Shown here piece after piece: positions 1 through 64,000 of a DNA stretch of 64,000 nucleotides. The notes under the pieces were generated by a model. It saw nothing but the letters and a program-made list of their open reading frames with translations. It had not been told where the DNA came from and searched no databases. Source of the DNA: Mesorhizobium sp. B4-1-4 (lineage in GTDB: Bacteria > Pseudomonadota > Alphaproteobacteria > Rhizobiales > Rhizobiaceae); contig NZ_CP083950.1 in NCBI RefSeq assembly GCF_006439395.2, positions 3,968,001 through 4,032,000 on the forward strand, read 5' to 3'. How positions within the stretch are numbered: the first letter of the stretch is position 1; each line of letters opens with the position of its first letter. The position numbers were made by a program, and so were the translations under genes.

Positions 1-55
1 TTGACGAGGCCAGCCGTGACAGGCTGGCGCGAAGACGCCGAGCACAAAGCGCCGC

Positions 56-1033
56 ATGACGGACATTTTCGAGGACACCCCCCTCTTTCACGCAACGCCG
101 GACAATCCGCGGCCGGAAAACGCCACCGGTGGCTTCTTCACCACGCGCGATCGCAAGAAGATACGCTACGGCCTGTTCGCGGTGGTGGCGCGTCCGATGC
201 GGGGCACCGTGGTGCTGCTGTCCGGCCGCAACGAATGCATTGAGAAATATTTCGAGACCATCCGCGACCTTGCGGCGCGAGGCTTTGGCGTCGCCACCTT
301 CGATTGGCGCGGCCAAGGCGGTTCCGACCGGCTGATCCGTGATCGCCAGCGCGGCTATGTCAAATCCTTCCGCAACTATACGGCCGATCTGGAGCAGTTC
401 TTCGAGGAGATCGTGCTACCCGATTGCCGCGGGCCGTATTACATCCTCGCCCATTCCGCGGGCGCCGTGATCACGCTGCTTGCGGCGCCGTCCATGGTGA
501 ACCGCGTGCGCCGCATGGTGCTGATCGCGCCGTTCCTGACACTGCCGGATCTGCCGGTCTCGATATCGACCGTCCGCCGCGTCTGTTCGTTCTTTTGTTT
601 GCTGGGTCTTGGCCGGCTCTATGCCGCCTGGGGTCCGCGACCCAAGGTAACGGCGCCCTTCGAAACCAACAAGGTGACGTCCGATCCAGAGCGCTATCGC
701 CGCAACACAGGGATCTACGAGGCGTTCCCGCAACTGGCGCTTGGCGGCCCGACGATCCGCTGGCTGCAAGCAGCTGCGAAGGCATCGGAAGCCATCAGCG
801 ACCCCGACTTCATGGCCCGCATCCAGGTGCCCTTGCTGATCATCGCCGCCGGCGCCGACCAGGTCGTCTCGACCAAGGCCGTGGAGGCATACGCCAGAAG
901 TCTGAGGCTCGGTTCGCTGCTGATGATCGACGGCGCCAAGCACGAAATCCTGCAGGAAGTCGACTTATACCGCGAACAATTCCTCGCCGCCTTCGACGCC
1001 TTCATTCCCGGTTCGGACGACCCAACGGCCTGA
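56..1033 (+). CDS. alpha/beta hydrolase, lysophospholipase-like
   Basis: This 325-residue protein fits the serine alpha/beta hydrolase fold of the PldB/monoglyceride-lipase type. The motif FDWRGQGGS (residues 82-90) is typical of the strand 4 region. The nucleophile elbow is AHSAG with Ser134, an Ala-x-Ser-x-Gly variant of GxSxG. A late Asp in GADQ and a His in AKHE complete a likely triad. There is no signal peptide, so a cytosolic esterase or lipase is expected. The ATG at 56 has only a weak Shine-Dalgarno match. The gene is convergent with the following hisN-like gene. The substrate is not predictable from sequence. Confidence 0.88.
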   Translation: MTDIFEDTPLFHATPDNPRPENATGGFFTTRDRKKIRYGLFAVVARPMRGTVVLLSGRNECIEKYFETIRDLAARGFGVATFDWRGQGGSDRLIRDRQRGYVKSFRNYTADLEQFFEEIVLPDCRGPYYILAHSAGAVITLLAAPSMVNRVRRMVLIAPFLTLPDLPVSISTVRRVCSFFCLLGLGRLYAAWGPRPKVTAPFETNKVTSDPERYRRNTGIYEAFPQLALGGPTIRWLQAAAKASEAISDPDFMARIQVPLLIIAAGADQVVSTKAVEAYARSLRLGSLLMIDGAKHEILQEVDLYREQFLAAFDAFIPGSDDPTA

Positions 1034-1109
1034 GCGGCACCGCAGCCAGCCTCCGCGAGGACTGAACGATACGCCTCGGATCATCCGGCGGCACCAACAA
1101 GGAAGCCAA

Positions 1110-1883
1110 TCAGCCGCGCAAGGCGGCCATGGCGGCGGCGTGAAGCTCCGGCGTCGCCGCCGCCAGCACATCGCCGCCCTTTTCCGCCGGCCCGCCGTCG
1201 AAAGTGGTGACGACGCCACCCGCCTTCTCTATGATCGGGATCAGCGCCACGATGTCGTAGGGCTTCAATCCGGGATCGGCAACGATGTCGACGCTTCCCG
1301 AGGCGACCATGGCGAAGGCATAGCAATCGGTGCCGTAGCGGGCAAGTTGCACCTGCTTCTCGAATGCGTCATAGCGCGTGCGCGCGTCGCCCGTGAACAG
1401 CGCCGGTGTGGTGGTGAACAGCGTCGCATCCGCCAGGCTGGTCGTCTTGCGGGTCGAAAGCTTGCGCGGCCCGCCCGGCCCCTCATAGTGCGAGCCGGCG
1501 GCATTGGCGTAGAACAGTTCGCCGGTGAAGGGCTGCGACATCATGCCGGCCACGGCGTCGCCGTCGACCGTCAGCCCGACCAACGTCCCCCATACCGGCA
1601 GGCCGGAGATGAAGGCCCGTGTCCCGTCGATCGGATCGATCACCCAGACATGCCTGCTGGCGGTGTTCTCGCTGCCGTGCTCCTCGCCAAGAATGCCGTG
1701 CTCGGGATACTGCGCCGAGATCAGCGCCCGGATGGCGCGCTCGGCCTCGCGGTCGGCTTCCGTGACCGGATCGAAACTGCCCTTTTCCTTGTTGGCGACC
1801 GCCCCCTGGCTGCGGAACCTCGGCAAAGTCTCGGCCGCTGCTGCTTGCGCGATACGGCGCATGAAATCGATGCTGATGTCCAA
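1110..1883 (-). CDS. hisN: histidinol-phosphatase, inositol monophosphatase family
   Basis: This is a Mg-dependent phosphatase of the IMPase superfamily. In actinobacteria and alphaproteobacteria the HisN branch removes phosphate from histidinol phosphate. Metal-binding motifs are visible: GEE near residues 66-68, DPIDGT at 83-88, and a C-terminal KPYDIVALIPIIEKAGG segment. I place the start at TTG 1883 because GGGAG lies 7 bases upstream and the protein then begins at the usual family position. The frame stays open upstream to an ATG at 1976 but that extension looks non-coding. The protein is 257 residues, normal for the family. HisN specificity over other IMPases is inferred from similarity only. 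Confidence 0.85.
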   Translation of the reverse strand: MDISIDFMRRIAQAAAAETLPRFRSQGAVANKEKGSFDPVTEADREAERAIRALISAQYPEHGILGEEHGSENTASRHVWVIDPIDGTRAFISGLPVWGTLVGLTVDGDAVAGMMSQPFTGELFYANAAGSHYEGPGGPRKLSTRKTTSLADATLFTTTPALFTGDARTRYDAFEKQVQLARYGTDCYAFAMVASGSVDIVADPGLKPYDIVALIPIIEKAGGVVTTFDGGPAEKGGDVLAAATPELHAAAMAALRG

Positions 1884-2083
1884 CTGATTCTCCCGCCTTG
1901 CGGCATGCCCTAACCCGGCTCTGCCGCGACTTTTTCCGCCAAAACAAGGGTGTTTATCGATTATTTCTGCGTTCACCGTTGCCCAAATGTCACATAGACA
2001 TCATCGAAACGCAATTTCCACATCACTCTGAATTAAAAAAGCCTGAAGGTCGCTTGACATTTGTGCACCGCACAATACCCTTG

Positions 2084-2172
2084 ATGATGGACAGGTTTTC
2101 CTGTCCATGCCCTCCTTGGGCGTTTCCTCCCTAGACTTCGACCGTATCGTGAAAACGATGCGGTCTTTTTTT
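2084..2172 (+). ncRNA. mmgR: mmgR / suhB-family (alpha-r8) small RNA
   Basis: The segment folds as three hairpins. Hairpin 1 pairs GGACAGG (2089-2095) with CCTGTCC (2100-2106). Hairpin 2 pairs GCCC (2109-2112) with GGGC (2118-2121). Hairpin 3 is an 11-bp stem at 2140-2165 with a GAAA loop followed by seven Ts (2166-2172), a strong intrinsic terminator. Between hairpins 2 and 3 is a C/U-rich single-stranded stretch containing TTTCCTCCC, suited to pairing with ribosome-binding sites. A TTGACA box lies at 2054-2059. This matches the alphaproteobacterial suhB/mmgR RNA family as I know it, including its position near an IMPase-family gene. In Sinorhizobium meliloti MmgR restrains polyhydroxybutyrate accumulation. 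The exact 5' end is approximate. Confidence 0.85.
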
Positions 2173-2195
2173 AAGCCGCGATCCGGCTGCAAGTC

Positions 2196-3137
2196 TCATT
2201 CCGCGGCCAGCGGCAGGTCGATGAAGTGATGGTCGGGCATCGCCATCAGATCCGATGAAAATCGCGTCAGATCGTCGGCCAGCGCGTCAAAGCCGGCGAC
2301 CTTCTCGAATGTCCGCTCATTCATGTAGAGCCCGCGATTGATCTCGATCTGCAGCGCATGCAGGTGACGCGCCGGGCGGCCATAATGTTCCGTGATGAAG
2401 CCGCCGGCATAAGGCTTGTTGTGGGCGACGGTATAGCCCATGGCGGTCAGCAGGCCGATCGCGGTTTCGGTCAGGGCGGCGGTGGCCGAGATGCCGAAAC
2501 GGTCGCCGATGATGAAGTCGGGCCGCACGCCGCTCTCGCCGACACGGATGCTCGCCGGCATCGAATGACAGTCTATCAGCACGGCAAACCCGAAGCGGGC
2601 ATGGGTCCTGGTCAAAAGCCGCTTCAGCGTTTCGTGATAAGGCTTGTAGACGGCCTCGACGCGGGCAACGGCTTCGGCCAGCGGCAGGCGGCCCGAATAG
2701 ATATCGAGGCCCTCGCCGACCAGCTTCGGCACGGTGCCAAGTCCGCCCGCGACCCGCGCCGACCGGATGTTGCAGAAGGACGGCACCGGCTCGGCGAACA
2801 TGCGCGGGTCGAGTTCCCATGGCTCGCGATTGACGTCGAGATAGGCGCGCGGGAAATTCGCCGCCAGCATCGGCGCGCCCAGCGCCACGGCGCCGCCGAA
2901 CAGCTCGTCGACATAGCAATCCTCCGAACGGCGGATGGCGTTGCGATCGAGCTTTGCCATGGCAAGGAAGCGTTCCGGGTAGTAGCGGCCGCTATGCGGT
3001 GAGTTGAAGAGGAAAGGGACGCGCTGCTCGGCGCCCGACCGGATTTCGAAGGGTGGAAAGACCGAAAAATCCTCGGCTGCCGTCTTCAATTTGAATGTAC
3101 CCGAAAACACCAGTGCATCATGACACGAAACTGCCAC
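2196..3137 (-). CDS. N-formylglutamate amidohydrolase family protein
   Basis: This 313-residue protein belongs to the N-formylglutamate deformylase (HutG-like) family. Family landmarks are FNSPHSGRYYP near the N terminus, YLDVNREPWELDP in the middle and the metal-site-like DCHSMP. The founding activity is hydrolysis of N-formyl-L-glutamate to formate and glutamate in histidine degradation, but no other hut genes are nearby. Many rhizobia carry this gene divergent from cpdR, as here, so it is probably a housekeeping paralogue. The ATG at 3137 may be slightly too far upstream because the first 20 or so residues do not resemble the family. A second family member lies at 42107-42931. Confidence 0.85.
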   Translation of the reverse strand: MAVSCHDALVFSGTFKLKTAAEDFSVFPPFEIRSGAEQRVPFLFNSPHSGRYYPERFLAMAKLDRNAIRRSEDCYVDELFGGAVALGAPMLAANFPRAYLDVNREPWELDPRMFAEPVPSFCNIRSARVAGGLGTVPKLVGEGLDIYSGRLPLAEAVARVEAVYKPYHETLKRLLTRTHARFGFAVLIDCHSMPASIRVGESGVRPDFIIGDRFGISATAALTETAIGLLTAMGYTVAHNKPYAGGFITEHYGRPARHLHALQIEINRGLYMNERTFEKVAGFDALADDLTRFSSDLMAMPDHHFIDLPLAAE

Positions 3138-3300
3138 CTTGCAGGCCGCGTGTCCAGCATTTCAGCGGTCGCGCCGCCCGGCAAATATGGGGTCATCCCT
3201 CTGCGCGTTCACTTGATGTTTACCCTCGCCTCCTCATATAGAGGATGGTTAACGGGCCTGCCCCACGGCAGTCTCGGGCGGGTGATTCGGACGGGATATC

Positions 3301-3663
3301 ATGGCACGCATTCTTCTGGCGGAAGACGACGACGATATGCGTCGTTTCCTCGTCAAGGCGCTGGAACGCGCCGGTTATCAGGTCAGCGATTTCGACAACG
3401 GCGCCAGCGCCTATGAGCGTCTGCGCGAGGAACCGTTCTCGCTGCTCTTGACCGACATCGTCATGCCGGAGATGGACGGTATCGAACTGGCACGCCGCGC
3501 CACGGAGATCGATCCCGACCTCAAGGTCATGTTCATCACCGGTTTCGCCGCCGTCGCGCTGAACCCGGATTCCAAGGCGCCGAAAGACGCCAAGGTGCTG
3601 TCGAAGCCCTTCCACCTGCGCGATCTCGTCAACGAGGTCGAGAAGATGCTGCAGGCGGCCTGA
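3301..3663 (+). CDS. cpdR: single-domain response regulator CpdR
   Basis: This 120-residue receiver domain has no output domain. The acidic pocket is EDDDD (residues 8-12), the phospho-acceptor is Asp52 in TDIVMPEMDG, and the switch Lys lies in SKPF near the C terminus. Length and sequence match CpdR. In Caulobacter and Sinorhizobium, CpdR is controlled by the CckA-ChpT phosphorelay, and the unphosphorylated form delivers substrates to ClpXP, linking proteolysis to the cell cycle. The ATG at 3301 is the obvious start. It is divergently transcribed from the N-formylglutamate amidohydrolase gene with a 163-bp spacer, an arrangement recurring in rhizobia. Confidence 0.93.
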   Translation: MARILLAEDDDDMRRFLVKALERAGYQVSDFDNGASAYERLREEPFSLLLTDIVMPEMDGIELARRATEIDPDLKVMFITGFAAVALNPDSKAPKDAKVLSKPFHLRDLVNEVEKMLQAA

Positions 3664-3738
3664 GCCGCCTTCCGCTGAGGCAATCGGCACTTGTTTGCCG
3701 GTGCGGCGAGACGACGCCGTCTTTCCTTTTTCCTGCTA

Positions 3739-3767
3739 TTGACGCGCCGGATCAAAAATGGTGTATG
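3739..3767 (+). promoter_or_regulatory. housekeeping promoter of tRNA-Val
   Basis: TTGACG at 3739-3744 and TGTATG at 3762-3767 are separated by 17 bases. The predicted transcript would start a few bases before the tRNA 5' end at 3781. Confidence 0.6.
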
Positions 3768-3780
3768 CGCGTCGTCGGAT

Positions 3781-3855
3781 GGGCGTGTAGCTCAGCGGGA
3801 GAGCACTGCATTGACATTGCAGGGGTCACAAGTTCAATCCTTGTCACGCCCACCA
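3781..3855 (+). tRNA. tRNA-Val (anticodon GAC)
   Basis: A full cloverleaf can be drawn. The acceptor stem GGGCGTG (3781-3787) pairs with CACGCCC (3845-3851). The D arm is GCTC...GAGC. The anticodon stem CTGCA/TGCAG encloses the loop TTGACAT with anticodon GAC at 3813-3815. The T arm has the TTCAATC loop. Discriminator A and CCA are encoded (3852-3855). Its 3' portion is also the left attachment site of a small genomic island: the 45-bp repeat starts inside the anticodon and is copied at 6978-7022. Confidence 0.97.
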
Positions 3856-3858
3856 TCC
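3814..3858 (+). repeat. attL-type direct repeat inside tRNA-Val
   Basis: This 45-bp block runs from the middle of the anticodon through the encoded CCA plus TCC. It is identical, base for base, to 6978-7022. Anticodon-loop to 3'-end repeats are the classic footprint of tyrosine-recombinase islands integrated in tRNA genes. Confidence 0.9.
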
Positions 3859-3956
3859 AACCCCTTGGTTTCGTTGAATAAACAAGCCTAGGCTGTCCTC
3901 CGAAGAACCATCAATTGGCTACTGGCTCCACTCTGGCTCCAGGAAAGCGCTAATTA

Positions 3957-4270
3957 ATGGCTTCGATCCGCAAACACCGAGACAATATCAGGCCCGCATT
4001 CGCAGGCAGGGCTATTCCCTGACCAAGACGTTCCATCGCCTGTCTGACGCGAGGGAATGGGCAAGGCTGATGGAGACCCAGACTGACAGGCAAGAGCTTG
4101 CACCAGGCCGAAAGGCATTACAGACAACTACCCTGTCCGATCTGGTCATCCATTACCGCAATGAAGTGGTGCCAACCAAGAAAGGGGGTGACGTCGAAAC
4201 CATCGTGTTGAATGCCTTTCTGCGTCATCCGATCTGCAAACAGGCCCAAAGCACATGCATAGAGCATTAG
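3957..4270 (+). pseudogene. truncated, frameshifted phage-type integrase (N-terminal part)
   Basis: The ATG at 3957 opens with MASIRKHRD, a typical integrase N terminus, and then hits a stop near 4020. The same protein resumes in another frame with QARIRRQGYSLTKTFHR, consistent with one lost base around 3985-3995. It continues through an arm/core-binding region (VVPTKKGGDVETIVLNAFLR) to a stop at 4270. Only about 105 residues are recoverable. The catalytic domain with the R-H-R-Y residues is absent. It lies just inside the tRNA-Val attachment repeat, as expected for the integrase of this island. An internal ATG at 4070 could give a 66-residue peptide, unlikely to be functional. Confidence 0.78.
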
Positions 4271-4315
4271 CTACGGGACCGCTTGGCTAGGCCGAACTAC
4301 AAGGCTTATCGGCCC

Positions 4316-4480
4316 TTACGAGGCCCTTTTCAGCTCGTCGATGATCGCGTGAACGTCAAAGCCGATGATCGCGGCCATATCGATCAGTTCTACCAGATCG
4401 ACGCGCCGATCACCGTTTTCGATGTTTGCGACGAATGGCTGATGTCGTCCCATTGCCCTAGCCACTTCGGCTTGAGTCAT
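4316..4480 (-). CDS. small XRE/Cro-type helix-turn-helix protein, possibly 5'-truncated
   Basis: From ATG 4480 the frame gives 54 residues that read as a Cro/CI helix-turn-helix: MTQAEVARAMGRHQPFVANI followed by ENGDRRVDLVELIDMAAIIG. The same frame is open upstream to a stop at 4529-4531 and encodes a plausible first helix (LRPHVGRQAAG), but has no usual start codon there. The intact gene may therefore have begun further upstream and lost its 5' end. Such small regulators are common in tRNA-borne islands. It sits between the integrase remnant and the cyclase gene. The fold assignment is good; functionality is uncertain. Confidence 0.6.
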   Translation of the reverse strand: MTQAEVARAMGRHQPFVANIENGDRRVDLVELIDMAAIIGFDVHAIIDELKRAS

Positions 4481-4660
4481 GCCAGCGGCTTGGCGCCCTA
4501 CATGCGGACGGAGTGTCGGCCTACCCCGTCATTGCAGGCGAAATGTTTGAGCGCCCAATCAGACGCGAAGAGCCATGACCCGACTTTGCCTTCAACCAAC
4601 TCATTTTCTGGGTTTCATATTCCACGTGAATGCTTCATTGGCCTCGCAGCCTACTGATAC

Positions 4661-6553
4661 TCAAGCCCCAGTCGCGGCTATTTGGGCCTCCATCCGATTG
4701 ACGAGCGCGACATAACGGGGATGAGCGCGGAGCGAGTCGAGGTCGCTATCCTGACGCATCCAAGGCATGCGCAAAATGAGGTAGGCATGTGATGCAGTTA
4801 GCTGACGTTCCAGGCAATCGATAGCCTGTTCCGCCTTGCCCAGCCTCGCATAAAAACAGCCTATGTTGTACTGAACCGCAATGTTGTCTCCGGCGAACAT
4901 TTCAGCACGGGAGACCCACGACAGCGCGCGTTCAATCTCGCCAATTTCCGCCAGCATTGAGGCGCCGTAACATAGCGCGGTGGCATTGTCGGGATGCGCT
5001 TTGACTTCCTTTTCCACTGCCAGCACACCTTGCCCTGCAGCTTCCTTGGCGTCGTCGCTGCGGCCAAGTGAAACATAGACCATATTTAGATTGGTCCAGA
5101 CCCGATAGTCATCGGGTGACAACGATACGGCACGCTGGTACAGCGCGGCAGCTTTCTCGTATTGACCTTGAATGAAACAATTCCGGCCGTAAGAGAAATA
5201 GGTATCGGAAGAACTGGCGTCTAACTCTAAAGCTCGCTCGAACTCCACTTCCGCCTCGGCATACCGGCCATTTACGAACAAGGCTCCGCCACGTGATGCG
5301 TGGGCGTCGGCGAGACCTGGCTCAAGTTCCAGCGCCCGTGTGCTGTTGGAAAGGACTGCCTCGAAGCTGGCGTCGGGATCGTTGCAAGTCAACAGAAGCC
5401 ACTCACAATCAGCCAAAGCGGCATAAGCGCGCGCATAATTTGGGTCAATTTCAACAGCTCTGGCAAACAGTCGCTGCGCTGTTTTGATAAACTTGGTCTC
5501 GACTCCCCTATTGAGGAACGACCTGCCCATCAACAGCGTCTCGTAAGCCTCTGGGTTGTCGGTCGAGCGGTTTGTAATTGTCGCCAGTTCTTCGGGCAGC
5601 AGCTTCACTTTGAGCACGTCGACAATGCTTTTGGATATCTCGTCCTGAAGGGCAAAGATATCGTCCAACGTCCGGTCATACCGCTCGGCCCAGATATGGT
5701 CACCGCCACGACCATTGATTAGCTGAGCCGTGATACGCACTCGCCCTCCAGCCTTGCGTACACTTCCTTCCAGGACGTAGGCGACGTTCAGCTTCTTCGC
5801 CACCTCCTCGATCAATACCGCCTTGCCCTTGAAGGTAAAGACTGTATTGCGCGCGACGACGGAGAGTCCGGACACTTGCGAAAGGTCGGTGATAATGTCC
5901 TCGGTGATGCCGTCGGAAAAATACTCCTGCTCGGGATCACCGCTCATATTGGCGAAGGGTAGGACGGCGATCGACGGTTTGTCGGGCAGAGTCACAGCCA
6001 AGTGTTCCCCACTTTTGCCGCTCACGTTCATTCCAACGCAGTAGACCCGCACTGGCTTCACGATGTTTTTGAGCGTGTGTTCGCCGAGATCGTCGAACGC
6101 CAATGCTAGCTTGCTGGTAACATGTTCGTGCACGGTGGAGGAGACGTAGATACCACCGGGCTCAGCCAAACCCTCCAACCGCGCTGCTACGTTTACGCCG
6201 TCGCCATAAATATCGGAGCCTTCGACGATCACATCGCCCAGATTGACACCTATTCGGAGGATGATGCGACTCGTCTCTGGTGCGCCCAGATTGGCATTAT
6301 TGAAACCTTTCTGCAGTTCGACCGCACACTGTACGGCATCCACGGCACTGCCAAATTCTACCAGAACACCGTCCCCCATTACCTTGACGACGCGGCCATG
6401 GTGTTGGGCAACCGTGGGAGATAGCACCTCGTTCCGACGTGCCTTGAGTGCGGCCAATGTGCCCGCCTCGTCGTGTTCCATCAGGCGCGAATAACCCACG
6501 ACATCGGCGGCCAGGATCGCGGCAAGGCGGCGTTGGGCGCGAATTTCGGCCAT
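4661..6553 (-). CDS. class III adenylate/guanylate cyclase with TolB-like domain and TPRs
   Basis: This 630-residue protein has three parts. Residues 1-175 or so form a class III nucleotidyl cyclase domain, with metal-binding Asp in LAADVVGYSRLM, a second Asp in GDGVLVEF, and the GVNVAARLE segment carrying transition-state Asn and Arg. Residues 185-330 or so start with KPSIAVLPFANMSGDPEQEY, the TolB/FlgO-like domain often fused to rhizobial cyclases. The C-terminal half has several TPR-like helical pairs. No membrane segment is evident, so a cytosolic cAMP- or cGMP-producing sensor is likely. Rhizobia encode many such cyclases. It is the main cargo of the tRNA-Val island and appears intact. 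Confidence 0.88.
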   Translation of the reverse strand: MAEIRAQRRLAAILAADVVGYSRLMEHDEAGTLAALKARRNEVLSPTVAQHHGRVVKVMGDGVLVEFGSAVDAVQCAVELQKGFNNANLGAPETSRIILRIGVNLGDVIVEGSDIYGDGVNVAARLEGLAEPGGIYVSSTVHEHVTSKLALAFDDLGEHTLKNIVKPVRVYCVGMNVSGKSGEHLAVTLPDKPSIAVLPFANMSGDPEQEYFSDGITEDIITDLSQVSGLSVVARNTVFTFKGKAVLIEEVAKKLNVAYVLEGSVRKAGGRVRITAQLINGRGGDHIWAERYDRTLDDIFALQDEISKSIVDVLKVKLLPEELATITNRSTDNPEAYETLLMGRSFLNRGVETKFIKTAQRLFARAVEIDPNYARAYAALADCEWLLLTCNDPDASFEAVLSNSTRALELEPGLADAHASRGGALFVNGRYAEAEVEFERALELDASSSDTYFSYGRNCFIQGQYEKAAALYQRAVSLSPDDYRVWTNLNMVYVSLGRSDDAKEAAGQGVLAVEKEVKAHPDNATALCYGASMLAEIGEIERALSWVSRAEMFAGDNIAVQYNIGCFYARLGKAEQAIDCLERQLTASHAYLILRMPWMRQDSDLDSLRAHPRYVALVNRMEAQIAATGA

Positions 6554-6977
6554 GTGGGGTGAATACCTTCAGGAAGCCGAGCGCATATAATTGTATAGGT
6601 ACTCTGGCCGCGAGTCTATTCGGCCCGACTTCTGTTGTGGGTCAGGATCGACGGACTGGCCATGTCCCCGGCATGCCCGGTTATTGGGTAATTCTTGCGG
6701 ACGGATCATAAGGCGATTGGCGCCGCGCGGGTCTTAGCGTCAGGTTTTCATCACTGCGGAGTCCGGTCTAAATCAGTCCGGGCATCTAATCGTTATGGTT
6801 GATGGGCGATACCGAGAATGTTGGCGTACGGGCAGCAGCATCAATTGCTTCTGATCCAAACAGTACGCTTTGAGTTCCTTCCTTTGGGTTCCGGGAATTT
6901 CTGTTAGCGATTTGCGATGGGTCCCGCTCCGCGTCTCCAAGGTGCCCCCTGTCAACCCCCTTGTAGGGGTGCATTGA
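6554..6977. other. right end of island, no gene recognised
   Basis: About 420 bp lie between the cyclase start and the right attachment repeat. The short open frames here have no recognisable domain or convincing ribosome-binding site. The cyclase promoter should be in the first 100-150 bases. Confidence 0.5.
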
Positions 6978-7022
6978 ACATTGCAGGGGTCACAAGTTCA
7001 ATCCTTGTCACGCCCACCATCC
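6978..7022 (+). repeat. attR-type direct repeat (3' half of tRNA-Val)
   Basis: This is a perfect 45-bp copy of 3814-3858. Upstream, a further TGCATTG is shared but with one extra A in the anticodon loop. No acceptor or D-arm partner precedes it, so this is not a second tRNA gene. Confidence 0.9.
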
Positions 7023-7336
7023 TTTCAATAACTTAGCCGTTTCCCTTAGTCGGCTGGCACAGAAACGGCACAGAAATGCCGCTCGATGACGCGGCGTCGC
7101 GGGCGGGACGTGTAGCACGCAAAATCGCTTGGCACCTGTGCGCAACTTCATTGGCAACAGATTGCATACCCGCTAATGGCCTTTTAACGTGCGTGGACGA
7201 TCGCATCGACGAACGCCCTCTAGGTCGAACACCGCCATCGTCCTTGGTCTCTACCGTGCCGCTGAGGCCGTTCATCCTTTCTTGGCAGTATTAGATCATC
7301 GTCATAGGCAGACATGGCTGATAAAAGGGGGAGCCG
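7023..7336. other. intergenic, no gene recognised
   Basis: These 314 bp lie outside the island and contain only short frames without family resemblance. The last bases supply the GGGGGAG ribosome-binding site of the small gene at 7337. Confidence 0.45.
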
Positions 7337-7534
7337 ATGGAACGGTTATCGTTCGCGCAAATCTGCGGATTGATGTCCGTCGCGCTGGTAGCTCTATGGG
7401 GCGCCCAGCAGGCACGTGACTACTTTTTACCAAAGCGAACCACGGTCGAAAATCCGGTGCTGGTCCCCGAGTATGAGCTGAGGCGGCAAAGAGACGAGGC
7501 GTGGACCAACAAGTACGCTTACGCGCTGGTCTAA
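7337..7534 (+). CDS. small hypothetical membrane protein
   Basis: This 65-residue ORF has a strong GGGGGAG Shine-Dalgarno 3-9 bases before ATG 7337. Residues 8-24 (AQICGLMSVALVALWGA) form one probable transmembrane helix. A charged tail follows with PEYELRRQRDEAW. I do not recognise the family. It ends 78 bp before the fatty acid hydroxylase-family gene and is co-oriented, so the two may be cotranscribed. Confidence 0.5.
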   Translation: MERLSFAQICGLMSVALVALWGAQQARDYFLPKRTTVENPVLVPEYELRRQRDEAWTNKYAYALV

Positions 7535-7612
7535 ATGCCGGTCCCCGGCACTGCGCTTGCGTGCCGCGCGGCCCGGTGCTTCACTGGCTCCGGATTTACC
7601 GGGGAGTAGAAG

Positions 7613-8431
7613 GTGGACGTCTTTGGGCTCAAACCGCTGTTGATTTGGGCGCTGATCTTCATTCCCCTGGAGAGGATCCTTGCCCTTCGACCGCAGCAAA
7701 AGATATTTCGAAAGGGGGTTTTCAACGACCTTTCCTATTACGTCTTCAATGGCATCGCGGTCAATTTCATCGGCGGCGTGCTCTTTGTGCCGGTCATCAG
7801 CGCCGCCGCTCTGCTCGTTCCGACAGGCCTGACGGAGGCCGTGGCCCAGCAGGCGACATGGCTTCAGGTCATCGAGATCGTCGTCATGACCGATCTTGGC
7901 GTGTATGCCGCACATCGTGCGTTTCACGCTGTGCCGATCCTCTGGCGCTTCCATTCCATCCATCATGGCGTCGAGGAGATGGACTACCTTGCTGCCTTTC
8001 ACGTCCATCCGATCGATCAGATCCTCACAAAGGCAGCCGCGTTGGTGCCGGTGTTTCTCCTCGGCTTCGACGGCGAGGCGCTCGGCATCTATTTCCTCAT
8101 CTATGCAGGGCACGCCATGCTGATCCATGCCAACCTTCGCATCAGCTTCGGCCCCCTCAAATGGCTGATCGCCAGTCCTCAGTTTCATCACTGGCACCAC
8201 GCCGGCGAGCGATCAGCCTATGACAAGAATTTCGCCGGCCAGCTTTCAATCATCGACCTCATATTCGGCACGTTCCGCATTCCCGGCGCATCGATGCCGG
8301 CCAAGTACGGCGTTGACGACCCGATTCCCACGAACTTCTTTGGCCAGATCGGCTATCCGTTGACGCCGCACAAGGCGGGATCGCCTGCCAAGCCGGTTAC
8401 GACCTCGGATAGGCCGCAGTCGGAACTGTGA
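7613..8431 (+). CDS. sterol desaturase / fatty acid hydroxylase family protein
   Basis: This 272-residue integral membrane di-iron oxygenase starts at GTG 7613 with GGGAG upstream. Histidine clusters define the family: AAHRAFH, then RFHSIHHG, then a C-terminal SPQFHHWHHAGE. About four hydrophobic spans occur before and between these boxes. Members hydroxylate or desaturate lipids such as fatty acids, carotenoids or hopanoid and sterol relatives; the substrate cannot be told here. The last 35 bp overlap an opposite-strand LamG-like remnant. Neighbouring DNA is gene-poor, so this gene may have arrived with foreign DNA. Confidence 0.85.
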   Translation: MDVFGLKPLLIWALIFIPLERILALRPQQKIFRKGVFNDLSYYVFNGIAVNFIGGVLFVPVISAAALLVPTGLTEAVAQQATWLQVIEIVVMTDLGVYAAHRAFHAVPILWRFHSIHHGVEEMDYLAAFHVHPIDQILTKAAALVPVFLLGFDGEALGIYFLIYAGHAMLIHANLRISFGPLKWLIASPQFHHWHHAGERSAYDKNFAGQLSIIDLIFGTFRIPGASMPAKYGVDDPIPTNFFGQIGYPLTPHKAGSPAKPVTTSDRPQSEL

Positions 8432-8517
8432 AGCCACCATCCGACCCGTAGCGCGCCACACCGTTGGTGAAGCGGATTTCGTCTACCCAACCATTGAGAT
8501 CGTAGCCGCCAAAAATA
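8397..8517 (-). pseudogene. C-terminal remnant of LamG/concanavalin-A-like domain protein
   Basis: Read on the minus strand, this frame encodes GGYDLNGWVDEIRFTNGVAR followed by YGSDGGFTVPTAAYPRS and a stop at 8397-8399. The WVDEIRFTNGVARY core is characteristic of LamG/laminin-G-like jelly-roll domains in phage tail and bacterial surface proteins. Upstream homology breaks near 8510-8520, apparently by frameshift, and no start can be found. Its end overlaps the 3' end of the convergent hydroxylase gene. I regard it as a decayed phage-derived fragment. Confidence 0.5.
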
Positions 8518-8603
8518 GGGATTGAGGCTGCCGTTTTTCAGCAGGCTGCTGGCAAAAGTTCGCGTTATACGCCCAACAGGTCCATATGCCCTCAATGTTT
8601 TAG

Positions 8604-8623
8604 TGCCATCCGATCTTGCGCGG
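8604..8623 (+). repeat. 20-bp direct repeat, copy 1
   Basis: TGCCATCCGATCTTGCGCGG occurs here and again 180 bp downstream. Confidence 0.7.
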
Positions 8624-8783
8624 GCTCAGCCAGCCGGCCGGTTTGGTGCCAAATGAAGTTGCGCGGCCGGTTTCTGGCTTTCTGGCTTTCCGGCCCCGCC
8701 GTCTCCCGTCAAACCCCTTGGTTTCCGGGCTTCTGGCGGCTCTTCCCGCCGATTATCACCTTTTCCCGGCTATCCCCGGCTGA

Positions 8784-8803
8784 TGCCATCCGATCTTGCG
8801 CGG
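8784..8803 (+). repeat. 20-bp direct repeat, copy 2
   Basis: Exact second copy of the repeat at 8604-8623, bounding a 160-bp GC-rich segment without genes. Confidence 0.7.
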
Positions 8804-9054
8804 TACACGTCGCGGGCGGGGCGCCGGTTCACGCTATGCCCATCAGCGGCACCCACAATGAGATTGATGGCACATGGTGAACGGAGCGTATTATCCGCAC
8901 ACTCCTCCCTAGCCCGGGCCGGGATGAAGCAAATGCTCGTCTGCCCGGCGATCGCATCTTTCCGACTTAGCTTTGTACCAAACCGACGGTTGAATCCCTT
9001 TGATGTCCCCCCGCTGAAGGAGTAAATACTTCCTTAGGCATAAGGGAGGTGGCG

Positions 9055-9423
9055 GTGCCTCTAGGCGATACAGACATGGCGCGGGTGACGATTGACGCCA
9101 TCTTTCTGTCGCAGCACCGCGCTAGGGCTGACATTGCCTCACTACGCGCCGATATAGCTCAAACCCGGCGTGCAATCGCGGCATCACGCGAGCTTCTCAA
9201 GCGGTTTCGCCAACGCAAGATAGACGAGGCGCGATGGGAAGTTGAGCACCCCTCGGTATCAGCGTTCGATGCAGACATTCTCCGGTCTGTTTTTCGAGAT
9301 TTGGTCTTGGAAATGAAGGCACCGGAGTGTCAATGGCGTAATCTAGCTCAGAGCCTGGTTCACGAGTTTTGCCACTGCGAGCGGGTTGAGCCCGGCTTGG
9401 TGGATTGGATCATCGGTAAGTAA
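9055..9423 (+). CDS. hypothetical protein with coiled-coil segment
   Basis: This 122-residue protein is of unknown family. I choose GTG 9055 because AGGGAGG ends five bases upstream; the in-frame GTG at 9049 overlaps that ribosome-binding site. Residues 20-60 or so are a charged amphipathic helix (ADIASLRADIAQTRRAIAAS), a likely coiled coil. The C-terminal half has a Cys-His-Cys cluster (HEFCHCERVEPG) whose role is unknown. No operon partner is evident. It may be a lineage-specific gene in a gene-poor zone. Confidence 0.45.
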   Translation: MPLGDTDMARVTIDAIFLSQHRARADIASLRADIAQTRRAIAASRELLKRFRQRKIDEARWEVEHPSVSAFDADILRSVFRDLVLEMKAPECQWRNLAQSLVHEFCHCERVEPGLVDWIIGK

Positions 9424-9502
9424 ATCCGCCTCTCAGATTTGAAATCTGATGGACCACCCCTACTTTCATAGTCCATATCAGAAATGTCGCATGATTCGTG
9501 AC

Positions 9503-9715
9503 ATGGGCAGGAAGGCAAAGCAGGCGATTATTGCACTACCGTTGGATGACGAGATTCAAACGGAAGCCGCCTACTAGGACCGTAAGTGCGGAATTACCAC
9601 AGAAGAAGCCTTGCGCATCATCGAAGCGGCCAACCGTCCAAAGTCGACAAGGGCGCTAAGGTGCGGCCATTCCGGCAGAAGCCGCATCATGCCCGGATCG
9701 GCGCGGCGCGCCTGA
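9503..9715 (+). pseudogene. possible small gene broken by an in-frame amber codon
   Basis: From ATG 9503 the frame reads MGRKAKQAIIALPLDDEIQT, then EAAY, a TAG stop at 9575-9577, and then continues naturally as DRKCGITTEEALRIIEAANR to a stop at 9713. The continuation looks like a normal helical protein segment, so a CAG to TAG change in a small gene is plausible. I do not recognise the family. The remaining bases up to 9873 show only a short palindrome at 9831-9850. Confidence 0.3.
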
Positions 9716-9873
9716 ATCACCAAGCGTCTTTGGCGACATGCACAAAAACCGGGACGGTCCGGCAATTGTCGCGGGGCGGATGCATGGGTACAGACGTGCT
9801 CAGCCGGCCCCAACGCCGCTCCATCTCGCAAATCCCCCACTTGGGGGATTCTTATAGCCCGATTTCATTCAGC

Positions 9874-11031
9874 TCAGACGCCTGCGACGGCGCACAGGCT
9901 CTTCATCCTGGATATGGCAAGGTCCGGATCGGCCAGCAATCCTGCATGGTCGGCAAGGCGGAAAATATCGGCATAGTGGCGGATGCCGCGCGCCGACTGC
10001 ATGCCGCCGACCATCGTGAAATGGTCCTGGTGGCCGTTCAGCCAGGCCATGAAGACGATGCCGGCCTTGTAGTATTCGGTCGGCGCCTCGAAGATTTTTC
10101 GCGATAGCGGCACCGTCGGCGCCATCAGCGCGTCATAGCCGGCACGGTCGCCATCCGCCAGTTTCGCCAAGGCCGCGTTGGCGACCGGCGCGATGGCATC
10201 GAAAATGCCAAGCAGCGCGTGCGAGTGCCTCTTGCCGTCGCCGGCGATCAGTTCGGGATAGTTGAAGTCGTCGCCGGTGAACATCACGACGTCGTCCGGC
10301 AGCCGGTCGCGCAGTGCAACCTCCTTGCCTGCATCGAGCAACGATATCTTGATGCCTTCGACCTTGCCGGCATGGCGTTCGATGATGGCCACCACCGTAT
10401 CGAGCGCGGTCTCGAAATCGTCGCAGCCCCAATAGCCCTTCAAGGCCGGGTCGAACATCTCACCCAGCCAGTGCAGAATGACCTTGCCGGAGGCCTGGCT
10501 CAGAATACGGTCATAGATGGCGGCGTAGTCGTCCGGCCCCTTCGCTACTGCCGCCAGGGCGCGGCTGGCCATCATGATCGCCTTGCCGCCCTGCCCTTCG
10601 ATGAAGGCGAACTGCTCCTCATAGGCGCCGATCACCTCATCCAGCGTCCTGGCCGACCCCGGCGCCAGATGGTCGGTACCGGCACCCGAGGCGAGATCGG
10701 CGCCGTCGACGGTGCGTGCCTCGGCGATAGAGCGGCGGATCAATTCCTGCGCGCTTGCCCAATCGAAGCCCATGCCGCGCTGCGACGTGTCCATCGCCTC
10801 GGCGATGCGGAAGCCGAGCCGCCACAAATGATGACGAAACGCCATCGTCCTGTCCCAGTCGACCACGGGCCGCGACCACGGATCGGTCATTCCAAGAGGA
10901 TCGGCGACGACATGCGCGGCGGCATAGGCGATGCGCGGAAACCGCGCGCCCTTCACCGGCTGCACCGGCTGGCCGACAAGCGCATAACGGGTGCTGCGGC
11001 CACCACCCTCACCAGGCAAGGCAATATCCAT
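9874..11031 (-). CDS. DUF993 family, dihydrodipicolinate synthase-like protein
   Basis: This 385-residue protein is of the DUF993 group, annotated as dihydrodipicolinate-synthase-like TIM barrels. Visible features are DWDRTMAFRHHLWRLGFRIA near residue 80, an EGIKISLLDAGKE segment that may hold the barrel lysine, and MFTGDDFNYPELIAGDG. The presumed role is an aldolase or lyase step in carbohydrate catabolism; the reaction is unknown. It is divergent from a LacI regulator. A perfect palindrome TGGAACGTTCCA lies 28 bp upstream of its ATG, so control by that LacI protein is likely. It probably acts with the following oxidoreductase and CoA-ester genes. Confidence 0.8.
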   Translation of the reverse strand: MDIALPGEGGGRSTRYALVGQPVQPVKGARFPRIAYAAAHVVADPLGMTDPWSRPVVDWDRTMAFRHHLWRLGFRIAEAMDTSQRGMGFDWASAQELIRRSIAEARTVDGADLASGAGTDHLAPGSARTLDEVIGAYEEQFAFIEGQGGKAIMMASRALAAVAKGPDDYAAIYDRILSQASGKVILHWLGEMFDPALKGYWGCDDFETALDTVVAIIERHAGKVEGIKISLLDAGKEVALRDRLPDDVVMFTGDDFNYPELIAGDGKRHSHALLGIFDAIAPVANAALAKLADGDRAGYDALMAPTVPLSRKIFEAPTEYYKAGIVFMAWLNGHQDHFTMVGGMQSARGIRHYADIFRLADHAGLLADPDLAISRMKSLCAVAGV

Positions 11032-11059
11032 CGATTTCTCCCTTCATTGCGCCTATAAA

Positions 11060-11071
11060 TGGAACGTTCCA
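11060..11071. promoter_or_regulatory. LacI-family operator O1
   Basis: Perfect 12-bp palindrome TGGAACGTTCCA with a central CG, as usual for LacI-family operators. It is 28 bp upstream of the DUF993 start. Confidence 0.72.
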
Positions 11072-11220
11072 ATAAATCAAGAACCTTTAGGATTTGCAGG
11101 CGACTTCCCTAAAATGCTGCATTGCAGCACGCAATGCCTTCCAGCTCACGCTCTACAGCGTCGAATTACCGATTTTTCGCGCCGGGAAAAATCCCGATTG
11201 ACTCTCGGCTGGAGCAATGA

Positions 11221-11234
11221 TTAGAACGTTCCAA
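11221..11234. promoter_or_regulatory. LacI-family operator O2
   Basis: TTAGAACGTTCCAA is a one-mismatch version of the O1 palindrome. It lies 33 bp upstream of the lacI-type gene start, so the regulator probably controls itself as well as the divergent gene. Confidence 0.7.
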
Positions 11235-11267
11235 TAAAACTTGACCTGAACCGGAGGAGATATCTGA

Positions 11268-14929
<3,662 letters not shown>

Positions 14930-14937
<8 letters not shown>

Positions 14938-15706
14938 ACGCCTCGTCACCTTCGAGCCGGAAGGCGCCATCGGCATCGTCACCTTGCACCGGCCTGAAAA
15001 ATTCAACGCGCTTGATATTCCGATGCTGCGGGCGCTGGAAACCGCGCTTAATGAGGCGGAGATCGCCGAAGGTGTGCGCGTGGTGCTCATCCGCGGCGAA
15101 GGCAAGGGCTTTTGCGCCGGCGGCGATATCGAGGCTTGGGGTGCCATGAGCGCCGCCGATTTCCAGGTGCAATGGGTGCGCTATGGCCATCGTGTCTTCG
15201 ACCGGCTGGCGCGTCTCAGGCAACCGACCATCGCCGTGCTGTCCGGCCACGCGCTGGGCGGCGGGCTGGAACTGGCCGTCGCTTGTGATTTTCGCGTCGC
15301 AGAGACGCATGTGAAACTGGGCTTCCCGGAAACGTCGATCGGCGTCGTGCCCGGCTGGTCCGGCACGCAACGCGCCGTGCGCCGCTTCGGCGCACAGACG
15401 GTGCGTCGCATGGCCCTTGGTGGCGAGATCGTTCTTGCACCCGAAGCGCTCGCCCTTGGCGTCGTCGACAGGATGGTCGAAACCGGCAAGGCGCTCGCCG
15501 AGGCCAAGGCCTGGGCCGGAAAGATCGCCGAGCGCGGCCCCTTGGCGACGGAAGCGGCCAAGCTGATGATCGCGGTCGCCGAAGGCGAGGAAAGTGCTGC
15601 CGCCGTCGAAGCACTGGCCAGCGGCTTCATCGCGCTAACCGGCGACCTCAAGGCTGGTGTCGGTGCTTTCAAGACCAAACACAAGCCGGCATTTTCAAGA
15701 TCATAG
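14930..15706 (+). CDS. enoyl-CoA hydratase/isomerase family protein
   Basis: This 258-residue crotonase-fold protein has the oxyanion-hole segments GKGFCAGGDIEAW and SGHALGGGLELAVACDFRV. Both glutamates of classic hydratases are present at the standard 20-residue spacing, in GGGLE and GFPE. That supports true hydratase chemistry rather than a decayed activity, although retro-aldol or ring-opening crotonases can look similar. The ATG overlaps the end of the CoA-transferase gene by eight bases, so the two proteins are coupled and probably act consecutively on one CoA ester. Confidence 0.9.
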
Positions 15707-15712
15707 AGAAAA

Positions 15713-17233
15713 GTGAAGCTGATGAACGCTCCCCTCAACATCGCCATGCCCGCCGAGGCGTCCGCAGCGCCAAGAACCTATCGGCTGCTGATCGATGGCA
15801 AGCATGTCGATGCCTGTGACGGCCGCATGCTGGAACGCAAGAGCCCTGGCCACGGCTTCACCGTCTCGCGCTATGCGCAAGCCGGCGCGGCCGAAGTGGA
15901 AGCAGCGATGCAGGCCGCGCACCAGGCGTTCGAGACCGGTCCCTGGCCGCGCATGAAGGCAGCCGAACGCGCCGCGATCCTGCTCAAGGCGGCAGACCTG
16001 ATCGAGGCGCGGCTGGAAGACATCGCCCGGCTCGATGCCCTGGAATCCGGCAAGCCGGTCGCCCAGGCGCGCGGTGAGATCGGCGGCGCTGTCGACATCT
16101 GGCGCTATGCGGCCTCGCTCGCCCGCACGCTGCATGGCGAATCCTATGCCAATCTCGGCGACGCCATGCTGGGCGTTGTGGTGCGTGAACCGATCGGCGT
16201 CGTCTCGATCATCACCCCATGGAATTTCCCGTTCCTGATCGTCAGCCAGAAACTTCCTTTCGCGCTGGCCGCCGGTTGCACCGCCGTGGTCAAGCCGAGC
16301 GAAATGACATCGGCCTCCACCTTCGTGCTCGGCGATATCCTGCTGGAAGCCGGCCTGCCCGCCGGCGTCGTCAACATCCTCGCCGGTCTGGGCGCCGATG
16401 TCGGCGCGCCGATGGTTAGCCACCCCCTGGTCGAGATGGTGTCGTTCACCGGCTCGACCCGCGTTGGCAAGATGACCATGGCTTCCGCCGCGCAATCGCT
16501 GAAGAAGGTCTCGATGGAACTCGGCGGCAAGAACGGCCAGATCGTCTTCCCCGACGCCGATCTCGAGGCTGCGGCTGACGCGGCGGTGTTCGGCGGCTTC
16601 TTCAATGCCGGCGAATGCTGCAATGCCGGCAGCCGACTGATCGTGCACGAGGCGATCGCCGGTGATTTTCTCAGCGCCGTCAAGGCGCTCACCGCCAGGG
16701 TGACTGTCGGCGATCCGCTCGACGACAGCACCAAGGTCGGCGCGATGATCTCGTCCGACCATCTGGCCAAGGTTACGGATTACGTTACGGCAGCGGCAAG
16801 CGTGGGCAGCACTGTCTATAGCGGCGGCCAGCAACTGGCTTCGAATGCCGGTCAATATCTCGATCCCACCATCATCCGCGGCGTCACCGAGGACATGGCC
16901 ATCGCACGCGAGGAAGTCTTCGGCCCCGTGCTCTCGGTGCTGACTTTTGAAACGATTGAAAAGGCGTTGCACATCGCCAACAACACGCCCTATGGTCTGT
17001 CGGCCGGCGTGTGGAGCGCCAACATCGACACATGCATGTCGGTGGCGCGCGGGGTGCGTTCGGGAACCGTTTGGGTAAACACATTCATGGAAGGTTATCC
17101 CGAGCTGCCCTTTGGAGGCTATAAACAGTCCGGCCTTGGACGCGAACTCGGCAAACGCGCCGTCGAGGACTATACCGAGGAAAAGACAATCCAGTTTCAT
17201 CGCGGCCAGCGCACCGGATGGTGGGTCGGCTGA
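15713..17233 (+). CDS. NAD(P)-dependent aldehyde dehydrogenase
   Basis: This 506-residue ALDH has the cofactor region PWNFPFLIVSQKLPFALAAG, the general base in SMELGGKNGQIVF and the catalytic Cys in FFNAGECCNAGSRL. The C-terminal FGGYKQSGLGRELG is typical. GTG 15713 and ATG 15722 are both possible starts; the latter has GAGAAAAG at fair spacing. It follows the enoyl-CoA hydratase gene by six bases and precedes the ABC importer, so it belongs to the same operon. It oxidises an aldehyde intermediate to the acid, which the CoA-transferase could then activate. Confidence 0.92.
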   Translation: MKLMNAPLNIAMPAEASAAPRTYRLLIDGKHVDACDGRMLERKSPGHGFTVSRYAQAGAAEVEAAMQAAHQAFETGPWPRMKAAERAAILLKAADLIEARLEDIARLDALESGKPVAQARGEIGGAVDIWRYAASLARTLHGESYANLGDAMLGVVVREPIGVVSIITPWNFPFLIVSQKLPFALAAGCTAVVKPSEMTSASTFVLGDILLEAGLPAGVVNILAGLGADVGAPMVSHPLVEMVSFTGSTRVGKMTMASAAQSLKKVSMELGGKNGQIVFPDADLEAAADAAVFGGFFNAGECCNAGSRLIVHEAIAGDFLSAVKALTARVTVGDPLDDSTKVGAMISSDHLAKVTDYVTAAASVGSTVYSGGQQLASNAGQYLDPTIIRGVTEDMAIAREEVFGPVLSVLTFETIEKALHIANNTPYGLSAGVWSANIDTCMSVARGVRSGTVWVNTFMEGYPELPFGGYKQSGLGRELGKRAVEDYTEEKTIQFHRGQRTGWWVG

Positions 17234-17292
17234 GTTTGGAAGAACCCGGCGGGTTTCCGTCGGTCCTATGACTGCAACAAGGGAGGAAGTAC

Positions 17293-18546
17293 ATGTTGCG
17301 CAAACTGCTTATCGGAACGGCTCTTGCGACGAGCTTTGCGTTTTCGGCGCATGCCGCGGACGTCAAGGAAGTGCAGATGCTGCATTGGTGGACGTCGGGC
17401 GGCGAAGCGGCTGCTCTGAACGTGCTCAAGCAGGACCTGGCCAAGGAAGGCTATGCCTGGAAGGACGTGCCGGTGGCCGGCGGCGGCGGCGACGCCGCAA
17501 TGACCGCGCTGAAGGCGATGGTCGCGGCCGGCAATTACCCGACCGCTTCGCAGATGCTCGGCTACACCGTGCTCGACTATGCCGCAGCCGGCGTCATGGG
17601 CGACCTGACCGAGACGGCCAAGAAGGAAGGCTGGGACAAGTCCGTTCCGGCGGCGCTGCAGAAATTCTCGGTCTATGAAGGCAAGTGGGTCGCGGCTCCG
17701 GTCAACGTCCACTCGGTCAACTGGCTGTGGATCAACAAGGCGGTGATGGACAAGATCGGCGGCACCGAGCCGAAGACCTTCGACGAATTCGTCGCGCTGC
17801 TCGACAAGGCCAAGGCTGCCGGTGTCATCCCGCTCGCGCTGGGCGGCCAGAACTGGCAGGAAGCAACCATGTTCGACTCGGTCGTGCTCTCGACCGGCGG
17901 ACCTGACTTCTACAAGAAGGCCTTCAACGACCTCGACGACGCTTCGCTCAAGTCCGACACGATGAAGAAGTCGTTCGACAATCTCGCCAAGCTGGTCACC
18001 TATGTCGACCCGAACTTCTCGGGCCGCGACTGGAACTTGGCCACCGCCATGGTCATCAAGGGCGATGCCCTTGTGCAGGTCATGGGTGACTGGGCCAAGG
18101 GTGAGTTCCACGCCGCCAAGAAGACCCCGGGCACCGACTTCCTGTGCTATCGCTTCCCGGGCACCGACGGCTCGGTGATCTACAACTCCGACATGTTCGG
18201 CATGTTCAATGTTCCGGAAGACCGCAAGGCCGCCCAGGTCGCATTGGCCACCGCCACCCTGTCGAAGAGCTTCCAGTCGGCCTTCAATGTGGTAAAGGGT
18301 TCGGTTCCCGCACGCACCGACGTGCCGGACACCGACTTCGACGCCTGCGGCAAGAAGGGCATCGCCGACCTGAAGAAGGCCAATGAAGGCGGCACGCTGT
18401 TCGGCTCGCTGGCCCAGGGCTATGGCGCGCCTCCGGCCGTCGCCAATGCTTACAAGGACGTGGTCTCGAAATTCGTCCACGGCCAGATCAAGACCTCGGA
18501 CGAGGCCGTGACCGAGTTGGTCAAGGCGATCGACGACGCCAAGTAA
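17293..18546 (+). CDS. sugar ABC transporter substrate-binding protein (CUT1)
   Basis: This 417-residue periplasmic protein begins with a clear signal peptide ([20 protein letters not shown], cut near AHAAD). Mature sequence [18 protein letters not shown] is typical of family 1 extracellular solute-binding proteins for oligosaccharides, glycosides and polyols. The ribosome-binding site AGGGAGGAAG is strong. A stable UUCG hairpin follows the stop codon, expected to stabilise this transcript relative to the permease genes. Its partners are the two permeases and the ATPase at 18621-21638. Confidence 0.94.
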
Positions 18547-18563
18547 GCGTTACGCGTCAAAAC

Positions 18564-18589
18564 ACCTTCCCCGCTTCGGCGGGGAAGGT
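18564..18589 (+). other. UUCG-capped intercistronic hairpin
   Basis: A perfect 11-bp stem (ACCTTCCCCGC/GCGGGGAAGGT) closes a TTCG loop, with no following T-run. It sits between the binding-protein and first permease genes and probably acts as a 3' stabiliser or partial attenuator that raises binding-protein expression. Confidence 0.7.
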
Positions 18590-18620
18590 TCCCCGGCCGA
18601 ACGCTGACGGGAGGAACCTC

Positions 18621-19577
18621 ATGAGCACAGTTGCGACAAGCCAGATCAAGCTGACGCCGGAGCATGCCCGACCGCGTGCCTCAGTACGCTCGCGCCTGCA
18701 GGATGCCTTGCCGAAGATCGTGCTGGCGCCGAGCTTCGCCATCACTGTCATCTTCGTCTACGGCTTCATCCTGTGGACGATCTATCTGTCCTTCACCAAT
18801 TCCAAGACCTTCCCGTCCTACGCCATAACAGGGCCTCGCGCCTATCAGCGGCTGTGGGGCTGGACCTTCGACACCGACCCGCCATCAAGCTGGTACACCT
18901 CGATCACCAACATGGGCATATTCGGCTTTCTCTATATCCTGATCTGCCTGGCGCTCGGCCTGTTCCTGGCCATCCTGCTCGACCAGAAGATCCGTGGCGA
19001 AGGCGTGTTGCGCCCGATCTATCTTTATCCGATGGCGCTGTCCTTCATCGTCACCGGCGTTGCCTGGAAATGGTTCCTCGATCCCGGCCTCGGCCTTGAG
19101 CAGACCCTGCATCAATGGGGCTGGACGAGCTTCCATTTCGACTGGATCAAGAACAAGGATTTCGTCATCTACACCGTGGTCATCGCCGGCGTCTGGCAGG
19201 CCTCGGGCTTCATCATGGCGATGTTCCTGGCCGGCCTGCGCGGCATCGACGGCGAGATCATGAAGGCGGCGCAGATCGATGGCGCCACAACCTTCCAGCT
19301 CTACCGCCGCATCGTCATTCCGCTGCTGCGGCCGATCTTCCTGTCGGCGTTCATCGTGCTCGCCCACCTGGCCATCAAGTCCTACGATCTTGTGGTGGCG
19401 CTGACCAGCGGCGGCCCCGGCGGCTCGGCGTGGCTGCCGTCCAACTTCATGTATGAGTACACATTCAAGCGCAACGAGATGGCGGTCGGCTCGGCCAGTG
19501 CGGTGATCATGCTGATGACCATCGTCGCCATCATCGTGCCCTATCTCTATTCGGAACTCAGGGAGAAGTCGCGATGA
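18621..19577 (+). CDS. sugar ABC transporter permease (MalF/UgpA type)
   Basis: This 318-residue inner-membrane protein has six predicted helices, the first near residues 34-55. The cytoplasmic EAA loop is visible as MKAAQIDGATTFQLYRRIVI, which contacts the ATPase. The start ATG has GGGAGG upstream. The stop overlaps the next permease gene by four bases. It pairs with that permease to form the CUT1 channel. Confidence 0.93.
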   Translation: MSTVATSQIKLTPEHARPRASVRSRLQDALPKIVLAPSFAITVIFVYGFILWTIYLSFTNSKTFPSYAITGPRAYQRLWGWTFDTDPPSSWYTSITNMGIFGFLYILICLALGLFLAILLDQKIRGEGVLRPIYLYPMALSFIVTGVAWKWFLDPGLGLEQTLHQWGWTSFHFDWIKNKDFVIYTVVIAGVWQASGFIMAMFLAGLRGIDGEIMKAAQIDGATTFQLYRRIVIPLLRPIFLSAFIVLAHLAIKSYDLVVALTSGGPGGSAWLPSNFMYEYTFKRNEMAVGSASAVIMLMTIVAIIVPYLYSELREKSR

Positions 19578-20518
19578 GCACCGTGGCCACTCCCGCCCGC
19601 CTGCCGTCCAGCGGGGTCAACGTCAAGATCGTCAACCGCGTCGTCATCTACGGGCTTCTGGCGCTGTTCGCGCTGTTCTACCTGATGCCGCTGTTCGTCA
19701 TGCTGGTCACCTCGTTCAAGACCATGGACGAGATCCAGAACGGCAACATGCTTTCGCTGCCCAAGGCACCGACCTTCGATCCCTGGCTGAAGGCTTGGGG
19801 CGAGACCTGCGTCGGCCTCACCTGCGCCGGCATCAAGGGCTATTTCTGGAATTCCATCAAGATGGTGGTCCCCGCGGTCATCATCTCGACCTTGCTCGGC
19901 GCCTTGAATGGCTACGTGCTGACCAAATGGCGCTTCCGCGGCCACACGCTGGTGTTCGGGCTGATGCTGTTTGCCTGCTTCATCCCGTTCCAGTCGGTGC
20001 TGCTGCCGATGGCGACGATCCTCGGCAGCGTCGGCCGTTTCGGCGCGTCACTGCAGAACTCGGTCGGAACCAGCTTCGGCCTCGGCAATTCGACGGTCAA
20101 CCTCGTCTTCGTCCACGTCGTCTACGGCATCGGCTTCACCACGCTGTTCTTCCGCAACTATTACGAGGCCTTCCCGACCGAACTGGTGAGAGCCGCCCAG
20201 GTCGATGGCGCTTCGTTCTTCCAGATCTTCCGGCGCATCATGCTGCCCAACTCGATGCCGATCTTCGTCGTCACCGTGATCTACCAGTTCACCAACATCT
20301 GGAATGACTTCCTGTTCGCTTCCGCCTATGCCGGCACGGGTGACTCCATGCCGATGACGGTGGCGCTCAACAATGTCGTCAACACCTCGACCGGCGTCGT
20401 CGAATACAACGTCAACATGGCGGCCGCGATGATCGCGGCCCTCCCCACCCTTCTCGTCTATGTGCTCGCCGGCCGCTATTTCGTGCGTGGCCTGATGGCG
20501 GGCGCGGTCAAAGGATAA
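19574..20518 (+). CDS. sugar ABC transporter permease (MalG/UgpE type)
   Basis: This 314-residue membrane protein has six predicted helices. The EAA loop reads VRAAQVDGASFFQIFRRIML. It starts in a four-base overlap with the preceding permease and ends four bases before the ATPase gene, so the transporter genes are cotranslated. It is the second half of the importer channel. Confidence 0.93.
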   Translation: MSTVATPARLPSSGVNVKIVNRVVIYGLLALFALFYLMPLFVMLVTSFKTMDEIQNGNMLSLPKAPTFDPWLKAWGETCVGLTCAGIKGYFWNSIKMVVPAVIISTLLGALNGYVLTKWRFRGHTLVFGLMLFACFIPFQSVLLPMATILGSVGRFGASLQNSVGTSFGLGNSTVNLVFVHVVYGIGFTTLFFRNYYEAFPTELVRAAQVDGASFFQIFRRIMLPNSMPIFVVTVIYQFTNIWNDFLFASAYAGTGDSMPMTVALNNVVNTSTGVVEYNVNMAAAMIAALPTLLVYVLAGRYFVRGLMAGAVKG

Positions 20519-20522
20519 TCCA

Positions 20523-21638
20523 ATGGCTTTTCTTGAAATTGATGGTCTGAGGAAGCGTTTCGGCCAGGTCGAGATCCTGAAAGGGATCAATCTGGAACTG
20601 GAAAAAGGCGGCTTCCTGGTGCTGGTCGGCCCGTCCGGCTGCGGCAAGTCCACGCTGCTCAACACCATTGCCGGACTCGAGACGATCACCTCGGGCGAGA
20701 TCCGCGTCGACGGTCGGGCAATCAACGATCTGCATCCCTCCAAGCGCGATATCGCCATGGTCTTCCAGAGCTATGCGCTGTATCCGAATATGACGGTGGC
20801 CGGGAACATCTCCTTCGGCATGGAAATGCGCGGCGTGCCGGCGGACGAACGCCAGAAGGCGATCGACAAGGTGGCCAAGGTGCTGCAGATCGGCCATCTC
20901 CTGAAGCGCAAGCCAAGCCAGCTTTCGGGCGGCCAGCGCCAGCGCGTTGCCATGGGCCGGGCGCTGGTGCGCGACCCCAAACTGTTCCTGTTCGACGAGC
21001 CGCTGTCCAATCTCGACGCCAAGCTGCGCGTCGACATGCGCATCGAGATCAAGCGCCTTCACGCCACCACCGGCACCACCATCGTCTACGTCACCCATGA
21101 CCAGATCGAGGCGATGACGCTGGCGACCAAGATTGCCGTGATGCGCGACGGCGAGGTGCAGCAGTTCGGCACGCCGGCCGAAATCTATAACAACCCCGCC
21201 AATGTCTTCGTCGCCGACTTCATGGGCTCGCCCGCGATGAACCTGATCCCCGCAACCATTGGCGACAATGGCAGCGGACTGGCTGTCATGCTCGACCGCG
21301 AGGCGCGGCAGCCGATCGCTTTGTCGATGGCCAATGCGCCGGCCGGGCTGGCGGCCTTCAAGGGCAAGCCTGTCATCTTCGGTGTCCGCCCCGAGGCGCT
21401 CACCGACCCGGAAGGTGCGGAGCGCAACGCTTCACAGATTGCCACCGCCGATTGCCATATCGAGGTGGTGGAGCCGGCCGGCTCCGATACCTTCGCCGTC
21501 ACCAATCTCGGCGGCAAGGGCGTGGTGGCGCGGCTGCGCGCCGACGCCAACATCCAGCCGGGCACCAGCACGCCGCTCGCCTTTAACCTGACCAAGGCGG
21601 TGTTCTTCGATCCGGCGACCGAGAACCGCATCCGCTGA
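20523..21638 (+). CDS. sugar ABC transporter ATPase (UgpC/MalK type)
   Basis: This 371-residue ATPase has Walker A GPSGCGKST, the signature LSGGQRQR, Walker B LFLFDEP, the switch His in VTHDQ, and a C-terminal OB-fold (TOBE) regulatory domain from about residue 235. The C-terminal domain marks the MalK/UgpC subfamily and may receive regulatory signals. It energises the two adjacent permeases. The GMC oxidoreductase gene starts four bases after its stop, tying uptake to the first oxidation step. Confidence 0.94.
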   Translation: MAFLEIDGLRKRFGQVEILKGINLELEKGGFLVLVGPSGCGKSTLLNTIAGLETITSGEIRVDGRAINDLHPSKRDIAMVFQSYALYPNMTVAGNISFGMEMRGVPADERQKAIDKVAKVLQIGHLLKRKPSQLSGGQRQRVAMGRALVRDPKLFLFDEPLSNLDAKLRVDMRIEIKRLHATTGTTIVYVTHDQIEAMTLATKIAVMRDGEVQQFGTPAEIYNNPANVFVADFMGSPAMNLIPATIGDNGSGLAVMLDREARQPIALSMANAPAGLAAFKGKPVIFGVRPEALTDPEGAERNASQIATADCHIEVVEPAGSDTFAVTNLGGKGVVARLRADANIQPGTSTPLAFNLTKAVFFDPATENRIR

Positions 21639-21642
21639 CACC

Positions 21643-23154
21643 ATGACAAATCCGGACATCGTCATCATCGGCTCCGGCATCGGCGGCGCCACGATCGCCT
21701 CCGGTCTGGCCGGCAGCGGCGCCTCGATCCTGATGCTGGAGCGCGGCGAGCTCCTGCCCGCGACGCCGCATGCCCGCGACACGCGCTCGATCTTCCGCCA
21801 CGGTCACTATCGGCCGAAGGAGATGTGGCGAGAGGCCGGCGGCGCCGCTTTCAACCCCGGCAATTATTACTATGTCGGCGGCAATTCCAAATTCTACGGC
21901 GCGGTGCTGATCCGCTACCGCAAGGAAGACTTTTCCGCCATGGAGCACTTCGGCGGCGTCTCGCCGGCATGGCCGTTCTCCTATGACGAATTCGAGCCCT
22001 GGTATTCCAAGGCCGAGCAATTGTTTCGCGTGCGCGGCACGCTCGGCGAGGACCCGACCGAACCCTTCCACTCGATCCCCTATGCCTTCAAGCCGGTGCC
22101 CGACGAGGCGCCGATCGCGCGCGCCCGCGCCGAACTCAAGAGCCTCGGCCTGCACCCGGCGTCGCTGCCGCTCGGCGTCGATATCGAGACATGGCTGAAG
22201 GAGGGCAGGACCGGCTGGGACGCTTTCCCGAACACCGGCCAGGGCAAGATGGACGCCCAGACGGCACCACTGGCGGCCGCACTCGAGGACAGCAACATCC
22301 GGCTTGAGACCGGTGCCTACGTCGAATATCTCGAAACAGCCCCTGACGGCAAAACCATATCGGCCGTTCACTACCAGCAGAATGGCGAGGCAAGGAAGGT
22401 CACGCCGAAGTTGGTCATCCTCTCCGCCGGCGCGGTCAACTCCGCGGTCATCCTGCTGCGCTCACCCTCGCCCAATAACAGCAAAGGGGGCGGGATGGGC
22501 CTCGCCAACAGTTCGGACCAGGTCGGCCGCAATTTCATGAACCACAATTCCAGCGCCATGCTGGCGATCGACCCGCGCCGCCGCAACGATGCCGTCTACC
22601 AGAAGACGTTGATGCTCAACGACTACTACCTGTCCGACGGCAAGGGCGGCAAACCGCTCGGCAATGTGCAACTGCTCGGCAAGATCGACGGCAACATGCT
22701 GAGGGCCAACGTCAAGCTGGCGCCTAAATTCGCGCTCGATTTCATGGCCGGTCACGCCGTCGACTGGTACCTGATGTGCGAGGACCTGCCCGATCCAGAA
22801 AGCCGCATCATGGTCGACGGCAAGGATATCGTCATGCAATGGCGGCGTTCCAACATGCAGTCTCTCGACGGCCTGACCAAGGTGATGCGCGAAAACTTCC
22901 GCGCCTGCGGTTATCCGATCGTGCTGTCGCGCCCCTTCGACAAGCGCACCCCCTCGCATCAGTGCGGCACGGTGAAGATGGGTGACAACCCGGCGACCTC
23001 GCCGCTCGATCCGTTCTGCCGGTCGTTCGACCATCGGAACCTGTTCGTCGTCGATGGCAGTTTCTTGCCGAACTCGGCGGCGGTCAATCCGGCGCTGTCG
23101 ATCGCGGCCCAGGCGCTGCGGGTGGCGGAGCATATTCGCACGAGCGAGCAATGA
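21643..23154 (+). CDS. GMC family FAD-dependent oxidoreductase
   Basis: This 503-residue flavoprotein has an N-terminal ADP-binding motif (DIVIIGSGIGGATIASGLAG) and the C-terminal active-site pair: His in PSHQCGTVKMG and Asn in VNPALSIAAQALR. This HxC...NP pattern is closer to sugar and pyranose-type GMC dehydrogenases than to choline dehydrogenases, so oxidation of a ring hydroxyl is likely. No Sec or Tat leader is seen, so it acts in the cytosol. It is tightly coupled to the sugar ABC importer upstream. The electron acceptor is not evident from the sequence. Confidence 0.88.
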   Translation: MTNPDIVIIGSGIGGATIASGLAGSGASILMLERGELLPATPHARDTRSIFRHGHYRPKEMWREAGGAAFNPGNYYYVGGNSKFYGAVLIRYRKEDFSAMEHFGGVSPAWPFSYDEFEPWYSKAEQLFRVRGTLGEDPTEPFHSIPYAFKPVPDEAPIARARAELKSLGLHPASLPLGVDIETWLKEGRTGWDAFPNTGQGKMDAQTAPLAAALEDSNIRLETGAYVEYLETAPDGKTISAVHYQQNGEARKVTPKLVILSAGAVNSAVILLRSPSPNNSKGGGMGLANSSDQVGRNFMNHNSSAMLAIDPRRRNDAVYQKTLMLNDYYLSDGKGGKPLGNVQLLGKIDGNMLRANVKLAPKFALDFMAGHAVDWYLMCEDLPDPESRIMVDGKDIVMQWRRSNMQSLDGLTKVMRENFRACGYPIVLSRPFDKRTPSHQCGTVKMGDNPATSPLDPFCRSFDHRNLFVVDGSFLPNSAAVNPALSIAAQALRVAEHIRTSEQ

Positions 23155-23188
23155 CAGGTTTGCGCCGCCCCTCATCCGCCTGCCGGCA

Positions 23189-23310
23189 CCTTCTCCCCGT
23201 AAGGAACGGGGAGAAGGGACTTGGCCGCAAACCCGGCGCTCTTTCTGCAGCGATTGCCATTGGCGAAAGCGGCGGCGACGGCCTCCTTCTCCCCGTTTCT
23301 ATACGGGGAG
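23189..23310. repeat. rhizobial-type intergenic palindromic element
   Basis: Two hairpins occur in a 268-bp spacer. The first pairs CCTTCTCCCCG (23189-23199) with CGGGGAGAAGG (23207-23217). The second pairs CTCCCCGT (23289-23296) with ACGGGGAG (23303-23310). The surrounding CTCATCCGCCTGCC-type sequence is familiar from dispersed rhizobial intergenic repeats. It splits the catabolic run into two transcriptional parts or stabilises the upstream mRNA. Confidence 0.6.
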
Positions 23311-23422
23311 GTGAGGAGTGGTCCGCGCAGCGGACGAAAAAGCCAATTGCTTGGCTTTTCGAAAGACGAACGCCCGGCAGGGCGATGAGGGGCAGCACCA
23401 ACCTTCTTGGGATAAGGCTCAC

Positions 23423-24184
23423 ATGACCCGCCCGGCCGCCATAGTCACCGGCGGTGCGCGTGGCATTGGCCTCGCGTGCGCCGAGGCGCTTGCGGACGTA
23501 GGCTTCGACATTCTCGTTGCGGACTTGGCCGACAGCCCGGCTGACGGACTTTCGGAAAATATCACCGCACGCGGCGCGAAATTCGCCTATGTCAGCTGTG
23601 ACATAGCCAACCTTTCCGCCCATACGGCGTTGGTCGGCGCCGCGCTAGGTGCCTTCGGCCGCATCGATTGCCTGGTCAACAATGCCGGCGTCGGTGCCGT
23701 CGTGCGCGGCGATCTTCTGGAGATGAAGCCGGAGAATTTCGACCGCGCACTGGGCATCAATCTGCGCGGCACCGTATTTCTGAGCCAGGCCGTGGCCAAG
23801 GCGATGCTGGCCACACCGGGCCACCTCCCAAAATCGATCATCACCATCACCTCGGTCAGCGCCGACATGGCCTCGCCGGAGCGCGCCGACTACTGCATCT
23901 CGAAGGCCGGCCTTTCCATGTGGGTGAAAAACCTGGCGCTCAGGCTTGCCCCGGAAAATATCGGCGTGTTCGAGGTCCGGCCGGGCATCATCCGCACCGA
24001 TATGACGGCAGGCGTGACCGCCAAATACGACGCCTTGATCGACGGCGGGCTGGTGCCGTCAAGGCGTTGGGGCGAGGCCTCCGACATCGGCGCCGTGGTG
24101 GCGACGCTAGCCGCCGGCACGCTCGGCTTTTCGACCGGCTCGATCATCAATGTCGACGGCGCGCTCTCCGTTCCGCGGCTGTAA
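23423..24184 (+). CDS. SDR family 3-ketoacyl-reductase-like oxidoreductase
   Basis: This 253-residue classical short-chain dehydrogenase starts at ATG 23423 (MTRPAAIVTGGARGIGLACA); the open frame extends upstream into the palindromic repeat but that part is not coding. The cofactor motif is TGGARGIG, NNAG marks the central strand, and the catalytic set is Ser in ITITSVSAD plus YCISK. The C-terminal FSTGSIINVDG is typical. It lies between two GMC dehydrogenase genes and probably oxidises or reduces a later hydroxyl or ketone intermediate of the same pathway. Confidence 0.9.
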   Translation: MTRPAAIVTGGARGIGLACAEALADVGFDILVADLADSPADGLSENITARGAKFAYVSCDIANLSAHTALVGAALGAFGRIDCLVNNAGVGAVVRGDLLEMKPENFDRALGINLRGTVFLSQAVAKAMLATPGHLPKSIITITSVSADMASPERADYCISKAGLSMWVKNLALRLAPENIGVFEVRPGIIRTDMTAGVTAKYDALIDGGLVPSRRWGEASDIGAVVATLAAGTLGFSTGSIINVDGALSVPRL

Positions 24185-24196
24185 GTGGATAGTGTC

Positions 24197-25825
24197 ATGA
24201 CCGACTACATCATCGTGGGCGCCGGCCCGGCCGGCTGCGTTCTGGCCAACCGGTTGAGCGAGGATCCCTCCAATTCGGTGCTGCTGCTCGAGGCCGGCGG
24301 CAAGGACTGGCATCCCTATATCCATATGCCGGCTGGCTTTGCCAAGATGACCAAGGGCATCGCCTCCTGGGGCTGGTCGACCGTGCCGCAGAGGCACATG
24401 AACGGCCGTGTGTTCTGGTACACGCAGGCCAAGGTGGTCGGCGGCGGCTCCTCCATCAATGCCCAGATCTACACGCGCGGCAACGCCCGCGACTACGACG
24501 CCTGGGAGAAGGAAGAAGGCCTTGCCGGCTGGGCCTATCGAGACGTGCTGCCCTATTTCAAGCGCGCCGAGAACAACCAGCGCTACGCCAACGATTTCCA
24601 CGGCGACCAAGGCCCGCTCGGCGTGTCGAACCCGATTTCGCCGCTGCCGATCTGCGAGGCCTATTTCCGCGCCGGCCAGCAGATGGGCATTCCCTTCAAC
24701 CCGGACTTCAACGGCGCTGCCCAAGAAGGCGTCGGTTACTACCAGCTGACCCAGAAGGACGCCCGGCGCTCCTCGGCCTCCGTCGCCTATCTCAAGCCAA
24801 TCCGCAACCGCAAGAATCTGACCGTAAAGACCGATGTGCTCGTCACCCGCATCGTCGTCGAGAAACATCGCGCCGTCGGCGTCGAGATCGTCGACAGACC
24901 GGGTGGCCAGAAGACAATCCTGCGCGCCGACCGCGAGGTCATCGTCTCGTCCGGCGCTATCGGCTCGCCGAAGCTCCTGATGCAATCCGGCATCGGACCG
25001 GCCGACCACCTCAAATCGGTCGGCGTCACGCCGGTGCATGACCTGCCCGGCGTCGGCTCCAACATGCAGGACCATCTCGACCTGTTCGTCATCGCCGAAT
25101 GCACCGGCGACCACACCTACGACAACTACGCCAAGCTGCACCGCACGGCATGGGCCGGCCTTCAATATCTGCTCTTGAAGAAGGGGCCGGTGGCCTCAAG
25201 CCTCTTCGAGACCGGCGGCTTCTGGTACGCCGACCCGACCGCCGCCTCGCCCGACATCCAGTTCCATCTCGGCTTGGGATCCGGCATCGAGGCCGGCGTC
25301 GAAAAACTGAATAACCCCGGCGTCACCTTGAACTCGGCCTTCCTGCGGCCGCGCTCGCGCGGCACGGTGCGGCTGAAGAGCGGCGACCCGGCCGACCATC
25401 CGCTGATCGACCCGAACTACTGGTCCGATCCCTATGACCGCGCCATGTCGCTCAAGGGGCTGCGGCTGGCGCGCGAGATCATGCGGCAGAAGGCACTTCA
25501 GCCCTACGTGCTGCGCGAAGTGCTGCCCGGTCCGTCGCTCGCCAGCGACGACGAGCTTATCGACTATGCCTGCCGCAGCTCCAAGACCGACCATCACCCG
25601 GTCGGCACCTGCCGCATGGGCCTTGACGAGATGGCCGTGGTGACGCCGGACCTGCGGCTGCGCGGCATCGAAGGCTTGCGTGTCTGCGACGCTTCGGTGA
25701 TGCCGCGTGTGCCCTCCTCCAACACCAATGCGCCGACCATCATGGTCGGCGAAAAGGGCGCCGATCTGGTCCTTGGCCGCGAGCCGCTGCCGCCAGCTGT
25801 ATTCTCCGGAAATCGCGCTGCTTGA
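24197..25825 (+). CDS. GMC family oxidoreductase, choline dehydrogenase-like
   Basis: This 542-residue flavoprotein starts at ATG 24197; a GTG at 24185 is an alternative. The N-terminal motif is DYIIVGAGPAGCVLANRLSE. The substrate-loop region is VVGGGSSINAQIYTRG. The C-terminal active site is HHPVGTCRMG with the partner Asn in SSNTNAPTIMVGEKGADL. This is the choline/alcohol dehydrogenase branch, distinct from the GMC enzyme at 21643. It follows the SDR gene by 12 bases. Choline itself is unlikely as substrate because no betaine genes are present nearby. Confidence 0.88.
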   Translation: MTDYIIVGAGPAGCVLANRLSEDPSNSVLLLEAGGKDWHPYIHMPAGFAKMTKGIASWGWSTVPQRHMNGRVFWYTQAKVVGGGSSINAQIYTRGNARDYDAWEKEEGLAGWAYRDVLPYFKRAENNQRYANDFHGDQGPLGVSNPISPLPICEAYFRAGQQMGIPFNPDFNGAAQEGVGYYQLTQKDARRSSASVAYLKPIRNRKNLTVKTDVLVTRIVVEKHRAVGVEIVDRPGGQKTILRADREVIVSSGAIGSPKLLMQSGIGPADHLKSVGVTPVHDLPGVGSNMQDHLDLFVIAECTGDHTYDNYAKLHRTAWAGLQYLLLKKGPVASSLFETGGFWYADPTAASPDIQFHLGLGSGIEAGVEKLNNPGVTLNSAFLRPRSRGTVRLKSGDPADHPLIDPNYWSDPYDRAMSLKGLRLAREIMRQKALQPYVLREVLPGPSLASDDELIDYACRSSKTDHHPVGTCRMGLDEMAVVTPDLRLRGIEGLRVCDASVMPRVPSSNTNAPTIMVGEKGADLVLGREPLPPAVFSGNRAA

Positions 25826-25837
25826 AGGAAAAAGAAA

Positions 25838-26155
25838 ATGATCAGGCACTGTGTCTTCGCCAGATTTCGCGACGATGTCCCCGACGGCGAACGCAGGGGA
25901 ATCCATGCCGACCTGGAGGCACTGCGCCAGGTGATCGACGGCATGGACACGGTGCACTTCAGCGCCAATGTCAGCCCGGAGCCTTTCGCGCGCGGCTTCA
26001 CCCATGGCTTCACCATCGATTTTCGCGACGCCTCCGCGCGTGACGCCTATCTGGTGCATGAAGCGCATCAGCGCGCCGGCGCCCGGCTGGTGGCTGCCCT
26101 TGAGGGCAGCACCGACGGATTGATGGTCTTCGACCTCGATCTTACGAAAAAGTGA
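25838..26155 (+). CDS. Dabb (stress-response alpha/beta barrel) domain protein
   Basis: This 105-residue protein starts MIRHCVFARFRDD and contains AVSPEPFARG-like and FRDASARDAYLVHEAHQ segments typical of dimeric alpha/beta-barrel (Dabb) proteins. Some relatives are cyclases or ring-acting enzymes; others are stress proteins of unknown role. It follows the second GMC gene by 12 bases in the same operon, which argues for a pathway role. No catalytic residue assignment can be made safely. Confidence 0.8.
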   Translation: MIRHCVFARFRDDVPDGERRGIHADLEALRQVIDGMDTVHFSANVSPEPFARGFTHGFTIDFRDASARDAYLVHEAHQRAGARLVAALEGSTDGLMVFDLDLTKK

Positions 26156-26157
26156 CC

Positions 26158-26198
26158 GCCGGCTCTTCGAAAGCCGGCCGATCGCTGTTCTCTTTTTC
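26158..26198 (+). terminator. possible intrinsic terminator after the catabolic operon
   Basis: GCCGGCT (26158-26164) pairs with AGCCGGC (26172-26178), followed after a gap by a T-rich tract ending at 26198. The gap weakens the call. Confidence 0.4.
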
Positions 26199-26245
26199 TT
26201 ACTAGGCGACATATCGTTCCTTTTGGGGAACCAAAGGAGGACGCC

Positions 26246-27463
26246 TTGAATCTCAATGCCGAGCAGAAGAAAACCGTCCTGGCTTCATTCCTGGGCTGGA
26301 CGTTGGATGCTTTTGATTTCTTCCTTTTGACATTCCTGCTCACCGATATTGCAAGTGAATTCCACACAGACGTCCCGGCGGTCTCAAAGGCACTGTTCCT
26401 GACTTTAGCGACGCGCTTCATCGGCGCGTTCTTCTTCGGCATGCTCGCCGACAAATACGGGCGCAAGCCCATCCTCATGCTCAACATCGTCAGCTACTCG
26501 GTGATCGGCGCGCTGGCCGCCTTCTCGCCCAATCTCGGCATCTTCCTGGCCCTGCGCGCTCTGTTCGGCATCGCCATGGGCGGCGAATGGGGGCTCGGCA
26601 GTTCGCTTGCCATGGAGTCCATCCCACCCAGCGCGCGCGGCATGGTCTCGGGCATCCTGCAATGCGGCTATCCGGCAGGCTACCTTCTGGCGGCGGTAGT
26701 CTATGGCCTGCTCTATCAGCAGACGATCGGTGGCTACACGATCGGCTGGCGTGCCATGTTCCTGCTCTCCTTTGCCCCGGCGCTGATTGTCCTGTTCATC
26801 CGCTCGCATGTGCCGGAATCGCCGGCCTTCGTCGAGGCGCAGAAGACCGTAAGGCCCGGCATGCTGGAAACGCTGCAGAAGCATTGGGGCGTCGCGCTCT
26901 ATGCCGTCGTGCTGATGATGTTCTTCAACTTCTTCAGCCATGGCACACAGGATCTCTACCCGACCTTTCTGAAGAAGCAGCATGGCTTCGATCCGCACAC
27001 GGTGAGCTGGATCACCATCGTCGCCAATATCGGCGCCATCGTTGGCGGCCTGGCTTTTGGCGCGCTGTCCGAGAGGATCGGCCGCGTCAACGCCATCACC
27101 CTGGCCTGCCTGATCGCCCTGCCGGCGATTCCACTATGGGCCTATAGCTCCACGCCGTTCATGCTCGCCATGGGCGCCTTCGTCATGCAGATCGCAGTCC
27201 AGGGCGCCTGGGGCGTCATCCCGGTGCACCTCAATGAACTTTCGCCGGGCGCCGTACGCGCCACCTTGCCCGGCTTCATCTATCAGGCCGGCAATCTCGC
27301 GGCGTCCTATGGCGGTCCGTATCAGGCGGGAATCGCGGAGGCACCGGGGAGCAGCTATGGCTACGCGCTGGCGCTTTTTGCCGGCGTGGTCGCCGTCTGC
27401 ATCATCGTCGTCATCCGCTTCAGTCCGGAACGGCGCGGCCAGGTGATGACCGTGCTAGGTTGA
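26246..27463 (+). CDS. MFS transporter, carboxylate/aromatic acid:H+ symporter type
   Basis: This 405-residue protein has about 12 membrane helices. It starts at TTG 26246, supported by AAAGGAGG five bases upstream. The opening FLGWTLDAFDFFLLTFLLTD and the motif-A loop GMLADKYGRKP match the metabolite:H+ symporter (NanT/JEN/aromatic acid) group. A WASHY segment such as GGEWGLGSSLAMESIP follows in TM4-5. It has its own leader after a weak terminator, so it may be separately expressed. It could import an organic acid related to the preceding catabolic pathway. Confidence 0.88.
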   Translation: MNLNAEQKKTVLASFLGWTLDAFDFFLLTFLLTDIASEFHTDVPAVSKALFLTLATRFIGAFFFGMLADKYGRKPILMLNIVSYSVIGALAAFSPNLGIFLALRALFGIAMGGEWGLGSSLAMESIPPSARGMVSGILQCGYPAGYLLAAVVYGLLYQQTIGGYTIGWRAMFLLSFAPALIVLFIRSHVPESPAFVEAQKTVRPGMLETLQKHWGVALYAVVLMMFFNFFSHGTQDLYPTFLKKQHGFDPHTVSWITIVANIGAIVGGLAFGALSERIGRVNAITLACLIALPAIPLWAYSSTPFMLAMGAFVMQIAVQGAWGVIPVHLNELSPGAVRATLPGFIYQAGNLAASYGGPYQAGIAEAPGSSYGYALALFAGVVAVCIIVVIRFSPERRGQVMTVLG

Positions 27464-27470
27464 GTGAGGC

Positions 27471-28316
27471 TTAACCCAGCCGGAGTGCGATGACCCCGGC
27501 AACAATGCTGAGCGCGGCCGCCCCGCGCCAGCCCGTCATCTTCTCGCCGAGCGCGTAGACCGAGATCAGCATGGCGAACAGGATCGAGGTCTCGCGCAGC
27601 GACGCGACCGAGGCGATCGGCGCCTTGGTCATGGCCCACATCACGATCCAGTAGGCCACACCGCTGAGCACGCCGGTGAACAGCCCGGTCTTCCAGTCGC
27701 GCGCCAGAACGGGAAGCGCCTTGGGCCCGCGGAAGACGAGGCACAGCACCAGGGCTCCCAGCGCATCGCAGATGAACAGCCAGGCGGCGTAGCTTTGCGC
27801 GGTTGCCGCCAGCCGTGCGCCGCTGCCGTCGGACAGCGTGTAGCTGGCGATGAACAGCGAAGTGCCGAATGCAAAACCGACCGCGCGCAGGTTGAGCTTT
27901 TCCAGATGCGCGCCGCCGCGAAACGACATCACAAGCGTACCGGCCGACAAGAGCAGGATGCCGACAATGGCGAGCGGTGCCGGCACTTCGGCAACGACGA
28001 ACATGCCGCCGATCGCGGCCAGCAAAGGTGCCGTGCCGCGCGCCAGCGGGTAGGTCTGGGCGAAATCCCCGGCCTGGTAGGCGCCGATCAGGAAGGTGCG
28101 GTAGCCCATGTGGAAGATCACCGACGCGATGATGTAGGGCCAGACGTCCGCCTTTGGCACCTCGACGAAGGGCAACACCACGAGCGCGGCCGCACCCATG
28201 CCGAGCGTCATCAGCGTGATCGACAGAAAGCGATCGAGATGGACCTTGACCAGCGCATTCCAGATGGCGTGCATGGCAGCCGCGGCAAGCACCGCGAAGA
28301 AGACGAAAAACGTCAT
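27471..28316 (-). CDS. EamA/DMT superfamily permease
   Basis: This 281-residue protein contains ten hydrophobic segments in two EamA repeats. I use ATG 28316 because it directly follows the stop of the upstream nuclease-family gene (TGAAATG); the upstream in-frame ATG at 28343 lies within that gene. EamA proteins export or import small metabolites such as amino acids and nucleobases; substrate unknown. It is convergent with the MFS gene, with only seven bases between stops. Confidence 0.87.
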   Translation of the reverse strand: MTFFVFFAVLAAAAMHAIWNALVKVHLDRFLSITLMTLGMGAAALVVLPFVEVPKADVWPYIIASVIFHMGYRTFLIGAYQAGDFAQTYPLARGTAPLLAAIGGMFVVAEVPAPLAIVGILLLSAGTLVMSFRGGAHLEKLNLRAVGFAFGTSLFIASYTLSDGSGARLAATAQSYAAWLFICDALGALVLCLVFRGPKALPVLARDWKTGLFTGVLSGVAYWIVMWAMTKAPIASVASLRETSILFAMLISVYALGEKMTGWRGAAALSIVAGVIALRLG

Positions 28317-28317
28317 T

Positions 28318-29232
28318 TCAGGCTTGTCGACCTCCCAAGCCAAGCGGCGTTTCGAGATCGATGTCGACGCGGACGGGGAAATGATCGGATGCCACCTCGC
28401 CTATATCGGATTCGACCGAACGCACCCGCTCGGCGAACATGCCGCCGATGAAACAATGGTCGAGCCGGCGCTTTGCCAGCCTGCCGTCGATGATCTTCTC
28501 ATGCGTGTGGAAATCAGCCGCCGCTTCGATCGCCACGGCGGCGGCATCGACGAAACCATCGAGATAGGCGGCACCCCGATGGTAGGGCGTGCTGCCGACG
28601 ATGCGGCGATATTCGGCGCTGCCCGGCTCCATGTTGAAATCGCCCATCCAGATCGCCGCCGGCGGATTTTCCGGCTCGGCTTCGCCGCTGGTCCAGTTGC
28701 GCGAAGGCTCGTCATCGACGCCGCTCCATGGCCCGCCGTCGGTGGGCGCCCGGCGATGTTCGGCGAGCAGGTGGTCGATCTGCTCCAGCCGTTCTTCAGC
28801 CGCGATGTGCGCGAGATGCAACGACAGCACGCGCACCGGGCCGGCCGGCGTACGGATCATGCATTCCAGCGCGGCATTGCGGGTGTTGAGCGGCCGCAGC
28901 GTGCGGCGCATCGGCAGCGCATGCAGCCGCGACCACACGATCGGCAGCTTCGACAGCACCATGGTGCCGAACTGCCGCCGCCGGTTGACCAGGCGCCCGT
29001 CGCGCCGCTCGCTGGCATCCATGTCGAAGGCCGGCCCGTAGACCCAGTAATAGTCTGGCAGCAGGCGTGAAAGCAGTTCCGGCTGGTCGTCGAAATTGCT
29101 GCGTTGCCAGTGCCGCTCCACCTCCTGCAGGGCAATGATGTCGGCGCCGTCGACGATGCGTGCCGCGCGCGAAAGATCGTAGCGCTCGTCGCTGCCGAAT
29201 CCGTACTGGATGTTGTAACTGACCAGCTTCAT
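28318..29232 (-). CDS. endonuclease/exonuclease/phosphatase (EEP) family protein
   Basis: This 304-residue EEP-fold hydrolase shows the family motifs in order: SYNIQYG at the N terminus (metal Asn), IIALQEVE (metal Glu), WMGDFNMEP (Asp-Asn) and the terminal ASDHFPV (Asp-His). No signal peptide is seen. Members cleave phosphodiester or phosphomonoester bonds in nucleic acids, inositol phosphates or sphingomyelin, so substrate is open. The downstream DMT permease gene is translationally adjacent, making a two-gene operon. Confidence 0.88.
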   Translation of the reverse strand: MKLVSYNIQYGFGSDERYDLSRAARIVDGADIIALQEVERHWQRSNFDDQPELLSRLLPDYYWVYGPAFDMDASERRDGRLVNRRRQFGTMVLSKLPIVWSRLHALPMRRTLRPLNTRNAALECMIRTPAGPVRVLSLHLAHIAAEERLEQIDHLLAEHRRAPTDGGPWSGVDDEPSRNWTSGEAEPENPPAAIWMGDFNMEPGSAEYRRIVGSTPYHRGAAYLDGFVDAAAVAIEAAADFHTHEKIIDGRLAKRRLDHCFIGGMFAERVRSVESDIGEVASDHFPVRVDIDLETPLGLGGRQA

Positions 29233-29419
29233 TGCTTATCCGGCTTATTTTCCATCATGGCAGTAGCGGTTCGGCGGATTGGTTGCAATGTGCAGGAGAA
29301 TGGATGCGGCTTGTGCCAGAAGCCTCCCGCCCGTTGTGCGATCATGCACCGATTCCGGACCGTTCCGATATCCTCCACACGCCGGAAACGGCGTGTGACA
29401 CCTCTGGCGATGAACCGTC

Positions 29420-30973
29420 CTAATCCGTCGTCAACGGCTGGAAACGGCCAGCCGGAGACGCCGCCAGTTCCGACCAGTCGATCTCTTCTTCCAGGCGATG
29501 ATAGGCTTCGTCGCCGATCGTGCCGTTGCTGCGCAATTCCTCCAGCGTGTCGCGTTGGCGGTCGATGGCGTAGAGGCGCAGCCGGTCGTATTCGGTTGCC
29601 GCCTGTGCGTCATCAGGGTTTTGCGCGATCACGCGTTGGGCCTCATACTGCTCGCGCACCACGGCCGCCGCGACCGATGTCTTGCGGCTCAACACATCTA
29701 GCGCGGCCTGCATGACGGCGACGCGAGCCTGGGCCACTTCGCGGTCTATCGTCGTGTCCCGTTCGAAGTCGAGTATCCGCAGCAGCGGCTTCAGGCTCAT
29801 CCCTTGCAATACCAGCGTGCCCAGGACCACCGCGAAGGCGGCAAGCACGATCGGATCGCGACCGGGAAAGCCGGCCGGCAGCGCAATGGCCACCACCAGC
29901 GTCACCAGCCCCCGCATGCCGCACCAGCCGACGAGCACGGAGCCGCGAAACGTCGGCGCATCGCTCCTCCGCTCTTCGCCGCCGAAGCGGGCAAACCATC
30001 GGATGATCGCAACGTAACTCGCCACCCAGAAAAGGCGTGCCACGATGACAACGGCCAGCACCGTCGCTGCAAAGAGAAAAGCTTCGCCTTGCCCATCGCC
30101 GGAGAGACGGCCGACGATCGATCGTGCCTGCAGGCCCATCAGCACGAAAGCCAGCACGTTGAGCACGAACACCGCCGACTCCCAGACCGAATAGGTGCTG
30201 ACGCGGCGTCTCGCCGACATATGGCGCGGCGCCCTGCGCGCGATGGTGATGGCGTAGACGACGATGGTGATGATGGCGGACAGCCCGAGCCTGTCCGCCA
30301 GGATCCACACCCCGAACGTCCCGGCGAACTGCACCACGGTGCTGCTTGCCGCATCCTCGATCCGGGACAGCGTCAACAGCGAGAAGCGGCCAAGCAGATA
30401 ACCCGCCACGAGGCTGCCGATGGTCGACAGCAGGATCGTTGGAACGGCGTTGCTCAGCGTGATCGAGCCGAGTGCCGCCGAAACCGCCAGCCGGTAGATC
30501 AGCAGCGCGGTGGCGTCGTTGAGCAGGCTCTCGCCCTGGAGAATGGCGGTGATGCGGTGCGGCACCTTGAATTGTCCGAGAACCGCGCTTGCCGCCACCG
30601 CATCTGGCGGAGCAACGATGGCGCCGAGCGCGATCGCCGCCGCGATCGGCAGACCGGCCATCTTCCAGCCGACGAAGGCGACGACGGCCGTGGTGAAGAC
30701 GACAGCGCCGAGCGCCAGCATCACCAACGACAGCCTGTAGCGCTTCAGGTCGCGCAGCGAGGTGTCATAGGCGGAATCCAGAAGCACCGGCGCAATGAAC
30801 AGCGCAAGCGCCAGTTCCGGATCGATTTCGATGGTCGGTGTGCCAGGCACGAAGGCAATAGCAACCCCAGCTAGGGCCAGCAGGGACGGATAGGGGATCT
30901 CCAGCCGTCGCGACAGCGCCGTCAATGCAACGGCCGTCAAAAGCAGGACTAGCGTCAGTTCGAAAAGAGCCAT
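29420..30973 (-). CDS. Na+/H+ antiporter, CPA1 (NhaP-like)
   Basis: This 517-residue membrane protein has around 12 helices followed by a cytosolic tail of about 120 residues. PPDAVAASAVLGQFKVP and ESLLNDATALLIYRLA are hallmark CPA1 motifs, with ND as ion-binding residues. The tail (DTIDREVAQARVAVMQAALD) is helical and probably regulatory. It exchanges protons for sodium or potassium in pH and salt homeostasis. It appears monocistronic; upstream is a 342-bp spacer. Confidence 0.9.
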   Translation of the reverse strand: MALFELTLVLLLTAVALTALSRRLEIPYPSLLALAGVAIAFVPGTPTIEIDPELALALFIAPVLLDSAYDTSLRDLKRYRLSLVMLALGAVVFTTAVVAFVGWKMAGLPIAAAIALGAIVAPPDAVAASAVLGQFKVPHRITAILQGESLLNDATALLIYRLAVSAALGSITLSNAVPTILLSTIGSLVAGYLLGRFSLLTLSRIEDAASSTVVQFAGTFGVWILADRLGLSAIITIVVYAITIARRAPRHMSARRRVSTYSVWESAVFVLNVLAFVLMGLQARSIVGRLSGDGQGEAFLFAATVLAVVIVARLFWVASYVAIIRWFARFGGEERRSDAPTFRGSVLVGWCGMRGLVTLVVAIALPAGFPGRDPIVLAAFAVVLGTLVLQGMSLKPLLRILDFERDTTIDREVAQARVAVMQAALDVLSRKTSVAAAVVREQYEAQRVIAQNPDDAQAATEYDRLRLYAIDRQRDTLEELRSNGTIGDEAYHRLEEEIDWSELAASPAGRFQPLTTD

Positions 30974-31315
30974 GGGCTGTTACATCCGTGGGATTGCTGG
31001 CGCAGATATGCATGCAGCATGCGGTGGATTGGCCATCAAACTCAAGCCCTCCAGCAATGCGCCTGAAATCGCCGCGGATGGAGCCTTGCCCGCTGTCCAG
31101 GAGATTATCCCAGCCGGTTCATCGCATCGGCTTGACGCCGCTTGCCGGATGCCGCTTGCCGACGCCTGAGAGGGGCGGGAATAATGAATGCGTCCAACCA
31201 TGTGTTGGCATCGTTGCCGCCGTAATCCCGGCTGGATTGAACAGCATCGCAAATCCGACGACGCTGCCGCCGAAATCTGGGGCTAACCCCGTTCGCTTAG
31301 GCTCATACCATCGAG
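30974..31315. other. intergenic, no gene recognised
   Basis: This 342-bp spacer separates the antiporter start from the end of the POPT ABC operon. It should hold the antiporter promoter. A near-tandem GCCGCTTGCCG-type duplication lies around 31137-31165. No RNA or protein gene is supported. Confidence 0.5.
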
Positions 31316-32380
31316 CTAATGCAACACCAGCATATCGCCCGACGAGAACGAAATCTCAGCCTTCTCGCCAACGGCGGGCGGCGGCGTCGCCGAGTTGTTG
31401 AACGTGTCGAGCGACACCGTGTTGCCGCCGATACCGACGCGGACCCGGATTACCGAACCGAGGAAATGCACTTCGGAAATCTCGCCGGACAGGCTGGAAT
31501 CGCGGCCGGGCTGACGGCCGAGCGAAATTGCCTCTGGCCGCAGCGCCAGCGCCAGCGTATCGCCGGACTTCGAGCCGTTGAGCTTGCCCTTCAACTCGAC
31601 TTCCTGCGTGTTGACCTGCACCTTGCCTGATGCGGCATCGGTGACCTTGCCCTCGAGAACGTTGAGCGTGCCGACGAAGTTGGCGACGAACTTGGTCGCC
31701 GGCCGGTTGTAGATCTCGAACGGCGTGGCAACCTGCTCGGCCTTGCCGCCATACATGACCGCGATGCGGTCGGAGATCGACAGCGCTTCTTCCTGGTCGT
31801 GCGTGACGAAAATGGTGGTGATGCCGAGCTTCTTCTGGATCGAGCGGATTTCCTCGCGCAGCGAAACGCGCACCTTGGCGTCCAGCGCCGACAGCGGTTC
31901 GTCGAGCAGCAGCAGCTTCGGCTTCGGCGCGATCGCACGCGCCAGCGCGATACGCTGCTGCTGGCCGCCCGAGAGCTGGTAGGGATAACGGTCGGCCATC
32001 TGCGGCAGCTTGATCATGTCGAGCATCTCGGCCACGCGCTTGTCGGCGTCGGCCTTGGGCATGCCGGCAACCTTCAGGCCGAAAGCGATGTTCTGCGCCA
32101 CGGTGAGGTTCGGGAACAGCGCGTAGGCCTGGAACACCATGCCGACATTGCGCTGGTTGGGCTTCAGCCGGGTGATGTCCTTGCCGGCGACGACGATCTT
32201 ACCGGCCGACGGCTCCTCGAAGCCGGCAACCATGCGCAGCACCGTGGTCTTGCCACAACCGGACGGTCCGAGGAACGAGACGAACTCGCCCGGCTCGACG
32301 TCGAGGCTGAAATCCTGGACCACGGTGTTGGTACCGTAGGACTTTCGCACATGCTGGATGGACAGGAATGGCTCGGCCAT
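31316..32380 (-). CDS. ABC transporter ATPase, PotA-like (POPT family)
   Basis: This 354-residue ATPase has Walker A GPSGCGKTT, signature LSGGQQQR, Walker B LLLLDEP, switch His in VTHDQEE, and a C-terminal TOBE domain from about residue 240. It resembles PotA/FbpC-type ATPases for polyamines, iron, opines, phosphonates or GABA. It is the last gene of a four-gene operon read leftwards (binding protein, permease, permease, ATPase). Confidence 0.92.
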   Translation of the reverse strand: MAEPFLSIQHVRKSYGTNTVVQDFSLDVEPGEFVSFLGPSGCGKTTVLRMVAGFEEPSAGKIVVAGKDITRLKPNQRNVGMVFQAYALFPNLTVAQNIAFGLKVAGMPKADADKRVAEMLDMIKLPQMADRYPYQLSGGQQQRIALARAIAPKPKLLLLDEPLSALDAKVRVSLREEIRSIQKKLGITTIFVTHDQEEALSISDRIAVMYGGKAEQVATPFEIYNRPATKFVANFVGTLNVLEGKVTDAASGKVQVNTQEVELKGKLNGSKSGDTLALALRPEAISLGRQPGRDSSLSGEISEVHFLGSVIRVRVGIGGNTVSLDTFNNSATPPPAVGEKAEISFSSGDMLVLH

Positions 32381-32410
32381 GGCTTTTTCTCTCAGGTCAG
32401 TGCTTTTCGG

Positions 32411-33202
32411 TCAATTCGGGCGGTTCGCCGATTTCGGCGCGAAGCGGGACAGGATCTGGATGAGCGACATGCAGCCCCAGGTGATGGCAAACGCGATGAT
32501 GGCAAGGGCTGCCGGCTCATAGGCGCGGTTGGCGCCGATGTTCTGCAGGTAAGGGCCGAAGGCCGGCCGGTTGAGCAGGCTCGCCATGGTGAACTCGCCG
32601 ATAACGATCGCGAAGGTCAGGAACGCCCCTGACAACACCGCGATCAGCACATTGGGCAGAATAACCCGGCCGATGATCGTCGACCAGCCCGCGCCCAGGA
32701 TCTGTGCTGCTTCCGTCAATGTCCGCACGTCGATTGTGCGCAGCCCGGTGTCGACTGCGCGATACATGTAAGGCAGCGACAACGTCGCATAGCCGATCAC
32801 CAGCAAGGCGTTCGCGCCCATATTGCTTCCCAGGAACGGCAGCGGCGAATTCGAACCGTACATCCTGATGTAGCCGAAGACGATGACGATGGCCGGTATG
32901 ACCAGCGGCAACAATGTGATGAACTCGACGATCGGCCTGAGCTGAGGCAGACGCAGCCGGATCCAGTATGCAGCCGGCACCACGATCAGGATTCCGAGGA
33001 TGATGGTGAAGATGGCAGCGATCACCGAATACAGGAAGGTCGACTGGAAGCGCGCATCGCCCAACACGATCTGATAGGCATCGAAGGAATGGACGCCGCG
33101 CCGCATGCGCAGCGAGAATTCGACCGTTGCCATCAGCGGAATGAAGAAGTAGGCAGCGCCGACGATAAAGACGACCCAGGCCCAGAATTTGCCCGACTTC
33201 AT
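32411..33202 (-). CDS. ABC transporter permease, PotC-like
   Basis: This 263-residue permease starts at ATG 33202, in a four-base overlap with the preceding permease; the longer open frame upstream is inside that gene. Six helices are predicted, beginning FWAWVVFIVGAAYFFIPLMA. The EAA loop reads LTEAAQILGAGWSTIIGRVI. It forms the channel with the PotB-like protein at 33199-34116. Confidence 0.91.
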   Translation of the reverse strand: MKSGKFWAWVVFIVGAAYFFIPLMATVEFSLRMRRGVHSFDAYQIVLGDARFQSTFLYSVIAAIFTIILGILIVVPAAYWIRLRLPQLRPIVEFITLLPLVIPAIVIVFGYIRMYGSNSPLPFLGSNMGANALLVIGYATLSLPYMYRAVDTGLRTIDVRTLTEAAQILGAGWSTIIGRVILPNVLIAVLSGAFLTFAIVIGEFTMASLLNRPAFGPYLQNIGANRAYEPAALAIIAFAITWGCMSLIQILSRFAPKSANRPN

Positions 33203-34116
33203 TTGAGCCACCTCTCGGAGCGAGTCCGGAACCAGATGTAGAAGACGTTGGCCAAGCCCGTGATGACGATCATGCCGAAGGCGATGGCATATCCGAGCTG
33301 CGGGTTGTGCAGCACATCGCCGTTGATCTGCGAATAGAGCTTGATGGGAACGATGTTGAGTGCCGGGCCGGCAAACGCATAGGCGGTGGCAATGGCGCCG
33401 AAGGCATTGGCGAACAGAAGGATGACGGTGCCGAGGAAACTCGGCCATATCACCGGTATGACCACCATGCGCCAATATTGCGACTGCGTGGCGCCGAGCG
33501 TGGCCGCCGCCTCCCCCCATTCTTTCTTCAAGCCGTCGATGGCCGGCACGATGATGACCACCATCAGGGGAATCTGGAAGAACAGATAGACGGCGATCAG
33601 CCCCGATGTGGTGAGGAAATTGAAGCCCATCGCATAGATGTTGATATTGAGGACATCACGCAGCAGCGTCGTGACGATGCCGACACGGCCGAGTGTCGCC
33701 AGGAAGGCGAAGGCCAGCGGCAGACCGGCGAAATTCGACGCGACGCCCGAAAAGGTCAGGGTCGCGGAGCGCGTCCAGCTTGGAAGTCCGCCGCGCACGA
33801 TGGCGATGGCTATCGCAAGCCCGGCAAAGGCGCCGATGATGGACGACCAGAAACTGATCTTGATCGAAACCCAGTAGGAAGCGCTGATCGATGGGTCACT
33901 GACCAGCTGCAGGATGTTATCCAGCGTAAATCGACCGTCGCCGGTCTGGAACGCCCCCACGACGAGATAGATCGTCGGCAGGATCAGGAACATCAGGGCG
34001 AAGATAAAGAACGGCGCCACGCCGATCCATTGCGTCGGCAAGCGGAAAGCAGTCGCCTCGTTCGGCGGCGCGGGCCTGGTGGCAAGCGACTGATTTGAAA
34101 GCGTAAGATCGGTCAT
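33199..34116 (-). CDS. ABC transporter permease, PotB-like
   Basis: This 305-residue permease has six core helices after a short cytosolic N terminus, the first being IGVAPFFIFALMFLILPTIY. The EAA loop is GEAAATLGATQSQYWRMVVI. It is separated from the binding-protein gene by a stem-loop at 34144-34167, and overlaps the next permease gene by ATGA. Confidence 0.91.
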   Translation of the reverse strand: MTDLTLSNQSLATRPAPPNEATAFRLPTQWIGVAPFFIFALMFLILPTIYLVVGAFQTGDGRFTLDNILQLVSDPSISASYWVSIKISFWSSIIGAFAGLAIAIAIVRGGLPSWTRSATLTFSGVASNFAGLPLAFAFLATLGRVGIVTTLLRDVLNINIYAMGFNFLTTSGLIAVYLFFQIPLMVVIIVPAIDGLKKEWGEAAATLGATQSQYWRMVVIPVIWPSFLGTVILLFANAFGAIATAYAFAGPALNIVPIKLYSQINGDVLHNPQLGYAIAFGMIVITGLANVFYIWFRTRSERWLK

Positions 34117-34143
34117 GCGCCGGCTACCGTCTTCGAGGAAAAG

Positions 34144-34167
34144 CCGGGCGGCCTCACAGCCGCCCGG
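34144..34167 (-). other. intercistronic stem-loop after the binding-protein gene
   Basis: CCGGGCGGC (34144-34152) pairs perfectly with GCCGCCCGG (34159-34167). No T-run follows in the transcript direction, so it is more likely an mRNA stabiliser or attenuator than a full terminator. Confidence 0.55.
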
Positions 34168-34180
34168 TCAATTTCAAACC

Positions 34181-35287
34181 TTACTTGACGTTGGCGCCGA
34201 CAACGGCGTCCCAGTTCTTGCTGATGGCTTCCTTGGCCTTGCCCTGCTCGTCGAGCGTCGGGAAGGCAGCGGAAGCGTAGGCTTCAGCCGGAGGCAGCTT
34301 GGCCAGCACGTCAGCCGGGATCTTACCGTTCTTGGCGAGATCGTTGAAGCGGATCGGGTGGCAATAGCCCTTCAGCCAGCCGACCTGGCCTTCGTCGGAA
34401 TAGAGGTATTCCATCCAGAGCTTGGCCGCATTCGGATGCGGAGCGAAAGCGCTGATCGCCTGCACGTAGACACCGGCGACAACGCCGCTCTTCGGCACGA
34501 CGACGTCGACGGGCGGGTTGCCCTTCAGCGTGTCGCGGCCAGCAAGGGCGTTATAATCCCAGTTGATCAGGATCGGGGTCTGGCCCTGTGCCAGCGTCGC
34601 AGGCTTGCCGACGACCGGGACGAAATTGCCAGCGGCGTTGAGCTTCTTGAAGAAGTCGAGGCCAGCGGTGCCGGCGGCTTGACCAGCAGCGGCACCCGAC
34701 GACAGGCCGGCGGCATACACCGCCTGGATGGCCTGGTTCGAGGCGCGCGGGTCACCAGCGACGGCCACCGCGTTGGCGAATTCCGGCTTCAGGAGATCGG
34801 CCCAGTCCTTCGGCGATTCCTTGATCAGGTCCTTATTCACCATGAACGACAGAACGCCGTAATAGTCGCCGTACCAGGCGCCATCGGCATCCTTGGCGCT
34901 GTCCGGGATCGAGTCCCAGGTCGATACCTTGTAAGGCATCAACAGGCCATCGGCCTTGGCGGTCGGACCGAAGGACAGGCCAACGTCGATGACGTCGGGA
35001 GCCTGCGGGCCCTTGTTATCCTTGTTGGCCTTGATCGCCTCGACTTCGTCGCCGGAGCCGGCGTCGGGATTGAGTTCGTTGATGGTGATTCCCGGATACT
35101 TCGCCTTGAAGCCGGCGATGACGTCGCCATAGCCGCACCAGTCATGCGGCAGGGCGATGGTCGTGAGCTGGCCTTCAGCCTTTGCAGCCTTGACGAGATC
35201 GTCCAGCGAAGCCGCGGACGAAATCACCGACGACACCATGAGGGTCGCGGCCGAAAGGGAAAGCACCTTCCCCGTGAATTTGAACAT
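34181..35287 (-). CDS. ABC transporter substrate-binding protein (POPT-like)
   Basis: This 368-residue protein starts at ATG 35287 with GGAGAGAA upstream and a signal peptide (MFKFTGKVLSLSAATLMVSS, cut near SSAAS). The mature domain LTTIALPHDWCGYGDVIAGF and DVIDVGLSFGPTAKADGLLM resembles binding proteins for polyamines, GABA, opines or phosphonates. The linked amine-type genes (iron alcohol dehydrogenase, aldehyde dehydrogenase, PuuA-like ligase) favour an amino alcohol, polyamine or GABA-like ligand, but this is inference. Confidence 0.88.
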   Translation of the reverse strand: MFKFTGKVLSLSAATLMVSSVISSAASLDDLVKAAKAEGQLTTIALPHDWCGYGDVIAGFKAKYPGITINELNPDAGSGDEVEAIKANKDNKGPQAPDVIDVGLSFGPTAKADGLLMPYKVSTWDSIPDSAKDADGAWYGDYYGVLSFMVNKDLIKESPKDWADLLKPEFANAVAVAGDPRASNQAIQAVYAAGLSSGAAAGQAAGTAGLDFFKKLNAAGNFVPVVGKPATLAQGQTPILINWDYNALAGRDTLKGNPPVDVVVPKSGVVAGVYVQAISAFAPHPNAAKLWMEYLYSDEGQVGWLKGYCHPIRFNDLAKNGKIPADVLAKLPPAEAYASAAFPTLDEQGKAKEAISKNWDAVVGANVK

Positions 35288-35530
35288 GTGTTCTCTCCGT
35301 TGAACTGACGCCGTTGGACGCCTGCGATGCGGTATCGGTTTCATGTGACAGCCAGATGAAAGCTTTGTGAAACCGGCGGCCCGCAGTGCGAAAAAGTAAA
35401 CTCTTTTTAACCTTGTGTAGCAATTGGCCGGCGTATCTTTTTCCGGCTAACTAGTTTCTGCCCTGTCCTGCATCGCCTCCCCTTGTTTCCCTGCCCCATT
35501 TCCAGATCAACTCGATGCGCGAAAAGTGCT

Positions 35531-36703
35531 TCAGACGGTGCCCGCGATGGCGTTTTCGAGCAAGGTCAGCGCCGCCTTTTTGGTCAGCTTGACCGGGTTG
35601 CCCCCGGCCGTTGGATCGACCACCGCCATGTCGGCGATCAGCGCCTTGCGCTTCTTGTCCATGTCGAGCCCCTTGATCAGGCCCGGCAGGGCGTGCGGCA
35701 CCTTCAGGTCCTTGCGCAGCCTGATGATCGCCTTGGCGAAGCCGTCGAAGCCGCCCTTGATGCCGCAATAGGCGGCGAGGCGGGAAATGCACTCCTCGAT
35801 GGAGTCGCGATTGAAGGCGAGCACATAAGGCATGAACACGGCGTTGGTCATGCCATGATGGGTGTCGTAGAGCGCGCCGATCGGATGCGACAGCGAGTGG
35901 ATGGCGCCCAGCCCCTTCTGGAAGGCCGTGGCGCCCATGGCGGCGGCGCTCATCATATGGGCGCGCGCGACCAGGTCCTTGCCGTTGGCAAAGGCCTTTG
36001 GCAGGTTCTCGAACACCAGGCGCACACCCTCGACCGCGATGCCGTCAGCCATCGGATGGTAGCCCGGCGCGCAATAGGCTTCCAGGCAATGGGCGAGCGC
36101 GTCCATGCCGGTGCCGGCGGTGATGAAGGCCGGCATGCCGACCGACAATTCCGGATCGGCGATCACGATCGCCGGCAACAGCTTGGGATGGAAGATGACC
36201 TTCTTGGTGTGCGTCGCCTCATTGGTGATGACACCGGCACGGCCGACTTCCGAGCCGGTGCCAGCGGTGGTCGGTACTGCGATGATCGGAGCGATGGCGT
36301 CCGAATTGGCGCGCGTCCACCAGTCGCCGACATCCTCGAAATCCCACACCGGCCGCGTTTGGCCGGCCTGGAAGGCGATCAGCTTGCCGAGGTCGAGCGC
36401 CGAACCGCCGCCAAAGGCGATGACGCCGTCGTGCTTGCCCTTCTTGAACACTTCGATACCGGCGGTCAGATTGGATTCCACCGGGTTCGGCCTCACCTCC
36501 GAGAAGACGCCATAGGGAACCATGGCATCGTCGAGGATCTTCAGCGTCGAGGCGACGACAGGCAGTTTCGCCAGGCCCGGATCGGTGACGAACAAGGGCC
36601 GCTTGATGCCGGTTGCCGCCAGCACCTCGGGCAGTTCCTTGATGCGTCCGGCGCCGAAGCGGACAGTGGTGGGGTAGTTCCATTTGGAGATCAGTTTGGT
36701 CAT
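35531..36703 (-). CDS. iron-containing alcohol dehydrogenase
   Basis: This 390-residue group III alcohol dehydrogenase has the NAD-binding GGGSALDLGK motif near residue 100 and the metal ligands in DALAHCLEAYCAPGYHP and HSLSHPIGALYDTHHGMTNA. Such enzymes oxidise simple alcohols, diols, lactaldehyde-type compounds or 4-hydroxybutyrate. It follows the aldehyde dehydrogenase gene by 18 bases, so alcohol to aldehyde to acid is the likely sequence. The upstream start at ATG 36703 is clear. Confidence 0.9.
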   Translation of the reverse strand: MTKLISKWNYPTTVRFGAGRIKELPEVLAATGIKRPLFVTDPGLAKLPVVASTLKILDDAMVPYGVFSEVRPNPVESNLTAGIEVFKKGKHDGVIAFGGGSALDLGKLIAFQAGQTRPVWDFEDVGDWWTRANSDAIAPIIAVPTTAGTGSEVGRAGVITNEATHTKKVIFHPKLLPAIVIADPELSVGMPAFITAGTGMDALAHCLEAYCAPGYHPMADGIAVEGVRLVFENLPKAFANGKDLVARAHMMSAAAMGATAFQKGLGAIHSLSHPIGALYDTHHGMTNAVFMPYVLAFNRDSIEECISRLAAYCGIKGGFDGFAKAIIRLRKDLKVPHALPGLIKGLDMDKKRKALIADMAVVDPTAGGNPVKLTKKAALTLLENAIAGTV

Positions 36704-36721
36704 TGCTTGTCTTTCGAAAAA

Positions 36722-38119
36722 TCAGATGGCTTCGCGCAGGTGGAAGGATTTCCGCCGGGTCAGATTGTCGTAGCCGATGGCTGACAGTGCCGCGCCCTTG
36801 CCGGTGTTCTTGACGCCGGTCCAGACCAGCGCCGGATCGAGGTAGTCGCAGCGGTTCATGAACACCGTGCCGGTCTCGACGCGGTTGCCGATCGCCACCG
36901 CATGCTCGGTGTCGCGCGTCCAGATCGAGGCCGTCAGCCCATAGGGACTGTCGTTCATCAGCGCGATCGCTTCCTCGTCGTTGCGAACCTTCATGATGCC
37001 GACGATCGGGCCAAAGCTCTCCTCGCGCATGACGCTCATCTGATGGTCGACCTCGGTCAGCACCTCCGGGGCCAGATAGGGTGAGCCGCTCTTGTCGTTA
37101 GCGACCTTCATGTTGATGTGTGCCTTGGCGCCCTTGCGCAGCGCTTCGGCCTTCTGCTCGCGGATCAGGTCGGCGAAGCGCGCCTGCGCCATCGGTCCCA
37201 TCGTCGTCGCCTGCTCCAGAGGATTGCCGACGACATAGTTCCTGGTCTCGGCGATAAAGCCTTCGACGAATTCGTCATAGACCTTTTCGTGCACATAGAC
37301 ACGCTCGATGCCGCAGCAGCACTGGCCGGAATTGTAGAAAGCGCCATCGACCAGATTGGCCACCGCATGGTCCATCTTGGCGTCGGGCAGCACATAGGCG
37401 GGATCCTTGCCGCCGAGTTCGAGGCCGGGCGTCATGAAGGTGCCTGCAGCCGCCCTTTCGATGGCACGGCCGCCGCCGACCGAGCCGGTGAAGTTGACAT
37501 GATCGATCTTGCCGGAGCCGAGCAGCTTTTCCGTCTGAGCATGGTTCAGCACGATATTCTGGAACACACCCTTTGGCAGGCCGGCCTTGTCGAACGCCTG
37601 CTGGAAGCGTTCACCGACCAGCAGCGTCTGCGCCGCGTGCTTCAAGATGACGGCGTTGCCGGCCATCAGCGCCGGCACGATGGTGTTCACGGCGGTCAGA
37701 TAAGGGTAGTTCCACGGCGCGATCACCATGACCACGCCGAGCGGATCTTTCTTCACATAGCGGCGGAACCCGTCCTTGGGATTAGAGGCCGGCACCGGTC
37801 TCAGCGCCGCCTCGGCGATCTCGACCATATAGTTGGTGCGTTCCTTGACACCGCCGAACTCGCCGCCATAGCGGACAGGCCGCCCCATCTGCCAGGCGAT
37901 CTCCGGCACGATCTCGTCGGTCATCGAGACCAGCGCTTCGAGCATGGCGAGCATGTATTTGCCGCGCTCGACGATCGGCGTCTCGGCCCACTTCTCCTGC
38001 GCCGCCTTGGCGCGCTCGACCGCGGCATTGATCGCCTGGTCCGTCGCCACGGGCCGCTCGGCATAGATCGAGCCATCGATGGGGGATTTGAGTCTTACCG
38101 TTTCCAAAGGATGCTCCAA
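36722..38119 (-). CDS. aldehyde dehydrogenase (succinate-semialdehyde type)
   Basis: This 465-residue ALDH has PWNYPYLTAVNTIVPALMAG, the catalytic base in GLELGGKDPAYVL and the nucleophile in FYNSGQCCCGIERVY. The first usable start is TTG 38119, but TTG 38107 has TTGGAG six bases upstream and may be preferred, giving 461 residues. The start lies two bases after the PIN-toxin stop. With the iron alcohol dehydrogenase downstream it can turn an alcohol into a carboxylate. Length is slightly short but all key residues are present. Confidence 0.9.
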   Translation of the reverse strand: MEHPLETVRLKSPIDGSIYAERPVATDQAINAAVERAKAAQEKWAETPIVERGKYMLAMLEALVSMTDEIVPEIAWQMGRPVRYGGEFGGVKERTNYMVEIAEAALRPVPASNPKDGFRRYVKKDPLGVVMVIAPWNYPYLTAVNTIVPALMAGNAVILKHAAQTLLVGERFQQAFDKAGLPKGVFQNIVLNHAQTEKLLGSGKIDHVNFTGSVGGGRAIERAAAGTFMTPGLELGGKDPAYVLPDAKMDHAVANLVDGAFYNSGQCCCGIERVYVHEKVYDEFVEGFIAETRNYVVGNPLEQATTMGPMAQARFADLIREQKAEALRKGAKAHINMKVANDKSGSPYLAPEVLTEVDHQMSVMREESFGPIVGIMKVRNDEEAIALMNDSPYGLTASIWTRDTEHAVAIGNRVETGTVFMNRCDYLDPALVWTGVKNTGKGAALSAIGYDNLTRRKSFHLREAI

Positions 38120-38120
38120 G

Positions 38121-38540
38121 TTAGCAGGCTAGTGTACGCAGATGGCCATTGCGGCCATAGCGAAGGATGGGCTCGTCTCGCGTCACCAGAACCATGTCCA
38201 AGGCTCTCGCACTTGCCATCAGTATCCGATCCATGGGATCGCCATGAGGCGGGCCAGGCAAGTTGGAAGACGCAATCAGAATGGCTGGTGAAATAACGCT
38301 GAGCTTTGCTGACATTCGCTCGATGAATCGCTCCACGAAATCAAGTGGCGCCAATGGCAGGTTGAGCCGGCCCTTGGCCACACCGATTCCGATCTCCCAT
38401 GCCGACATCGGGGAGAGATAGAGACGACCGTCATAGGCCGCCTCCGAAATCTCCCGGCTTGCGTGCGGATCAATTTGACTGTCGTTCGCGATAAAGATCA
38501 TCGCGCATGTATCCAGAAGCAGGCTCGGCTCTTCACTCAT
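38121..38540 (-). CDS. PIN-domain ribonuclease toxin (VapC-like)
   Basis: This 139-residue PIN domain has the acidic metal site intact: Asp10 in LLLDTC, Glu49 in AWEIG, Asp101 and Asp104 in GDPMDRI, and Asp122 in TRDEP. VapC toxins cut tRNA or rRNA to arrest translation. Its ATG overlaps the stop of the upstream antitoxin gene by four bases, the standard antitoxin-first layout. It sits unexpectedly between glutamine-synthetase and aldehyde-dehydrogenase genes. Confidence 0.88.
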   Translation of the reverse strand: MSEEPSLLLDTCAMIFIANDSQIDPHASREISEAAYDGRLYLSPMSAWEIGIGVAKGRLNLPLAPLDFVERFIERMSAKLSVISPAILIASSNLPGPPHGDPMDRILMASARALDMVLVTRDEPILRYGRNGHLRTLAC

Positions 38541-38989
38541 TTACGCACCGCGCGTTTGCCATCGCGTGCCTGAGCTTCGCCGCCCAGATAGCCCCGGTCC
38601 CAGGGCTCATCGTCGAAAGGTTTGGTAACATCAAATCCGGCTTCAATTGTTATCAAGCCCTTCATGAAACCAAAACCGGGGTGGCGGTCCGGACGCGCCT
38701 CCTTTGGCGCAGCCGCGCTACCGCTGGGCGGCGTCGAAATGGGCGCTTTGCGAACGCGGCGAAAGACCAGTTTCCCACTGCCTACGTTGACGGATTCGGT
38801 CTCGAACCCGGCTTCAAGCCATTCCCTTGTCATGGGATTGTTGCTCGGATTGTTGCTCCACCATGCAGGGTATTGCTTCGATGCGGGCAGTGGCAGATTG
38901 AGCACTTTCTCGATTTCAGCAAACGACATCGGCACACGATCTACATCTTGGGCAACGAGAAAGTCCTTGAGCGGCGCATATTTCGACAT
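38537..38989 (-). CDS. putative antitoxin with DUF7662-like N-terminal domain
   Basis: This 150-residue protein starts at ATG 38989 behind AGGAGTTTGCA. Its N-terminal part (MSKYAPLKDFLVAQ, then MSFAEIEKVLNLPLPASKQY, then PAWWSNN) matches a domain seen in many rhizobial small proteins. The C-terminal 70 residues are Pro/Ala/charged and end in a basic tail; they could be the toxin-binding region. It is coupled to the PIN-domain gene by a four-base overlap. A CAATG-N5-CATTG inverted repeat just upstream may be its operator. The antitoxin role is inferred from arrangement. Confidence 0.7.
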   Translation of the reverse strand: MSKYAPLKDFLVAQDVDRVPMSFAEIEKVLNLPLPASKQYPAWWSNNPSNNPMTREWLEAGFETESVNVGSGKLVFRRVRKAPISTPPSGSAAAPKEARPDRHPGFGFMKGLITIEAGFDVTKPFDDEPWDRGYLGGEAQARDGKRAVRK

Positions 38990-39000
38990 TGCAAACTCCT

Positions 39001-39015
39001 CAATGCAGCACATTG
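39001..39015. promoter_or_regulatory. possible toxin-antitoxin autoregulatory operator
   Basis: CAATG-CAGCA-CATTG is an inverted repeat with 5-bp arms lying 12 bases before the antitoxin start. Short arms make this tentative. Confidence 0.35.
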
Positions 39016-39080
39016 CAATTTTACAGGTCTCATATGGCCTCAGTCTCACTGCATTGTCAACATTAAAGCTGTATAAAGTT

Positions 39081-40451
39081 TTAATATCGCTCGAACCCTC
39101 TGTGCAGTTCCCAATCTGTAATCCGGCGGTCGTATTCGAACTGTTCCCATTTCGCGGTATGCACGTAGTGTTCGAGCACGTCCTCGCCGAGCGCCTGCTT
39201 CAGCATCTTCGACTTCGCCAGCGTCTCGGTGGCATCGCGCAGGGTTTTCGGGATCTCCGGCAAACGAGATGCCTGATAGGCATCGCCGACGAACGGTTTT
39301 TGCAGCTCCAGTTTCTCATCTATGCCGGCAAGGCCTGACGCGATCAGCGCCGCGAAGGCGAGATAGGGGTTGAGATCGGCGCCGCCGATGCGGCACTCCA
39401 TGCGGATGCCCTTGGTGCCCTCGCCGCACAGGCGGAAGCCGGCGGTGCGGTTGTCCTCGCTCCACATGATCTTAGTCGGAGCGAAGGTGCCGGCCTGGAA
39501 GCGCTTGTAGGAATTGATGTAGGGCGCCAGGAACCAGGTGAACTCCTTGGCATATTTGAGCTGCCCCGCCGCCCATTGCTGGCCGAGCGTCGATAGCGTC
39601 CAGTCGGCCTTTTTATCGAAGAACAGCGGCGTCTTGCCGTCGGCGCTCCATAGCGAATTGTGGATGTGGCTGGAATTGCCGGCGAGCCCGTAATTGTACT
39701 TGGACATGAACGAGATGGCCTTGCCCTCGGACTCGGCGATCTCCTTGGCGCCGTTCTTCAGGATGACGTGGCGGTCGGCCATGTCGAGCGCCTCGGCGTA
39801 GCGCACGTTGATCTCTTCCTGGCCGGGACCCCATTCGCCCTTGGAATTCTCGATCGGAATGCCGGCCGCTTCCATCTCATTGCGAAGCCGGCGCATGACA
39901 CCTTCTTCCTTGGTAGTGATGCCGATCTGGTAGTCGCCGATATAGGGCGAGGCGGTGTCGAGACCCTGCCAGTGCTTCTTGCGGGCGGAATCGTAGGTCT
40001 CGTTGAAAAGGTAGAATTCGAGCTCGGAGGCGAAATAGCCGATATAGCCGCGCTCCGTCAGCCGCTTGACCTGCTTCTTCAGGATCGCGCGCGGCGAATG
40101 CGGCAGGTCGTCATGGGTGTGGTGGTCGAGCACATCGCAGATCACCAGGGCGGTCTTGTCCAGCCATGGAATGCGCCGCAGCGTCGCAAGGTCCGGCTTC
40201 ATGACGAAGTCGCCATAACCCTTCGACCAGCTTGCCGCTTTGTAGCCTGGCACCGGCTCCATATCGATGTCGGCGGCGAGCAGATAATTGCAGCCATGCG
40301 TTTCGTCATACGCGGAATCGACGAAGTACTGCGCCAGGAACCGCTTTCCCGCCAGCCGGCCCTGCATGTCGACGATGCAAGCCAGCACCGTGTCGATCTC
40401 ACCGTTTGAGATCGCTTTCTTCAACTGATCGAACGAGAAATTTCCGGCCAT
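39081..40451 (-). CDS. glutamine synthetase family protein, PuuA-like
   Basis: This 456-residue enzyme belongs to the glutamine-synthetase-like ATP-dependent ligases. Metal- and substrate-site segments include YFASELEFYLF (Glu-x-Glu), GPGQEEINVRY, GNSSHIHNSLW, and the ATP-binding NSYKRFQAGTFAPTK. It is shorter and diverged from GlnA and resembles gamma-glutamylputrescine synthetases, which attach glutamate to amines. With the APC permease and N-formylglutamate-amidohydrolase-like gene in the same operon, a gamma-glutamyl route for an amine or amino acid is likely. The precise amine is unknown. Confidence 0.88.
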   Translation of the reverse strand: MAGNFSFDQLKKAISNGEIDTVLACIVDMQGRLAGKRFLAQYFVDSAYDETHGCNYLLAADIDMEPVPGYKAASWSKGYGDFVMKPDLATLRRIPWLDKTALVICDVLDHHTHDDLPHSPRAILKKQVKRLTERGYIGYFASELEFYLFNETYDSARKKHWQGLDTASPYIGDYQIGITTKEEGVMRRLRNEMEAAGIPIENSKGEWGPGQEEINVRYAEALDMADRHVILKNGAKEIAESEGKAISFMSKYNYGLAGNSSHIHNSLWSADGKTPLFFDKKADWTLSTLGQQWAAGQLKYAKEFTWFLAPYINSYKRFQAGTFAPTKIMWSEDNRTAGFRLCGEGTKGIRMECRIGGADLNPYLAFAALIASGLAGIDEKLELQKPFVGDAYQASRLPEIPKTLRDATETLAKSKMLKQALGEDVLEHYVHTAKWEQFEYDRRITDWELHRGFERY

Positions 40452-40498
40452 TCCTGCGGCACTCCAAATGCTTTTCGCTTGAAGGGATAAACGCAGCC

Positions 40499-40521
40499 AT
40501 GGCCGGCGCGAGGCCGGCCAT
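40499..40521 (-). other. intercistronic palindrome between permease and ligase genes
   Basis: ATGGCCGGC (40499-40507) pairs with GCCGGCCAT (40513-40521) around a 5-base loop. There is no T-run. It probably adjusts relative mRNA stability in the operon. Confidence 0.5.
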
Positions 40522-40538
40522 GAGCTTGAGGCGAAGTG

Positions 40539-42095
40539 TCAGTGGCCGGTCTCGCCGACGGCCATCTCGGCCGCCTTGATCGCCGCCTGGCGTGCCGCGA
40601 TGATGTCTCCGAGCGGCGGACCCTGGAAGCGGTTGCGCTCGAAGGCGAACCAGACGATCGCCGTCAGGATGAAGAAACCGACGGTTATGTAGAGAGCCCA
40701 GTCGTTCGGCGGCTGAATGCCGATGACGAAGATCAGGACCATCGACACGATCGACAGGAAGCCGAACAGCATGAAGACGCCGCGGCCCATGTTCCACGGC
40801 CCCATCTTGTCCCACTTCGGCGTTCCCCAGGCCAGCATGCCAAGCACGATCGGCACGATGAAGGAGAGGAACAGGAAGATAACGGTGCAGGACACCACGA
40901 TCGTGTAGGCCGAGGTGCCGGCGACCGAAACCAGTGTCGAGCCCCAGACGAACAGCACCGACAGGATCGACGCCGTCCAGATCGCCGCCACCGGCGTGCG
41001 GTAGGTCGGGCTGACCTTGGCGAGTGCCCCCGAGCCGGGCAGGCCGCCATCACGCGAGAAGGCGAAGATCATGCGCGAAGCCGAGGTCACGGTGGCGAGG
41101 CCACAGAGCAACTGGGCAACGAACACGACGAGGTAGACGAACTCCTTGACGCCGGGACTGACGCGCTGGTCGAAAGCCCAGAAGAACACGTTCCAGCCCT
41201 GCTTGGCGGCGTCGTCCATATTGGGGATCATCAGTACGAAGGCGACAAGGAAAAGATAGCCGAACAATGCCGACCAGATAACCGACATCACCATGGCGCG
41301 AGGCACGGAACTGGCTGCTTTGATCGTTTCCTCGGAGGTATGCGCCGAGGCATCATAGCCGGTGATCGTATAGATCGGCAGCAAAAGGCCAAGGGCGAAC
41401 ACCCAGGCATTCGACACCGACGGCCACACGCCACCGCCGGCATCGCCGGAATAGTTGTGGAATGTGAACAGCCGGCTGAAATCCCAGTGTTCGGCCGAAA
41501 TCAGGCAGACCACCGCGATCAGGATCGCGCCGAAGAAGATCAGGTAGCCCGAAAAGTCGGTGAGCTTCGCCGTCAGCTTGATGCCCAGATGGTTGATCAG
41601 CGCCTGGGCGCCGGTGATGATGATCAGGAAGATCATCTGGTTGGTCAGCGTGCCCTCGATGCCGAGCGCAGGTCCGAAGGCGCCGACGAAAAACGTCCAG
41701 GTGCCGACATTGATGGCGCCGAGCACGGTGATGAGGCCGAGCAGGTTGAGCCAGGCTGTGACCCAGCCGGTGCCGCGATTGCCGAGGATCGAGCCCCAGT
41801 GATAAAGGCCGCCGGCCGTCGGATAGGCCGAGCTGATCTGTGACATGGCGACCGCGAAGGTCAGCGATATGAAGCAGCCAACCAGCCAGCCGATGCCGAT
41901 GCCGATACCGCCGGCCCCGGACGTGGCCTGCGCCAGCGAGTTGATGCCGCCCGACAGGATGCAGATGATGGAGAAGGAAACGGCGAAATTCGAAAAGCGG
42001 CTGAGCCGCCGCTCCAGTTCCTGGGCGTAGCCCATGTTGTGGAGGACTTTTATGTCCTCCGCCTTGTCAACTTCGGTATAACCCGGTGCTGTCAT
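40539..42095 (-). CDS. APC family amino acid/amine permease
   Basis: This 518-residue transporter starts at ATG 42095 and has about 12 helices. The conserved helix-1 region reads FSIICILSGGINSLAQATSG and a later loop has GYDASAHTSEETIKAASSVP, both typical of GABA and amino acid permeases. It imports an amino acid or amine by proton symport. Eleven bases separate it from the N-formylglutamate amidohydrolase gene upstream. Confidence 0.9.
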   Translation of the reverse strand: MTAPGYTEVDKAEDIKVLHNMGYAQELERRLSRFSNFAVSFSIICILSGGINSLAQATSGAGGIGIGIGWLVGCFISLTFAVAMSQISSAYPTAGGLYHWGSILGNRGTGWVTAWLNLLGLITVLGAINVGTWTFFVGAFGPALGIEGTLTNQMIFLIIITGAQALINHLGIKLTAKLTDFSGYLIFFGAILIAVVCLISAEHWDFSRLFTFHNYSGDAGGGVWPSVSNAWVFALGLLLPIYTITGYDASAHTSEETIKAASSVPRAMVMSVIWSALFGYLFLVAFVLMIPNMDDAAKQGWNVFFWAFDQRVSPGVKEFVYLVVFVAQLLCGLATVTSASRMIFAFSRDGGLPGSGALAKVSPTYRTPVAAIWTASILSVLFVWGSTLVSVAGTSAYTIVVSCTVIFLFLSFIVPIVLGMLAWGTPKWDKMGPWNMGRGVFMLFGFLSIVSMVLIFVIGIQPPNDWALYITVGFFILTAIVWFAFERNRFQGPPLGDIIAARQAAIKAAEMAVGETGH

Positions 42096-42106
42096 CTGAA
42101 GTCCCC

Positions 42107-42931
42107 TTATTCTTGGCTGGCCGATTGAACTGACTTTCCAACTGCACTTGATCGAGAGCCCCTGGCCTCCTCGGGCTCCAGATTCGAAAAAATGCCTGTG
42201 AGCAGATCCGCCCATTTCCGCTGCCCGGTCTCGCCGGAGATTTCATCGTTGCGGATTTCGATCATCGCGCAGGGCAGCCCACGCGAGCGCGCATGCCGTT
42301 CCAGCGTGAAATAGACGCGGTCGGCAGGCGAATAGGGTTCGTTGACGCCGACGGTGACGCCGGCAAGCCGCCGCAGCGCCGATATCAGCGGAGACGCCAG
42401 CCGTCGGTCCTCGTCATGGATGATGCCGATATGCCAGGGTCGGTTGCGGCCCTTGTAGACCGGCGTGAAGGAATGCACGGAAACCAGAAGCGTCTCCTGT
42501 CCGCGCGCCAGCCGGTCTTCGACGATGCGCTCGATGGCACCATGAAAAGGCTGCCAGGACAGGGCGACCCGCGCCGCACGCTGTTTTTCCGACAGGCCGG
42601 TATTGCCCGGTATGGCTGTCGTCTCGCTGACCGGCGGCACAAGGTCCGGCGCGTCGAGCGGCCGGTTGCAGTCGATGACGAGACGCGAAATGCGGGTTTC
42701 AACCAGCGTCGCATCCAGCGCCTGCGCCATGCGCAATGCAACCGGCAACGCGCCGGGATCCCAGGCGATGTGGCGGGACAGGTCCTCGGCGGCGAGGCCG
42801 AGCGTGCCGAATTCGGCGGGCAGGAAGTTGGAAGCGTGATCGCAGGTCAGTACGAAAGGGCTCGATCCGCGGGGATTGGTTACCCCTACGGTATCAGACG
42901 ATGCAAGGCTGGCGGGCCGTGCTTGCTCCAT
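42107..42931 (-). CDS. N-formylglutamate amidohydrolase family protein (second copy)
   Basis: This 274-residue protein is more diverged from HutG than the copy at 2196. Landmarks are TCDHASNFLPAEFGTLGL near the N terminus (the PHSG-equivalent), RLVIDCNRP and VSVHSFTPVYKGRNRPW. The start ATG 42931 is immediately divergent from an RpiR gene. Its position in a gamma-glutamyl ligase/permease operon suggests hydrolysis of an N-acyl or gamma-glutamyl intermediate rather than formylglutamate; that is a guess. Confidence 0.82.
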   Translation of the reverse strand: MEQARPASLASSDTVGVTNPRGSSPFVLTCDHASNFLPAEFGTLGLAAEDLSRHIAWDPGALPVALRMAQALDATLVETRISRLVIDCNRPLDAPDLVPPVSETTAIPGNTGLSEKQRAARVALSWQPFHGAIERIVEDRLARGQETLLVSVHSFTPVYKGRNRPWHIGIIHDEDRRLASPLISALRRLAGVTVGVNEPYSPADRVYFTLERHARSRGLPCAMIEIRNDEISGETGQRKWADLLTGIFSNLEPEEARGSRSSAVGKSVQSASQE

Positions 42932-43055
42932 AGTCTGCCGTCCCCGGGGAGCGCTGTACCGTATGTTACGTATTTTGTCTCATTGCGCCCCTGTGAATGA
43001 TTTCATACAGTTTATCCGGCTTTGTCAAATGCGATCTCATTAGCGAGGCCATTGC

Positions 43056-43895
43056 GTGGGGGAAAAGATGATTTCCAGCATTGCCGAACTGATCGCCGAC
43101 CGCGTCGGCACGATGCCAGCGGGCGAACGGCGCGCCGCCCAGACGCTGATCGCCAGCTATCCGATGATCGGCCTGAAGACGGTCGCCGAATTCTCGGCCG
43201 CCGCCGGCGTCTCCTCGCCGACGATCCTGCGCTTCGTTGCCCGGCTTGGTTTCCAGAACTACCCGGAATTCCAGTCGAGCCTGCAGGACGAACTGGCCGC
43301 GCAACTTCAATCGCCGGCGATACGGACGCTCAACCCGCCCTCGCCCGGCGGCAGCGCCGTATCCCCGATGCTGGAAGCGACGCTCGACAACATGCGCGAG
43401 ACCTTCCGGCACCTCTCCGACAGGCAGCTCGACGATATCGCGGCGCGGCTTGCCGATCGGCGTGGCAAGACCTTCCTGATCGGCGGTCGCTTCACCGACC
43501 CGCTGGCACGCTACATGGCGGCCCACCTCGCCGTCATCCAGCCCGATGTCTTTCACCTTGCCGGACAGGAGAGCATGTGGCGCGACCGGTTGATCGACAT
43601 GGGCAAGCGCGACGTGCTGGTGATCTTCGACATCAGGCGCTACCAGGACAGCCTCGTCCGCTTCGCCGAAAAGGCGCATCAGCGCGGCGTTCAGATTGTG
43701 CTCTTCACCGACCAGTGGCTGTCGCCGATCGCCCGTTTTGCCCGCCACGTCATCGCCGGACGGACGGCGGTGCCTTCCGCATGGGATTCCTCGGCCGCGC
43801 TTTTCGTCGTCGCCGAAACGCTGATCGGCGCCGTCACGAGACAGCTCGAGGCCGACGGCGCCCGGCGCATCCGCGAGATGGAAGGTCTGCGCTAG
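43056..43895 (+). CDS. MurR/RpiR family transcriptional regulator
   Basis: This 279-residue regulator has an N-terminal HTH (GLKTVAEFSAAAGVSSPTIL) and a C-terminal SIS-type domain (GKTFLIGGRFTDPLARYMAA). SIS domains usually bind phosphosugars but in this group also other ligands. Both GTG 43056 (GAGG upstream) and ATG 43068 (GGGGGAAAAG upstream) are credible starts. Divergent orientation from the amidohydrolase-permease-ligase operon with a 124-bp spacer makes it the probable regulator of that operon. Confidence 0.88.
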   Translation: MGEKMISSIAELIADRVGTMPAGERRAAQTLIASYPMIGLKTVAEFSAAAGVSSPTILRFVARLGFQNYPEFQSSLQDELAAQLQSPAIRTLNPPSPGGSAVSPMLEATLDNMRETFRHLSDRQLDDIAARLADRRGKTFLIGGRFTDPLARYMAAHLAVIQPDVFHLAGQESMWRDRLIDMGKRDVLVIFDIRRYQDSLVRFAEKAHQRGVQIVLFTDQWLSPIARFARHVIAGRTAVPSAWDSSAALFVVAETLIGAVTRQLEADGARRIREMEGLR

Positions 43896-43903
43896 CCCGA
43901 TCC

Positions 43904-43930
43904 CGGGAAACCCCGTGAAACGGTTTCCCG
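43904..43930 (+). terminator. hairpin downstream of the RpiR gene
   Basis: CGGGAAACC (43904-43912) pairs with GGTTTCCCG (43922-43930), 9 bp perfect, located nine bases after the stop. There is no T-run, so termination is not certain. Confidence 0.4.
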
Positions 43931-44167
43931 TCTGGAATTGCGCCAAACAAAGGGAAGCGGACCCAGGCGCCGATCCCGGGCAAATCGCAGCCAACCCGAA
44001 GACCGCCCCGCCTTCACGTTACCGAGATTTAATGTGCACGATTGCGTGATAATTGCCATAAACCAGTGATACCGGGATGTGGCTTGGCCGGTTCCGCCGC
44101 CAGCCCGTATCGTCGCCGCGTCCGCTTCCACCGGGAACCGGCCGACATCCTTGCCGCTGGAGTATCG

Positions 44168-45328
44168 ATGCCGAGCCGGAAACAGATTGCCCTTGCATTT
44201 GTTATCGTGGTCGCCGCCGCGGCTGCCTGGGCTCGCTTCTATCCCGGCGCTCCCGAAGTGCTGGCGCGCTGGGGCATCGACTGGGCTTATGGCGCGACAC
44301 CTCCAACAAAGGATGCGGCGGCGGGCGGCTCCCGGCAGGCGGGACGCAGCGGCGCCCGGATCGCCACCATCGTTGCATCGCCGGCCGCCTCGGCGATCAT
44401 CAACGATCGCCTGCAGGCGATCGGCACCGGCCGTGCCAACGCTTCTGTGACCGTCAATCCCTACAGTTCAGGCCGCCTCGCCGAACTGCTGGTGGAATCC
44501 GGCACTCATGTCGACAAAGGACAGATCATCGCGGCGCTCGATTCCGAAACCGAGATCATCGCTCTGGACCGGGCCAAGCTCGCTTTGCAGGATGCCCAGT
44601 CCAAGCTCGATCGCGTCAAGTCGCTGCGCGCCTCCAATGCCGCGACGCCGGTCGCCGTGGCCGATGCCGAAGTGGCACTGGCGAACGCCAAACTGGCGCT
44701 TCAGGACGCGGAGCTCGCGCTACGGCGCCGCTCCGTTCTGGCGCCTATATCGGGCACTGTCGGCATCCTGCCGATCTCGGCCGGCAATTATGTCACCACC
44801 CAGTCGGCGATCGCCACCCTCGACGACCGCTCCTCGATCCTGGTCGATTTCCAGGTGCCTGAGCGCTTCGCCGCCGCCGTCAAGGTTGGTGCGCAATTGA
44901 CGGCGACGCCGATCGCCAATCCGAGCAACGCCTATACCGGCACGGTGTCAGCCATCGACAACCATATCGACGAGAAGAGCCGCACGCTGCTGGTCAAGGC
45001 CAAGATCGGCAATCCGGCCGATTCGCTGCGCGCCGGCATGTCGTTCTCCATCACCATGAAATTCCCCGGCGAAACCTATCCCGCCGTCAGTCCGCTGGCG
45101 ATCCTGTGGGGGTCGGACGGCGCCTATGTCTGGCAGATCGAGGATGGCAAGGCCAAGCGCGTGCCGGTGCGCATCATCCAGCGCAACACCGAGACCGTGC
45201 TGATCGATGCCGAGATCGACAGCGGCGACATGGTGGTCACCGAAGGCACGCAAAGCGTCAGCGAAGGCGGCGAGGTCCGCATCGCCGGCCAGGACCAGCG
45301 CAACGCCAATACCGCCGAAGGCTCATGA
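44168..45328 (+). CDS. RND efflux periplasmic adaptor (HlyD/AcrA type)
   Basis: This 386-residue adaptor starts at ATG 44168 after CTGGAG; upstream in-frame sequence is not coding. It has one N-terminal anchor (ALAFVIVVAAAAAWARF), then lipoyl halves (VTVNPYSSGRLAELLVESG), a helical hairpin near residues 130-180 (LALQDAQSKLDRVKSLRASN) and beta-barrel domains. It links the inner-membrane RND pump to an outer-membrane channel, which is not encoded here. Its stop overlaps the pump gene start by four bases. Confidence 0.92.
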   Translation: MPSRKQIALAFVIVVAAAAAWARFYPGAPEVLARWGIDWAYGATPPTKDAAAGGSRQAGRSGARIATIVASPAASAIINDRLQAIGTGRANASVTVNPYSSGRLAELLVESGTHVDKGQIIAALDSETEIIALDRAKLALQDAQSKLDRVKSLRASNAATPVAVADAEVALANAKLALQDAELALRRRSVLAPISGTVGILPISAGNYVTTQSAIATLDDRSSILVDFQVPERFAAAVKVGAQLTATPIANPSNAYTGTVSAIDNHIDEKSRTLLVKAKIGNPADSLRAGMSFSITMKFPGETYPAVSPLAILWGSDGAYVWQIEDGKAKRVPVRIIQRNTETVLIDAEIDSGDMVVTEGTQSVSEGGEVRIAGQDQRNANTAEGS

Positions 45329-48300
45329 CCGGTACCGTCAACGCCGCCAGCGATACCGGCTTCACCGCCCTGTTCATCCGCAGGCCGGTCATGGCCTTCG
45401 TGCTGAACGTGCTCATCGCGGTTGCCGGCCTCGCCGCCTTCTATGGCGTGGAGGTCCGCGAACTGCCCGACGTCGACCGCGCTGTGGTCACGGTCACGAC
45501 CACCTTCGAAGGGGCGGCCGCCGAAACCGTTGACCGCGAGCTGACCGACACGATCGAGGGTGCGGTCGCCCGCGTCTCCGGCGTCAAGTCGATCTCTTCT
45601 TCCTCCTCCTTTGGCCAGAGCCGCGTCACCATCGAATTCAGCGACGGCATCGACCTTAATGTGGCTGCTTCCGATGTGCGCGATGCCGTCGGCCGCGTCG
45701 CCAACCAGATGCCGGACACCGCCGATCCGCCGCGCATCGTCAAGGCGGACGCCAATTCCGACGCGGTGATGCGGCTTGCGGTGACCTCGGACAGCATGTC
45801 GATCCAGGACATGACAGTGGTGGTTCAGGATCAGATCGAGGATGAGCTAGCCGCCGTGCCCGGCGTCGCCGACGTCCAGGTCTATGGCGGCCGCGACAAG
45901 ATCTTCCGCATCGATGTCGACCAGAACAAGCTCGCCAGTCTTGGCTTCACCGTCGCCGATCTCAGGGCGGCCCTTGCCTCGGTCGCCTTCGATTCGCCGG
46001 CCGGGTCGATCACCACGACCAACCAGGACCTGATCGTCCGTACCACGGCTGATGTGACCACCCCCGAGGAATTCGAAACCATCATCATCGGCGGCACGAC
46101 GCGCATCCGCGATGTCGCCACCGTCACGCTCGGCCCCGATGTCGGCCAGACCACGCTGCGTTCCGACGGCAAGACCGGCATCGGTATCGGCATCATCCGC
46201 CAGGCGGAATCGAACACGTTGGATATTTCGACCGGCGTCCAGGCCGCCATCGCCAAACTGCAGCAGAACCTGCCCAAGGGCATGGCGATCAAGATCACCA
46301 GCGACGACGCCGTGTTCGTCAAGGGCGCGGTGCACGAGGTCGAGATCGCGCTCGGCCTGTCGGTGACAATGGTGCTGATCGTCATCTATGCCTTCCTGCT
46401 CGACTGGCGCGCCACGCTGATCCCGGGCCTGTCGATGCCGGTCGCCATGATCGGCACCATCGCCGCCATCTATCTGGCCGGCTTCTCGGTTAACATCCTG
46501 ACGCTGCTCGCGCTTGTGCTGGCGACGGGCCTTGTCGTCGACGACGCCATCGTCGTCCTGGAAAACATCGTGCGCCGCCGCAACGAAGGCATGGGGCCCC
46601 GCGCCGCTGCCGTGCTTGGTGCGCGGGAGGTGTTCTTCGCCGTCGTCGCCACGACGCTGACGCTGGTCGCCGTCTTCGTGCCGATCTCGTTCCTGCCCGG
46701 CCAGACCGGCGGCCTGTTCCGCGAATTCGGCTTCGTGCTAGCCATGTCGGTGCTTCTGTCCTGCGTGGTGGCGCTGACGCTTTGCCCGATGCTCGCTTCG
46801 CGCATGCTGACCAGCGCATCGCTGCATCATCAAGGCGGCCATGGCATCGGCGCCCGTATCGGCGGCGCGTTGAACGCTGGCTACAAGCGGGCCCTGCACG
46901 CTTGCCTCGATGCGCCCTGGATCGTGATGCTTGTCGCGGTGCTGTTTGCCGGCACCGCCTTCACCCTGTTCGGCACCATCCGCCAGGAACTGACGCCGAC
47001 CGAGGACCGCGCGGCGGTGCTGTTGCGCATCAATGCCCCGCAAGGCGTCAGCCTCGACTACACGACGCAGCAGATGCGGAAGATCGAGAAGCTGATCCAG
47101 CCGATGCGCGATTCCGGCGAGATCCGCTCCACCTTCGAGAACGCCGGTCAGAACGGCTCCTACAACTCCGGCTTCATGGTGATGACGCTGGCGCCATGGA
47201 ACGAGCGCAGCCGCAGCCAGCAGGAAATCATGGCCGAGATCAGCCAGCTGACCAGGCAGGTGCCCAGCGTGCGCATCTTCCCGGTGCAGCCCAACAGCCT
47301 CGGCATCCGCGGGGCCGGCAACGGCCTGCAGTTCGCGCTGGTCGGCAACGACCGCAAGGCGCTCGGCGACGCGGCGATCAGGATCATCGCCGAGATGCAG
47401 AAGGATCCGCGGTTCCAGACGCCGCGCCTGTCCATCGACCCGACGCAGCCGCAGCTTGCCGTCGCCATCGACCGCGAGCGCGCCTCCGATCTCGGCATCG
47501 ACATTACGGGCCTCGCCAATACCTTGCAGGCCATGCTCGACGGCAACGACGTCGTCGACGTCTACATCGCCGACCGCAGCTATGGCGTGAAGCTGGTCTC
47601 GACCACCAACCCGATCAACGATCCGACCGACCTGGAAAATATCTTCCTGAAGACGGCTGACGGCCGCTTCGTGCCGATGTCGACCATCGCCACGCTGACC
47701 GAACGCGCCGTGCCGCCGTCGCTGTCGCGCGAACAGCAGCAGCCGTCGGTGGCCATCACCTCCAACCTCAGCGGCAATTTCGCACTTGGTGATGCGCTGA
47801 CGCGCGCCGAGGAAATCGCCACGCCGCTCTTGCCGCCTGGCAGCCGCATCCTGCCGCTGGCCGAAGCCGCGACGCTGGGCGAGACCAACAGCGCCATGGT
47901 CACCATCTTCGGTTTCGCGCTGGTCATCATCCTTCTGGTGCTGGCCGCCCAGTTCGAAAGCTTCGTCAGCGCGGTCATCATCATGGCCACGGTGCCGCTC
48001 GGCCTCGCCTGCGCCATCTTCGCGCTGCTGCTGTCTGGCACCAGCCTCAACGCCTACAGCCAGATCGGCCTGGTGCTGCTGGTCGGCGTCATGGCCAAGA
48101 ACGGCATCCTGATCGTCGAGTTCGCCAACCAGCTGCGCGATCGCGGGCTCGGCGTGCGCGAGGCGGTCGAGCAGGCCTCGACCATCCGCCTGCGGCCGGT
48201 GATGATGACGATGATCTGCACCGTGCTCGGCGGCGTGCCGCTGGTGCTGGCGGCCGGCGCGGGCGCCGAAGCGCGCGTGGCGCTCGGCTGGGTGATCGTC

Positions 48301-48456
48301 GGCGGGCTGGGGCTGGCCACCATCTCGACGCTCTTCCTGACGCCGGTCGCCTATCTGCTGCTTGGCCGTTTCGTTACGCCGAAGACCCACGAGGAAGCGC
48401 GGCTGAAGCGCGAGCTCGAGGAAGCCGCCTACGCCAATGTGGAACCGGCGGAATAG
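45325..48456 (+). CDS. RND efflux transporter permease subunit
   Basis: This 1043-residue pump has the full two-repeat RND architecture, each repeat with six helices and a large periplasmic loop. The start is ATG 45325, coupled to the adaptor gene. The proton-relay Asp pair is visible in TGLVVDDAIVVLENIVRR. The opening FTALFIRRPVMAFVLNVLIA is typical. It exports drugs, phenolics or metabolites using the proton gradient and is of the MdtB/C-like HAE1 class. No local regulator is seen; the upstream 272-bp spacer presumably holds the promoter. Confidence 0.94.
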   Translation: MTGTVNAASDTGFTALFIRRPVMAFVLNVLIAVAGLAAFYGVEVRELPDVDRAVVTVTTTFEGAAAETVDRELTDTIEGAVARVSGVKSISSSSSFGQSRVTIEFSDGIDLNVAASDVRDAVGRVANQMPDTADPPRIVKADANSDAVMRLAVTSDSMSIQDMTVVVQDQIEDELAAVPGVADVQVYGGRDKIFRIDVDQNKLASLGFTVADLRAALASVAFDSPAGSITTTNQDLIVRTTADVTTPEEFETIIIGGTTRIRDVATVTLGPDVGQTTLRSDGKTGIGIGIIRQAESNTLDISTGVQAAIAKLQQNLPKGMAIKITSDDAVFVKGAVHEVEIALGLSVTMVLIVIYAFLLDWRATLIPGLSMPVAMIGTIAAIYLAGFSVNILTLLALVLATGLVVDDAIVVLENIVRRRNEGMGPRAAAVLGAREVFFAVVATTLTLVAVFVPISFLPGQTGGLFREFGFVLAMSVLLSCVVALTLCPMLASRMLTSASLHHQGGHGIGARIGGALNAGYKRALHACLDAPWIVMLVAVLFAGTAFTLFGTIRQELTPTEDRAAVLLRINAPQGVSLDYTTQQMRKIEKLIQPMRDSGEIRSTFENAGQNGSYNSGFMVMTLAPWNERSRSQQEIMAEISQLTRQVPSVRIFPVQPNSLGIRGAGNGLQFALVGNDRKALGDAAIRIIAEMQKDPRFQTPRLSIDPTQPQLAVAIDRERASDLGIDITGLANTLQAMLDGNDVVDVYIADRSYGVKLVSTTNPINDPTDLENIFLKTADGRFVPMSTIATLTERAVPPSLSREQQQPSVAITSNLSGNFALGDALTRAEEIATPLLPPGSRILPLAEAATLGETNSAMVTIFGFALVIILLVLAAQFESFVSAVIIMATVPLGLACAIFALLLSGTSLNAYSQIGLVLLVGVMAKNGILIVEFANQLRDRGLGVREAVEQASTIRLRPVMMTMICTVLGGVPLVLAAGAGAEARVALGWVIVGGLGLATISTLFLTPVAYLLLGRFVTPKTHEEARLKRELEEAAYANVEPAE

Positions 48457-48468
48457 GGAAATCCAGGT

Positions 48469-48879
48469 CTATTTCAGCACCCGACCCTCAATCGACCAGC
48501 GCGCGGCGAGGAAATTCAGCACCGCCGCCACAATGACACCGCCGATCTTTGCCGGCCACACGCCGGCGATGCCGGCAAAGAGTGCGATCGACAGGCTGGA
48601 GACGCCGAGCGAAATCAGCGCCCCGAGCGAGGCGAAACGCAGGAAGGCGTCATGCAGCCGGATGGCTTGATTGCGCTCGAACGACCAGAAGCCATTTGCC
48701 ACGAAAGAGAAGACGACGGCGATCGACCATGAGATGACGTTGGCGGGCAACGGCGGGATATGCAGCTTGAGCAGCAGGAAAAAGCCGGCAAGGTCGATGG
48801 CGGTGTTCGCGAGCCCGACAATGGCAAAGCGGACGATCTTGTTGCCGGTCGAACGCCGGGGCTGGTCGGCGCCGCTCAT
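48469..48879 (-). CDS. GtrA family membrane protein
   Basis: This 136-residue protein has four helices, starting FAIVGLANTAIDLAGFFLLL. GtrA proteins act with bactoprenol-linked glucosyl systems, possibly flipping polyprenyl-phosphate-linked sugars. The ATG at 48879 overlaps the YdjC-like gene stop by four bases. It is the last gene of a four-gene glycolipid-type operon. Confidence 0.9.
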   Translation of the reverse strand: MSGADQPRRSTGNKIVRFAIVGLANTAIDLAGFFLLLKLHIPPLPANVISWSIAVVFSFVANGFWSFERNQAIRLHDAFLRFASLGALISLGVSSLSIALFAGIAGVWPAKIGGVIVAAVLNFLAARWSIEGRVLK

Positions 48880-49685
48880 CCCCTGCCATCCATGATCTCG
48901 ACACCGGCGCGGGCGAGGCTCGCGCCGAAAGCGTCCGAGGCCAGGATCTCCAATTCGACCGTGCGCACGCTTTGCATCGGATCTCGCGCGCGCAGCGTTT
49001 CGTCGACATGGCCGGGATGGCACATGAATAGCCCCTCTTGCGGCAACGCCTCGACGGCGGCCTGCAGCGCAGGCGCGAACTTTTCCGGCTGCCGCCAATC
49101 GTAGATGCCGGCAAGAGGCGTCATGACGATGAAACCGGCGCCTTGCATCGACCGATTGAAGCCCCGGGCCAGTGCTGCGATCGCCGCGACCTTCGGCATC
49201 GCTGCCGGTGCAGGAGCGCCACGCAGCATCGGCCGGCCCGTGTCCGCGGGAAAACGCGCCAGCAGCCATTTGCGTACGACCGGCAGGAAATGCACGTGCT
49301 GGTGCCCATCGACGAAGTCGGGCTGGTGGCCCAGCGCCTCGACAAAGCGGTTGTACTGGGCGTCGAGCTCGGCATGGACATCCCGGTCGGCGACACGGCC
49401 GCGCAGGACTGGCAATGCCAGCGAACGGAGCGGCGGCAGCCGGCCCTCCGGCGCCAGGCTGGACTGGCCGGTGATGGCCCGCTGGTCGGTGAGGGTCAGG
49501 TGCAATCCGATCGCCACGCGGCCGCGCAGCGGCTTGATAAGCGCCGCCGCCTCCGCCCATTCGGGAAAGCCGGTCATGCAGCTAGTGCCGGTCAGGCGTC
49601 CACGATCGAGCAGGTCGAGAATCCCTGCCGAGACGCCGGGCGCCAGGCCATAGTCATCGGCGATCAGGCGGATGCGCCGCGTCAT
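48876..49685 (-). CDS. ChbG/YdjC (HpnK-like) carbohydrate deacetylase
   Basis: This 269-residue protein starts MTRRIRLIADDYGLAPGVSA at ATG 49685, with the metal-binding Asp pair in ADDYG. Further ligands and active-site residues are HLTLTDQ and DGHQHVHFLP, and the C-terminal MCHPGHVDE is conserved. YdjC enzymes deacetylate sugars. HpnK-like members occur near hopanoid or glycolipid glycosyltransferases, which fits the GT2 partner here. It overlaps that GT2 gene by four bases. Confidence 0.9.
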   Translation of the reverse strand: MTRRIRLIADDYGLAPGVSAGILDLLDRGRLTGTSCMTGFPEWAEAAALIKPLRGRVAIGLHLTLTDQRAITGQSSLAPEGRLPPLRSLALPVLRGRVADRDVHAELDAQYNRFVEALGHQPDFVDGHQHVHFLPVVRKWLLARFPADTGRPMLRGAPAPAAMPKVAAIAALARGFNRSMQGAGFIVMTPLAGIYDWRQPEKFAPALQAAVEALPQEGLFMCHPGHVDETLRARDPMQSVRTVELEILASDAFGASLARAGVEIMDGRG

Positions 49686-50665
49686 GCGCCGGACGCGCCT
49701 GGCGGCCTGTGCAAAACGTCGCCGCGCACGACATCGCGTACGATGTAGATCGGCCGGTCCTTGCTCTCGCTGAGTGTGACCCAGACATATTCGCCGATCA
49801 GTCCAAGCAAGGTGAGGTTGAGGCCACCAAGCAGGACAACGGCGACCAGAAGGCTGGGGTAGCCTGGAACGGCAATGCCGTAGAATAACACTTCGAAGAA
49901 CACCTTGGCGCCATAGGCCGCACCCGCCAGCGCCGCCAGCAATCCGCTCAGGCTGATCAGGCGCAGGGGAATGACGGAAAACGAGGTAAAACCTTCCAGC
50001 GAAAAGGCAAGCAAGTTGAGCCTGCTCCATTTCGACGTGCCGCTGGCGCGGTTCTCCGGCGAATAAGGTATGGCCTTCTGGCGAAAGCCAGCCCAGGCGA
50101 ACAGACCCTTGTTGAAGCGCCTTTTGTCACGCAAGCTTGTCAGCGCGCGGGCCACGGTACCGCGCATGACGCGAAAATCGCCCGCATTCTCGGGAATGTC
50201 GAAACGCTGGCTGCTGTTGATCAGGCTGTAGAACAGCTTCGCCAACTGGCTGCGCCGCCAGCTGGCCTCGCGCCGGTCGTTCTGGGCGTAGACCACGTCG
50301 ATGTCGGGGTGCTCCACCAACTCGCCAATCATTCGCAGGCTGACATCCATGGAATGCTGAAGGTCGGAATCCATGATCAGCACCATGTCGCCGCGCGCGT
50401 AGTCGAGGCCGGCGAGCACCGCGACCTCCTTGCCGAAATTGCGGCTGAGCCGCACGATCTCCCAGGAACCGGACAGCGCCCGCGAAAATCGCTCCGCACC
50501 GTCATCGCGGCTGCCGTCGTCGACCAGGATCTTGTGAACGGCCATGCCGAAACGCTGCGACACCACGGCCTCCAGCTTGTCGAGCAAGGCGGCGAAAGCC
50601 GATGCGGATTGCGCCTCGTTGAAGAACGGCGCCACGATATCGAGAACAGACCGCGACTCAGCCAT
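49682..50665 (-). CDS. GT2 glycosyltransferase, polyprenyl-phosphate type (GtrB/ArnC-like)
   Basis: This 327-residue enzyme starts at ATG 50665, eight bases inside the end of the upstream GT87 gene. Motifs are DIVAPFFNEAQS, DDGSRDDGAE and the DXD-like DSDLQHS. Two C-terminal helices (near residues 230-290) anchor it in the membrane. Members transfer a sugar to polyprenyl phosphate on the cytosolic face. Together with GtrA and the deacetylase it should make and flip a modified lipid-linked sugar. Confidence 0.9.
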   Translation of the reverse strand: MAESRSVLDIVAPFFNEAQSASAFAALLDKLEAVVSQRFGMAVHKILVDDGSRDDGAERFSRALSGSWEIVRLSRNFGKEVAVLAGLDYARGDMVLIMDSDLQHSMDVSLRMIGELVEHPDIDVVYAQNDRREASWRRSQLAKLFYSLINSSQRFDIPENAGDFRVMRGTVARALTSLRDKRRFNKGLFAWAGFRQKAIPYSPENRASGTSKWSRLNLLAFSLEGFTSFSVIPLRLISLSGLLAALAGAAYGAKVFFEVLFYGIAVPGYPSLLVAVVLLGGLNLTLLGLIGEYVWVTLSESKDRPIYIVRDVVRGDVLHRPPGASGA

Positions 50666-51824
50666 TTGCGACAGGCCCCTCATTCATCACCTTGTCTCGC
50701 GCCCTGGCCCATAACCACAAGATCAGCGAACCGGCAATGACGGTGACCGCGATCGGCCGGAACCAAGGGTACGTGAAATCTTGGATATGACGCTCGACGC
50801 CCGTCAATCCTGTCACGAACAGCATCACCGACAGCACCGAGGCCAGGACACCGCCTCGCTCCTCGCGCCACAGCAAGGCAATGGCAAGACCGGCGGGGAC
50901 GGCGATCATGGCATAAGTGTTGGGCTCGACGCGCGGGTTGAAGACGCACATGTAGAACGTCGCCGTCAGGAAGATGGCGAGCTCAGCTGTTCCGCGTTCG
51001 AGCTTGCGGTCGAACCAGACGACCATGGAAAGCGTAAACAGCGCCATGACGATGCGCACGATCGTGGCGCCGAATTCCGGGATTGGCAGCCCCATTTTGG
51101 TGAAGGGCGCCGTGAAGTCGGTGGGAACAAAGTGGCTGGTGTTGTCGACAGCCATCGAGGTCAGCATCCCCGCAAAAACCCGGTACTGCTCGGTCAGGTA
51201 GCCGGCGGGAGCGAATGCATAAGGCAGCGCGATCACGAACAGCACCGCGAGCACCAGCACCGGTATCAACCGGAAGCGCAGGGCGCCCACCAACAACAGC
51301 ATGATGACCGCGGTCGGCTTGGCGACGATGGCAACCGAGGCCCAGAAGAAGGTCTCGGCGCGCCGCCCTTCGAGCGCCGACAGAGTGAGGAGCCAGCAGG
51401 CACCGGTCAAAAGGATCGTTGCCTGGCCGTTGCGGATCGCCCCCAGTGCCACCGGCAGGGCAAGGAAGAGCCCGAAGGAAAGCAGCCATGTCAATTCCCC
51501 GCCGCCAAGCTTGCGCACCTGCCGCATCGCGGCGAAGGTCAGCACCGCGAAACCGATGATATGCCACACCAGGCCGCCAAGATGAGGGCCGAGCTTGAAC
51601 AGCGGGATGTAGAGCGCTGCAAAGGCCGGCGCGTAGAGATATCCCATCTCGGACTGGATATTGTAGAGCGGACGGCCGGCCAGAAACTCTTCGCTGCCAT
51701 ACCTGTAGGCCATCAACACGGAACGCGTGTCGGGCGCCCACAGGACGAGGACAAGAACGACCAGAAACGCTCCGATCCACAGGCCAAATCCCAAACGGTC
51801 GAAAACCGGCTTGGAAATCGTCAT
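50658..51824 (-). CDS. GT87/DUF2029 membrane glycosyltransferase
   Basis: This 388-residue protein has around 10 helices and follows the DUF2029/GT87 pattern, with a periplasm-facing loop after helix 1 (YRYGSEEFLAGRPLYNIQSE). GT87 enzymes use polyprenyl-phosphate sugars as donors in the periplasm. It heads the operon GT87-GT2-YdjC-GtrA, completing a donor synthesis, flipping and transfer set. The acceptor is unknown. Confidence 0.85.
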   Translation of the reverse strand: MTISKPVFDRLGFGLWIGAFLVVLVLVLWAPDTRSVLMAYRYGSEEFLAGRPLYNIQSEMGYLYAPAFAALYIPLFKLGPHLGGLVWHIIGFAVLTFAAMRQVRKLGGGELTWLLSFGLFLALPVALGAIRNGQATILLTGACWLLTLSALEGRRAETFFWASVAIVAKPTAVIMLLLVGALRFRLIPVLVLAVLFVIALPYAFAPAGYLTEQYRVFAGMLTSMAVDNTSHFVPTDFTAPFTKMGLPIPEFGATIVRIVMALFTLSMVVWFDRKLERGTAELAIFLTATFYMCVFNPRVEPNTYAMIAVPAGLAIALLWREERGGVLASVLSVMLFVTGLTGVERHIQDFTYPWFRPIAVTVIAGSLILWLWARARDKVMNEGPVANG

Positions 51825-52038
51825 AAAGGCACCCTACACCACTTCAGAACAGGCCCTTGCCCGCGCCGTCCGGCATTTCGATGGCGGCGGCATATCACGG
51901 ACAAAGCGAATTGGCATAGGGGCTGAAGGACACGGCCATCAACTTCGCGAACTGCCGGCGACGGCCATGCATCGCGGCCTGGCTCGGAAAAGCCCTGAAA
52001 GCCTCGCATTGAAACTTCCGGCGCAGCTCCGAATGGCC

Positions 52039-53076
52039 TCAAGGCCGGATGAAAACCTTGCCGTTCGGCTTGGCCAGTTCACCCGGCACCCGCGTCACCG
52101 CCTCGGCGAGCGGCACGACAGCCGTCACGTCGGTCGACCAGCGTCCGTCGGAGAAACGCTTCTGGGCTTCCAGGATCGCAGGACCGCGCCGATCCTTGTA
52201 TTGCCGCATCCATTCGCTCAGCCAGAAGCCTTCGATATGTTTGTGCTGGAAGATCAGCTGACCGGGCTCGCGGATGATGGTGGGGTCGGGATCGAGCCGG
52301 CCATAGATGATCCACCGCGCCCGTTTCGGCATCGCATTGAAGATGGCTGACGCCAGCGGACCGGTGACCGCGTCCAGCAAGATGCGTGGCTGTTCGGCCT
52401 TCATCACCTCGCGCAGCGAGGCTTCGAAATCCGGCGCCTTCTCGTTGAGCACATGGGCAGCGCCGATCTCCTTCAGAAGCGCGATCTGCTCATCGCGGCG
52501 CACGGTGACGACAGCCCGGAACCCCTCCTCCCTGGCCAGGCCGATGATCAGCTTGCAGAGCTGGCTGGCGCCGGCGGTCATGACGAAGGCCTTTTCGCCC
52601 TCCTGCTTGACGATGTCGAACATGGCGATCGCGGTAAGCGGATTGACGATCATCGCCGCACCATCCTCGTCGCGCACCGTATCGAGGAGCGGAATGCAGG
52701 CCGCCGCCTCGGCAACGGCATACTCGGCCCACGAGCCCCAGTTGCTGAGGCCTGTGGCGAAGGCCACGCGCTTTCCGACAAGGCTCTTGGGATAAGGCTC
52801 GTCGCCGCCGGCCACGACGGTGCCGACGCCCTCGAAGCCGGCCGGCCGGCCCTTGGCGCGCGGCTGGCCATACTGGCCCTTGATGAAGGCGACATCGGAT
52901 GGATTGATCGAGGCCAGACTGACCTTGATCAGCGCCTGGCTCGGTCCTGGCGTTGGCACCGCGATGCTGCCCGGCTGAAGATAAGGCTCCATTGCCTCAA
53001 GCATGCTGCCGCTCGGCGTCTTGGTGTAACCATCACCGACAAGCAGCAGTGCCTTCATCTGGGACGGGACGGTCAT
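52039..53076 (-). CDS. zinc-independent MDR / quinone oxidoreductase-like protein
   Basis: This 345-residue medium-chain dehydrogenase starts at ATG 53076 (MTVPSQMKALLLVGDGYTKT) with GAGGGA upstream. The nucleotide-binding region is AFVMTAGASQLCKLIIGLAR. The usual structural and catalytic zinc ligands are not evident, which fits the quinone-oxidoreductase or enoyl-reductase branch using NADPH. It lies downstream of the acyl-CoA dehydrogenase gene on the same strand, so a role in acyl-CoA or enone reduction is possible. Confidence 0.85.
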   Translation of the reverse strand: MTVPSQMKALLLVGDGYTKTPSGSMLEAMEPYLQPGSIAVPTPGPSQALIKVSLASINPSDVAFIKGQYGQPRAKGRPAGFEGVGTVVAGGDEPYPKSLVGKRVAFATGLSNWGSWAEYAVAEAAACIPLLDTVRDEDGAAMIVNPLTAIAMFDIVKQEGEKAFVMTAGASQLCKLIIGLAREEGFRAVVTVRRDEQIALLKEIGAAHVLNEKAPDFEASLREVMKAEQPRILLDAVTGPLASAIFNAMPKRARWIIYGRLDPDPTIIREPGQLIFQHKHIEGFWLSEWMRQYKDRRGPAILEAQKRFSDGRWSTDVTAVVPLAEAVTRVPGELAKPNGKVFIRP

Positions 53077-53134
53077 CGGAATAATCCCTCTTTGCTGGCG
53101 GAGAGATCGCAACGGGCCGGGATTGACCGGGCGC

Positions 53135-54376
53135 TCAGATCTTCTCCTGTGTGTATTTCTTCAGCTCCGTGCGCGCCACCTGCCGCCGATGCACGGCGTC
53201 CGGCCCATCGGCAAGACGCAAGGTTCTGAGATGCGTCCACGAGCGGGCCAGCGGCGTGTCCTGGCTGATGCCTTGCGCCCCGAACATCTGCACCGCCTCG
53301 TCGGTGACTTTCAGCGCGACGCGCGGTGCGATCACCTTGATCTGGCTGATCCAGGGAGCCGCGGCGCGCGCATCGCCCTGGTCGATCATCCACGCCGCCT
53401 TGAGGCACAGCAGCCGGGCCATCTCGATCTCCATGCGGCATTCGGCGATGATGTCGAAATTGGCGCCGAGTTTCGCCAGGGGCTGGCCGAAGGCCTCGCG
53501 GCGGACCGAACGCTGGCACAGCATCTCCAGCGCCATCTCGGCCTGGCCGATGGCGCGCATGCAATGATGGATACGGCCGGGGCCGAGCCGGCCCTGCGCG
53601 ATCTCGAACCCCCTGCCCTCGCCGAGGATCAGGTTCGATGCCGGTACCCGGACATTGTCGAAGCGAAGGTGCATGTGGCCATGCGGCGCGTCATCGTCGC
53701 CATAGACCTGCATGGCGCGGACCTTGGTCACGCCTTTCGTGCCGGCAGGCACCAGGATCATCGAATGGCGGCGGTGCTGCGGCTCCCCGTCGCCGCCAGT
53801 CCGCACCATGACGATGTAGATGGCGCAGCGCGGATCGCCCGCGCCCGATGCCCACCATTTCTCGCCATTGAGCACATAGTCGTCGCCCTGCCGCTCGCAG
53901 CGCATGGCGATGTTGGTGGCGTCGGACGAGGCGACGTCCGGCTCGGTCATCAGATAGGCCGAGCGGATCTTGCCGTCGAGCAGCGGCTCGAGCCATGCCT
54001 GCTTGTGGTCTGCCGAGCCGAAGCGCTCCAGCACCTCCATATTGCCGGTGTCGGGCGCCGAGCAGTTGAAGGTTTCGGCACCGAGATGCGCCTTGCCCAT
54101 TTCTTCTGCAAGATAGGCGTATTCGACAGTGGAAAGGCCATAACCGCGTCCCGAGCCGGTCAGCCAGAAATTCCACAGGCCGCGCTCTCTCGCGGTTTTC
54201 TTCAGCCCTTCGAGGATCTCGCTCTGGCGCTTGCTGTAGACCCAGCGGTCGCCCGCCTTGCCGACTTCGCCCAGAAATTCCTTGTCGAGCGGCATGATCT
54301 CGTCGCGCACCATGGCCGCGACACGCGTGTGGATCAGCTTCAGCCGCTCGGTCATGCCGAGATTCATCTCCGTCAT
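53135..54376 (-). CDS. acyl-CoA dehydrogenase (ACAD10/11, LvaC-like)
   Basis: This 413-residue flavoprotein has AYLMTEPDVASSDATNIAMR (FAD/substrate contact), DYVLNGEKWWASGAGDPRCA and a C-terminal VQMFGAQGISQDTPLARSW helix with the RTLRLADGPDAVHRR FAD-binding end. It matches the ACAD10/11-type dehydrogenases that are genetically linked to APH-fold kinases, one of which is at 55829. It is divergent from the SDR-MaoC-kinase operon across 115 bp. Confidence 0.92.
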   Translation of the reverse strand: MTEMNLGMTERLKLIHTRVAAMVRDEIMPLDKEFLGEVGKAGDRWVYSKRQSEILEGLKKTARERGLWNFWLTGSGRGYGLSTVEYAYLAEEMGKAHLGAETFNCSAPDTGNMEVLERFGSADHKQAWLEPLLDGKIRSAYLMTEPDVASSDATNIAMRCERQGDDYVLNGEKWWASGAGDPRCAIYIVMVRTGGDGEPQHRRHSMILVPAGTKGVTKVRAMQVYGDDDAPHGHMHLRFDNVRVPASNLILGEGRGFEIAQGRLGPGRIHHCMRAIGQAEMALEMLCQRSVRREAFGQPLAKLGANFDIIAECRMEIEMARLLCLKAAWMIDQGDARAAAPWISQIKVIAPRVALKVTDEAVQMFGAQGISQDTPLARSWTHLRTLRLADGPDAVHRRQVARTELKKYTQEKI

Positions 54377-54491
54377 CGGTCGCTAACCCTTCATGCAAGC
54401 CGGGCATTTTGTCAGTGGCAAGGATGACCGCACTTCGGATAGCCTTGTCAACGCGAACCGTTTGCCCGCATGCCGAGCGCGGAGGATTGTG

Positions 54492-55307
54492 ATGAGCTAT
54501 CTCGACGAGCTGTTTTCGGTAGCCGGCAAGACCGCGCTGGTGACGGGAGCAGCGACCGGCATTGGCCGCATGGCGGCGACCGCGCTGGTCAGGGCGGGAG
54601 CCAGCGTGATGATCGCGTCGCGCAAGGGCGAGGATTGCATCAAGGTCGCCGGCGAGTTGAACGCGCTCGGCGCTTCTGGCCGCGCCGAGGGCTTTGCCGG
54701 CGACGTTTCCAGCGAAGCCGGCATCGCTGCGCTCATCGCCGAGGTCAAGGCGCGGACCGACAGGCTCGATATCCTCGTCAACAATGCCGGCGTTTCCTGG
54801 GGCGCGCCGCTGGAGAGTTTTCCCTACTCGGCCTGGGCCAAGGTGCTTGGCGTCAACGTTACCGCTGTCTTCCATCTGACGCGCGAATTGCTGCCGCTGC
54901 TCGAAGCGGCGGCCAGCGACGACGATCCGGCCCGGGTGATCAATCTGGGTTCGGTGATGGGCACGCAGCCCTTGGCCGACGATGCCTATTCCTACGCCGC
55001 CTCCAAGGCCGCCGTTCATCATCTGACACGCACGTTGGCGCTTGAGTTCGCCGCCCGCCGCATCACCGTCAACGCCTTCGCGCCGGGGCCTTTCCAGAGC
55101 CGCATGACGGCGTTTGCAACGGCTACTGAGGAACAGGCCCGGCATGTCGGCAGCCATGTTCCGATCGGCCGCATCGGCGCGCCAGATGACATTGCCGGCG
55201 CAACGCTCTATTTGTGCAGCCGTGCGGGCAGCTATGTCACCGGCGCCATCCTGCCGATCGACGGCGGGCAGTCGGTGCAGCATGGATTGACCCTGTTCAA
55301 GGAATGA
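54492..55307 (+). CDS. SDR family oxidoreductase
   Basis: This 271-residue classical SDR starts at ATG 54492 with GGAGG seven bases upstream. The cofactor site is VTGAATGIGRMAATA, the central strand NNAGVSWGAPL and the active site Ser in INLGSVMG plus YSYAASK. It resembles RhlG/FabG-type 3-hydroxyacyl reductases, so it could oxidise the 3-hydroxyacyl-CoA formed by the MaoC hydratase encoded 39 bases downstream. Confidence 0.91.
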   Translation: MSYLDELFSVAGKTALVTGAATGIGRMAATALVRAGASVMIASRKGEDCIKVAGELNALGASGRAEGFAGDVSSEAGIAALIAEVKARTDRLDILVNNAGVSWGAPLESFPYSAWAKVLGVNVTAVFHLTRELLPLLEAAASDDDPARVINLGSVMGTQPLADDAYSYAASKAAVHHLTRTLALEFAARRITVNAFAPGPFQSRMTAFATATEEQARHVGSHVPIGRIGAPDDIAGATLYLCSRAGSYVTGAILPIDGGQSVQHGLTLFKE

Positions 55308-55346
55308 CATGTTCCGGCCGCAGAAGCCGGAGGTGAACTGGAGGAC

Positions 55347-55832
55347 ATGAGCGTGGAACCGATCAGTCTCGATGTGCTTCTGGCCAGTGTCGGCAAGGAA
55401 GTCGGCGTCTCACCGTGGCGTGTGGTCACGCAACGCATGATAGACCAGTTCGCCGACGCCACGGACGACCATCAGTTCATCCATTGCGATCCGGAGCGGG
55501 CCAAGCGCGAGACGCCGTTCGGCGGCACCATCGCGCATGGCTTCCTGTCGCTGTCGCTGTTGTCGGCTATGACCTTCGAGACCATGCCGCCGCTGGAAAA
55601 TGGCAAGATGGGCGTCAATCACGGCTTCGATTCGCTGCGCTTCCTGGCACCGGTCAAGACCGGCGCCCGCATCCGCACCCATTTCGTGCTCGCCGACGTC
55701 AAGGTCCGGCCGTCGGGCTGGGTGCAGACAGCGCACGATGTGACCATCGAGATCGAGGGATCGAAGAAACCGGCGCTGACCGCCCGCTGGCTGACGCTGA
55801 CCCTGATCGAACGCCAGCCTGAGACCGCATGA
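55347..55832 (+). CDS. MaoC-like (R)-enoyl-CoA hydratase
   Basis: This 161-residue hotdog protein has the hydratase dyad in QFADATDDHQFIHCDPERAK (Asp and His), followed by TIAHGFLSLSLLSAM. It hydrates enoyl-CoA to (R)-3-hydroxyacyl-CoA. A GTG/ATG pair around 55347 follows GGAGG. The stop overlaps the kinase-like gene by four bases. Confidence 0.92.
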   Translation: MSVEPISLDVLLASVGKEVGVSPWRVVTQRMIDQFADATDDHQFIHCDPERAKRETPFGGTIAHGFLSLSLLSAMTFETMPPLENGKMGVNHGFDSLRFLAPVKTGARIRTHFVLADVKVRPSGWVQTAHDVTIEIEGSKKPALTARWLTLTLIERQPETA

Positions 55833-56863
55833 ACGACGCCATCGCGCTCGACCAGGCAGCGCTCGCGCCTTACCTCGAGGCGGCAATACCGGGCTTTTCC
55901 GGGCTCGCTACGATCGAGAAATTCAAATCCGGCCAGTCCAACCCGACCTATCTGATGACGGCGGCCAGCGGCCGCTATGTGCTGCGCGCCAAGCCACCGG
56001 GGCGGTTGCTGAAATCGGCGCATCAGGTCGACCGCGAATTCCGCGTGATGAAAGCGCTTTCCGGCACCGCCGTGCCGGTGCCGAAAATGCTGCATCTGTC
56101 GGCCGAGGAGTCGCCGATCGGCCGCATGTTCCACGTCATGGATTTCCTCGACGGCCGCATCTTCTGGGATCCGGCACTGCCGGAGGCGCGCGACAATGAC
56201 GAGCGCGCCGCGATTTACGATGCCATGAACGCCACGCTCGCGGCCCTGCACGATGTCGACGTCGAGGCCGTGGGCCTGTCCGATTTCGGCCGGCCGGGCA
56301 ATTATTTCGAGCGCCAGCTGGCACGCTGGACCAGCCAGTACCGTGCCTCGGAAACCGGCACCATCGCCGACATGAACCAGCTGATCGCCTGGCTGGAAAC
56401 GCATATGCCCGCCGATGATGGCCTGATATCGCTGGTGCATGGCGACTATCGGCTGGACAATCTGATCTTCGCGCCGGACCGGCCAAAGATGCTGGCGGTG
56501 CTTGACTGGGAACTCTCGACATTGGGCCACCCCTTCGCCGACATCGCCTATCAGTGCATGCAATGGCGCCTGCCGCACGCCTCCGGCTTTCGCGGCTTGG
56601 GCGGTATCGACCGCGCCGCCCTCGGGCTGCCCTCGGAAGAGGACTATGTCGCGGCCTACTGTCGCCGGCGCGGGCTCTCCGGCATCGGCAACTGGACCTT
56701 CTTCCTCGCCTTCTCCTTCTTCAGGCTGGCCGCGATCTGTCAGGGCGTCTACAAGCGGGCGCTCGACGGCAACGCCTCCAATCCTGAAAAGGCCAAAACC
56801 TACGGCGAGGCGGTGAAGCTGCTTTCGCATCTCGCCGCCAGACTGATTGAGGACAAGGCATGA
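55829..56863 (+). CDS. APH-type phosphotransferase (ACAD10 N-domain/LvaA-like)
   Basis: This 344-residue kinase fold shows the APH catalytic motif VHGDYRLDNLIF (HGD...N) and the metal-binding Asp in LAVLDWELSTLG. The glycine-poor N lobe starts EKFKSGQSNPTYLMTAASGR. In levulinate catabolism LvaA-type kinases phosphorylate 4-hydroxyacyl-CoA so that a partner acyl-CoA dehydrogenase can eliminate phosphate; mammalian ACAD10/11 fuse both activities. Here the two genes are divergent neighbours. Its stop overlaps the start of a tiny SDR remnant by ATGA. Confidence 0.9.
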   Translation: MNDAIALDQAALAPYLEAAIPGFSGLATIEKFKSGQSNPTYLMTAASGRYVLRAKPPGRLLKSAHQVDREFRVMKALSGTAVPVPKMLHLSAEESPIGRMFHVMDFLDGRIFWDPALPEARDNDERAAIYDAMNATLAALHDVDVEAVGLSDFGRPGNYFERQLARWTSQYRASETGTIADMNQLIAWLETHMPADDGLISLVHGDYRLDNLIFAPDRPKMLAVLDWELSTLGHPFADIAYQCMQWRLPHASGFRGLGGIDRAALGLPSEEDYVAAYCRRRGLSGIGNWTFFLAFSFFRLAAICQGVYKRALDGNASNPEKAKTYGEAVKLLSHLAARLIEDKA

Positions 56864-56991
56864 CGGACAGCTTTGAGGGAGCAACGGTGCTGATCACAGA
56901 TGCCGCCGGAGGTCTCGGCCGCGGTGCCGCGAAAGGCTCCTTCATGACCGGGCACGCACTGGCCGTCGATGGCGGCGTCGGCGCCATCTGA
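56860..56991 (+). pseudogene. internally deleted SDR gene (43-residue fusion of both ends)
   Basis: The ORF starts MTDSFEGATVLITDAAGGLG, an SDR N terminus with a TGxxGxG-like loop, then jumps directly to SFMTGHALAVDGGVGAI, an SDR C terminus, and stops. About 200 residues including the NNAG strand and the Ser-Tyr-Lys catalytic set are missing. The ATGA overlap with the kinase gene shows the original gene was coupled in this operon. The product should be inactive. Confidence 0.8.
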
Positions 56992-57020
56992 TACCTACCG
57001 CTTGGGAACAGTCGATGCCC

Positions 57021-57048
57021 TTGTTCGTTTCCGTACAGCGTATATAAT
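57021..57048 (+). promoter_or_regulatory. promoter of the tetR gene
   Basis: TTGTTC (57021-57026) and TATAAT (57043-57048) are separated by 16 bases, with a CCGTACAGCGTATA motif in the spacer that partly resembles the palindromes downstream of tetR. Confidence 0.5.
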
Positions 57049-57082
57049 TAGCCACGTACACCAACCAAAAGAGGCACCAGAC

Positions 57083-57727
57083 TTGCCGCTGAGCGTCCAG
57101 AAACGCCGCGCGAAACAAAAGGCCGAACTGCGCTCCGAGCTCGTCGAGGCCGCGCACAAGCTTGTGCAGGAAGAAGGCTATGAAGGCCTGACCATCCGCA
57201 AGCTGGCCAAGCGGGTCGGCTATGCGCCGATGTCGGTCTATTCCTATTTCGCCGACAAGCAGGACATCCTGTTCGCGCTGGCCGAAGATGCGTTCGAGAC
57301 GCTTGCCCGACGCATCGAGGAGCACCCGTCCGACGATCCGATCGAGGCCTTGCAGGCTGTGATGACCGAGTATGCCGCGTTCGGGCTCGGCAATCCCAAC
57401 GAATACCGCACCGTCTTCATGACCGAAAAGACCAAACTGCCGGAAGGCAGGAGCTATGAAGACATGGAGGAAGGCAACCCAGCGATGAAAGTGCTCATCA
57501 AAAGGGTCGAAGCCTGTGTCGCCGCCGGGAAATTGCAGGGCGATCCGCGCGCCATCGCCACCATGCTGTGGGCTGTCGGCCACGGCACGATCTCGCTGCT
57601 GATCACCTTTCCCTTCTACCCCTTCGGCGACCCGCAGGCTTTCGTGAAACGGATGTGCGATTTCACCCTTGCCACGCTGAGCACGCAAGACGTGCCACCG
57701 CTGACCGAGACGCCGGTCAACTGCTGA
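57083..57727 (+). CDS. TetR/AcrR family transcriptional regulator
   Basis: This 214-residue repressor starts at TTG 57083, with AAGAGG upstream; the longer in-frame opening at 56969 would cover the promoter. The HTH is LTIRKLAKRVGYAPMSVYSY followed by FADKQ, the classic TetR pattern. The C-terminal domain has a WHG-like segment (MLWAVGHGTISLLITFPFYP). It is next to the acyl-CoA cluster and to a small secreted-protein gene with two matching palindromes, which are its likely targets. Confidence 0.9.
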   Translation: MPLSVQKRRAKQKAELRSELVEAAHKLVQEEGYEGLTIRKLAKRVGYAPMSVYSYFADKQDILFALAEDAFETLARRIEEHPSDDPIEALQAVMTEYAAFGLGNPNEYRTVFMTEKTKLPEGRSYEDMEEGNPAMKVLIKRVEACVAAGKLQGDPRAIATMLWAVGHGTISLLITFPFYPFGDPQAFVKRMCDFTLATLSTQDVPPLTETPVNC

Positions 57728-57806
57728 TAGTCGCTTCTTTCATTCCCGGATCTCTTCCCGTCATCCCGGCCGAACCGGGGGCAATTTTTGGGTTAACAAT
57801 AATTTA

Positions 57807-57820
57807 TCGTACGCGTACGA
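57807..57820. promoter_or_regulatory. 14-bp palindromic operator, upstream copy
   Basis: TCGTACGCGTACGA is a perfect palindrome located just upstream of a TTGAAC -35 box. It shares the form TCGTAC-NN-GTACGA with the copy at 57866-57879. Confidence 0.65.
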
Positions 57821-57827
57821 TTTTGGC

Positions 57828-57856
57828 TTGAACTTCCGGATCGACGGGCGTATTTG
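57828..57856 (+). promoter_or_regulatory. promoter of the small secreted-protein gene
   Basis: TTGAAC (57828-57833) and TATTTG (57851-57856) with a 17-base spacer lie exactly between the two palindromes, so binding at both would block transcription. Confidence 0.5.
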
Positions 57857-57865
57857 TACGGTATA

Positions 57866-57879
57866 TCGTACATGTACGA
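57866..57879. promoter_or_regulatory. 14-bp palindromic operator, downstream copy
   Basis: TCGTACATGTACGA is a perfect palindrome near the expected start of transcription, 33 bp before the ATG at 57913. It overlaps a second inverted repeat, GTACG-N6-CGTAC at 57856-57871. Confidence 0.65.
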
Positions 57880-57912
57880 ACAGAATTCGCCCGTCGAAAA
57901 CGGAGACTGACA

Positions 57913-58152
57913 ATGAAAAAGACCCTCCTCACCCTAGCCGCCGGGCTGGCACTTTCGGGCTCGGCCTTCGCCGCCAGCGCCGCCCAGCCGGTCAAGCAGG
58001 CGCCTGCCGTAACCTGCGTCGACACCAAGACCCATGCGAAGCTTGACTGCAGCGCGACGGGATCGATCGAAAAAACGACCACCAGCTCGACCGAAGGCAA
58101 GAGCCCGCGGCTCGGCATCGACATCAATCCGTGGATCGTGCCGAACTTCTGA
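57913..58152 (+). CDS. small secreted/periplasmic hypothetical protein
   Basis: This 79-residue protein has a clear signal peptide (MKKTLLTLAAGLALSGSAFA, cut near AFAAS). The mature part is about 55 residues, with two cysteines (VTCVDTKTHAKLDCSATG) spaced for a disulfide, then a Ser/Thr-rich stretch and DINPWIVPNF. GGAGACTGACA precedes the ATG. I do not recognise the family. The palindrome-flanked promoter suggests repression by the neighbouring TetR protein. Confidence 0.75.
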   Translation: MKKTLLTLAAGLALSGSAFAASAAQPVKQAPAVTCVDTKTHAKLDCSATGSIEKTTTSSTEGKSPRLGIDINPWIVPNF

Positions 58153-58204
58153 TCCACGGCCCTCGGAGCCCTTAGGGCCGGAACTGGCTCTCCGAAGGAC
58201 CGTA

Positions 58205-59257
58205 TCAGGCGATCGTCAGCGGTCGCCTGGCAGCAGAACTCTCAAAGGCCGCGTCGATCAGCTTCTGCATGTCGGCGGCGCGCCGGAAGGACGGATCGCC
58301 GTTGAGGCCGGTGTTCAGCGCTTCGGCAAAGCGCCGGGCGTTGCGCTTGACATCCGGCGGCGTCAGCGTCCGCCAGCGTTGCTGGTCGACATCCTTGCCG
58401 AGGCAAGCTGACAGGCTTGATACCTTGCCATCGGTCTCGACCTTGATGGCTCCCTTGGTGCCGTGCATGGCCAGCGACAGCTCATTGGTGTTGCCGGTCA
58501 TGTAGCGGCTCGCCACGATCGTGGCGAGCGCGCCCGACTTCAGCCGCGCCGTCATCGCCACGCTGTCATTGGCATCCAGCACGTAGTCGCCGATCCGGTC
58601 GCCGTCGGCCTTGGGAAACGTCACCAGATCGGCATGGAGACTGACGATATCCTCCGCCGCGCCGTAGGTGGCGAAGTCCAGTATGTGGATACCGACATCG
58701 CCCAGCACGCCTGTCGAACCATGCCGGCTCGACAGGCGCCACAGCCATTTGTCCTCGACCCGCCAGTCGCCCCAGGATTTGCTGACCAGCCAACTCTGCT
58801 TGTAGCTCGCCTCGACATGGCGCAAATCGCCGATCTCGCCGGCCTGCACCATGCGCCGCGCTTCCTGGATCGCGGGCGAGTTGCGATAGGTCAGGTTGAC
58901 CATGTTAACGACCCCGGCCGCCTCGGCCGCTTCCGTCATCGCCAGCGCATCGGCGTGGTTCGGCGCCAGAGGCTTTTCGCAGAAAATGTGCTTTTCCGTA
59001 GCCAGCAGGGCCAGCGTCGTTGCCTTGTGCACGCCGTCCGGCGTCGCATTGATGGCAGCATCGAACTGCCCCCAGGCGATCGCCGCCTCCAGGCTCTCGA
59101 AGAAATCGCCGATCCTGTTGGCGGCGGCAAACGCCGCCGCGCGGCCCGGCACCTGATCGACACAAGCGACGATCGTGCAGCCGGGAATCGCGGCAAATTC
59201 CTCGACGTGATGCCCGGCAATGCCGCCGGTGCCAAGCAGAAGCAGCCTGTGTGTCAT
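58205..59257 (-). CDS. Gfo/Idh/MocA family oxidoreductase
   Basis: This 350-residue enzyme has LLLGTGGIAGHHVEEFAAIP at the N terminus (Rossmann glycines), the CEKPLAPNHADALAMTEAAE motif and VLGDVGIHILDFATYGAAED in the catalytic domain. It lies 45 bases downstream of a ThuA-like gene, recalling thuA-thuB, where ThuB-type enzymes oxidise disaccharides at C3. The substrate here could be a trehalose-like or other sugar. It ends close to the convergent secreted-protein gene. Confidence 0.88.
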   Translation of the reverse strand: MTHRLLLLGTGGIAGHHVEEFAAIPGCTIVACVDQVPGRAAAFAAANRIGDFFESLEAAIAWGQFDAAINATPDGVHKATTLALLATEKHIFCEKPLAPNHADALAMTEAAEAAGVVNMVNLTYRNSPAIQEARRMVQAGEIGDLRHVEASYKQSWLVSKSWGDWRVEDKWLWRLSSRHGSTGVLGDVGIHILDFATYGAAEDIVSLHADLVTFPKADGDRIGDYVLDANDSVAMTARLKSGALATIVASRYMTGNTNELSLAMHGTKGAIKVETDGKVSSLSACLGKDVDQQRWRTLTPPDVKRNARRFAEALNTGLNGDPSFRRAADMQKLIDAAFESSAARRPLTIA

Positions 59258-59302
59258 CGGCCCAAGCCCCTCATCAACTCACCCCAGGCAACTCAGCCCC
59301 GA

Positions 59303-60088
59303 TCAGCTCATGCCCTTGTCGCCGTCGGCATGCAGGCGTAGGCCCTTTTGGACAATCTTCTCCTTGGCCTTGTCGGCCGGCACGTTGGGCGCATCAGTGA
59401 TGCCGGCCCATGCCGGTGCCGGGTTGTGCGCCCAGTGCACGGCGTTGCGCAGCACCTGCTGCACGCCCTCATTGTGATAGATCGGATAGGTCTCGTGGCC
59501 GGGCGAGAAATAAAAGATGCGGCCGGCGCCGCGCTGATAGGTCAGCCCCGACCGGAACACCTCGCCGCCCTCATACCAGGAGATGAACACTGTCTCGAGC
59601 GGCTCCGGCACCGCGAACGGCTCGCCATACATTTCGGTCTCGCCGATCTCCAGGCATTCGCCGATGCCTTGCGCGATCGGGTGACCGCGGTTGATCGCCC
59701 AGACGCGCTCGCGCTCGCCCGCCTCGCGCCATTTCAGCGAGCAGGGCGTGCCCATCAGCCGCTTGAATATCTTCGAGTAGTGGCCGGAATGGAGCACGAT
59801 CAGCCCCATGCCTTCCCAGACCCGCTTCTGCACGCGCTCGACGACCTCATCCTTGACCTCGCCATGCGCTGCATGCCCCCACCATAGAAGCACGTCGGTG
59901 GCGGCAAGGCGCTTTTCGCTCAGGCCATGCTCCGGTTCCTGCAAGGTGGCAGCGGTCGCCTCGATGCCCTTGTCCTGGTTGAGCGCGGCCGCGATGGTGC
60001 CATGCATGCCAAGGGGATAGAGGCCGCGCACGGTGGCATTGGTCTGCTCATGGACGTTCTCACCCCAGACAATGGCTCTTATCGTCAT
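59303..60088 (-). CDS. thuA: ThuA-like trehalose utilisation family protein
   Basis: This 261-residue protein starts at ATG 60088 ([20 protein letters not shown]) with GGGAAAG upstream. [20 protein letters not shown] and [20 protein letters not shown] are diagnostic of ThuA and its class I glutamine-amidotransferase-like fold. ThuA works with a Gfo/Idh partner in 3-keto-disaccharide metabolism. No thuEFGK transporter is adjacent, so it may serve another sugar than trehalose. Confidence 0.87.
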
Positions 60089-60167
60089 CTTTCCCTCTCC
60101 AAAGCGCTTTGAATATCGCATCCACTGAGGTGCTGGGAAGATGCCTCTCAACCAAAATTTCTCAAAA

Positions 60168-61040
<873 letters not shown>

Positions 61041-61048
<8 letters not shown>

Positions 61049-64000
61049 TGAGGCGCCCTCCCGTCTCGTCGAAGAACACCATGCCGGTAACCTCCACTTC
61101 GATCACCCCGTTCGGCATCGGCACGTAAAGCGTGTCGCCCATCCGGTCACGGCCGCCGGCGACCAGCGCCAACGCTATGGAACGGCCGCAATTCTGCGAC
61201 CAGTAGCTCGAGGTGACATGGCCGATCATCTTCATCGGGATCGCCTGTTTGGGATCCTCGACGATCTGCGCGCCCTCTTCCAGAACCACCTTGGGATCCT
61301 TGGTCTTGAGGCCAACCAGTTGCTTGCGGCCCTTGGCGACCAGGTCCGGCCGCATCATGCCCCTGATGCCGACAAAGTCGGTCTTCCTTTTGCCGACCGC
61401 CCAGTCGAGACCGGCGTCGTTCGGCGTCACCGTGCCATCCGTGTCCTGGCCGACGATGATGTAGCCCTTCTCGGCGCGCAGCACGTGCATGGCCTCGGTT
61501 CCGTAGGCGGTGGCGCCATGCTTCTGGCCTTCGGCCCACAGCGCCGCCCATACGGCCTGGCCGTAATCGGCCGGCACGTTGACTTCGAAGCCGCGCTCGC
61601 CGGTGAACGACATGCGGAACAGTCTGGTCGGCACGCCGCAGATCTTGCCTTCGCGCACCGACATATGCGGCAGCGCCTCGTCGGACATGTCTATGCCTTC
61701 GACCAAGGGTTCGATAATCTTCCGCGCGCTCGGCCCCTGCACGGCGATGACCGCCCATTGCTCGGTGATCGAGGTCAGCCAGACATTCAAATGCGGGAAT
61801 TCGGTCTGGAGATAGTCCTCCATATGGTTCATGACGCGCGGTGCGCCACCAGTCGTCGTCGTCACGTGGAAACGGTCCGGCGCCAGCCTGCCGACGACGC
61901 CGTCATCATAGATGAAGCCGTCCTCGCGCAGCATGATGCCATAGCGGCAACGGCCGGGCTCCAGCTTCTCCCACGGGTTGGTGTAGAGCAGTTCCATGAA
62001 CTTGGCGGCATCCGGCCCGACCACTTCGATCTTGCCCAGTGTCGAGGCGTCGAACAGGCCTGCCTGGTTACGGACGGCGACGCATTCGCGGTCGACCGCG
62101 GCATGCATGTCTTCGCCGGCCTTGGGGAAATACCAGGCGCGCTTCCACTGGCCGACATCCTCGAACACGGCACCATGTGCCTCTGCCCACGGATGGATCG
62201 CCGTCTTGCGCGTCGGATCGAACAGCGGCCCGCGCGCATGGCTGACGATCGCGCCGAAGGTGACAGGCGTGTAAGGCGCGCGGAACGTGGTCAGGCCGAC
62301 CTCCGGGATCGGCTTGCCCAGCGTTTCCGCCGCGATCGCCAGTCCATGCATGTTGGAGGTCTTGCCCTGGTCGGTCGCCATGCCGTTGGTGGTGAAGCGC
62401 TTGACGTGCTCGATCGAGCGCATGCCTTCATGCACCGCCTGGCGGATGTCCTTGGCGGTAACGTCGTTCTGGAAATCGACGAAGGCCTTCACCGTCGTCT
62501 CCGGCCCGGCCCCCGGCGCGGCACCCAGCATGCCGCGCGACCAGTTCTCCGAGGCATCGACCTTCGGCTTCGTGCCCTTGGCGGTTTTGGCGCCGGCATC
62601 CTTGGCCGCCTTGGCGCCCGCCGCATAGGCCTCGTCCACCGTGGCCGACAAGCCGTCGGTGCCGTTGCAAGCGCCGACCGAGACGCAGTCCTGCGCATAG
62701 GTGCCCGGCACGAAGCGCTGGGTCTCGTCGTTGAAGGCGACCTTGCCGCGCGACTGCGAGAACAAATGCACCGACGGCGTCCAGCCGGCCGACATCAGGA
62801 TTGCATCGACGGGAATGGTGCGCTCGCCGCCGCCATTCTTTGGCTGCACCGTCATCGACGCCACGCGCAGTTTGCCGCCGGCGCGGATCACCGCGCGGCC
62901 GAAATTGATCTCGATGCCGAGCGCCCTTGCCTCGTCGATCACCGGACCGGTCGGATTGTCGCGCAGGTCGACGATCGCCGCGACATTGACGCCGGCCTTC
63001 TTCAGGTCGATCGCCGCCGCGTAAGCCGAGTCATTGGCCGTATAGACGCCGACATTCCTGCCGACGGCCACGCCATAGTGGTTGAGGAAGGTGCGCGCCG
63101 CGCCCGCCAGCATGATGCCCGGCCGGTCATTGTTGGCGAACACCATATGGCGCTCGATGGCGCCGGAGGCCAGCACGACGCGCTTGGCGCGGACCTGCCA
63201 GAGCCGTTCGCGTGGCAGATCATGGCCAGGGGCTTTCAAATGATCGCTGACGCGCTCGACCAGGGCGACGAAATTCTGCGCGTAGTAACCGAACGCCGTG
63301 GTGCGCGGCAGCACGCGGACATTGTCCATCGCGCTCAGCCTGGCGATGGCCGCTTGCGCCCAGGCAAAACCGTCCTGGCCATCGATCTTCGCTCCACTCT
63401 CGAAACGCAGGCTGCCGCCAAACTCGGCCTGCTCGTCGGCCAGGATGACGCGTACGCCGGTCTCGGCCGCCGCAAGTGCCGCCGCGATGCCGGCGGCACC
63501 GCCGCCCAGCACCAGCACGTCGCAATGAGCATAGCGCGAGGAATAATGATCGGGATCAGGCTTGTTCGGAGAAACGCCAAGGCCGGCGGCTTCGCGGATC
63601 TTGGGTTCGTAGAGGCTCTTCCAGGCCGCCTTCGGCCACATGAAGGTCTTGTAGTAGAAGCCGGCCGAAAACATCGGTGACGCCAAGTCGTTGACCGCGC
63701 CGACATCGAAGGCGAGCGACGGCCAGCGGTTCTGCGAGTTGGCGGCGAGCCCGTCATAGAGCTCCTGCACGGTCGCGCGCACATTGGGCGTCTTGCGCGC
63801 GTCGTCGCGTACGATCTGCACCAACGCGTTGGGCTCTTCCGCGCCGGCGGACAGCACGCCGCGCGGCCGGTGGTATTTGAACGAGCGACCGACCAGATGC
63901 ACGCCATTGGCAAGCAGTGCCGAGGCCAGCGTGTCGCCCTCGATGCCGCTATAGGACCGGCCGTCGAAGCTGAACCGCGCGGTCTTGGCCTGGCTGAGGC
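61041..64000 (-). CDS. soxA: sarcosine oxidase alpha subunit, partial at window edge
   Basis: The gene is open to the last base of the window and lacks only its first few codons. Order of domains: a 2Fe-2S-like N-terminal segment (FSFDGRSYSGIEGDTLASAL, HLVGRSFKYHRPRG), a central NAD-binding flavoprotein region (CDVLVLGGGAAGIAAALAAA near residue 175), and a C-terminal aminomethyltransferase (GcvT)-like folate domain. It carries the NAD and tetrahydrofolate sites of the SoxBDAG complex. soxB and soxD are expected just beyond the right edge. Confidence 0.95.

Follow-up and report, generated by a model that had tools for sequence, protein, structure and literature searches.

The window analyzed here, a 64,000-nucleotide stretch of the Mesorhizobium sp. 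B4-1-4 genome, holds six confirmed open reading frames at 52039-57727, with no internal stop codons. Genes for a short-chain-type oxidoreductase (SDR), a MaoC hydratase, a kinase and a TetR regulator follow one another on the plus strand, with a 4-nt overlap between the MaoC and kinase reading frames, while genes for an acyl-CoA dehydrogenase (ACAD) and an MDR oxidoreductase form a divergent unit on the minus strand. All five enzymes named in the initial annotation (kinase, ACAD, MaoC, SDR and MDR) are present, with intact reading frames and agreeing Pfam assignments. The MDR protein most likely starts at the ATG at 53076 and not at the TTG at 53112, since the alignment to its solved orthologue 3pi7 begins there, and the true TetR start is probably the TTG at 57083, because two relatives encode a 214-aa TetR protein beginning MPLSVQ.

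Table 1 Genes and conserved intergenic core of the Mesorhizobium sp. B4-1-4 locus, in window coordinates.
Feature	Position	Strand	Basis
MDR oxidoreductase, MECR-like	52039..53076	-	Pfam ADH_N/ADH_zinc_N; solved orthologue 3pi7
ACAD10/11-LvaC-type acyl-CoA dehydrogenase, predicted 4-phosphoacyl-CoA phosphate-eliminating	53135..54376	-	ACAD domains; signature residues; tree
50-bp conserved core, candidate shared promoter/operator	54407..54456	.	ACAD/SDR divergent gap
SDR, predicted 3-hydroxyacyl-CoA dehydrogenase / 3-oxoacyl reductase	54492..55307	+	Pfam adh_short; 2b4q match
MaoC hydratase, Rv0130-like, predicted (R)-specific enoyl-CoA hydratase	55347..55832	+	Pfam MaoC; 2c2i match
APH-fold kinase, ACAD10/11 type, predicted 4-hydroxyacyl-CoA kinase	55829..56863	+	Pfam APH E 1.4e-50
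TetR-family regulator	56969..57727	+	Pfam TetR_N + TetR_C_33

The grouping of these genes is not due to chance. Order and orientation of the ACAD, SDR, MaoC and kinase genes are conserved at 79 of the 80 related loci, and at the remaining one a contig end interrupts the cluster; the complete set of six genes was detected at 70 loci. Within the genus, the same 63 of 81 genomes carry both an orthologous full-length kinase (at least 77% identity) and an orthologous ACAD (at least 88%, two of the matches being partial), and one further genome has a kinase fragment only. Among 150 Pseudomonadota genomes, both genes occurred in 36, the ACAD alone in none and the kinase alone in one (Fisher p 6e-34, a value inflated by relatedness of the genomes: 26 and 27 of 87 genera), with 16 of the 36 pairs being unlinked (i.e., not within 10 kb). 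The gap between the divergent ACAD and SDR genes contains a 50-bp core in which 45 of 50 columns are at least 90% identical, compared to 11 of 65 columns in the remainder of the same gap (n = 71 sequences, i.e., the window and 70 of the 80 loci; in the other 10, a TetR gene lies in the gap or the gap is cut). A consensus scan for promoters and terminators returned 1 and 5 sites, respectively, against 1.1 and 4.1 in shuffled sequences. We regard the core as a candidate promoter/operator shared by both divergent units, which the TetR regulator may switch together through this one control region.

The best matches of the window ACAD were 4hr3, the top-scoring solved ACAD, and ACAD11 (E 1e-117 to 1e-121), whereas ordinary MCAD reached 9e-40 at best. 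Mouse ACAD11 residues reported as needed for 4-phosphoacyl-CoA comprise R626, H634 (of an HCMR motif), R637 and D753, and seven sites have been reported in all (R626, R631, H634, C635, M636, R637 and D753; PMC12440821). Residue alignment revealed that all seven are kept in the window ACAD, including the phosphate pocket (R626, H634 and R637) and the catalytic Asp (D753), which, within the local sequence LRLADGPD, replaces the Glu of ordinary ACADs that have their base at this site. All 121 distinct locus rows at 45% identity or above (one being the window's own copy) had this signature, as did two of three rows at 33-44%, and none of 11 below 33% did. Of the 12 other ACADs examined, which thus lack the full residue set, five are ordinary paralogues from the window genome (three more of its eight were dropped by a length filter); such ordinary relatives lack HCMR and mostly also lack Asp at the catalytic position. 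In a quick tree of 43 rows, a 30-row group containing the window protein, mouse ACAD11 and 4hr3 separated from ordinary ACADs with an SH-aLRT support of 100, or 92 once two divergent rows were added. The HCMR and Asp residues rule out an ordinary acyl-CoA dehydrogenase, and the protein is predicted to be a 4-phosphoacyl-CoA phosphate-eliminating enzyme.

The closest solved kinase to the window kinase is 3dxp (E 1.3e-110, 53% identity), and the kinase domain of mouse ACAD11 matched at 6e-80 with 43% identity. The protein has an APH fold in which catalytic D220 and N225 and CoA-contacting R176 are kept. These three residues were observed in 124 of 124 kinase rows outside a DUF6285-linked group, in which R176 is present in none of four rows. 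The number of a published CoA-contacting residue, R86, falls on F in the numbering used here, and the nearby arginine of a DREF motif, which sits beside the alphaC Glu, is conserved. The window kinase, mouse ACAD11 and 3dxp lay on one side of a branch with 100/100 support and the DUF6285-linked kinases on the other, a split that carries a long-branch warning, and the window and mouse ACAD11 kinases were not sisters. A phylogeny check had been suggested in the initial annotation; with ACAD11 and other solved proteins as references in place of LvaA/LvaC from P. putida and the Burkholderia proteins assayed in vitro, both the kinase and the ACAD fell on the ACAD11 side. The database names ACAD and APH are generic and would suit ordinary beta-oxidation genes next to an unrelated kinase of aminoglycoside-resistance type. 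However, the window kinase scored 41.6 bits against the APH(3') model (cut-off 205), the ACAD carries the Asp and HCMR residues that set it apart from its ordinary relatives, and all 36 ACAD-bearing genomes also had the kinase, unlinked cases included, which makes this reading barely credible. Aminoglycoside resistance itself was ruled out by the model score, the kinase tree and co-occurrence with the ACAD, and the protein is predicted to be a 4-hydroxyacyl-CoA kinase of the ACAD10/11 type.

The MDR protein is near-identical to 3pi7 (E 2.2e-215 over 345 aa), whose deposited name, NADH oxidoreductase, assigns no specific function. Its next matches were 3iup (8.5e-29) and the mitochondrial trans-2-enoyl-thioester reductase MECR (1zsy, 1.4e-22), a resemblance from which, at E 1e-22, the substrate can be guessed. 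The best solved match of the SDR was 2b4q, a rhamnolipid 3-oxoacyl-ACP reductase that we take to be RhlG (1.1e-67, with the next at 1.4e-42), and MaoC matched 2c2i (Rv0130) at 9.5e-33.

Judged from its sequence, the locus very probably encodes a split bacterial version of ACAD11 acting on 4-hydroxyacyl-CoAs, with a pathway that most likely runs from 4-hydroxyacyl-CoA through 4-phosphoacyl-CoA to 2-enoyl-CoA, probably followed by hydration and oxidation. By homology, the kinase would use ATP to phosphorylate the 4-hydroxyl of 4-hydroxyacyl-CoA and the ACAD would hold the resulting 4-phosphoacyl-CoA through its R-H-R side chains. The catalytic Asp would then remove the alpha proton while FAD briefly accepts a hydride, phosphate would depart and the hydride would go back, producing 2-trans-enoyl-CoA with no net oxidation. 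The remaining steps are proposed more tentatively. MaoC would hydrate the 2-trans-enoyl-CoA, probably to (R)-3-hydroxyacyl-CoA, which the SDR could oxidize to 3-oxoacyl-CoA for cleavage by a thiolase presumably encoded elsewhere in the genome. A general acyl-CoA ligase from elsewhere in the genome probably activates the acid, and the MDR protein probably reduces a C=C bond (e.g., of a 4-hydroxy-2-enoyl thioester) to give the 4-hydroxyacyl form needed by the kinase.

No ligase, transporter or thiolase was present among the genes of the six-gene unit. At the same locus, 3 of 80 relatives also encode a CoA ligase together with a Liv-type transporter, which partly explains the missing ligase. Elsewhere in the window genome there are 18 strong AMP-binding matches and one fragment. 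At E <= 1e-60 this genome contains no close relative of the locus ligase, to which 3 of the 81 genomes sampled from the genus have matches, at 32-34% identity only. The argument that no ligase means no pathway is countered by these 18 matches and the three ligase-bearing loci. The ligase and transporter may have been lost by Mesorhizobium or gained by a sister group; the nearest kinase outgroups (L180, L181 and L197) had neither in their stretches. Plasmid catabolic islands of Sulfitobacter, Bosea and Azoarcus hold the same kind of kinase and ACAD together, as in the window. In contrast to the window unit, all three also have a CoA ligase and a thiolase, those of Sulfitobacter and Bosea a Liv-type transporter, and those of Sulfitobacter and Azoarcus a histidine phosphatase. 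Of eight plasmid regions, those of Ruegeria and Sphingobium have the kinase and ACAD but no ligase nearby in the stretch covered. A third, Cupriavidus pHG1, has an ACAD of this kind, and the 15 kb displayed around it include no kinase gene. A histidine phosphatase gene recurs next to such kinases in other bacteria.

The same chemistry could serve clearance of breakdown products of 4-hydroxy-2-enals and oxylipins, with the MDR protein reducing a 4-hydroxy-2-enoyl thioester at its 2,3 double bond before the 4-hydroxyl is taken off by the kinase and ACAD. The resemblance to MECR, the links drawn in discussions of mammalian ACAD10/11 to 4-hydroxynonenal-derived acids, and a window version without dedicated ligase or importer all agree with such a role, which nonetheless appears doubtful given that the MDR substrate is guessed from similarity and that the transporter and ligase of three relatives suggest an imported nutrient. 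The pair might also serve another hydroxyacyl-CoA (5-hydroxy, or with ring-bearing or branched side chains), with 4-hydroxy acids as side substrates; the ACAD11 cavity has been described as broad, closed and hydrophobic (PMC12440821) and gene neighborhoods vary among relatives, but every 4-phosphate-contacting residue is conserved and we consider this quite improbable. A more speculative version of the ACAD11-like reading, which we put forward with little confidence, is that the unit is central to a pathway in rhizobia for 4-hydroxy-2-enals, oxylipins or gamma-lactones that come from plants or soil. Here, the MECR-like MDR protein would make the 4-hydroxyacyl-CoA from which the kinase-ACAD pair takes off the hydroxyl, the Liv-type transporter and ligase of some relatives would supply the route externally, and the kinase-adjacent histidine phosphatase found elsewhere would recycle stray phospho-intermediates. 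Recycling of this kind was once proposed for the HAD domain of ACAD10 and then barely found there.

Mammalian ACAD11 phosphorylates and then eliminates phosphate within one protein to burn 4-hydroxy fatty acids. This chemistry was first reported for ACAD10/11 in 2024-2025, its unusual flavin mechanism is still an open question, and the mammalian work calls the origins of natural substrates largely unknown. Stand-alone bacterial kinase and ACAD enzymes would offer simple single-domain proteins for the flavin question, with a near-identical MDR protein already solved, and those relatives whose locus includes a transporter and a ligase provide a handle on natural substrates. Co-occurrence and the seven-residue signature are a means to re-label many proteins named only 'phosphotransferase family' or 'acyl-CoA dehydrogenase family'. 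The kinase 3dxp and the ACAD 4hr3, known here by their deposited names, were both deposited as 'putative acyl-CoA dehydrogenase'. The literature matches listed held no activity, expression or fitness data on this cluster.

The locus resembles the P. putida lva operon in its kinase, LvaC-type ACAD and SDR and in the predicted phospho-intermediate, the ACAD being assigned to the LvaC type by the signature residues of ACAD11. Unlike that operon, it lacks an LvaE-type ligase and an LvaB candidate, and has a TetR regulator instead of the sigma-54 regulator LvaR. The family PF19802, to which we assume LvaB belongs, had no match in the window genome. Two DUF6285 proteins used in plasmid searches matched 12 and 2 records, respectively; several of these had an adjacent kinase gene, and none came from Pseudomonas. 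In a search for lva operons in the family of genome G058, 203 of 248 genomes matched, and among the 30 loci listed, viewed with 1.5 kb on each side, no kinase or DUF6285 gene lay beside the ACAD. P. putida LvaA/LvaC have been cited as functional bacterial homologues (PMC12440821, PMC6692424), and a pair of Burkholderia proteins orthologous to LvaA and LvaC stood in for the ACAD10 domains in vitro (Paquay et al.), in a report whose main text makes no mention of LvaB. For a levulinate cluster of Pseudomonas citronellolis, no lvaB homologue was found in the region analyzed (PMC6692424). The initial annotation noted that neither a ligase nor LvaB is seen, but this does not count against the reading, because the Burkholderia pair worked, the analyzed part of the P. 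citronellolis cluster showed no lvaB and three of 80 loci carry a ligase.

A levulinate operon, in which the SDR reduces levulinyl-CoA and the kinase and ACAD process 4-hydroxyvaleryl-CoA, would share its kinase, ACAD and SDR content with known lva clusters, and a general ligase may activate levulinate, as growth persisted in a P. putida mutant of lvaE (PMC6692424). We nevertheless find it unlikely here, as the six genes include TetR but no ligase, sigma-54 regulator or symporter, the kinase is ACAD10/11-like, the solved structure most similar to the SDR is a 3-oxoacyl reductase and the transporter of three relatives is Liv-type. LvaA was reported to be only 29% identical to ACAD10/11 (Paquay et al.), compared to 43% between the window kinase and the mouse ACAD11 kinase domain, placing the window kinase nearer to ACAD10/11 than LvaA is. 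The initial assignment of the pair to the LvaA/LvaC and ACAD10/11 kind is supported by residues, trees and co-occurrence, but needs narrowing for the kinase, which is of the ACAD10/11 type. Both domains of mammalian ACAD11/ACAD10 match the window proteins (kinase 6e-80, ACAD about 1e-119), with the same phosphate-pocket and catalytic residues. The mammalian enzymes fuse kinase and ACAD in one protein, whereas the window has two separate genes in divergent units, linked to MaoC, SDR, MDR and TetR and lacking an ACAD10-type HAD domain. The 50-bp core in the divergent gap and the recurrence of a histidine phosphatase gene beside kinases elsewhere are new details. Overall, the nearest known kind is ACAD10/11 and the locus is most likely not an lva operon; it adds a well-supported example to a known type of system and does not constitute a new one.

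Mouse ACAD11 belongs to the mammalian kinase-ACAD fusion proteins ACAD10/11, and Rashan et al. (PMC12440821) describe R626, H634 and R637 as holding the 4-phosphate, the HCMR motif as essential and D753 as the catalytic base. Aligned to mouse ACAD11, the ACAD of the Mesorhizobium cluster carries the complete signature R-R-H-C-M-R-D, all seven letters agreeing with that paper. Once duplicates and alignments no longer than 230 residues were removed, 137 rows remained, mouse and window among them. The full signature was found in mouse, in the window, in all 121 locus rows with at least 45% identity, in 2/3 rows at 33-44% and in 0/11 rows below 33%. Five of the 12 signature-less rows were the window genome's own paralogues, three more of which failed the filter. 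The closest solved relatives were 4hr3 and ACAD11 (E 1e-117 to 1e-121), with ordinary medium-chain enzymes following from 9e-40. A quick 43-row ACAD tree (80% clustering, rows below 330 residues dropped) grouped the window, ACAD11 and 4hr3 among 30 rows with support 100, which became 92 once two divergent signature-bearing rows joined. One ACAD of this type is present in the window genome, the eight remaining matches being 23-36% identical. One of the 12 signature-less rows, a 28% identical ACAD in the fetched region L202, has R626 and the Asp base, lacks HCMR and lies ~3 kb from an ACAD10/11-type kinase.

The window kinase matched 3dxp (E 1.3e-110, 53% identity) and the ACAD11 kinase domain (E 6e-80, 43% identity), and the ACAD11 residues D220, N225 and R176 were kept. 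R86 as numbered in the paper did not map onto it; conservation was seen at the arginine next to the alphaC glutamate. In a 50-kinase tree (82% clustering; long-branch warning from the program, inner order partly supported), a 100/100 branch parted four DUF6285-linked kinases from 46 others, including the window kinase, ACAD11, 3dxp and 9o56, and the window kinase and ACAD11 were not sisters. R176 was absent from those four kinases (L105, L106, L196 and L206, aligned at 20-28% identity) and present in 124/124 others. DUF6285 is presumably the family of LvaB and, tentatively given an alignment at 20-28% identity, this small partner of the R176-less kinases might supply CoA recognition. The initial annotation had proposed a 4-hydroxyacyl-CoA kinase with an ACAD, an assignment of kind that is right as far as sequence can tell.

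Co-occurrence was assessed in 150 genomes across the phylum (ACAD E <= 1e-70, kinase E <= 1e-30), where the ACAD was found in 36, the kinase in 37 and both in 36 (Fisher p 6e-34, in genomes that share ancestry, with matches in 26 and 27 of 87 genera). In the sole genome with kinase and no ACAD, G012, the kinase match contains one stop codon, and beside that kinase, at locus L166, lies an ACAD that bears every signature residue at 34% identity, below the threshold. The pair lay within 10 kb in 20/36 genomes and farther apart in 16/36, and the dependence between ACAD and kinase is therefore more than linkage. Divergent pairs escape the thresholds, as in G016 (locus L210), where a 34% signature ACAD sits directly beside a DUF6285-linked kinase. 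The order at L210, all on one strand, is ACAD, a sequence that in translation reads as an APH-type kinase, and a DUF6285 gene; the ACAD signature therefore pairs with DUF6285-linked kinases as well. In six genomes of the genus without the main cluster (G173, G195, G207, G222, G224 and G232), a 37-39% ACAD lies directly 5' of a 42-46% kinase, on the same strand with a gap below 160 bp in 6/6, and this arrangement is a second pair type.

The chromosome carrying the window measures 6.27 Mb, and six genes fill 52039-57727, with a 4-nt overlap between the MaoC and kinase genes. The ACAD-MDR unit and the SDR-side unit diverge from one 115-bp gap with a 50-bp conserved core. When the window was aligned with 70 of the 80 related loci (71 sequences), 45/50 columns of this core were at least 90% identical, versus 11/65 in the remainder of the gap. 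Of the ten loci omitted, nine have an additional TetR gene in the gap and one is cut by a contig end. No match of the core to any known operator was recognised. The flanking genes were named from translations, with other genes intervening between the RND efflux system and the cluster.

Coordinates of the cluster, its surroundings and features of fetched regions
Feature	Position	Strand	Remark
RND efflux system	44042-48456		one flank
MDR	52039-53076	-	
ACAD	53135-54376	-	predicted 4-phosphoacyl-CoA phosphate-eliminating
Conserved core	54407-54456		divergent gap
SDR	54492-55307	+	
MaoC	55347-55832	+	
Kinase	55829-56863	+	APH-fold, predicted 4-hydroxyacyl-CoA kinase
TetR	56969-57727	+	
Gfo/Idh-like and ThuA-like genes, then sarcosine-oxidase-like gene	58205-63902		other flank
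Large sarcosine-oxidase-like gene	61041-63902	-	
ACAD, 28% identity	L202:2708-3949		
ACAD, kinase, DUF6285 gene	L210:6931-9543		
Histidine phosphatase beside kinase	L182, L183, L184, L199, L211, L213, L216, L098, L099, L225, L227		

The related loci used, the 80 best among 199 confirmed ones, came from named Mesorhizobium and close relatives; their kinases were 77-95% identical to the window kinase, and the six-gene set was complete in 70/80. Six loci showed no TetR, one no MDR and two neither, partly a limit of the fetched flank, and in one cut contig the kinase stood alone. A sarcosine-oxidase-like gene lay downstream of the cluster in 72/80 loci, and a second SDR gene directly 3' of the kinase in 56/80, the window being among those without one there. 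Orthologous kinase and ACAD were present in the same 63 of 81 genus genomes.

For the MDR, the structure of an orthologue is solved (3pi7, E 2.2e-215), and the nearest relatives after 3iup are mitochondrial trans-2-enoyl-thioester reductases; the SDR is nearest to the rhamnolipid 3-oxoacyl reductase 2b4q (1.1e-67), and the MaoC to Rv0130 (2c2i), which we take to be an (R)-specific enoyl-CoA hydratase. These matches suggest that, after kinase and ACAD, enoyl-CoA would be converted to (R)-3-hydroxyacyl-CoA and then to 3-oxoacyl-CoA.

Three of the 80 loci (L076, L079 and L080; extended as L220-L222) occupy the same site beside the same RND-pump genes and, past the ACAD, hold an additional MDR gene, then the MDR itself, an ABC transporter of Liv type, an AMP-binding ligase of 629-631 aa and a solute-binding protein (Pfam naming on L221). 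On the other side, the flanks of L079 and L080 include the sarcosine-oxidase-like gene and that of L076 does not show it. No close relative of this ligase was found in the 81 genus genomes, the window's included, three matching at 32-34%. A search for AMP-binding proteins gave 18 strong matches plus one fragment elsewhere in the window genome, and activation is therefore possible without a dedicated ligase gene. Among eight plasmid regions chosen from match lists, two from Sulfitobacter, one from Bosea and one from Azoarcus carry kinase, ACAD, ligase and thiolase, with a Liv-type transporter also on the Sulfitobacter and Bosea regions. The Ruegeria and Sphingobium regions hold kinase and ACAD with no ligase within the stretch, and Cupriavidus pHG1 the ACAD alone within its 15 kb. 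In the Burkholderia arboris record, unannotated there, kinase, ACAD, thiolase and histidine phosphatase were placed by homology.

Of 51 fetched regions, 40 contain a kinase and 11 have a histidine phosphatase gene no more than 1.4 kb from it. All 11 histidine phosphatase matches in 0.89 Mb fell within 2.5 kb of a kinase, a zone covering 26% of bases (binomial p 4e-7). The 11 include the query itself; the regions share ancestry and their selection was centred on kinases or ACADs. The levulinate cluster of P. citronellolis also has one, according to PMC6692424, and the enzyme may recycle stray phospho-intermediates.

No assay of any window protein was found in the literature searched, and nothing on this cluster, or on Mesorhizobium with 4-hydroxy acids, was among the literature matches listed, most subscription journals lying outside coverage. 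The cluster is ordinary in that it occurs widely and an outline explanation for it already exists; its interest lies in its clean signature, split architecture and the substrate clues from relatives. Its predicted kinase-ACAD chemistry is carried over from work on ACAD10/11 and on LvaA/LvaC, the levulinate kinase and ACAD of Pseudomonas putida, the P. putida data being second-hand via PMC6692424 and PMC12440821. In Paquay et al. (PMC11342911), two Burkholderia proteins substituted for the ACAD10 domains and the same function was concluded, with the proposal that a hydride is taken and then returned by FAD.
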